DNA of 32,228 nucleotides from Candidatus Firestoneibacteriota bacterium. GTDB lineage: Bacteria; Oederibacteriota; D2-FULL-39-29. The translations under genes were made by a program, and so were the position numbers. A model generated the notes under the pieces. The model was not told the origin of the DNA and ran no database searches. It worked only from the letters and a program-made list of their open reading frames with translations. Shown here one piece after another: positions 1 to 32,228 of this stretch. Each line of letters begins with the position of its first letter. Position 1 is the first letter of the stretch. The DNA lies in contig CAITEH010000002.1 of assembly GCA_903891415.1 (NCBI GenBank), positions 1 through 32,228 of the forward strand, written 5' to 3'.

Positions 1-1343
1 AAAAAACCGGTCTTCTTATCTATCTCGGAGTGCTGATAAAATGCTTTCCTTGTCATTAATCTTTCGCTAAAGGCGTAGTAAGCGGACAAGATCTCTATTC
101 TTGAATCTCCCCAGTATTGTGATTGTTCCCGCCAGGGGCAGTCCTCATAGTGATCATGCATGCAGGAATACAGTGTAAATTTTGAAACAGCCCATATCTT
201 GTTCAAAGTTTCATCAGAACATTTAAAGGTGTTATTATGCTCTACCGGATACAGGGTTTCAAGAATATACAGCTCTTTTATGATAACATCCGCTTCAAAA
301 TTCAAAATATGTAATTCAACATATTTTGCGGCCATTATCCTGAAGGAGTGGGCATATTCCGTGGAACCATAAGAGGTAATTATCCTGTCCGCAAAATTCC
401 GGTAGGTGGGTTTAACATGTACCCGTCCGTGCGCCAGGTGTTCTCCGTTGCCTATATCTATAACTACACCCGCTTTACTCTCCAGTTTAAGCCTGAAAAA
501 ACCCGACGCCAAACGGTCAAATTCAAAAATAATAAAATTCCCGTTCTTGTTCTTCTTTAAGGTCAAAGCCCCGTTCTTCAGGCCTTTCAAAACATCTTTT
601 GGATAAAATCCTGTTTTTGCCCCCAAACCCCGCATTTTCATATCAAAAGCAGGATTTTCGGTAGGGCTGTATCTTTTTTTAAGTTCTCCGCACTTAGCTA
701 TGCGTACAGGATACTTTTTCACCAGTTCCTGTTTGGGTGTTAATCTGTTAAGCGCCTTTTTCCAGTATTTTTCTGTGTGCGTTATTTCTACCGCATTCTG
801 CCACTTATGATCATTGAAATAAAGTTCTTTCCAGTCCAGAGGGTAGGACCTTGCATCAAAATACTCGATAAAACCCATTTGTTTGGTAATCCTCGGGACG
901 GATAGTCCTGACCTCCATTCCTCTGCCAGCCTTGCTTTGCATTTTGAATCGGAACAGACTATTGTTTTATTATCTTTTTGAAGCCCGAATACCAGAGCGG
1001 GCTTGCCTTTAATATAGTGATGGATATTTATGCCCCTGTGATAGCATACTATCGCTATGATGTTTTCCTTGTTAAAAAGTTCAGGCCCAAGCTTGTATTC
1101 ATCAAAAAATGGATATTTATTATGATTGGCGGTGCTTCCCCTGCCTATGAATTTTCCGTTCATATACAGTTGATAGTAAGTATCAGCATATATAAAAAAC
1201 TGCAGCGGTTTTTGCGGGAGCTTCTCCAGGGTAAATACCCTGCGGAACATCACATAATGATTTGGAAAATCATCTTTTTTATCAAATAACCATATCCAAT
1301 TAGATCTGAGATTTTTTCTAAATTTAAATCTGTCAGGAAACAT
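1..1343 (-). CDS. alpha-L-rhamnosidase, GH78-like (partial, C-terminus off the left edge)
   Basis: Reading the minus strand from the ATG at 1343 gives an open frame with no stop to the window edge, about 447 residues. GH78 enzymes remove terminal alpha-L-rhamnose by inversion. The first ~350 residues look like the beta-sandwich domains that precede the barrel in GH78. The diagnostic segment is D-C-P-W-R-E-Q-S-Q-Y-W-G-D, with Asp at about 401, Glu at 406 and Asp at 413. This spacing (0, +5, +12) matches the D567/E572/D579 acidic triad described for Bacillus RhaB. The rest of the (alpha/alpha)6 barrel, with the fourth catalytic Glu, lies outside the window. There is no signal peptide, so it is probably cytoplasmic. 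An AAAAGGAG Shine-Dalgarno sits just before the ATG and overlaps the end of the HEAT-repeat gene, so the two are co-transcribed. Family call is solid; the exact substrate is not shown. Confidence 0.86.
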   Translation of the reverse strand, partial: MFPDRFKFRKNLRSNWIWLFDKKDDFPNHYVMFRRVFTLEKLPQKPLQFFIYADTYYQLYMNGKFIGRGSTANHNKYPFFDEYKLGPELFNKENIIAIVCYHRGINIHHYIKGKPALVFGLQKDNKTIVCSDSKCKARLAEEWRSGLSVPRITKQMGFIEYFDARSYPLDWKELYFNDHKWQNAVEITHTEKYWKKALNRLTPKQELVKKYPVRIAKCGELKKRYSPTENPAFDMKMRGLGAKTGFYPKDVLKGLKNGALTLKKNKNGNFIIFEFDRLASGFFRLKLESKAGVVIDIGNGEHLAHGRVHVKPTYRNFADRIITSYGSTEYAHSFRIMAAKYVELHILNFEADVIIKELYILETLYPVEHNNTFKCSDETLNKIWAVSKFTLYSCMHDHYEDCPWREQSQYWGDSRIEILSAYYAFSERLMTRKAFYQHSEIDKKTGF

Positions 1344-1355
1344 TTTTACTCCTTT

Positions 1356-2342
1356 TCAGCTTTTTAACATCACAAAATATTTTGCTGCCTGCAGCTGCAC
1401 CCGCGGATCTTCATCTTCTAACATTATTCTTATTTTTGACCCCGCCTGTCTATAGTTCAATTTTTCCAGAGCTTCAATGGCGCAAATCCTCACATAAAAG
1501 TGCTTATCTTTTAAAAGCGGCAGAATATCCTCCGCAAGTTTATGCAATTTAAGCTCAGCAGCGGCATCAAGCGCGGTTGACTTTGTAAAATAACAGCTGT
1601 TTTTAAGGGCCCTCTTAATTATTTCAGAGGAATTATCAGGCTTTAATAAAACTGCCAGCTTTAGCTTTGTAAACATCTTCTTTTCATTTATTAACATTCT
1701 TTTCAAAATGCCCCTGTTTGCGGATGAGTCCTCATATTTTAGCAACGCACCTGCGGCTTTAGCCCTTACATAACGGCTGAAATGCTTTAAATACTTTTTT
1801 ATCATATGCAAAGCACTTTTTGTCTTAAAATATGGCAGGGCATCAAGGATACGCATATGTATACCGCTCTGAAATATTTTTGCATACTTTTTTAAAAATT
1901 CAAAGGAAATGATACTTTTCAGCGGGTATGCGGCTTCATTATCCGGAAGTTCCAGTATATAAGCGGCAAGTTCAAGAAATCCCTGAGATGTTTTTATCGT
2001 TAACAACTCGTGAATACTCTTTGCGGCTGTCTTATTTCCCAATTTAAGCAGGGCCGCAACGGCAGCTATTCTTATCATGTCATGATTGTGCTTTCCGTTA
2101 AAATTAAAAACAAGAGGGCTTTTTGCCATCTCCAGGAGAACCGGAACAGCCTTCTCATCCCCAAGTTTTTCAAGCGCGTAGACTGCGGTAACTTTACTGT
2201 ACCAGTTATCCTTCCTTAACATATCTATCAGATAGGGAACAGCTCTCTTATCTCCCAATTCTCCGAGTAATCTGGCGGCTTCCGCCCGCACCAGAGGCTC
2301 CGTATGCACGGTCCCGTTCAATAAAATACGCAAACCATTCAT
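1356..2342 (-). CDS. HEAT-repeat protein
   Basis: A 328-residue protein made almost wholly of ~30-residue helical hairpins. Repeats with the pattern VRAEAARLLGELGD, KVTAVYALEKLGDEKA and RIAAVAALLKLGN are clear in the first 120 residues, and again near the C-terminus (YVRICAIEALEKL, RVQLQAAKYF). This is the HEAT/PBS-lyase-like repeat class, usually a scaffold for protein-protein contact. No catalytic motif and no signal peptide are visible, so a cytoplasmic adaptor is the simplest view. The ATG overlaps the TGA of the upstream ceramidase-like gene by 4 bases (ATGA), which implies translational coupling. The GH78 gene follows 12 bases downstream. The partner protein is unknown; a link to phycobilisomes is not implied. 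Confidence 0.85.
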   Translation of the reverse strand: MNGLRILLNGTVHTEPLVRAEAARLLGELGDKRAVPYLIDMLRKDNWYSKVTAVYALEKLGDEKAVPVLLEMAKSPLVFNFNGKHNHDMIRIAAVAALLKLGNKTAAKSIHELLTIKTSQGFLELAAYILELPDNEAAYPLKSIISFEFLKKYAKIFQSGIHMRILDALPYFKTKSALHMIKKYLKHFSRYVRAKAAGALLKYEDSSANRGILKRMLINEKKMFTKLKLAVLLKPDNSSEIIKRALKNSCYFTKSTALDAAAELKLHKLAEDILPLLKDKHFYVRICAIEALEKLNYRQAGSKIRIMLEDEDPRVQLQAAKYFVMLKS

Positions 2343-3616
2343 CGTTTAATCCTTTTGTATGTTTTTTTCAGGAGTTTTACCGATGCGGCTATGGTTCTTT
2401 CCATACTTTTAGGTTCCAGAAAGAGCCCTGCTTCGTAACCGCCTTCTTCTATGGCGTGATCTGTCGGAAAGTAAAAATTTCTCACTCCGTTCATTCCCAC
2501 AACAAATGTTGACCTGAACGGAGACTTTTTATTCAGTTCAAGCGCGTATTCAACGAACATTTCCTCGACTTCCCCCACCAGAGCCAGGCCGTTTATTGCA
2601 ACCACAGATATCCGTTCTATTGCCTCCCTGCTCCGTCCGGACCTGATCTTTAATACAGTTTCTGCTATTTCCATCCTGACTTTGTTTTCATATTTTATTT
2701 GTTTTGATATTTTCAGGATCTTATCGGCCATTATCCTGCTCAAACGGGTAACTTCGTGCTTGTACACCGCGTTCCATTTTGTCATATCGTTAGGGAATGC
2801 GCGGATATTCGGGCAAAGGGAAGTATTACCTTCCGCGCCGTTTGTATATACCGTTACTATCCCGGGTATTTTCTTGTCAATTAATTTTGCCACATACCCG
2901 GCCAATTCAGAGGTAAAATATAAGATAGGATATAAATGTATATGTGAATTGTAATTTACTATTGCTCCTACAGGCCGGTTCTTCATGTTTCTAAAAACAA
3001 CCAAACCGATATTTTTTTCCACCGGCCCCCGGCCTACTATTCTGAGGCCCGGGGGCGGCGTTGGCCCGTCTCCCCAGCCCGTTATTACTGACCCGTCTGA
3101 AAGTTTTACCCTGCGATTACCGGCTACTTTTTCTACCTCACCTTGACCGTAACCTATTTTCACCCGTTCTTTATTACCAATCGCTTCCTTCCCGACCTTG
3201 ATCAACTTTTCCCTTAACATTTCGAGATATCTCTCAAACACTTTTCTTGAAAAATTACTCGCAGAATCCAGCTCTTCTCCGGCAGAAGAATGGCAATGAG
3301 TGGCAACCAGCCAGATATCTTTCTTATTCAAACCGGACCATTTTGAAAGGGCATTTATTACTTTTTCGTGCTGATAAATTACGGTAACTGTTTTGTGGAG
3401 AGGCGGTTCATGCGCAACCAGAACAATATCCGCACAGATCATCAGGTGCTTCTTATCACCTGACTCAAGATATACAGCCCTCGCGTGAAGCTGATCCAAT
3501 ATTCCTCTTGCGCCCGGATAGAGCCTGGGCATGCCCATAAGGGTCATACCTTGCGGTTCTTTAGGACTGATATTTATTTTTGCAAATCCTGCATATAGCG
3601 GTTGTTTTTTTTGCAT
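2339..3616 (-). CDS. neutral/alkaline ceramidase N-terminal domain-like protein
   Basis: 425 residues resembling the catalytic N-terminal domain of neutral/alkaline non-lysosomal ceramidases (PF04734). Features are an opening AGFAKINISP (family: GxgkadITP), then L-H-A-R-A-V-Y-L, then T-H-C-H-S-S at 106-111, corresponding to the THTHSGP zinc-site motif. A further candidate metal-ligand histidine is in NYNSH (about 226), and TNGAEGN (about 258) matches the family's NGAxGD segment. Genuine ceramidases are secreted and longer, with a C-terminal domain. This protein lacks a signal peptide and that domain, like the many short members found in PVC-type genomes whose substrates are unknown. An amidase or esterase role on a sugar conjugate is inference. 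It is the first gene of an operon with HEAT and GH78 genes, preceded by AAGGGA and by the promoter at 3670-3698. Confidence 0.78.
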   Translation of the reverse strand: MQKKQPLYAGFAKINISPKEPQGMTLMGMPRLYPGARGILDQLHARAVYLESGDKKHLMICADIVLVAHEPPLHKTVTVIYQHEKVINALSKWSGLNKKDIWLVATHCHSSAGEELDSASNFSRKVFERYLEMLREKLIKVGKEAIGNKERVKIGYGQGEVEKVAGNRRVKLSDGSVITGWGDGPTPPPGLRIVGRGPVEKNIGLVVFRNMKNRPVGAIVNYNSHIHLYPILYFTSELAGYVAKLIDKKIPGIVTVYTNGAEGNTSLCPNIRAFPNDMTKWNAVYKHEVTRLSRIMADKILKISKQIKYENKVRMEIAETVLKIRSGRSREAIERISVVAINGLALVGEVEEMFVEYALELNKKSPFRSTFVVGMNGVRNFYFPTDHAIEEGGYEAGLFLEPKSMERTIAASVKLLKKTYKRIKR

Positions 3617-3669
3617 TTTTTTCCCTTAAAAACCCTGATAAAAACTGCTTTTTGAATAATTATTTGATT

Positions 3670-3698
3670 ATTGTAGCATACCCGTATCTTATTATCAA
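3670..3698 (-). promoter_or_regulatory. sigma70-type promoter of the ceramidase-like/HEAT/GH78 operon
   Basis: On the minus strand TTGATA (3698-3693) and TACAAT (3675-3670) are separated by exactly 17 bases. The -10 box is preceded by TGC, an extended -10 arrangement. This leaves a leader of roughly 45-50 bases before the ATG at 3616. The boxes match the consensus at 5 of 6 positions each. Confidence 0.72.
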
Positions 3699-3705
3699 TT
3701 ACGGG
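3681..3705. promoter_or_regulatory. inverted repeat overlapping the -35 box, candidate operator
   Basis: Perfect 6-base arms CCCGTA (3681-3686) and TACGGG (3700-3705) flank 13 bases that contain the -35 hexamer of the promoter above. Arms about two helical turns apart across a -35 box are typical of a dimeric repressor site. No regulator gene is present in the window, so the binding protein is unknown. The symmetry is seen; the function is inferred. Confidence 0.4.
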
Positions 3706-3772
3706 AACTTGTGCTGTTACATGGCTTTTTGGCAGTATTCAAAGGCCTATACCGGTTTAAGAATTCTTTTTA

Positions 3773-5221
3773 TTAATTTTTTTTGCGTTTCCTGTCCCTT
3801 TCAATAAAGCGCCCGACATAGTGTTCTATTTTCTTAATAGGCAGGAACATATAGGACATAATTGTTTCCAATCCCTCCATAAAGCCCGGAACGATGGAAG
3901 TTCTTATCACCCGGACCACCTCTTCTTCTTTCATTTCTTTGGGTTCAACCAGTATCTTCAAATAACGCATAGGCAGGCTTCTGAGCAAACCGGAGATGAC
4001 GAACATTACCTGAAAGCTGCCGACACTTAAAAATAAAACATTGAATTTCAGGTCTTTCATTGAATCAAGCAAAAAACCTCCGATCAAAGGCGCTATAAAA
4101 GAAACCAGGCTCACCAGCATAGTATTAAAACCCATATACGAGGCTCTTTCATTTGAGGGAGTCAGTTTCAACATGATATTGAATTGAGCCAGGTTAAAGC
4201 CCGACCAGGCTATCCCTCCGATAGTGTTTAGCGGCAAAATGATCCAGTAAGACCAGCCCGTAAGACACCAGAAAAAAGGAATTATCCCTATAAAACGCAG
4301 GCAGATCAATATTACCGGTTTACAGCCGTACTTATCGATTATTTTAGCCCAAAAACCTGTCAAGGCAAGATTCATCACCATATTAACTATTGCAAAAGAA
4401 GTGATCAAAGTATAACTCATTTTTAATTCTTTTAACATATAGACATTCAGATAGGTCGACAGCAGGGTAATTGCAAAGCTTAAAGAAGTATTGAAAAATA
4501 CCAGTTTCATGAAGTTGCTGTCTTTGGAGATCTTGAGCATTTTTTTAGGTATCGAGGTCAGGGTAAAACTTTCAACAGAAGTAGAAGTATTCTGCGCATC
4601 AGGGATACGTGACATAAAAATAAAAGAAAATACGCCAAAGACCGCGGAAAAAAAGAACATGCTGGAAAAACCTATGTGCGGATTCAACTTAAAATAATCC
4701 AGATATTGCCCGCCTGCTACCGTAAATATAAGCGCCGCAAGGCCTCCGGCTATTATCCGCCTTCCAAAGTAATAACCCCTGGTCTCGGCAGGTATCAGGT
4801 CACCCATCCAGGGAAGCCAGGCAGAAGAAGCAAAAACATAAAGTACAGTTATAACTAAATATATGACCGTGAAAATAACCAGAGGATAAGCGACTTTTTG
4901 ATAGAATAACAGCAGCGGCAGGGCGGCCAGAAAAAACCAGAGCAGCCGGGCAGGTAGAAGCGACTTAAGGCATAACTTCTTTCTCTCTTTTGATCTGTCA
5001 ATAAAAAACGAAAATACAGGTGCAGATATATTCGCTAATAACGGTAAGGAAGTGATAAGTCCGATCTGGACATTATTTGCGCCAAGGAAGAGCAGGTAGC
5101 CGGTCAGAAAAACCCCGCTGTTTAAAGCGGAGTAAATATTTGCCAGGCCGATATCCAGCAGAATATTCCTGAAAACCGCAGCCGGAAGCGCAGCTTTCTT
5201 TTCAATACTTTCTTCTGGCAT
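3773..5221 (-). CDS. MFS transporter
   Basis: A 482-residue polytopic membrane protein with about 12 hydrophobic segments in two halves joined by a charged central stretch near residues 200-230. MFS motif-A-like loops occur in both halves: F-F-I-D-R-S-K-E-R-K-K after the second helix, and W-A-K-I-I-D-K-Y-G-C-K-P in the second half. The C-terminus is cytoplasmic and very basic. The substrate cannot be read from sequence. Its place directly behind a sugar-isomerase-like gene (20-base gap) and an alpha/beta hydrolase suggests uptake or efflux of a sugar or sugar-acid derivative. Shine-Dalgarno GAGGG lies just upstream of the ATG. It is the last gene of its operon, and no clear hairpin terminator follows. 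Confidence 0.87.
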   Translation of the reverse strand: MPEESIEKKAALPAAVFRNILLDIGLANIYSALNSGVFLTGYLLFLGANNVQIGLITSLPLLANISAPVFSFFIDRSKERKKLCLKSLLPARLLWFFLAALPLLLFYQKVAYPLVIFTVIYLVITVLYVFASSAWLPWMGDLIPAETRGYYFGRRIIAGGLAALIFTVAGGQYLDYFKLNPHIGFSSMFFFSAVFGVFSFIFMSRIPDAQNTSTSVESFTLTSIPKKMLKISKDSNFMKLVFFNTSLSFAITLLSTYLNVYMLKELKMSYTLITSFAIVNMVMNLALTGFWAKIIDKYGCKPVILICLRFIGIIPFFWCLTGWSYWIILPLNTIGGIAWSGFNLAQFNIMLKLTPSNERASYMGFNTMLVSLVSFIAPLIGGFLLDSMKDLKFNVLFLSVGSFQVMFVISGLLRSLPMRYLKILVEPKEMKEEEVVRVIRTSIVPGFMEGLETIMSYMFLPIKKIEHYVGRFIERDRKRKKN

Positions 5222-5241
5222 ATTGAGCCCTCAGTGAAATA

Positions 5242-6072
5242 TTAAATCCCGGCAATTTTGCGGATATACACTGCCGCCTGCTTGTATTCTTTTTCAGTCT
5301 TCAAATGTTCAAGCATTAGAGGAACGTCTCTATTCAATTTTTTTAGTTCTTTCATAAAGATATTATAATCAAGCCTCCCGGTTCCCGGGATGACTTCTTC
5401 GAGATGCGTTGTCAGTTTAGCTTCAAGCAATATATCTTTAGCATGGCAGCTCTTTATATATTTTCCAAGTTTCCTGAAACATTCCTTTAGCAGCGCGCCG
5501 TTATTAAAATATTTCTGAGGGCTGTTGATGAGATTTACCGGGTCCAGGTGAACGGAAAAATTCTTACGGCCAATACTTTTTATTAATTTCAAATAACTCT
5601 CAGGAGAATCCGGATACATCCAGGGCATGGTTTCAAGGGCATAAAATGTCTTTTTAGGCCTGACAGCGTCAATAACTTTCCTGACTGTTTCAACGATCGC
5701 GTCAAAAGCCTTTTTTGTAAGATCTTCCGGACACGGCCCGTCCCATTTTTCCCCAAAAGAACCTGCAATATTAACGCAGCAGCGGGCTCCGATATTTTCT
5801 CCGAGTTGAAGCTGAGTTTTGCAATACTCCAGAGCTTCTTTTCTCTTTTTCCTGTCAGCGCTTAAAGGATTACACCAGGCCCCGACTTCTGCAATAATTA
5901 TCCCGGAATTCTCGGCCGCGGCCGAATATGCTCTTATTTCTTTAAGATCCTTTTTGTTCTTTATTTCCGGGCAGTAAGCCGCGCTATAGCCGTTTTGTTT
6001 AATTATTTTTATCCAGGCATCCGGTCCGTCATATTTTTTAAAAAGAGGGCCCCCGAGCTTAATACTTTCCAT
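5242..6072 (-). CDS. sugar phosphate isomerase/epimerase-like TIM barrel protein
   Basis: 276 residues of the xylose-isomerase-like TIM barrel family (PF01261). The four expected metal ligands stand at the right strand ends: Glu147 in ALETMP, Asp177 in HLDPVN, His210 in SCHAKD and Glu255 in MLEHL. These enzymes isomerise or epimerise free or phosphorylated sugars, inositols or keto acids in the cytoplasm with a divalent metal. There is no signal peptide. It is one of three members of the family here (with 25571-26368 and 27448-28308). The three share the metal site but otherwise differ widely, so they are probably not recent duplicates. GGAG lies upstream of the ATG. It sits between an alpha/beta hydrolase and an MFS carrier in one operon. 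The specific substrate is unknown. Confidence 0.82.
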   Translation of the reverse strand: MESIKLGGPLFKKYDGPDAWIKIIKQNGYSAAYCPEIKNKKDLKEIRAYSAAAENSGIIIAEVGAWCNPLSADRKKRKEALEYCKTQLQLGENIGARCCVNIAGSFGEKWDGPCPEDLTKKAFDAIVETVRKVIDAVRPKKTFYALETMPWMYPDSPESYLKLIKSIGRKNFSVHLDPVNLINSPQKYFNNGALLKECFRKLGKYIKSCHAKDILLEAKLTTHLEEVIPGTGRLDYNIFMKELKKLNRDVPLMLEHLKTEKEYKQAAVYIRKIAGI

Positions 6073-6128
6073 TTTAGATCTCCTTTCAATAAAAACTTAT
6101 GTAAGGCATCTTTAAGCCGTTAAACTGA

Positions 6129-6866
6129 TCAACAGGAAAGAAAGAACTTAACTATTTCCCCGGGATTGAAAAAACCGCGGTAGGTTTCATGGCCGTATTT
6201 TTTCAAAGTAATAAGCTTTGCAGTACCCCCAAGTTCGCTGTACCTTCTTACAACCCCTGCCGCGTTTTGTTCATAAAAAACCACTTTATCAGCCAGTCCG
6301 TGCCTCTGCATTACCGGTATTCTTTTCCTTGCTAAAGCACCCAGCATATTTACCGGGTTGTGTTTTTTTAACTTTAATAGACTATTGCCCGGGTTAAGGC
6401 CCCAGGCTCTAACCGCTTTCTTTTTATGCAGTTCATCCATTTGCAAGATACTTTCAAGGTCAAACAAAGGATAGATACCGTACAGGCCTTTCACTTTACC
6501 GGAATTTTTTGCCGCCCAGGCCAGAGCCGTCAGGCCGCCCATACTCTGAGCAAGCAAGGATACTTTTTTGGCTACCGTAAAGTTATTTCTGACATATTCA
6601 TAGAGTGCTTGATAGGGCTTGTAGGTTTCGGGACGGCCCCAGTGATCAGGGCCGACAGAAATAGAACAAACAATAAAATCATTTTTTAACAGCCTGTCTA
6701 TTATTCCGGACTTTTCATTCCACCTATGGGTTATCACACAACCCCATTCGCCGCCGCCGGTATGATACATTACCCATTTGAAATTTTTCTGTTTTTTATA
6801 TGAAGCCGGGACTATTATATACGCCGTTGCAGCCGCGAGTTCAACAGTATATAGGCTGGAACTCAT
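6129..6866 (-). CDS. alpha/beta hydrolase (serine esterase-like)
   Basis: 245 residues with an alpha/beta hydrolase core. The nucleophile elbow is A-Q-S-M-G-G (Ser108). A candidate acid is Asp193 in HGLADK, and the catalytic His226 is in KYGHET. An oxyanion-loop-like HTGGG occurs near residue 36. No signal peptide is evident, so it should be cytoplasmic, unlike the larger esterases at 18616 and 21288. GAGAGGG precedes the ATG at a good distance. It is the first gene of an operon with an isomerase and an MFS transporter, just after a strong terminator at 6942-6979. De-esterification of an imported sugar ester is plausible but inferred. Confidence 0.8.
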   Translation of the reverse strand: MSSSLYTVELAAATAYIIVPASYKKQKNFKWVMYHTGGGEWGCVITHRWNEKSGIIDRLLKNDFIVCSISVGPDHWGRPETYKPYQALYEYVRNNFTVAKKVSLLAQSMGGLTALAWAAKNSGKVKGLYGIYPLFDLESILQMDELHKKKAVRAWGLNPGNSLLKLKKHNPVNMLGALARKRIPVMQRHGLADKVVFYEQNAAGVVRRYSELGGTAKLITLKKYGHETYRGFFNPGEIVKFFLSC

Positions 6867-6897
6867 AAAAACGCCCTCTCTTAATCTTTTTGAAGTT

Positions 6898-6925
6898 TAT
6901 ATAAATGTATCTGCCAGGGTCTAAA
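6898..6925 (-). promoter_or_regulatory. possible weak promoter for the alpha/beta hydrolase operon
   Basis: TTTAGA (6925-6920) and TATATA (6903-6898) are 16 bases apart on the minus strand, each matching the consensus at 4 of 6 positions. A promoter is expected here because the upstream gene ends in a strong terminator, but the boxes themselves are poor. Confidence 0.3.
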
Positions 6926-6941
6926 GTCATCAGCTCCCTGC

Positions 6942-6979
6942 AAAAATATCAGAATGCCCCTGAAAGCGGGGCATTCTGA
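6942..6979 (-). terminator. intrinsic terminator after the jelly-roll-like gene
   Basis: A perfect 12-bp stem (6949-6960 paired with 6968-6979) with a 7-base loop, rich in GC at the loop end. On the minus strand it is followed by ATA and a run of five T. It lies 12 bases past the stop codon at 6992. Confidence 0.9.
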
Positions 6980-6991
6980 CATGACAAGCGC

Positions 6992-7693
6992 CTATTTTGC
7001 TTTTTCCTTCGCAGGAGCGGCGGGAGGAGCAGCCAGCTCAATTTCTATATCATCATAATAAAATGTTTCATTTTTGGCTTTAATATCCTGTCCGCCGTTA
7101 AAAACTATCCCGTTCGCACCTTTGTTAAAGAATTCAATTTTGTCCGAGAAAGACTTTACTTCCTTGTCATCATTGAATGCGGCACTCAAGGTTTTGGCAT
7201 CGGTGAAAGTAAAGCTCCACTTCCCCCAGCCCGCGGTTTTTCTCGTTATCGAGGCCCAGCCGAAAGTAAACATCTGATTTTCGGCGGTAAATGTGGTACA
7301 AAAACCCGAAGGCGGCGCATTTTTTGCTCTCCACATTATGCGGAGAAGAGCTTTGTCGTCATCACTATTTATCAAACCGAAATGCGGGCCGTTCCACACC
7401 GTTTTCATTGAAGTTTGAGAAACATTCACGCAGGAATCATACATCCAGAAAGAAACGGTACCAAACGCATTTTCCTTAGAAAATCTATATACTGCCGAAG
7501 CGCCTGCAGGGACCTTGAGAGACGTTTTTCCCCCGTGAAATTGATCTTCGGAGATAACAGCATCGCCTTCAATTTCCCATTTTTTCAATACGGTTTTATC
7601 TTCAAAACCCTCAGTAACTTTCTCCGCAAACAGCGAAGCCGAAAAACTTACCGCTATTACTGCGAACACCAAGCTTCTTATAGTTTTTACCAT
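6992..7693 (-). CDS. secreted jelly-roll/LamG-like protein (paralogue of 11566-12234)
   Basis: 233 residues. A signal peptide is clear: basic start, hydrophobic core and cleavage after SASLFA (about residue 23). The mature part opens with V-T-E-G-F-E and has alternating beta-rich segments ending in F-Y-Y-D-D-I-E-I-E, the usual last strand of concanavalin-like or CBM-type beta sandwiches. The tail is Ala/Pro/Lys-rich. It shares many ordered motifs with the protein at 11566-12234: EGFE, FHGG, FG-V-FW-YD, NGP-G, GW-KW, NGIV-G and Y-DDI-IE. No catalytic residues can be named. A carbohydrate-binding or surface-association role is inferred. AAAGGAGG lies 8 bases before the ATG, suggesting high expression. 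It is monocistronic or the last gene of a unit, closed by the terminator at 6942-6979. Confidence 0.72.
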   Translation of the reverse strand: MVKTIRSLVFAVIAVSFSASLFAEKVTEGFEDKTVLKKWEIEGDAVISEDQFHGGKTSLKVPAGASAVYRFSKENAFGTVSFWMYDSCVNVSQTSMKTVWNGPHFGLINSDDDKALLRIMWRAKNAPPSGFCTTFTAENQMFTFGWASITRKTAGWGKWSFTFTDAKTLSAAFNDDKEVKSFSDKIEFFNKGANGIVFNGGQDIKAKNETFYYDDIEIELAAPPAAPAKEKAK

Positions 7694-7807
7694 AGTCGTC
7701 TCCTCCTTTAATTTTTTACCGCAAAAAACTTTTGCCCTCCTTTGTCCTGATATCGGTCAAATACCGTTTTCTGCTTCCCGCTACCAGCAACGGTACCTGC
7801 TCTTAGC
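7694..7807. other. intergenic region, 114 bases
   Basis: Holds the strong Shine-Dalgarno of the 7693 gene, a TTGACC hexamer without a matching -10 box, and a small GCAAAA-AAC-TTTTGC hairpin. Nothing firmer is visible. Confidence 0.4.
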
Positions 7808-8986
7808 CTAAATTATCGCGGGGTGGTAAATGAACAAATTGCTTACCCGGTCGCTTTCACCAAGATATATTGCCCCGTCAAAACCTGCAGCCATGCAGTC
7901 TATCCTGTAGCCATACCACCTTTTTTCCATGGTAGCGATCGGAATACCAAGGTCTTTAAGTTCTCCGGTCTTCGGGTTGTAACTGAACATATGGTTCATT
8001 TCTTCATCTTCCCCGCTCATACCAAAGACCCTGCCGTCATTGGTCACAGAAAGGCATCTTATTCTTCTAAGGTTTGTAGGGCAGCCAAGGGACTTTATTT
8101 CAAAATTCGCGGGATTGAAAACAAAAAGATTTCCTTCCCTGGTGCCGCCGTAAAGCAGATTATTTTTGCCGTCAAAGGCCGCGGCACTTAACATATCATA
8201 AAGATTTCTTCCCGCAAAAGTCGGCATGAATATTTCAAGGGTTTGAATATTTTTTTGCTCCGGGTCATAACAGAAAAGCTTGCCGCCGTAACCCGCGCCA
8301 AAAATACGCCCCTTTTGATCGATGGTGATGCAGGTTGAGAAGACTTTTTTATTCACGAGCCCCAGTTTTTTAACTTTTTTTGTTTTTATATCATAGGCAA
8401 ACAGGGTCCCGGTCTTGTCACTTATGCCATAAACCAGGTTTCTTTGCTTATCCAGGAGCAGCCCGCCGATCCCTTCCCCCTTCACCGGAACAGTCACGAT
8501 ATTTATCTTCTGCTTCATTATCTGCCATTCCTGGATAAAGTCACCTGAAAAAGGCTGGGTTACATGCTCAAAGATCTTTCCGCCGTCATATTTTTCCCCT
8601 GAAAAGGAGGAGGTTCCCCCGATGATGACCCCTGCATCCGTTACTACCAGGGAATTTTTCACGGCAGTCTCTTCGCCTATCGGGCCTATATCGACCACTA
8701 CACCGTCGGGCCCTTTGGGACAGTAACTGAAAAGGTGGGCTTTTTTGCCTGAGGTTGCACCGGCCATCCTGAAATTATTCCCCTTACACAGGGAGGTGAT
8801 CGCGCATTCCTCCGCGGGGATCGGCCTCGTCATGCCGTAAAAAGAAAGTTCTTTTGAATAAAGCTGGCCTTCGGTCACAAATATTCCAAGGCTGTACTTT
8901 CTCATCGCGCTCCAATCCATACTTGCCCAGCTCTTGGCCCTGTTGGCTCTCTTTGGCCATTTCTTTCCGTCTAAATTTAAAGGCAT
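7808..8986 (-). CDS. beta-propeller-like protein
   Basis: 392 residues of repeated four-stranded units of the kind seen in beta-propellers. Recurring phrases are LFAYDIKTKKVKKLG, LFCYDPEQKNIQTLE, LFVFNPANFEIKSLG and MFSYNPKTGELKDLG. Each is preceded by a D-x-x-G-x-I/V-F/Y-G segment such as DQKGRIFGAGYGG and TNDGRVFGMSG. The N-terminus has no signal peptide, so a cytoplasmic location is indicated. Function is not recognised: related propellers include sugar lactonases and lyases, but no metal-site residues can be assigned. The gene starts one base after the stop codon of a second propeller (8988-10214). Its GGGGG Shine-Dalgarno lies inside the end of that gene, so the two are translationally linked and may form one complex or act in one step. 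Confidence 0.72.
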   Translation of the reverse strand: MPLNLDGKKWPKRANRAKSWASMDWSAMRKYSLGIFVTEGQLYSKELSFYGMTRPIPAEECAITSLCKGNNFRMAGATSGKKAHLFSYCPKGPDGVVVDIGPIGEETAVKNSLVVTDAGVIIGGTSSFSGEKYDGGKIFEHVTQPFSGDFIQEWQIMKQKINIVTVPVKGEGIGGLLLDKQRNLVYGISDKTGTLFAYDIKTKKVKKLGLVNKKVFSTCITIDQKGRIFGAGYGGKLFCYDPEQKNIQTLEIFMPTFAGRNLYDMLSAAAFDGKNNLLYGGTREGNLFVFNPANFEIKSLGCPTNLRRIRCLSVTNDGRVFGMSGEDEEMNHMFSYNPKTGELKDLGIPIATMEKRWYGYRIDCMAAGFDGAIYLGESDRVSNLFIYHPAII

Positions 8987-8987
8987 T

Positions 8988-10214
8988 TTACCCCCAGTAC
9001 CGCATCATGGCTTCTTTTGGTTCTTTTTTGTTTTTAATGTCCGCCGGATAATCCGGGGTCAGCTTATATATTCTCTCCGGGATGTTCCCCACATCCGCAA
9101 AATACAGATTTCCTTCCATGTCTCTTACGGCTCTGGACACATACCAGGGAATAAATTTCCCGAATTTCAACTGGCCCATATCTTCTCTTTCCAGAGTCTT
9201 TGTATTCATCCGCACCAGATTGGTCTGGCAAATATGCGCGAACTTCCCTGTCGGTTTTTTCTTTGACAGCTGATTGGCGCAATAATAAAGCCACCCGTCC
9301 TTTCCAAAAACCAGGCCGCCGGTATGGGTTGATTGTATATAGGATGTTTGGTACCCGGTCTCCGCTTTTAGAGCCGGGCCCAGGTCTTCCATATCCGACT
9401 GCTTTGTTCCCCCGAGCTTGTAGCGAAAAACATGCGGATCCGCATTCCAGGGAACGCCATAGATATACTCTTCATCCGGAGATTTTACCACATCATAAAG
9501 AACGGCATGAAGCCCATTCTGATATTCCGCGTGCGGGACATAGACATCAAGTTCTTCCAGACATTTTTTCTTAATATTAAATCTGATGAGCTTGCCGTAA
9601 TCATCGTTGGTATACGCATTGCCTTCTTTGTCCATAAAGATGGTTTGCGGGTTTACATTACCTATTCTGCCCATATCAGTGGTCTTTCTTTCTTTAATAT
9701 CGTAATAGAAAAAATGATTTCTCGGGTAAGTCAGGCCATACAGAATTTTCCTTTTTTTATCAAGCGCAAGGGCCCTGCAGCCTTCCTTAGGATAGATACA
9801 GTCCGAAAAAAGCAGCTTTTCCTTGGCCGGATCATAAACGAAAAGCATAGCCCCTCTAAAACGTCTTTTCTCGTCACTCCAGGTATGCCAGGGAGAATAG
9901 AAAGTTTCACCTTTGGGCGGTGCCGATAAATGCGTCGCCCCATAAAGTATCCCCTCGTCATCAGAGATCATGGAATAATGAATTTTGCATTGTGCGGCTC
10001 TTCCTGTCTCAGGAGGCTCTCCCACCGCAGCCGCAATATCAAGCATGTATTCAAGTTTATCCCGCCTGGTATTGTATCTGACCAAAAAACCGCCCATCCC
10101 GCCTATATATTCACAGCAGGCCGCAATATACACATTATTATCCGCGCCGGCTATCATAGACCAAACGGTATCGTGTACTTTCAGCTTATCCATTACATAC
10201 ATCTTAATTTTCAC
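8988..10214 (-). CDS. beta-propeller-like protein, first of a pair
   Basis: 408 residues of propeller-type repeats, for example MLFVYDPAKEKLLFSD, FFYYDIKERKTTDMG, LIRFNIKKKCLEELD and LVRMNTKTLEREDMG, alternating with DKEGNAYTNDDYG-like and MEGNLYFADVG-like turns. No signal peptide. The start is GTG at 10214: AAAGGAG lies 7 bases upstream, while the next ATG, four codons in, would be too far from it. The fold is similar to the protein encoded directly downstream (7808-8986), but the sequences have diverged well beyond a recent duplication. Enzymatic or binding role is unknown. It may begin a two-gene operon, given a 214-base gap upstream. Confidence 0.72.
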   Translation of the reverse strand: MKIKMYVMDKLKVHDTVWSMIAGADNNVYIAACCEYIGGMGGFLVRYNTRRDKLEYMLDIAAAVGEPPETGRAAQCKIHYSMISDDEGILYGATHLSAPPKGETFYSPWHTWSDEKRRFRGAMLFVYDPAKEKLLFSDCIYPKEGCRALALDKKRKILYGLTYPRNHFFYYDIKERKTTDMGRIGNVNPQTIFMDKEGNAYTNDDYGKLIRFNIKKKCLEELDVYVPHAEYQNGLHAVLYDVVKSPDEEYIYGVPWNADPHVFRYKLGGTKQSDMEDLGPALKAETGYQTSYIQSTHTGGLVFGKDGWLYYCANQLSKKKPTGKFAHICQTNLVRMNTKTLEREDMGQLKFGKFIPWYVSRAVRDMEGNLYFADVGNIPERIYKLTPDYPADIKNKKEPKEAMMRYWG

Positions 10215-10428
10215 GGGATACTCCTTTAGTAAGAGCTATTTCACTGACCCCGCACCACTCACAACTTCGGGTTCAGGCCATTAACCTGAATGGTTCATGG
10301 TTACGATACTACGGGATTCCACTGATTAAAAACATTAAGATCTTACTTCTGCCTTAAAGCCCGGCGGATGCCTGATCTTCAATATTTCTAAAAGCAGATC
10401 TATAAGATTTAATATACCTGTTGTTTAA
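10215..10428. other. intergenic region with an inverted repeat (largest gap in the window)
   Basis: 214 bases between the GH-A-like gene and the propeller pair. It contains TTCAGG (10272-10277) and CCTGAA (10285-10290), an inverted repeat with a 7-base centre, plus nearby GGTTCA direct repeats that could be a regulator site. No convincing -35/-10 pair or hairpin with a T tract was found on the minus strand, and no small reading frame with a Shine-Dalgarno was evident. Confidence 0.45.
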
Positions 10429-11556
10429 CTAATTTTTGTTCATTACATATATGTGGGGTTCGTAGCCTTTAAAATCTTCTTCTATGCTTCCATTAATAAC
10501 CTTAACTTTTCTGTTTTCCCCGTAAACCTCCGCTTCGTCTCCACCGGCACCCGTAACGGTAAATTTTAATTTACCGGGAGCTTTTTTCATATTTATTGTA
10601 AAGAGATAGTATTTCCCGCCTTTTTCTTTAAGCATTGAAGCTGCGCTTGCGGTTTCTGATTCTACCACTTCTACTTTTGCCGGGGAATCCTTTGACAAAA
10701 TAACATCAGTAAGCGCCGCAATTTCCCCGTTGGTTTTGATCAATTCGGCCTCGATATCTTCGTTGATTGCCACCGGACAAAATCTCACATGATCGAACCT
10801 GGAGGGAAAATAAAATATCCCCTTGGCGCCATGAATAATAACCATCCAGATCTCGGCCCGCACCTCCCAGGCATTGGGGGCTCTGGCTGCTTTATCGTCT
10901 ATCTTACAGACCTCCACGGCTATCATTAACGGCTTTTTACCTCTGGTTATTTTCTCCATGTTTTTCATTGCTTTGGCCATAAGAAAAAGTTCTTCCGGTT
11001 TATTTACATTACCCACGGGATAAACATCGGTCATTATAACATCGGCGGTCTTCTCAGCGTATTCCACGTAAAGATTGTTCTTCATCACTCCTATTCCCCG
11101 GGCAAACATGCTGCCAAAACATACATCTACGGGTTTAGTATCTACGGAATGCAATTTCCGGTAAAGCTCTATAAGATCCTTTATCGCTCCCGGTTTATCC
11201 CGCTCTATATAGTCCGGCTCGTCAACCTGATCCCACATTATCAGGGTAGGGTCATTTTTATCTACCTTTTCAAAGTCAGAAATTGAACAGGTAGTATAAA
11301 GCCCCAGTTTTTTTGCCTCGGAAAAACACATTTTAGCGTCTACCCCTTTAGCAAAACCCTCGTTTGAAGCAGGGACGCAGTTAGTTCCCAGCTTTTTCAA
11401 ATAAGCAAAATCCCTTAAGGGCGCATAAGTACAAAGCAAAAAGAAAGGTTTTCCGTCAACAATAAGCTCTTTATTATCGCCAATCTTTACGTCAGCGGCT
11501 TTTACCATGCAGGAAATCGTTAATGTCGCGAGCAAAGTTAATAGCAGCTTTCTCAT
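10429..11556 (-). CDS. secreted TIM-barrel glycoside hydrolase-like protein (clan GH-A type)
   Basis: 375 residues from the ATG at 11556. A GTG two codons earlier (11562) is in frame, but it overlaps the AGGAGG Shine-Dalgarno; the ATG lies 5 bases after it and is preferred. A signal peptide with cleavage near VKA/AD precedes a G-K-P-F-F-L-L-C-T-Y-A-P opening, as in enzymes that begin with an IDGKPF strand. W-D-Q-V-D-E-P-D (Glu about 114) resembles the NEP/DEP acid-base motif at strand 4 of clan GH-A. I-A-V-E-V (Glu about 215) is placed as the strand-7 nucleophile. A short beta-sandwich domain ends the protein. Family number and substrate cannot be given. The gene follows a secreted jelly-roll-like gene, and its Shine-Dalgarno overlaps that gene's stop codon, so the pair is coupled and probably works on the same extracytoplasmic glycan. 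Confidence 0.7.
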   Translation of the reverse strand: MRKLLLTLLATLTISCMVKAADVKIGDNKELIVDGKPFFLLCTYAPLRDFAYLKKLGTNCVPASNEGFAKGVDAKMCFSEAKKLGLYTTCSISDFEKVDKNDPTLIMWDQVDEPDYIERDKPGAIKDLIELYRKLHSVDTKPVDVCFGSMFARGIGVMKNNLYVEYAEKTADVIMTDVYPVGNVNKPEELFLMAKAMKNMEKITRGKKPLMIAVEVCKIDDKAARAPNAWEVRAEIWMVIIHGAKGIFYFPSRFDHVRFCPVAINEDIEAELIKTNGEIAALTDVILSKDSPAKVEVVESETASAASMLKEKGGKYYLFTINMKKAPGKLKFTVTGAGGDEAEVYGENRKVKVINGSIEEDFKGYEPHIYVMNKN

Positions 11557-11565
11557 ATCCACCTC

Positions 11566-12234
11566 CTACTTGCTTTCTATTTTGATGTCATCAAAATAGA
11601 AAGGTTCTTTTATATCACCCAGGAACTGCTTGTTGCCTTTAATTACTATACCGTTGAAACCGCCCTTCCAGCCGGTCTTATACCTGCTTAAAGTCCAGTC
11701 CGAAGGAGTTTCTTTATCATCTTTTAGTACTTTTATGGATACTTTGTCATCCGGATAGTCCAGCTCCCATTTATGCCATCCTTCCGTTCTCTTGATATCC
11801 ATCCACCAGATATAGTTTTCTCCCCCAATTTCCGTGGTTGACATCCAGTTGTACAATTTGTCGCCGGTAGTGTGATCCTTGAAGGTTACGCCAAGCATGA
11901 AAACTTCCCCTTTTTCATTCTTGATACCCCAGTACGGCCCGTTGACAAAACCGTCCTTTTGCCAGTCGGCCTTTAATTTGTTATCATAAACCCAGAACGT
12001 TACTTTTCCAAATGTGTCAGTTTTACTGAAATCAAGAGTAAGCGTTGACTTTTCTCCGGCTACAAGTGCTTTCGCGCCACCATGAAAAAGAGCGGAAGAG
12101 ATCAAGGCCTGCCCTTCCACCTTCCAGGCAGGGTCAAGTGTTCCTTTCTCAAATCCTTCTTCAATAATAGCGGAATAGGCGCTTAAAACCTGAAGAAAGA
12201 CAAAAAAAATAGCGGTCAAAACCTTTCTGCACAT
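11566..12234 (-). CDS. secreted jelly-roll/LamG-like protein (paralogue of 6992-7693)
   Basis: 222 residues with a signal peptide cleaved near SAYSA/II (residue 22). The mature part starts E-E-G-F-E and ends F-Y-F-D-D-I-K-I-E. Shared motifs in the same order as the 6992-7693 protein include FHGG, FGKVTFWVYD, NGPYWG, GWHKWELD, FNGIVIKG and the final FDDI strand. The overall pattern is a beta-sandwich of the concanavalin/LamG or CBM kind. No catalytic motif is recognised. The gene has a strong promoter (12268-12295) and GGAGGG before the ATG. It is directly followed by a secreted GH-A-like enzyme, which makes a carbohydrate-binding partner role plausible. Confidence 0.72.
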   Translation of the reverse strand: MCRKVLTAIFFVFLQVLSAYSAIIEEGFEKGTLDPAWKVEGQALISSALFHGGAKALVAGEKSTLTLDFSKTDTFGKVTFWVYDNKLKADWQKDGFVNGPYWGIKNEKGEVFMLGVTFKDHTTGDKLYNWMSTTEIGGENYIWWMDIKRTEGWHKWELDYPDDKVSIKVLKDDKETPSDWTLSRYKTGWKGGFNGIVIKGNKQFLGDIKEPFYFDDIKIESK

Positions 12235-12267
12235 GTAACCCTCCCGAAAAATTGACTATAGCGACTG

Positions 12268-12295
12268 ATTATACCATTAAAATAAAACAAGTCAA
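12268..12295 (-). promoter_or_regulatory. strong sigma70-type promoter for the 12234-10429 operon
   Basis: TTGACT (12295-12290) and a perfect TATAAT (12273-12268) are 16 bases apart on the minus strand. TGG before TATAAT gives an extended -10. The -35 hexamer overlaps the TGA stop of the upstream fusion gene. The leader to the ATG at 12234 is about 25-30 bases. Confidence 0.8.
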
Positions 12296-15066
12296 ACGCT
12301 AATATTCTTTGTAATACCTGATTTTTTATTAAATTTACCGCAAAAAACACAATGCCTGTTATCGCAAAGAAGTATAAAAAGATCTTTTTTCAGGATAGTT
12401 TCGCAGGTCTGAGCAAATTTCCTCATTTCAAAAGAGTAAATTACGCCTTTGCCTGCTTTAACGGTATCAATGATCCCGGCTTTAAAGAGCAATTTATATA
12501 TTTTTGCCGGTTTTTTTCTTGTATGCGAATAAAAATCCCTGCAACCGCTTGGCATTTTAGCGAAGGTTTTATATTTGATACGGTTTTTTTCATAGAAGTA
12601 GGTCAGTTCCGGATGCAGGTATGGCAGGTCCTGCCAGTCTTCAACAGCATGAAGAGAAGAGTTGGCGTTAAGCCCGCAGCCCAGGAAAAGAACTTTAGCA
12701 TTGTATTTTAACAGCTTTCCAAACGGGCCTTTTTTATCAAAGGGAGGCAGCCCTGCTCCCGCGTTTACTATCTCTTTTGCGTGCCTGCCCCAGGCACAAA
12801 CAGAATGAGTGGGATTATTGCTCCTGAGTACTCCTTTTTGCCTCCTGAATATTTCCGATATTATCCCGGTCGCTGATCTTGAGTTTTTTATATCGAAAGG
12901 CAGGGCCTTCCTGTCAGGGAAACTCCAGCTAAAAGCAGGCATGACCAGTGTCCCTTGCCTGCCGACAGCTTTCTTTAGAGCAGCAATTACCGCGGCCGGA
13001 CCACCTTTAATATGCCCGAGCCCGCTTAAAGAACTGTGCACAAATATCACATCGCCTTTCTTGAGCCGGCACTTTTTCATGATCCTGTTCAGGCCACTTT
13101 TTTCTATTTCAAAGTTCTTTGCGCGCCTTATTTTTATATAGCCGTATTTTTCCAGAAAAGTAAAGGCCTCCAGCAGCTTTTTAAGGTTTATTCCTTTATT
13201 ACGTATCCTGTCCGCTCTATAAATATCCAGCAGTGTTCTTTTGCCGTCGGCCCAGAGATACGGGATCTCAGTGAGCTGGTACTTAGGCCCATAGGGGTTT
13301 TTGGTTTTTATTTTTTCCGGCAGTGTCTCCAGTGTCAAGAGTCCGGGAACGGTCCTTCTTGGAACCAGCAAAGAGGCCTGCAATTCCAGAGGGGACAACT
13401 CTTTATAAACCCGGCCAAAAGGGACGGCTTTTTTAGAAATTCCATGAATATACGCTTCAATTTCATTATATCTTATTTCCGCAAGAGCTTTAACAGTTTT
13501 TGCCTGTTTCAGGATCAGAGCTTCCGCGGCCAGGTCCTTCTTATCCGCAAACCTGAGCGCTGAACTTACTTCTTTTGCCCCGAGGCCGCACCTGTAATTC
13601 AACTGTTCCCTGAATTCATCAAGCAGCGAATTTATTTTGCCGCGCCCGGAATTTTTACTCCTGAACAGGTATTTTTTATAGTCATTCAGCAAGAGGCCGG
13701 CATCTTCGGCAGTTTTTTCCGCAGAAAGCTCAGCCAGATATACAGCTTCTTTGCTCCCCGCGCTGGCAAGAAAATATATATAAGCCGCGGCGATCGAAGC
13801 AGAAGTTTTCAGAGAATCCTTAGAAATCCTGTCAGTTCCGTCAAGGGTGCTGTGCCAGACAAGGTCATTCCGTGTAGAATACTGGATCAGATAAGGGAAC
13901 TGTACCCCAAAACAGGGATCTCCTGGAAGCGCGTCATCACTCGCACGGCCTGTGTTTAATTTTATTCGCGGATATTTATATTTTTCTTTCAAGTGCTTTT
14001 CAACTATTTCAAACAACAAACGGTTAGCCGCGGCAGGATTAGAGTCCGGTGTCGTATTAACATTCAAAATACTTTTTTTATTCACCGGCAGGCCGACTCC
14101 GTCAATATTCAGGCCTGCGGCTAGCTTACTGACATTTTCACGCTTTTTTAAAAGGTACTGCATAAGACTGTAACATTCAAAACCCAGCATAAACCTGATA
14201 TTCCGTTTCGGCTTCTCCAGCCTGCCTCTTTTGATAAGTTCATTTAGACAGCCCGCAATTTCTATGATCGAAGAGGCCCCGGAGGCATTATCCCAGGCTC
14301 CTATCTCATAAAGGTGGCCAAAAACAAGCACCTCTTCAGTTGTTTTACCTTTAACGACCGAGGCAGCGGTCTTTCCGTATCCATTGAATAAGCTTGTATC
14401 AATGTCTATCCTCGCGGCAACTTTTTTACCCTTCTTTTTTTCCGCCAGCAGGCACTTTTCAAGCTTACGGCCTTCCGGCTCCGTCAAGGAAAAGCCGAAC
14501 ATCTTATATTTTGTGTTGTCAGGCACAAAGCAGTAATTAACCCATCCCGTACCGGGCCCTTTTTTCCAGCTGCTCAGAATCCCTATTGCTCCTGCTTCAT
14601 AAGCATGCCTCCAGACATAAAAGGGATTAAGCCAGGTGAAAATTATCTTGCCTTTGACATCTATGTTCTTATAATCTTCCTTTTTAGCTCCGCCTCCGAC
14701 AAGAACGACCTCCGCGGTCATTCCGCCGGCTTTTGTCGGATAACTGTACATGAAAAGGCTGTTAGGAACTTTCTCATAACTTAAAGAAAGGCCGATATCC
14801 GGGTCTGTGATCTTTAAAAAAGCTGACCGGGCCTCCCAGGCTTTGGGTACAATATAGTCAGCCAGACGGGACCTGCCATCGGCCGGGAAGCTTGTAATTT
14901 TGGAATTGCCGGCCGCTCTTTTCAACCCGGCTGCGGCGTACCTGACAGACCTGTCAAATCCCGAGTAGCTGAACCAGCGGTCATAGCTGTTGATAATTTT
15001 CAGGTCTTTAAGAATACGTTCACCGGAAATATTATTATTTACCGTACTTAGAATATTTCTCCACAT
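12292..15066 (-). CDS. M28-type peptidase / winged-helix / AAC(3)-family acetyltransferase fusion
   Basis: A single 924-residue frame with three recognisable parts. Residues ~1-440 form an M28-like peptidase (DUF4910-like arrangement) with an inserted PA-type domain (~115-225); metal-site motifs are G-H-L-Y-E-I-G-A-W-D-N-A-S-G (His ~251, Asp ~259), L-N-I-D-G-V-G and W-H-S-T-L-D. Where M28 enzymes have a Glu-Glu pair this protein reads G-F-E-C, a possible loss of one ligand. Residues ~603-656 look like a winged helix (LLDIYRADRI, LLEAFTFLEKYGYI). Residues ~657-890 match the aminoglycoside 3-N-acetyltransferase family (PF02522): VHSSLSGLGHIKGGP, GTLVMPAFSW, NPTHSVCAWG and SSLHAVED. It should use acetyl-CoA on an amino group. 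No signal peptide, so cytoplasmic. GGAG precedes the ATG. A role in antibiotic resistance is not implied. Confidence 0.82.
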   Translation of the reverse strand: MWRNILSTVNNNISGERILKDLKIINSYDRWFSYSGFDRSVRYAAAGLKRAAGNSKITSFPADGRSRLADYIVPKAWEARSAFLKITDPDIGLSLSYEKVPNSLFMYSYPTKAGGMTAEVVLVGGGAKKEDYKNIDVKGKIIFTWLNPFYVWRHAYEAGAIGILSSWKKGPGTGWVNYCFVPDNTKYKMFGFSLTEPEGRKLEKCLLAEKKKGKKVAARIDIDTSLFNGYGKTAASVVKGKTTEEVLVFGHLYEIGAWDNASGASSIIEIAGCLNELIKRGRLEKPKRNIRFMLGFECYSLMQYLLKKRENVSKLAAGLNIDGVGLPVNKKSILNVNTTPDSNPAAANRLLFEIVEKHLKEKYKYPRIKLNTGRASDDALPGDPCFGVQFPYLIQYSTRNDLVWHSTLDGTDRISKDSLKTSASIAAAYIYFLASAGSKEAVYLAELSAEKTAEDAGLLLNDYKKYLFRSKNSGRGKINSLLDEFREQLNYRCGLGAKEVSSALRFADKKDLAAEALILKQAKTVKALAEIRYNEIEAYIHGISKKAVPFGRVYKELSPLELQASLLVPRRTVPGLLTLETLPEKIKTKNPYGPKYQLTEIPYLWADGKRTLLDIYRADRIRNKGINLKKLLEAFTFLEKYGYIKIRRAKNFEIEKSGLNRIMKKCRLKKGDVIFVHSSLSGLGHIKGGPAAVIAALKKAVGRQGTLVMPAFSWSFPDRKALPFDIKNSRSATGIISEIFRRQKGVLRSNNPTHSVCAWGRHAKEIVNAGAGLPPFDKKGPFGKLLKYNAKVLFLGCGLNANSSLHAVEDWQDLPYLHPELTYFYEKNRIKYKTFAKMPSGCRDFYSHTRKKPAKIYKLLFKAGIIDTVKAGKGVIYSFEMRKFAQTCETILKKDLFILLCDNRHCVFCGKFNKKSGITKNISV

Positions 15067-15138
15067 AAATACTCCAGTTCAAAATACTCAACTCTCCGGA
15101 CTTACGCTTGATGTTTCGACGAAAGCAGGTTTTAGATA
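15067..15138. other. intergenic leader of the fusion gene with a fragment of the intergenic repeat
   Basis: The stretch AACTCTCCGGACTTAC at 15090-15105 resembles AACTCTCCGGGCTTAC beside the palindromic repeat at 22175-22190, so it may be a remnant of the same repeat family. No convincing promoter boxes were found. Confidence 0.35.
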
Positions 15139-15166
15139 AAAAGCGCTCTTCGAGAAGAGCGCTTTT
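15138..15166 (-). terminator. intrinsic terminator after the mutarotase-fold gene
   Basis: Perfect 12-bp stem (15139-15150 with 15155-15166) and CGAG loop. On the minus strand the stem runs into five T. Because the stem begins with A and ends with T it could also work on the plus strand. It lies 14 bases past the stop at 15181. Confidence 0.9.
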
Positions 15167-15180
15167 ATGATTTTCCGGAA

Positions 15181-16113
15181 CTATTTGTTGTCAAAAAGTG
15201 CTTTTACTTCGGCCTTTATCCTTGGTTTTTCTTTATCAAAGGCGGTTATTTCACCGCTAGCAAGCATTTTGTCTGCCTGGCTGCCGGCCGTAATAATAAA
15301 ATAGTTGATATCAACCGCAACACTGTCGCCCTTTTTGGCATTCAGCGGTTTACCCATATACTCCATATTATAGGCATCTCCGCCCAGGTACAAATAAAGT
15401 TTATCTATCCCTTCCGGGTTAAAAGTCATGAACAGCATTTCCCTGGCCCGGGGATCAAAAGCCAGCCACCAGCCGCAATCCGGCTTATTAATTTCATCCG
15501 TGGTTTTCCTTTTAATTTTATCCGGCTCAGGAATGACGAATATATCATCAACGGCCTGATTACCCCCGGTACTCAGGCAGGGATGAACTCTGACCAGAAG
15601 CTTCTCTATGGGTTCTTTTCCTATATTGGTGTATTTAACTTTAATATTTAATTTTGTGCTTCCCGCAGTAAGAGTGAATATTTTCTCCACTTTAACGTTC
15701 TCCGAAGAGGCTTCAAGGCGTACAGACATTTCTTTGCCTTTCTCCGAAACCTCCGCTTTAAAAGGAAGCTGGGCAAAACCCCCGGGGGTATAACCGGATT
15801 CCCCGTTTTCTCCGACCACATCTTTAAGCCCGGGATTTCCTGTCGTACTGTCGAACTGATTGTGGCCGGTGGCTTTAAGCGTGTACTCAACTATCCTGCC
15901 GCCGTATTCGGGGAGGATGGCCATTTTAATAAGTGAATTTTCAAGAATGACAGCCTTGTACTTCTCATCGTCAAGCTTGTAATCCACATTGGTTACCGCG
16001 CACTTGTCTGAAATAGCGGCCGGAGCCGCGCCCGGCGGCACCTGTTGTGCTTCCATTCCAAAATAACCTGACAGTAACACCAGAATCAAAAACAGATCCA
16101 TACGATGTTTCAT
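15181..16113 (-). CDS. secreted galactose-mutarotase-fold protein
   Basis: 310 residues. The signal peptide is cleaved near GMEA/QQ (about residue 22), followed by a short Pro/Ala linker. The body starts N-S-L-I-K-M-A-I-L-P-E-Y-G-G-R-I, the typical strand of aldose-1-epimerase-like beta-sandwiches (as in DUF4380/DUF5107 proteins), and continues with R-L-E-A-S-S and K-I-F-T-L strands of the same supersandwich fold. Such domains bind sugars; whether this one is catalytic is uncertain because the mutarotase His/Glu pair cannot be placed with confidence. It follows the GH94-like gene, has AAAGGAG before the ATG and is the last gene before a strong terminator. Being exported, it acts outside the cytoplasm, unlike the phosphorylase. 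Confidence 0.74.
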   Translation of the reverse strand: MKHRMDLFLILVLLSGYFGMEAQQVPPGAAPAAISDKCAVTNVDYKLDDEKYKAVILENSLIKMAILPEYGGRIVEYTLKATGHNQFDSTTGNPGLKDVVGENGESGYTPGGFAQLPFKAEVSEKGKEMSVRLEASSENVKVEKIFTLTAGSTKLNIKVKYTNIGKEPIEKLLVRVHPCLSTGGNQAVDDIFVIPEPDKIKRKTTDEINKPDCGWWLAFDPRAREMLFMTFNPEGIDKLYLYLGGDAYNMEYMGKPLNAKKGDSVAVDINYFIITAGSQADKMLASGEITAFDKEKPRIKAEVKALFDNK

Positions 16114-16144
16114 TTTTTTCTCTCCTTTATGACGCTATACCAAC

Positions 16145-16166
16145 AAAAATCTCGGGCACTGTCCCG
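16145..16166 (-). terminator. possible weak terminator between the GH94-like and mutarotase-fold genes
   Basis: A short CGGG-CACTGT-CCCG hairpin (16153-16166) is followed on the minus strand by GAGATTTTTG, with T at 16149-16145. A 4-bp stem is weak, so it may cause only partial termination or be incidental. Confidence 0.35.
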
Positions 16167-16173
16167 GAAAATC

Positions 16174-18486
16174 TCAGATCCTTACTATCACTTCATGGGT
16201 TTTACCGTCTTTTACAAACGGAATTAAATTCCCCTGCAGGTACGTTCCGTCCATGGTCATGCCTTTAACGCTCTTTCCGTCCGCAACCTTTACCACGCAA
16301 ATATTGTACAAGTTGCCTCTGAACGGCTTTTTCACACTGAAGGCTTTCCAGTCTGAAGGTATTGCGGGCTGTATCCTGAGCCCGTCAAAATCACTCTTAA
16401 TACCCAAGAGCCCTTCCACTACATTTACCATGGTCCAGGACGCCGTACCGGTCCGCCAGGCCCCCTCTCTTATTGTTTCTTCTTTTCTATGTATGGCATC
16501 CGGGCCGATATACATACTGCAAAGCGCGTAAGGTTCCAGCTTATTATCGTGGGGCAAAACTCTCTTCATATTCCTGTAAGCAGAATCCCCGTCCCCCAGC
16601 GCAATATCCGCGAACATATTAAAAGCGGAAGCGTGGCTGTAGTTGTTGCCGTTGGTAAAAAACCCGGGGCTGGAACAGGTCAGCTGGCCTATCTCAGGAT
16701 CGTATTCGGTATATTGCGGCCAGTTATGCCTGGGGCCGACGGCGCTATCCAGCATCTTGTGTGTTGTAGCCATAAGTTTTTTGGCAGCTTCACCTTCCAC
16801 CACTTTTGCTATGATAGCCCAGGACTGAGGATTCAGGTAGATCTTGCCTTCCTTATTCTTATTTGAGCCAAAAGGTTTACCGCTGTCGGTATAACCGTAT
16901 CTGAACCATTTACCGTCCCATGCGTTCTTTAAAATATTCTTTTTCAATTTTTCATAGTTCCTGCGCATTTCCAGGGCATCTTTTTTCCTGCCGGTACGGG
17001 TAGCAAGTTCTTCCATGGTGAGAAGAGAGTAGCAGGTCAAACAGGAAAGGAAAACACTTTCGCCCCTGCCTTTTACGCCTGCCATATTAATAAGGTCACA
17101 CCAGTCACCGTCATGTATCTTTATCAATCCATGCGGCCCCGGGTCCTTATATAAGAACCTTACTGCTTTCAGATTGTGCTCATAGACCGTACCCGAACCG
17201 CCGTTCTTATAGGGGATCTTCTTGTTAAGCAGGCTCATATCACCGGTTTCTTTGAGCATAGCCGCAGTAGTAAAGCTCATCCAGACCGGGCTGTCGGCAT
17301 ACCACTTGCCGCCTTCCGCAAGGTCGCTGTTGGGCACTTTAAAGGCTCTGGGACAATAACCATTATTGCTCTGGTACTTTAACGCTTCCAGCACCTTTTC
17401 TTTCTGGAACTCCCGGTCAAAAACACCGATACCCAGCGAGTCCTGGAGTGTATCCCTGAAACCTTTAAAATATATCCTGGCCCACTGCCCGTTAAAATAC
17501 AACTGGTGCTTAAGCCAGGTATTGACAAACCTGTTTAGTTCTTTATCCGGAGTGTTTATTTCCAGCCCGCCAAGCCTGGACCAGTTCTTTTTCTGGAGGA
17601 GCTTGAACTGTTTATCGATAAAGCCTTTCCTGGACAGAAATTTTCTTGCAAGCCTGCCGGCTTCTTTGGGCTCGCCGACAACACCCAGAGCCAGGTTGAA
17701 TTTTTTTTCCTCGCCGGCTTTTAAGATAATATTTTTCTGCAGGACACCTATAAGGTTTTCCGCCACCGCGTTGGTATTGCGGCATTTGCCTTCCACCACA
17801 ACCGCAGGTTTTGCATAAGACCGGTATTTACCAAGAAACTCCATTTCACTGCAGTCAAAACCGTCTATCTTAAAGTCATGGCACATAAAACCCTTATATT
17901 TCAGGCCTTGTATGGCAAATACATAGTTTCGCGCATAGACTCCTTTTATGGCTTTTTCATAGAAAGCATCCAGGGAAGCGATATAGCCAAAATATGGGGT
18001 ATTTCCATCTACGGTGAGCGGATTCACAAAAAATATCGACAGGTTCCTTTTTTTGCCCGATTCATTCTTTATGCCATAGCTCCAGAGCTCAAGCGGATCG
18101 TCCGTAACCGGAGCAAATACCCTGAAAGTGTTATAGAGTCCGTTTGTTTTATTTTCTATTATGCTGTAACCCATGCCGTGCCTGCAGATATATTTCTGAT
18201 AAGGCGCCTGGATCGGATCCCAGTTAACCGTAAAAAATTTACCTGTATCGTTATCTCTCACATAGATAAGCCGGCCCGGCGCAAGCACATCCTGCTTTCC
18301 GAAGAGATTCGTTGAAGCACCTTTATCCGTCTGGTAGAGGCCGCTCCCCCAAAGGTTCTGGGCAACCCAGCCAACATAGTATTTGTTCCAGATCAAATTC
18401 ATCCAATCCCTGGGCGTGACCGGGTCCGTTATGATATACTCCCTGCTGTCCGCTGAAAAATGCCCGTACCTGTTTTCTTCGTTCAT
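16174..18486 (-). CDS. GH94-like glycoside phosphorylase (cellobiose phosphorylase family)
   Basis: 770 residues with the order of motifs found in GH94 (former glycosyltransferase family 36). An N-terminal beta-sandwich contains APGRLIYVRD, TVNWDPI and RHGMGYSI (residues ~68-110). A central (alpha/alpha)6 barrel carries GFRDTLQD (342-349), HDGDWCD (458-464), SPGFFTNGNNYSHA and YIGPD. A C-terminal part carries WRTGTASW and GLRIQPAIP. These enzymes split beta-glucosidic or related bonds with phosphate, giving sugar-1-phosphate. The catalytic segment is usually GDWND; here Cys463 replaces Asn, which could reflect different specificity. No signal peptide: cytoplasmic, acting on imported oligosaccharide. 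AAAGGGAG precedes the ATG, and a promoter lies at 18527-18556. The substrate cannot be read from sequence. Confidence 0.85.
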   Translation of the reverse strand: MNEENRYGHFSADSREYIITDPVTPRDWMNLIWNKYYVGWVAQNLWGSGLYQTDKGASTNLFGKQDVLAPGRLIYVRDNDTGKFFTVNWDPIQAPYQKYICRHGMGYSIIENKTNGLYNTFRVFAPVTDDPLELWSYGIKNESGKKRNLSIFFVNPLTVDGNTPYFGYIASLDAFYEKAIKGVYARNYVFAIQGLKYKGFMCHDFKIDGFDCSEMEFLGKYRSYAKPAVVVEGKCRNTNAVAENLIGVLQKNIILKAGEEKKFNLALGVVGEPKEAGRLARKFLSRKGFIDKQFKLLQKKNWSRLGGLEINTPDKELNRFVNTWLKHQLYFNGQWARIYFKGFRDTLQDSLGIGVFDREFQKEKVLEALKYQSNNGYCPRAFKVPNSDLAEGGKWYADSPVWMSFTTAAMLKETGDMSLLNKKIPYKNGGSGTVYEHNLKAVRFLYKDPGPHGLIKIHDGDWCDLINMAGVKGRGESVFLSCLTCYSLLTMEELATRTGRKKDALEMRRNYEKLKKNILKNAWDGKWFRYGYTDSGKPFGSNKNKEGKIYLNPQSWAIIAKVVEGEAAKKLMATTHKMLDSAVGPRHNWPQYTEYDPEIGQLTCSSPGFFTNGNNYSHASAFNMFADIALGDGDSAYRNMKRVLPHDNKLEPYALCSMYIGPDAIHRKEETIREGAWRTGTASWTMVNVVEGLLGIKSDFDGLRIQPAIPSDWKAFSVKKPFRGNLYNICVVKVADGKSVKGMTMDGTYLQGNLIPFVKDGKTHEVIVRI

Positions 18487-18526
18487 CTTTTTCTCCCTTT
18501 GAAAATAATTGATTTTTTTACGTTAT

Positions 18527-18556
18527 ATTATAACCCAGTTACTCTTACTAAAACAA
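18527..18556 (-). promoter_or_regulatory. sigma70-type promoter for the GH94-like gene
   Basis: A perfect TATAAT (18532-18527) is preceded at 18 bases by TTGTTT (18556-18551). The -10 sits inside the 13-base palindrome GTTATATTATAAC at 18522-18534. The leader to the ATG at 18486 is about 35 bases. Confidence 0.58.
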
Positions 18557-18615
18557 TATGGAAAAAGTCTTATTTATTAACGTTTTTTTACAGGAACCCG
18601 TGCTAAACAGAACTC

Positions 18616-20766
18616 TCATTTTACCCGCTCAAATTGCAGCTCCGTATCTATTTCCCAGTTCTTGCCGAAATACCCCGAGATAACTGTTTCGTCGGATGTT
18701 ATTTGGTAATCAGGAAATCTTATGCTCTCCGGCGCCTTCATATTTCCGGGGACAGTGTTTAAATTCAGAACTACATATTTCCCGGGATTTAATGGATTTG
18801 GATAGACATATCTGGCAAACGCATTACCGCCTTTTATTACTTTATCACCAAAGAACAGTTCACCCCCGCTCATCTTGACCGGTAAGCGGTCATTTATTTT
18901 TGCTGTTATCAGATTTGAATCAGGATTCCCGAACAAGATCAGGTTATAGTTTTCGATCTGTTCCCGCCCTATTTCTGCATCAGCAAACACAAAATAGTCG
19001 CCGTCATATCTGGCTTTGACCGTTTTTTGCATTTCTAAAGCGGCCGTCCTGTTCGCATTTACAGTTTTTTCATTCCCGGCGGTGCCGTAAACAATAATAA
19101 ACCCATTGCTAAAGGCATCTTCAAAAGGGCCGCACAGGCCTTTCTTTTTTATGAGTCCCGGGGCTTCTGCCTCCAAAACCTGGTTCCAACTGTCATTTAG
19201 TTCCTTAAATCTTATAACTTTTGACTCCGGTAACACCTTCTCAATAACGCTTGTTCCGTTTATGCGGACTTTTATTTCTTTTTTCATGTCCACAAGCGCT
19301 TCTGAAACTGTTATCTTAAAATCTTCCACGTTTGATAATTCAAGGTCTATTGTATTCCCTTCCACCACGGCTTTTACTCTCGCAAATTGGCCTATTTTTT
19401 GGAACCCGCAAAGCTCAAACCAGAACGAGCTGTTATAATTCAAGGTATTGGTCGTAAAGACCAGTGTTTTCGGCCAGTTTTCTTTCTTGTATTTAAGAAA
19501 GAATTCAGCAATTTCACCTCCGAGTTCTTTAGGAAAGCCCATGTGCCCGACCTTGGGATAAAGTTTAATTTGAGAGTCATAACCCAGGGCCTGCATTTTT
19601 TCATGCATAATAATTGATTCTTTATAATTGATCGTGGTATCAGCTTTACCATGCACGAACATTGAAGGCAAATGCATCCCGTTTTCAAGCCAGAGAACAG
19701 GCGCGTGTGTTTCGTAAAGCTGATTTTCTATTTCCTCCGTCTTATTTTTCCTCCAGCTGCCGGAGTAACCGGACATATACGCGCCGCCGGCAAACAGCCC
19801 GGGATAATGCATCCCGAGCATGACCGCCCCCTTGGCGCCCATAGAATGGCCTTTAATATAGATCCTGTTCTCATCTATGGAATAATTTTTAGACACATCT
19901 TTTATTACTTCTAAAACATCTTTTTCCCCGAGCCCCTCATAAGAACTGTTTCCCCTGCCGTAAGGCGAGACCTGAATAAATTTTTCCAGGACGCCCGTTC
20001 TTAGGCCGGGTTTTTTATGGCCGTAGTATAAAGCCCAGTCCATCCATTTATCTTTAGTAACTCCCGGCGCGCTGCCGTGCAAATATACAATTAAGGGATA
20101 CTTTTCTACACCGCCATAATCGGCAGGGACGTCAATATGGTAGGGCTGGCAGATCCCGTCATCTTCGGAACGGTATGCCCTGACAAAAGAACCGGTTTTT
20201 CTGAAAAAGTAATCTCCGTCCCTTTCCAGCTCGGCGGCAATTTCTTCGGCTTCGCAGGCCCTGGCCATGAAATGGTTGGCCCCCTGTTCAGTTCTGGCAG
20301 CTTCATCCCAGAATTTATCCAAATTCTCCAGCCTGACATAAGCATTGGGTACGACCGGTTTAGACAACAGATCTTTTGTTATTTCCATATTTTCTACGCG
20401 GCCCAAAACCTCTTTTAGCTTTTTTTCACGCGCGGGATAAACATAGAAATACTCCTCTTTTTTCAGGCCGCTGCCCGAGGACAGCTCTATTTTGTATTCC
20501 CCTTTTTTCGCGTCTCTGGTATTCCAGCTGATACTGTCAGCCAGGTTCGGCGTGTATTCAGCGAGGACGTCTGCCCCAAAGACTATTTTGCAGGTTATTT
20601 TTTCTTTGAGCAGTTCAGCCGGGCAAGCGAAGGCAATTTTCACATCTTCATTATTCTCAAAAAGATATTTTCCGGGTTTGAGCTCCAGCTTTTCAAATAA
20701 ATCTTTAGGGTCCCCGTATATTCCTGCCGTGAATAGAACCAAAAGCAACAAAATAAGATGTTTCAC
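18616..20766 (-). CDS. large secreted alpha/beta hydrolase (esterase)
   Basis: 716 residues. A hydrophobic signal peptide (cleavage near GIYG/DP, residue ~18) is followed by a beta-sandwich domain (~20-115), a helical stretch, and an esterase domain (~200-430). The triad is readable: Ser308 in GHSMG, Asp376 in HGKAD and His408 in KVGHMG, with YLHGSAPG as oxyanion loop. This is the arrangement of PHB-depolymerase/feruloyl-esterase-like enzymes. The last ~280 residues are beta-rich and of unknown function. It is probably a periplasmic or extracellular deacetylase or feruloyl-type esterase of a decorated polysaccharide, which is inference. The start is GTG at 20766 with only a G-rich Shine-Dalgarno (GGGGGCGG); the ATG ten bases upstream is out of frame. 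The cupin gene ends 17 bases upstream. Confidence 0.8.
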   Translation of the reverse strand: MKHLILLLLVLFTAGIYGDPKDLFEKLELKPGKYLFENNEDVKIAFACPAELLKEKITCKIVFGADVLAEYTPNLADSISWNTRDAKKGEYKIELSSGSGLKKEEYFYVYPAREKKLKEVLGRVENMEITKDLLSKPVVPNAYVRLENLDKFWDEAARTEQGANHFMARACEAEEIAAELERDGDYFFRKTGSFVRAYRSEDDGICQPYHIDVPADYGGVEKYPLIVYLHGSAPGVTKDKWMDWALYYGHKKPGLRTGVLEKFIQVSPYGRGNSSYEGLGEKDVLEVIKDVSKNYSIDENRIYIKGHSMGAKGAVMLGMHYPGLFAGGAYMSGYSGSWRKNKTEEIENQLYETHAPVLWLENGMHLPSMFVHGKADTTINYKESIIMHEKMQALGYDSQIKLYPKVGHMGFPKELGGEIAEFFLKYKKENWPKTLVFTTNTLNYNSSFWFELCGFQKIGQFARVKAVVEGNTIDLELSNVEDFKITVSEALVDMKKEIKVRINGTSVIEKVLPESKVIRFKELNDSWNQVLEAEAPGLIKKKGLCGPFEDAFSNGFIIVYGTAGNEKTVNANRTAALEMQKTVKARYDGDYFVFADAEIGREQIENYNLILFGNPDSNLITAKINDRLPVKMSGGELFFGDKVIKGGNAFARYVYPNPLNPGKYVVLNLNTVPGNMKAPESIRFPDYQITSDETVISGYFGKNWEIDTELQFERVK

Positions 20767-20783
20767 ACCGCCCCCATTTATTG

Positions 20784-21221
20784 TTATTTTTCGGTCAAAA
20801 TAGGTGTCAGAGGTTTCTTAAAATAAATTGTTTTTGAAGTTACCCCGCTGTTTTCCGCGATCTTAACTTCGGCTTCTTCCGAAAGGGCAACTACATCATG
20901 CCAGACACCTTCGTGCAATACTATGGGCTTATCCAGGACAAATATTTCCAGAGCTTGCGGAGCTTTTAACGGAGCAACTATCAAAAGACAAACTCCCTTT
21001 ACCGGCTCAAAGGATTCCTTTGAAGTAGGGTGCTGTTGAATGCTTTTTGAAGATCTGTTCCTGACGACAAGATACGCCAGCAGCCAGCCTTCCGAACTGG
21101 AACCGGTCAGAACTTCATACTGGGTTTTACTGTTTGAACTATGCGTTTTTTTAGTGCCTTCAAGGATTAACCCGTATTTCTTAAAATTACTTTTCGTAGG
21201 ATACTTGATCCTGATATTCAT
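20784..21221 (-). CDS. AllA-like cupin protein (ureidoglycolate lyase family)
   Basis: 145 residues. Q-Q-H-P-T-S-K-E-S-F-E-P-V-K-G followed by VCLLIVAP, and later L-H-E-G-V-W-H-D-V-V-A-L, match the layout of the ureidoglycolate lyase family (PF04115), where ERHP.S.QAF.P.. and ..GtWHhp... are hallmark segments. True AllA releases glyoxylate and urea from ureidoglycolate. Here no other allantoin gene is present and the neighbours are two exported esterases, so a different small-molecule lyase or sugar-acid role is more likely. No signal peptide; cytoplasmic. AAAAAGGAG is well placed before the ATG. It lies in a run with the genes on both sides (66- and 17-base gaps). Confidence 0.66.
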   Translation of the reverse strand: MNIRIKYPTKSNFKKYGLILEGTKKTHSSNSKTQYEVLTGSSSEGWLLAYLVVRNRSSKSIQQHPTSKESFEPVKGVCLLIVAPLKAPQALEIFVLDKPIVLHEGVWHDVVALSEEAEVKIAENSGVTSKTIYFKKPLTPILTEK

Positions 21222-21287
21222 TTTCTTTCTCTCCTTTTTAGTCCGGGGTTATGTTCCGCCCTGCCTGTTTAGACAGCAAGCCGTATT

Positions 21288-22139
21288 TTACCTGGTAAAT
21301 TTCTCAAGAAACTCACAGCCTTCTTCAATATCTATATAATGCCCCTTCTCCGCCAGGATAAATTTGGCTGTTTTGGACCCTGCGGCAACAAGTTTATTAT
21401 AGGCATCCTCTCCGTGATGATACGGCACCAGATTATCTGTTTTTCCGGAAATAATGAGAAGATTCACATCTTTTGCGCCTTCTATGAACGTCAACGGTGA
21501 CCTTTCCGCGCATACTTTTTCCGGATTTCCGCCCTTGGACGGATCCCCCCCGCACACGGATTTTATGTTCTGCCGTACACCGTTTGAAAAGCCTTTTGTC
21601 CGGTTAGCGGCTTTTCCTGTATCGGTGGCAGGATCCATTTCTTCATACCATTTTTTCAGATCAGAGATAGGTACAAAAGAAACGACCGCGGCCCAGAGCT
21701 CCGGGCGTTTTGCCGCCATAACAAGAGCCATATGCCCGCCTCCGGAACCACCGCAAAGATAGATCTTCTTTTTATCAATTTTATAATGCCCGCACATATA
21801 ATTTACGGCGTCCGCAATATCCTGTATGGCAAGATCAGAACCGCAGGCGGTTTTATTGGTATTGCCCCCGCGGTAGTCAACACAGATTGAGATCCAGCCT
21901 CTTTTCCCGGCAGGTTCAATTACTTTATCAGCTTTCTCCTTATAATTACCTCCCCAGGAATGCAGCTGGACCAGCAGCGGAGTTTCCATATCTGATTTAT
22001 AACTTTTGGGAAAAGAAACCTCGCATCTTTGAATTACCCCGTCAAGCGAAGACTTTACCTGGAGTTCCTCGCAAAAAACAATCCCCGTAGAAGCAAACAA
22101 AAAACTGAGCAGGCAAACCAGCATAGTACACTTTCTCAT
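21288..22139 (-). CDS. secreted alpha/beta hydrolase (acetyl xylan esterase/prolyl-oligopeptidase-like)
   Basis: 283 residues from the ATG at 22139. The frame extends to a TTG at 22202, but that region is part of the intergenic repeat, while GGGGGAG lies just before this ATG and the protein then begins with a proper signal peptide (cleavage near VFC/EE). The hydrolase core has LLVQLHSWGGN as oxyanion loop, the nucleophile in C-G-G-S-G-G-G-H (Ser132), acid Asp235 in GKTDNLVP and His267 in KGHYID. It resembles exported esterases of the dienelactone-hydrolase/prolyl-oligopeptidase type that deacetylate polysaccharides. Several Cys residues in the mature part may form disulfides in the periplasm. 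It heads a run of three genes that ends with a second exported esterase. Confidence 0.8.
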   Translation of the reverse strand: MRKCTMLVCLLSFLFASTGIVFCEELQVKSSLDGVIQRCEVSFPKSYKSDMETPLLVQLHSWGGNYKEKADKVIEPAGKRGWISICVDYRGGNTNKTACGSDLAIQDIADAVNYMCGHYKIDKKKIYLCGGSGGGHMALVMAAKRPELWAAVVSFVPISDLKKWYEEMDPATDTGKAANRTKGFSNGVRQNIKSVCGGDPSKGGNPEKVCAERSPLTFIEGAKDVNLLIISGKTDNLVPYHHGEDAYNKLVAAGSKTAKFILAEKGHYIDIEEGCEFLEKFTR

Positions 22140-22152
22140 GACTCCCCCTTTT

Positions 22153-22167
22153 CGGCCTGACCGGCCG
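22153..22167. other. short GC-rich hairpin just upstream of the esterase Shine-Dalgarno
   Basis: CGGCC-TGACC-GGCCG forms a 5-bp stem. On the minus strand it is followed by AAAA and then GGGGGAG, so it is not an intrinsic terminator. It could shape the leader RNA; function unknown. Confidence 0.3.
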
Positions 22168-22173
22168 CGCATA

Positions 22174-22296
22174 GAACTCTCCGGGCTTACAGGCTGTGCC
22201 AAAAACTTTGAATTATTTTAAGGTAACACAATATGCTGTAGTTGCTCGATTTATCGAGCCTGTCAATTGCGCCTGATAAATCAGGCAACTACATTT
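22174..22296. repeat. palindromic intergenic repeat, copy 1
   Basis: Terminal arms TGTAGTTGC (22237-22245) and GCAACTACA (22285-22293) enclose two nested hairpins: CTCGAT-TT-ATCGAG (22245-22258) and GCCTGAT-AA-ATCAGGC (22271-22286). The segment 22265-22296 recurs with one mismatch at 27388-27419. The left flank CTCTCCGGGCTTAC...GCTGTGCCAAAAA is also shared, imperfectly, with copy 2. Such a structure resembles a REP/MITE-type element with no coding capacity. Confidence 0.7.
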
Positions 22297-22335
22297 TGGC
22301 AAAGCCTCTTACACCCGGGTTTTTTTGGCCTGTAG

Positions 22336-23160
22336 TCATAAAGACCAGATCTTATCTTTCAACCAGGGTTTCTCTTTCATTAATTTTTCCATCTGTTTCT
22401 GATAGGCCCTAAAAGCCTGCGGGAACTTCTTCATTTTTTTCGCGGTGAGTTTCATTACCGCGATCCCTTGGTCCGCGTCGCTCAATTTCAGCCCTTTCCG
22501 CAAACCCGTGTGCTGGTAGTCAGCCTTAAATATCCAGGGAACCATCCCGCTGCCTCCGAATTTTTTCAGCTCTCCGATCACCTTAAAAGGGAATTCCTGC
22601 GGCAAATTGACTTTAGTGCCCGGCTCGTAGGCCCCGTGATGCCCGATTACTTTAAGCGAAGATAAAACCAGTATATCTTCCCCCCTGCCATAGCCCAGTT
22701 TTTTTTCCATAAGCTCTTCCTGCATAATATCTGACATCAGGCCGGCAACCACTTCTTCAGTTTCATTAAAAATAGAGCGGATCACCACCGTAAACAGGGC
22801 GCTTAGCGGCCCGTGGGTACCGTATAATATGACCCGCTTAAACCCGTTTTTTAGAAGAGCTTTTACCACTGCCTTAATGTACTCCTGGGATATTTCAGGC
22901 ATGATATTAACAGTGCCCGGCCAGGGGCCGGAAGCGCCGGGATAGACATAGTATATCGGCGGGGCAACCAGGCATTTCCATTCTTTTGCCAGTATTATTG
23001 AAGAAGCCCAGGCATGAATAGTATCACAACCCAGAGGAATATTGGGCCCGTGCATCTCAACACAGCCGACCGGAAGTATTATCAGGTCGTTTTTTTTCTG
23101 GTATTTTTGGACAGCTTTTGAGCCAAGCAAATCCATTCTTACTTTTTCATATTCATTCAT
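22336..23160 (-). CDS. creatininase-family amidohydrolase
   Basis: 274 residues of the creatininase family (PF02633). L-P-V-G-C-V-E-M-H-G-P-N-I-P-L-G-C-D contains Glu35, His37 and Asp46, with the same spacing as Glu34/His36/Asp45 in creatininase. P-G-A-S-G-P-W-P-G-T corresponds to the family's G.S.EH..FPGT segment but lacks the usual His. YGTHGPLS (His116) replaces NGHGGN. The family also includes amidases and cofactor-processing hydrolases, so creatinine itself is not implied. Metal-dependent, cytoplasmic (no signal peptide). It follows the heparinase-like lyase gene (29-base gap) with AAGGAAG before the ATG. In a polysaccharide locus an amide or lactone product of the glycan is a possible substrate. 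Confidence 0.8.
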   Translation of the reverse strand: MNEYEKVRMDLLGSKAVQKYQKKNDLIILPVGCVEMHGPNIPLGCDTIHAWASSIILAKEWKCLVAPPIYYVYPGASGPWPGTVNIMPEISQEYIKAVVKALLKNGFKRVILYGTHGPLSALFTVVIRSIFNETEEVVAGLMSDIMQEELMEKKLGYGRGEDILVLSSLKVIGHHGAYEPGTKVNLPQEFPFKVIGELKKFGGSGMVPWIFKADYQHTGLRKGLKLSDADQGIAVMKLTAKKMKKFPQAFRAYQKQMEKLMKEKPWLKDKIWSL

Positions 23161-23189
23161 AGAGCTTCCTTTTTATATTTCACCCGGAC

Positions 23190-25559
23190 TCAGTTGAGCC
23201 TGTATTCGCTTCCGGCCTTGAGCCTTATTTTTAAGGCAGCACCTTCAAATACCGCTTTTTCCTCCAGCTGTTTCTGTCCCTCAACAATTTTTACCACAGG
23301 CGCTTTTGCCAGGAAACCCTTGACTACGGCCTCTGAATCCGTTTTTCCGGTATTAAGGATAATATAGGAATTTTCCCCGGTTTTTTCAAAATAAATATTT
23401 GCAGGCCCTGCGGTTTCCAGCATTTTCTCCCCCGCTTGAATAAGCGTTCCATTAGACATAGAAATGAAATTAAAGCCGCCTTTTGCATCGGCTGAAAACA
23501 CTCCGGCCTCGCAATCGGAAATAATATCATTGAAAGCATACTTTCCTTTTTTATAGGCCAGCATGAGCGTATCCACACGGCTGTCCCCGCCTTTCAGCTT
23601 TACGACCATTCCCGACGCCTCGTTTTTTGAAACCTCTTTGGCTCCCAGAGTCACTTTGGCCTGAGAAACTTCACTTATTGTTTTTACGGCGCCATGGGCC
23701 TCCCCGGCCACGGAAAAAACAGTAGCAGGCTGGTTTCTTCTTACAATAAGCAAAGGTTTTTCCGGGCCGTTCCCCGTAAAGATCTCGGTTCCCTGCTCGG
23801 GCAGGAAATTCAGGGTCAGAAGGCGGTTTTTGTCGCTTCCGGTCGACACGGTCAGCTCTTTATCGGCCTTACCGTTCTTTACATCATTAATTTCCAGATA
23901 AGGTTTTTGTTTTGTATCCATTTTTTTAAGGTCTGTCAGAGCAATATCTGCAACCTCAAACTTATTTTCAAAATGCAGGGCATAATCGAGAACGCTCTTT
24001 TCCTTTCCGTCTATCCAGAAAAAATCCGCGAAGTAGCCGGGGAGCAGCATTACCGTCCGGTTCGCCTCCACCTTGCCTCCATAGACATCCGGAGTAGCAG
24101 TGCCTTTGGCTACCTTAACTTTCTGACCGACATTAAAGATCGAAAGATCTGCCCGGGCATTTTCCACTTTCTTCTGGCCCCTTTCATCTATATTAACCGT
24201 GCTGTGCGCGATCGTCTGTATGGAAAAACTGTCATGCCGCGCGTCACTATACCCTATTGAAGTCGGTTCAATTATATAACTCGTATTATTCGCAAAATAG
24301 AGGATAGAAAGACAGTCTTTGTGGCTATGCCCGTGCCCGTTGGTCCCGCAGTCCAGCAGCAGGTACCTGCCGTCACCCCATTCCCCGTCTTTTAAAATTG
24401 CCAGATCCGTTCCGCCCAGGAACGCAGACTTAAGAGGCGGAAGTTTTGTTTCTAATTTCTGGTCATAGATCCTCGTGGGAAGCCAGCCCGACCAGAACAT
24501 TGCGGGGCCCGTCAGCATGGAACTTTTGGAATTATTCAGTATAAAAAGATGCATCGGGTCTTTATAATGCAAATAGGCGTAAGAATACAGCCACTGGGAA
24601 TCTGTTTCAAAAAGTTCTCCGCGGCCGGAATCATTCATCCCGGGGATATCGTAGTTGGGGTAAGCCCAGATAACAGGTGCGTCAAAAAGCCTTTTTACCT
24701 TATTATTATCATAGGAATAGAAATCAACTCCCCAGTGCCTGACAGCTTCCATAAAGTAGATCAAAGTTCTGGTTGCCGGCCAGTGATACCCTATTGTGCC
24801 CTCTACCCACAAACCGCCTTCGGTAATACCATTATCCAGAAACTCCTTAAAACCGGGGCTTCCGCTTTCTCCATTCAAAGAACGTTTAATCAAAACGTCG
24901 TCTTTTACGGTAAACCCGATTATTCCTGAAGCCGCCATCATGTACCCGCCCCAGTTAGTATCGGACGGCCAGCCTCTTATGAGTTTTGCTGCTTCCAGTA
25001 AAAGATCTTTTTCTATATGTTTCTGTTCGGCTTCCGTCAGAACTCCGGAATCCGCGACCATATCATAGGCGAAACAAACCCCTATGACCCAGGCGGACTC
25101 TTCGAGGATCTGTGAAAAAATCCCCATATTCATCTTCTTTTTCATGGGCAGGTAGAAAGAAACATACTTATCTGCGTAAGCCAGCAGCCCTTCTTTGACC
25201 TTTAAGGCGTATTCCTTTTTCCCGTCTATCCGGTAGGCAAACCCCAGTCTTACAAGGTTCGCCGTAAGGTCAAAATGCTGTCTTAAAGAAGGAGAGCCCG
25301 GAGCATAAGCATACCCTTTTACTTCTTTGACCGGGAGTGTAATGGGTTTATCCAGAGTACCTTTGCAGAGCCGCAGCAGCGCATCGTAATCCGCCCTGGC
25401 CGAGGCGGAACTTTTTATCATGGACCTGTAATCGTCAAATTCTTTTGTATCAAAAAAAAGATACGGATGCTTGCCGGGATCTTTCACCTCAAATCCCGCG
25501 GAAAAACTATTGCCGCAAATAAGCAGGATCAATACAAACAGCAGACTGCTTTTTTTCAC
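23190..25559 (-). CDS. secreted heparinase II/III-like polysaccharide lyase
   Basis: 789 residues with a signal peptide (cleavage near SFSA/GF, residue ~21). It has an N-terminal (alpha/alpha) toroid and a C-terminal beta-sandwich as in heparinase II/III-type lyases (PL12/15/17/21 and relatives). Motifs: HPYLFFDTKE at the start, NWGGY (202-206), W-V-E-G-T-I-G-Y-H-W (251-260, Tyr258) and G-H-G-H-S-H-K-D (408-415), which corresponds to the GHGHADxLS segment near the metal and catalytic site. Such enzymes cut uronic-acid-containing chains by beta-elimination. The glycan cannot be told from sequence; alginate, heparinoid, ulvan-like or other uronates are all possible. The start is GTG at 25559, supported by AAGGAGG 6 bases upstream. 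It lies 11 bases after the TIM-barrel gene. Confidence 0.82.
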   Translation of the reverse strand: MKKSSLLFVLILLICGNSFSAGFEVKDPGKHPYLFFDTKEFDDYRSMIKSSASARADYDALLRLCKGTLDKPITLPVKEVKGYAYAPGSPSLRQHFDLTANLVRLGFAYRIDGKKEYALKVKEGLLAYADKYVSFYLPMKKKMNMGIFSQILEESAWVIGVCFAYDMVADSGVLTEAEQKHIEKDLLLEAAKLIRGWPSDTNWGGYMMAASGIIGFTVKDDVLIKRSLNGESGSPGFKEFLDNGITEGGLWVEGTIGYHWPATRTLIYFMEAVRHWGVDFYSYDNNKVKRLFDAPVIWAYPNYDIPGMNDSGRGELFETDSQWLYSYAYLHYKDPMHLFILNNSKSSMLTGPAMFWSGWLPTRIYDQKLETKLPPLKSAFLGGTDLAILKDGEWGDGRYLLLDCGTNGHGHSHKDCLSILYFANNTSYIIEPTSIGYSDARHDSFSIQTIAHSTVNIDERGQKKVENARADLSIFNVGQKVKVAKGTATPDVYGGKVEANRTVMLLPGYFADFFWIDGKEKSVLDYALHFENKFEVADIALTDLKKMDTKQKPYLEINDVKNGKADKELTVSTGSDKNRLLTLNFLPEQGTEIFTGNGPEKPLLIVRRNQPATVFSVAGEAHGAVKTISEVSQAKVTLGAKEVSKNEASGMVVKLKGGDSRVDTLMLAYKKGKYAFNDIISDCEAGVFSADAKGGFNFISMSNGTLIQAGEKMLETAGPANIYFEKTGENSYIILNTGKTDSEAVVKGFLAKAPVVKIVEGQKQLEEKAVFEGAALKIRLKAGSEYRLN

Positions 25560-25570
25560 CTGGTGCCTCC

Positions 25571-26368
25571 TTAAAGTCCTATTATTTTTTTATACCTTAA
25601 ACGCATTTGCCTGAGTATTTCTTTTGGAGCCGCTCCCGCAAGCCCGCACTCGTACATAAAAACACCGTCATAACCGCTTTCCAGAAGAGCATTTTTAACT
25701 TTTTGCCAGTCAATTATACCCGTAAAGGGAAGCTGGTGCAAATCTTTTTTCCCGTCATTATCCTGGATATGCACCGTAAAGATCCTGCCTTTTAACTTTT
25801 GAATAGCCAGCGGAACGTCCTCGACAAGCGCCGTATGCCCCGTATCCACACAGGCTCCAACCTTACCGGGATCATGTTCTTTGATAACCTCCAGGAGCTC
25901 CGCGGCCGTTCCTGCCGTATAATGCCCCATTGTTTCAAGCGCGAGCTTCATTTTTCCGGTTCTTTTTACCAGCTTTTTCAGGCTGTCTTTAAGATTCTTC
26001 AGTTCCCGTTTCCGGTCCCCGGCCAGGCTATCTGAACCGGGATGCAGGACGATCTTATCAAAATCAAAATATTTGACCAGCCTGCAGGTTTCAACCGCCA
26101 GTTCTATTCCTTCCTCTCGGGTCGGACGGTCTTCCATAGCGAACGGGGTAAAGGGGGCATGCACGCTCCAGACCTTCAATTTGCTCTTTCTTAGGGCCCG
26201 GCCCACGCTCTCAAGATGCCTTATGTTGTGAATATCAAAATGCAGCGTCTGCAGGGCGGAAATTTCAATATATTCAACCCCGTTATCCCCCAGCATTTTG
26301 ATACTTTCCGGCGTAAGCAGGTTTCTATGCCCGGTAACAGAACTACAAGTCCCGTAGTTTTTGAACAC
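25571..26368 (-). CDS. sugar isomerase/epimerase-like TIM barrel protein
   Basis: 265 residues of the xylose-isomerase-like barrel family (PF01261). Metal ligands are Glu145 in ALETMG, Asp175 in CVDTGH, His200 in TVHIQD and Glu240 in MYECG, with further motifs S-V-H-A-P-F and I-V-L-H-P-G-S. Two GTG starts are possible (26374 and 26368). GGAG touches the first but lies 5 bases before the second, so 26368 is preferred. Cytoplasmic. The gene is tightly packed between an esterase (28-base gap) and the secreted lyase (11-base gap), suggesting that it processes a monosaccharide or keto-sugar released by the lyase. Substrate unknown. Confidence 0.83.
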   Translation of the reverse strand: MFKNYGTCSSVTGHRNLLTPESIKMLGDNGVEYIEISALQTLHFDIHNIRHLESVGRALRKSKLKVWSVHAPFTPFAMEDRPTREEGIELAVETCRLVKYFDFDKIVLHPGSDSLAGDRKRELKNLKDSLKKLVKRTGKMKLALETMGHYTAGTAAELLEVIKEHDPGKVGACVDTGHTALVEDVPLAIQKLKGRIFTVHIQDNDGKKDLHQLPFTGIIDWQKVKNALLESGYDGVFMYECGLAGAAPKEILRQMRLRYKKIIGL

Positions 26369-26396
26369 ACGCACTCCAAAAAATAATTATTACACT

Positions 26397-27305
26397 CTAT
26401 AAATGCCTGCGCAGATATTCAAATATCCGGGCGCGCATATCGGCATTCTCAAAATGCCCGGTTTCATAACGCACCAGCTGCCAGTTCCCGGGTTTTTTCA
26501 TTTTCGCATAAATTTTTTTTAAATTCTTATCTATCTTTATAAGGCCTTTTACGGGAGTCAAGCGGTCATAATTGCCCGCCAGGGCCAGGTGGGCCCTCGG
26601 CGCAATAAGGCCGTTGATCTTCGAGGTATCAAAATGTTTAAGCAGGCCCGGGACATAATAATAGATCCCGTGCTGGTCAAGATTTTGGGTTTCAAGAATA
26701 GCTTCAAAATCGGTCAAACAACAAATATCTACGCAAACTTTTATCCTGGTATCAAGCGCGGCCAGCCACCAGGCCATAGTTGACCCCATAGAGATGCCTA
26801 AGGTTGCAATTCTTCCGGCATCTATATCCCCTCTCGCAGAAAGATAATCTACGGCGCGTAAGCTGTCATAGACCATCATGCCCCACAATACCCGCCCCTT
26901 CCAGAGCATTTCCTTAAAAAGTTCAGATTCCGTGCGGCCTTTCCTTTCCCCAAAATTCCAGGTATCCATGCAAAAACCGGCATAGCCGTTTTCTGCCAGC
27001 ACTTCCGCGTAAGGAGGTTTTTGCACGGCCGGGCGCCCCAGGAGCAACTCATCCTTGCCAAGAGCATAATCACCCCCGTGCGCGTGATTATAGATAACCA
27101 GCGGCATTTTTCCCCCGGGGTTTTTTGGTTTGACAAAATAGGCCGGTACCTTTTCCAGGCCGTTTAGATCCAGGTATAACCTTTCAAGTATATACTTTCC
27201 CCTGTCTTCCTCTCCTATTTTTTCGACAGTTAACTTTCTATTCCTCGGAGGCAGGTCCCCCAGTAAAGAATATAATTTTTTCCGTTTTTGAGCCTGATCC
27301 GGCAT
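26397..27305 (-). CDS. cytoplasmic alpha/beta hydrolase (acetyl esterase/dienelactone hydrolase-like)
   Basis: 302 residues, no signal peptide. The core shows I-Y-N-H-A-H-G-G-D as oxyanion loop, the nucleophile elbow L-G-I-S-M-G-S (Ser near 174), acid Asp in GNYDRLTP and His in TGHFEN near the C-terminus. [10 protein letters not shown] is a strongly conserved-looking loop seen in bacterial acetyl-xylan-esterase-like hydrolases of the DLH/abhydrolase_7 type. It probably removes acyl groups from imported oligosaccharides, which is inference from context. AAAGGGG precedes the ATG. It is the first gene after the palindromic repeat copy 2 and heads a run with an isomerase, a lyase and a creatininase-family gene. 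Confidence 0.78.
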
Positions 27306-27328
27306 ATTTTTACCCCTTTATTAATTAC

Positions 27329-27419
27329 GAACCTCTCCTGGCTAGCGACGCTGTCCAAAAAGCTATGTAGTTGCCCTCTCCAGGCCTAATTGCGCCTGAT
27401 GAATCAGGCAACTACATTA
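27329..27419. repeat. palindromic intergenic repeat, copy 2 (may also act as terminator)
   Basis: Arms TGTAGTTGCC (27366-27375) and GGCAACTACA (27407-27416), with an inner GCCTGAT-GA-ATCAGGC hairpin (27394-27409) that is nearly identical to copy 1; the second inner hairpin of copy 1 is degenerate here. On the minus strand the outer stem is followed by TAGC and five T, so it could end transcription from the isomerase gene upstream. The flank CTCTCCTGGCTAGC...GCTGTCCAAAAA parallels the copy 1 flank. Confidence 0.68.
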
Positions 27420-27447
27420 TTAGCACCGAGATTTCTCAGGCAGAACG

Positions 27448-28308
27448 TCACAGGCCTTTCAGGATGGACTGAACGTCATTAAAATCTCTCCTGAGTTTTT
27501 GTTCCGTGGTTATCCCCACAGGTTTCTGCACATACCCGCCTTCAAAATCTTCAAACGATACCGCGCCCTTGTAATCTATGGCTTTCAGCGCTTTAAAAAC
27601 CGCCGGCCAGTCAGCGATCCCGTCAGGAATACCGCAAAAAGTCCAGATCCATTTCCCCTGGGTAAAATAGCTGGCCTCGCCGCTTTTATTGATATCCCAT
27701 CTTAAATTCTTAACATGCACGTGCGCCACGTATTTATCCAGCAGATCAACGCCAAAAGCCTCCCAGCCTTCTACAATACCGTTGGCAGGGTCAAAAACAA
27801 CGCCTATATTTTCCGGGTCGAACCGGCTGACCATTCTGTACGCGGCCGAAGCCGAAGGAATAATGTTCTTCATATGGGTCTCAAAAACCGCTTTCACTTT
27901 ATATTTTTTTGCGAGTTTCTCGACCGTTTCAATTTCCTTCAAAGCTTTTTCCAGGAGGTCTTTATAGCGGGTTTTACCGTCGTAATTCAAAGCCCCGACC
28001 CTCGCCATGGGACAGCCAACTTCCGCAATAGCATCAAAATATCTTTCTATTTTCGCCGGATCGGAAGAAGGAATTCCTGAAGCCAAAGAACAGATCTTGA
28101 TACCATGGGCAGCGCAGAGCTTGTTAAGGCTTTTCAGTTCTTCCTTAAGATTTTCATCGCTTATATGCCAGGTTTTATTCTGGTCCCAGAGGGCTTTTTT
28201 ATAGCCGATAGCGGGCTCTATGCAATCATAGCCGATTTTTTCCATCAGCGGGACCAGCTCTTCAAGCCTGTAATCCGGCGCCATTACGGTCATTACGCTC
28301 ATCTTCAT
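27448..28308 (-). CDS. sugar isomerase/epimerase-like TIM barrel protein
   Basis: 286 residues from the ATG at 28308. The open frame continues to 28395, but that would overlap the CBM9-like gene, whereas AAAAAGGAG lies 9 bases before this ATG. The family is the xylose-isomerase-like TIM barrel (PF01261): Glu143 in VFETHM, Asp173 in VFDPAN, His198 in HVHVKN and Glu253 in SFEDFE. The C-terminal part, with GIPDGIADWPAVFKAL and Y-K-G-A-V-S-F-E, is typical of hexulose/hydroxypyruvate isomerase-like members. Cytoplasmic, metal-dependent. It lies 28 bases after the secreted CBM9-like gene and follows the ABC importer genes, consistent with conversion of an imported sugar. Confidence 0.83.
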   Translation of the reverse strand: MKMSVMTVMAPDYRLEELVPLMEKIGYDCIEPAIGYKKALWDQNKTWHISDENLKEELKSLNKLCAAHGIKICSLASGIPSSDPAKIERYFDAIAEVGCPMARVGALNYDGKTRYKDLLEKALKEIETVEKLAKKYKVKAVFETHMKNIIPSASAAYRMVSRFDPENIGVVFDPANGIVEGWEAFGVDLLDKYVAHVHVKNLRWDINKSGEASYFTQGKWIWTFCGIPDGIADWPAVFKALKAIDYKGAVSFEDFEGGYVQKPVGITTEQKLRRDFNDVQSILKGL

Positions 28309-28336
28309 GATCAAATTCTCCTTTTTTAGCTTATTT

Positions 28337-29302
28337 TCAATTATTATACTGGAAAGTTTCTTCAGCAAGAACTTTTCCGTCTGCCGCTCCGGCAACGCTT
28401 ATTGTAATAATATTTTTGCCTTTCTCTGCATCCTTTATCACGCCGGCAAGATCCAGGCTTTGTTCGCTTTTTGCTCCGGCAGTTAGCTTCAGTTCTTTGG
28501 CCGTTTCTTTTTTAGAACTTTCGTTAATATTAGTTATTTTCACAGTCAATTTCTCTTCTTTGCCCCCTGTGTTCCTTATCACGGCATTATTTAAAAATAT
28601 TTTTCTGCCGGAAAAAGATGCCTGCCCGAATTTCTCCGGCGCGTGAAAGCCCCCGAAGGTGCAGATCCAGCAGTCATTTTCCGGAACAGTTTTCCTTTCC
28701 CTGTTCAGGTTGAGGCCAATAACGTCCCCCGCTTTAGGGGTAATTCCGAGAGTTGACCAGGGAATAGCGATCTCAATAGTCCAGGCCTCCGCTGTCCTGC
28801 CGGTCTTAACTTCCCATTTGGCAACAAAATCTTCATCGGTCACGGCGTCCCCGAAGGAATCTTTTATTTTTCTGGAACTACCTTTGGAGCCCACGCAGTT
28901 TGCCATAAAGTGATAATAAGTAAGATGGTCATGCCTGGTATCAATGAATATTTCCACGCTGTCATCCATCCAGACAGAATCGCCCTCCGCCTCTTTACTG
29001 GCTGCGACAAGCTTGTCCAGTTTATCCTCTTTGCATTCAAAAGCTATGTATAGCTTGTTCTCATCCCTGCAGACATATGCTGTGGTCTGCTTTGAGGGCA
29101 GTCCGGTCCCGGTATATAAAGAAAAGTTATCCGCCTTATCGCTTATTTTCCAGCATTCATCGTTCAATATGCCGTCAAGCGCAGGAGCCTTACTCTGGAC
29201 GATCTCCAGGTTTCCGCCTGTCCTTATAAGGGTAACTTCCGCAAAAACATTCAAATTGCAGAATACAACCAGCAGCACTGCAACTATTTTTATCAGTTTC
29301 AT
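28337..29302 (-). CDS. secreted CBM9-like carbohydrate-binding protein
   Basis: 321 residues. Signal peptide with cleavage near NVFA/EV (residue ~22). Residues ~35-230 are a family 9 carbohydrate-binding module (PF06452-like): A-L-D-G-I-L-N-D-E-C-W-K at the start, L-Y-I-A-F-E-C-K-E, then D-D-S-V-E-I-F-I-D-T-R, and E-I-A-I-P-W-S-T-L-G near the end. All are hallmark segments of this beta-sandwich. The last ~85 residues form a small beta-rich domain. No catalytic domain is attached, so it is a stand-alone sugar-binding protein in the periplasm or on the surface. AAGGAGG is close to the ATG. Its position directly after the ABC importer genes suggests capture of the same glycan. Confidence 0.82.
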   Translation of the reverse strand: MKLIKIVAVLLVVFCNLNVFAEVTLIRTGGNLEIVQSKAPALDGILNDECWKISDKADNFSLYTGTGLPSKQTTAYVCRDENKLYIAFECKEDKLDKLVAASKEAEGDSVWMDDSVEIFIDTRHDHLTYYHFMANCVGSKGSSRKIKDSFGDAVTDEDFVAKWEVKTGRTAEAWTIEIAIPWSTLGITPKAGDVIGLNLNRERKTVPENDCWICTFGGFHAPEKFGQASFSGRKIFLNNAVIRNTGGKEEKLTVKITNINESSKKETAKELKLTAGAKSEQSLDLAGVIKDAEKGKNIITISVAGAADGKVLAEETFQYNN

Positions 29303-29387
29303 TTTGCCTCCTTGTTCACGAAAATAAGGTACTTTTTTTGTCTTGCACTGCCGAAAATATATGGCTTATCCTCCTTCTCAGAGAATT

Positions 29388-29793
29388 TTAATTTGTCTGT
29401 CCGGCTTTGAATTTTGATTCGCGAAGTATCTTCAACTGCTGGACCGTGAAACCTATCAGGATCGCTCCCATCATCCAGGCCACCGAGGTAGCATAGCCAA
29501 ATTTCAGATACACATACGCGTTATAAAATATCTCAAGCCCGATAACATGCGTGGCATTCAGAGGCCCGCCGCCTGTTGTTGCGAGGATCCTTTCCGTTGC
29601 CTGAAAGCTTCCGACAAAATTCCCGACCAGCATTATTACCAGAATGGGCCTCAGCACCGGAATGGTTACGTGCCTTATTTTCTGGAATATATTGGCGCCG
29701 TCCAGGTCCGCTGCCTCATACAATTCCTCCGGGATCATTTTCAGAGCCGCGAGATAAAAGATACTCCCCGCGCCGACCGCCGCCCAGACACCA
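29388..29793. repeat. direct repeat, proximal unit of a 2435-base spaced tandem duplication
   Basis: These 406 bases align without gaps to 31823-32228. Most differences are at third codon positions. The offset between the two stop codons is 2435 bases, about the length of one gene plus spacer. Confidence 0.8.
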
Positions 29794-31790
29794 ATAACAA
29801 TAACACAGATCATGGCCATTTTGGGATCCTGAAGCCAGAGCTGGGGCGGGATATGAAAAAGCCCTATTACCCGGTTGAATAAGCCGTCCGGAGAGGTGTC
29901 ATAGAATCTCTTCCAGAGCAGTAGCACCACCAGCGCGCTGGTCACAGCAGGCAGATAAAAACATACCCGGTAAATAACGGTTCCCCTTGGTATTTCATTC
30001 AAGAACAGGGCCAGTATTATCGGCGAGATATACCCCAAAAGCAGGGACAGGGCGGCGTAGACAAAGGTGTTCTTAAGGGCTATCCAAAAAGTATCATTGT
30101 ACAGCACGGTCACAAAATTATCTATGCCTATCCATTTGCTCACCCCTATTATCCTGTAATCCTGAAAGGCCATCATCAGTCCCGAAACTATGGGCAAATA
30201 ACTCCAGACCAGCATGGTAAGCAGTGCGGGCGCCATCAGCACCCAGCCCAGAAACGCCCTGCTCCGGTCTCCGGGTTTCATAGTTATGGCGGTATGCGCC
30301 GCCTCTTTTTTTAAAGTAGACATGGTGCCTTTAATATATCTGACAAAAAAGAAACCAAGAAGGACAGCAAGGAACGCCAGGACCAGAGCCACGACCTTTC
30401 TCCGGTGTTTCATGATATCTTCAGGAATATTTCCGATAAGAACTTCATTTGTTTTGGCAACAGCCGCGTCCAGTTCTTTCCGGTAATCCACTTCATCAAA
30501 CAGGATCACCTTGTCCAGCGGCGGGGCCATGAATTTATAAATATTCTGGCAATTTCTGCCGTAAGGTTCGGGATGAGCGCAGGCAAGCATCTCCTTATAC
30601 ATGGAGACCCATTCTTTGGGAACTTCATTGATATATTCTTCAAAACCGTATTTTTTCAGATATTCCGGATTTACATATTTTGTATAGCCCGCCTGGACCA
30701 GGCGGGTAACCTGGATCTTCTTCGCCTCATCGCCGACCATGTACTGTATATATTGCCAGGCTGCGTCCCGGACTCTTTTATCTTTGGCTGTAGCGCTTAT
30801 TAAATACGGACTGGCATTAAGCTCGCATCCTCCGAGCCCGGACGGGCCTTTAGGCAAGGGAGCTATGCCGACAATATTGGGATCTATATCCGTGGGAACA
30901 ATAGTCATGTCCCCGGGCCGGGTCATGCTGAAGACCATGGCTATTTTGCCGTCATCAAACTCGTCCCATAAAGTCCACAGAAATACTTTTGCAACCCCCT
31001 TGTATTCTTTGCCATTTTTTACGAACCTGCCTCTTAAAAGCTTGTGCGCAAACCTTAAGGCCTCAACAGCTTCCTTGCTGTTAAATACGGCTTTCCAATT
31101 ACCGTTTTCATCCTGCTTAACAATATCCCCGCCGGCCTGCCATAAAAAATTGGTCCAGTGCCAGGCGAAACTGCCTCCCTGTCCGTAAAAACCGAAACCA
31201 CTGACCCCTTTTTCTTTATCTGTAAGTTTTACGGCGTACTCATAGAACTCCTCCCAGGTTTTTGGCGGCCGGTCAGGATCCAGGCCGGCCTTTCTGAACA
31301 GGTCTTTTCTGTAAACCAGGGCATTAACACTGACGCTTGAAGGCATGCCCCAGGTATGCCCCTTTTGTTTTACTACCTGCCAGACCGTGGGAATGTACAT
31401 GCTTTCCACATCCGTGGTCTTTTTCCATGCGTCTAAATATTCATCAAGGGGATAGACAAAGCCCTGTTCTATAAAAGTGGTGACATTGCGGAAGGGGATC
31501 TGAATAACATCGGGGGCGGTCCCTCCGGCAATGGCCATTATAACAGAATCCATTCTTCCTGAATTCTCAAGCCTTACGCCCTGAAGTTCCCTTACCCTGA
31601 TGCCAGGATGTGTTTTAAGAAATTGCTCAAAGACTTCCCTGCCGATCCTTTCGGTCAGGGATCTTGCGTCTTTTCTCGGGATATTCTGTAAAACCAGTTC
31701 AACAGGAGTTTCTTTTTCCGCGTACAAAAAAGATACAAACCCGGTAAAAGCCAAAACTAGAATACAAAATATTATTGCATTTTTTTTCAT
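29388..31790 (-). CDS. ABC sugar transporter: solute-binding protein fused to MalF-type permease
   Basis: 800 residues from the ATG at 31790; a TTG at 31808 is in frame but lacks a Shine-Dalgarno, and the signal-like sequence begins at this ATG. Residues 1-24 are a signal segment, and ~25-450 form a family 1 extracellular sugar-binding protein (F-L-K-T-H-P-G-I-R-V, A-G-G-T-A-P-D-V-I, K-T-W-E-E-F). A membrane helix at ~465-485 (VVALVLAFLAVLLGFFFV) leads to a basic cytoplasmic linker, then ~515-795 is a CUT1-type permease with six helices and the EAA loop E-E-L-Y-E-A-A-D-L-D-G-A (~687-698), where the ATPase docks. The topology is consistent: binding domain outside, linker inside. Such proteins are normally separate. 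The gene follows an almost identical paralogue and precedes the CBM9-like gene. The ATPase and second permease are not in the window. Confidence 0.88.
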   Translation of the reverse strand: MKKNAIIFCILVLAFTGFVSFLYAEKETPVELVLQNIPRKDARSLTERIGREVFEQFLKTHPGIRVRELQGVRLENSGRMDSVIMAIAGGTAPDVIQIPFRNVTTFIEQGFVYPLDEYLDAWKKTTDVESMYIPTVWQVVKQKGHTWGMPSSVSVNALVYRKDLFRKAGLDPDRPPKTWEEFYEYAVKLTDKEKGVSGFGFYGQGGSFAWHWTNFLWQAGGDIVKQDENGNWKAVFNSKEAVEALRFAHKLLRGRFVKNGKEYKGVAKVFLWTLWDEFDDGKIAMVFSMTRPGDMTIVPTDIDPNIVGIAPLPKGPSGLGGCELNASPYLISATAKDKRVRDAAWQYIQYMVGDEAKKIQVTRLVQAGYTKYVNPEYLKKYGFEEYINEVPKEWVSMYKEMLACAHPEPYGRNCQNIYKFMAPPLDKVILFDEVDYRKELDAAVAKTNEVLIGNIPEDIMKHRRKVVALVLAFLAVLLGFFFVRYIKGTMSTLKKEAAHTAITMKPGDRSRAFLGWVLMAPALLTMLVWSYLPIVSGLMMAFQDYRIIGVSKWIGIDNFVTVLYNDTFWIALKNTFVYAALSLLLGYISPIILALFLNEIPRGTVIYRVCFYLPAVTSALVVLLLWKRFYDTSPDGLFNRVIGLFHIPPQLWLQDPKMAMICVIVIGVWAAVGAGSIFYLAALKMIPEELYEAADLDGANIFQKIRHVTIPVLRPILVIMLVGNFVGSFQATERILATTGGGPLNATHVIGLEIFYNAYVYLKFGYATSVAWMMGAILIGFTVQQLKILRESKFKAGQTN

Positions 31791-31822
31791 CTGGCATCCG
31801 GCAAACAATATTATCTAATACC

Positions 31823-32228
31823 TTAGTTTGTCTGCCCCGCTTTGAATTTTGATTCGCGAAGGATCTTCAACTGCTGGACCGTAAACCCTATCAGGATCGC
31901 TCCCATCATCCAGGCAACTGAGGTAGCATAGCCAAATTTCAAATACACATACGCGTTATAGAATATTTCCAGGCCCATAACATGCGTGGCATTTAAAGGG
32001 CCTCCGCCGGTCATCGCTAAAATTCTTTCCGTGGACTGGAAGCTTCCGACAAAATTTCCGACCAGCATTATTATCAGGATGGGCTTAAGCACCGGAATGG
32101 TCACGTGCCTTATTTTCTGGAATATATTGGCGCCGTCCAGGTCCGCGGCTTCGTACAATTCCTCGGGGATCATTTTCAGGGCCGCGAGATAAAATATGCT
32201 TCCCGCACCGACCGCCGCCCAGACTCCC
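31823..32228 (-). CDS. ABC sugar permease C-terminus, tandem paralogue of the 29388-31790 protein (partial)
   Basis: The frame is open to the right edge, giving the last 134 residues, starting at G-V-W-A-A-V-G-A-G. It includes the EAA loop and the final helices. Against the same part of the downstream copy it differs at only 5 residues (Arg/Lys, Val/Ile, Ala/Ser, Thr/Met, Ile/Met). The two genes end with the same K-A-G-Q-T-N. Whether this copy also carries the binding-protein domain cannot be seen, but the high identity makes it likely. It stops 32 bases before the next start, so the two are co-transcribed. Confidence 0.85.
   Translation of the reverse strand, partial: GVWAAVGAGSIFYLAALKMIPEELYEAADLDGANIFQKIRHVTIPVLKPILIIMLVGNFVGSFQSTERILAMTGGGPLNATHVMGLEIFYNAYVYLKFGYATSVAWMMGAILIGFTVQQLKILRESKFKAGQTN
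31823..32228. repeat. direct repeat, distal unit of the tandem duplication (cut by the edge)
   Basis: Partner of 29388-29793. It probably continues beyond the window, since identity is still high at the last base. Confidence 0.8.

Follow-up and report, generated by a model that had tools for sequence, protein, structure and literature searches.

How is a sugar importer built when its binding protein and one of its permeases appear to be encoded by a single gene, and which protein does such a subunit pair with? The question is raised by the right end of a 32,228-nucleotide stretch of DNA (the window), which is contig C2 of a 2.5-Mb genome assembled in 86 contigs (completeness 86.7%), apparently of Candidatus Firestoneibacteriota. 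A preliminary description had read there, in one frame, a signal segment, a binding protein, an extra membrane helix, a basic linker and a CUT1 permease with an EAA loop, and Pfam and hydropathy bear this reading out.

The receptor-permease fusion and its copies

The fusion gene (MalEF, copy A) occupies positions 29388-31790 of the minus strand as an uninterrupted frame of 800 aa, with the ATG at 31790, an alternative TTG start at 31808 and the stop at 29388. The signal segment (aa 1-24, 31719..31790, minus strand as for all features of copy A) is followed by a MalE-like sugar-binding domain (aa 25-455, 30426..31718; PF01547, E 3.8e-39; PDB relatives 1eu8 and 6dtq), in which the Pfam match to SBP_bac_1 covers aa 51-358 (E 4e-39). 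An extra membrane helix at aa 465-483 (30342..30398), found by hydropathy and conserved in position among relatives, tethers the receptor, and a basic linker (aa 484-511, 30258..30341) with the sequence RYIKGTMSTLKKEAAHTAITMKPGDRSR is predicted by the positive-inside rule to be cytoplasmic. The remainder is a CUT1 MalF-type permease half (aa 512-800, 29388..30257), matched in the same protein by BPD_transp_1 at aa 605-779 (E 1e-5), with AlgM1 as its best PDB relative and an EAA loop at about 29658-29717 that reads YEAADLDGANIFQKIRHVTIP. Hydropathy gives the same order, with the signal segment at 5-23, the helix at 465-483, the basic segment and then the MalF helices. The NCBIfam models UgpA/MalF match the C-terminal half and UgpB/MalE the N-terminal half, all of them far under their equivalog cut-offs. 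A database search for the two-domain architecture recovered the same single-frame fusion in Armatimonadota and in the window's phylum, and a frameshift or read error joining two genes is rejected by the many independent single-frame copies. The earlier claim that tethering gives each such permease its own receptor is supported, the protein being a genuine CUT1 receptor-permease fusion.

The near-identical second copy that had been placed 32 bases upstream is there as described. The C-terminal 134 aa of this copy B form an open frame at 31823..32227 (minus strand) that is broken off by the contig end, its stop lies 32 bp ahead of the copy A ATG, and it is about 96% identical to the corresponding part of copy A. 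The locus had been proposed to be followed past the right edge of the window; the contig ends there, within an assembly repeat, and what the genome's other contigs yielded were parts of fusion copies on C58, C11 and C6, a MalG-type permease on C58 and one MalK-type ATPase. C11 ends and C58 begins with an N-terminal piece of the fusion, and C6 begins with a C-terminal one. Because these fragments and C2 have 94-141 identical bp in common where they meet, the genome holds three fusion copies and not two, of which copy A is complete and two are broken between contigs.

The arrangement of the copies was read against KR_bin-0439, a close Candidatus Firestonebacteria relative (81% identical, locus L032). 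Its gene order is surface protein, 394-aa protein, MalG-type permease (MalG*), MalEF, HEAT protein, DUF4159 and CBM9, followed by TIM barrel, esterase, TIM barrel, heparinase II/III, creatininase and esterase. Since C58 matches the left and the window the right of this order, the order in the window's genome is likely MalG*, MalEF (C58 with copy B), MalEF (copy A) and CBM9. The N-terminal part of copy B is accordingly probably C58:1-2115 (L014), which adjoins MalG*, this C58-C2 join following from synteny with KR_bin-0439 where the assembly is not contiguous. C11 and C6 would together make up the third copy, unlinked to the others.

Between the copies of the genome, the receptor halves share 77-86% protein identity with about 48% identity at fourfold sites, and the permease halves 68-78% identity at fourfold sites, the identical assembly overlap being excluded from the fourfold-site comparison. 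For C11 and C58 the fourfold identity rises from 48% in the receptor half to 78% in that of the permease (p 4e-5), and no such difference was seen in comparisons with KR_bin-0439. This difference is a signature of gene conversion in the permease halves, which have been homogenised while the receptor halves diverged. The C58 receptor is 91% identical to the KR_bin-0439 orthologue (over aa 230-455) but 79% identical to copy A, so the duplication probably predates the species split. The tandem and orphan copies could also be duplicates in decay or products of the assembly, with only the MalG*-adjacent copy at work, as suggested by the position of all the extra copies at contig ends in the assembly repeat and by the lack of an own MalG* for copy A in the window. 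This is nevertheless an unlikely account: copy A is intact across 800 codons, the flanking genes differ from copy to copy, and copies A and C11 both appear to be under purifying selection because their receptor halves are 84-86% identical in amino acids against about 47% at fourfold sites.

The partner permease MalG* and its repeats

The neighbour of the fusion, on C58 as in KR_bin-0439, is a permease of the MalG type, 629-649 aa long and matched by the UgpE/MalG models, whose first two helices (predicted by hydropathy at 18-36 and 423-441) are separated by an insert of about 360 aa. The EAA motif was read directly in the sequences of both the fusion and MalG*. An ordinary CUT1 system of the same genome (C81) has a separate binding protein, a MalF of 292 aa and a MalG of 270 aa without insert. 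Structures predicted for the fusion (five sequences) and for MalG* (single sequence) had a mean pLDDT near 36. The large protein encoded upstream of MalG* is conserved in both genomes (L014:8896-11883 on C58, 995-1034 aa; L032:2-1015), and its C58 copy had no Pfam match.

The insert consists of 4-5 tandem repeats of about 70 aa each. A repeat profile built on seeds from five proteins matched repeatedly in two proteins kept out of its seed (L074 and L082), and scores for 750 shuffled inserts did not rise above about 5 bits among the rows listed. The second half of the repeat, with the motif FxxKYxxIxxLNxxYxTxYxSFxxxxxP, is similar to a single helical motif found in GH42-type beta-galactosidases, both in Pfam (E 1e-7 to 3e-4) and in PDB (7vkw, E 3e-7; also 1kwg, agarase and beta-amylase). 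The match to PF02449 is limited to positions 137-194 of 376, a complete TIM barrel with catalytic glutamates was not found in the MalG* insert by this Pfam match, and MalG* is not a glycosidase. Within the phylum, full-length repeat matches are in frames of MalG* size; matches to the motif half only are single and fall in different frames, most of them 570-1470 aa long, which may be glycosidases. The MalG* of genome G003 (contig C35; L081:9441-11322) is split over two frames by a frameshift or sequencing error.

The likeness to GH42 beta-galactosidases and relatives (7vkw, 1kwg) spans about 34-66 residues, a single helical motif, and MalG* differs from them in carrying 4-5 tandem copies of it and no catalytic barrel. 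Such a short match fits the view that the repeats merely stiffen or space the periplasmic face with no link to transport, the GH42 likeness being helix-turn convergence, and so does the P1 insert of about 500 aa without assigned function in Thermotogales MalG (PMC2246101). This view is possible, though doubtful, given that the motif is specific, that searches with several distinct repeats lead to the same element of the glycosidases and that repeats and fusion are co-inherited.

MalG inserts of another size occur in other families of the same phylum (L085, L088-L091 and L101), where MalG is about 410-420 aa long and has some 170 aa between helices 1 and 2. In both of those scanned, L089 and L091, this insert is weakly like a biotin/lipoyl barrel-sandwich domain, and it represents another type of P1 insert in MalG, unrelated to the first.

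Co-inheritance of the two genes and the importer they would form

A homologue of some kind was found in 45/45 genomes of the window's phylum, and three of its families have full-length fusions with at least 42% identity. Of the 121 Armatimonadota genomes sampled, at least 33 have one frame in which both halves are matched, at 39-47% identity. Receptor and permease share a single frame in every member of the main fusion clade. The MalG beside a main-clade fusion carries the repeats in all 28 loci with a visible MalG (15 in the window's phylum, C58 and KR_bin-0439 included, and 13 in Armatimonadota), a few of them with only one to three weakly detected repeats, and no repeats were found in the 16 MalGs of non-fused systems (Fisher p 2e-12, a test that ignores relatedness). 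The main fusions form one group in the tree (39 rows, support 100/99), as do the MalGs with repeats when only columns outside the insert are used (28 rows, support 100/100), and therefore the association represents one shared history and not many independent events. The subclades of the two trees match, and by these phylogenies the fusion and MalG* constitute a co-inherited two-gene module. Two further receptor-MalF fusions (L094:5315-7738 and L117:2598-5108) are placed outside the main clade and their MalGs are without these repeats; the fusion therefore arose more than once.

The proposal that two fusions, each bringing its own receptor, pair as MalF/MalF in place of MalF/MalG and do without MalG found no support here. 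Near-identical tandem copies in the window speak for it, as do solitary fusion genes at some Armatimonadota loci, several of these genomes having MalG* elsewhere or not located. Against it stand the co-inherited MalG-type neighbour in 28/28 loci and the mirrored trees, the single fusion and single MalG* of KR_bin-0439, and the presence of MalG* elsewhere in two solitary-fusion genomes (G046 and G047), which together leave such pairing very improbable.

The favoured explanation, to which a probability of roughly 70% is given, is a CUT1-type oligosaccharide importer of the composition MalEF:MalG*:MalK2. In this importer the fusion would serve as the combined MalE and MalF subunit, its receptor anchored to the membrane by the extra helix, and would pair with MalG*. 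The energy for transport would come from a shared ATPase of the MalK type, present in two copies. The periplasmic repeat domain of MalG* would face the receptor and most likely cradles it or steers the sugar chain, in a way comparable to the large periplasmic MalF loop of E. coli, which is missing from this MalF half. The three fusion paralogues would probably all work with a single MalG* and a single MalK, acting as alternative receptor modules. The only MalK-type ATPase of the genome (OB_MalK, 368 aa) is on C85, unlinked to the module and next to a ROK-type sugar kinase identified by eye, and it probably energises the module. The sharing of an ATPase among importers is known elsewhere, for example for MsmK (PMC4519317). 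With the genome 86.7% complete, a second MalG* or MalK could have been missed.

Directly downstream of copy A lies a CBM9-like protein (28337..29302, minus strand; PF06452), conserved in synteny in KR_bin-0439, which is context and not a part of the permease. It belongs to a long one-directional gene run for polysaccharide degradation and sugar metabolism (window positions 3-29302) that includes a heparinase II/III-type lyase, esterases and TIM-barrel isomerases, and xylose-isomerase-like enzymes are also encoded in the surrounding locus. The substrate of the importer is probably an oligosaccharide freed by this locus.

Comparison with known importers

The E. coli maltose importer MalE-MalF-MalG-MalK2 (CUT1) has the same binding-protein family and MalF/MalG-type permeases with EAA loops, and its MalK-type ATPase with C-terminal OB domain probably has a counterpart here in the one encoded on C85, but its MalE is a separate protein and its large periplasmic domain is in MalF (180 aa, helices 3-4), whereas here it is in MalG* (helices 1-2). 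The nearest solved relatives of both permease halves are AlgM1 and AlgM2 of Sphingomonas sp. A1 (PDB 4tqu), likewise an oligosaccharide importer; at 301 and 305 aa these are of ordinary permease size, so that they lack both a fused receptor and a P1 insert of this kind. In GlnPQ and OpuA importers, which are homodimers of other permease and receptor families, the receptor is fused to the permease. The covalent tether is thus shared with them, but a distinct MalG-type partner is present here, and the fusion falls outside these amino-acid/osmolyte families, its best models and PDB relatives being CUT1 sugar permeases and receptors. Of the CUT1 features, an SBP_bac_1 receptor and two different permeases, MalF- and MalG-type, were found, and the usual separate receptor was not; a separate receptor is usual in CUT1 systems and not strictly defining. 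Thermotogales MalG1/MalG2 have a hydrophilic insert of about 500 aa between MalG helices 1 and 2, in operons that encode a separate MalE (PMC2246101), and they are likened to MalG* by the position of the insert, not by its sequence.

No description of a CUT1 receptor-permease fusion or of a GH42-like repeat insert in MalG was found in the open-access literature, most subscription papers lying outside that scope. The architecture does not therefore appear there as a standard described family, yet it is common in Armatimonadota and not unique to the window. The CUT1 fusion and the GH42-like MalG repeats look new as a variant of the CUT1 importer, tethered receptors and a large MalG insert being already known separately, and together they look like one undescribed transporter design. 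A tentative extension, rated well below the favoured explanation, would make them a distinct class of ABC sugar importer of Firestoneibacteriota and Armatimonadota, in which a tethered MalEF works with a MalG* whose glycosidase-motif repeats handle polysaccharide chains, receptor-permease paralogues are exchanged on one MalG*/MalK core, and gene conversion of the permease keeps them compatible. CUT1 importers are the textbook free-receptor systems, and a widespread tethered clade makes the effect of tethering on sugar capture testable; co-inheritance with the repeat domain of the partner does the same for the reason behind MalG loop expansion. Annotators gain a way to spot sugar transporters in uncultured phyla that look incomplete where binding protein and permease are one gene.

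Candidate fusions from a tblastn look outside these phyla were rejected, the genes being separate in Pantoea and the annotated records of the plasmid matches listing two separate products. Among the loci collected, two MalFs (L098:5345-7153 and L099:7430-9331) have an N-terminal extension of 310-340 aa, which in L098 had no Pfam match. A single frame of 1380 aa (L095:4203-8345) matches both MalF and MalG permeases and is possibly a MalF-MalG fusion.
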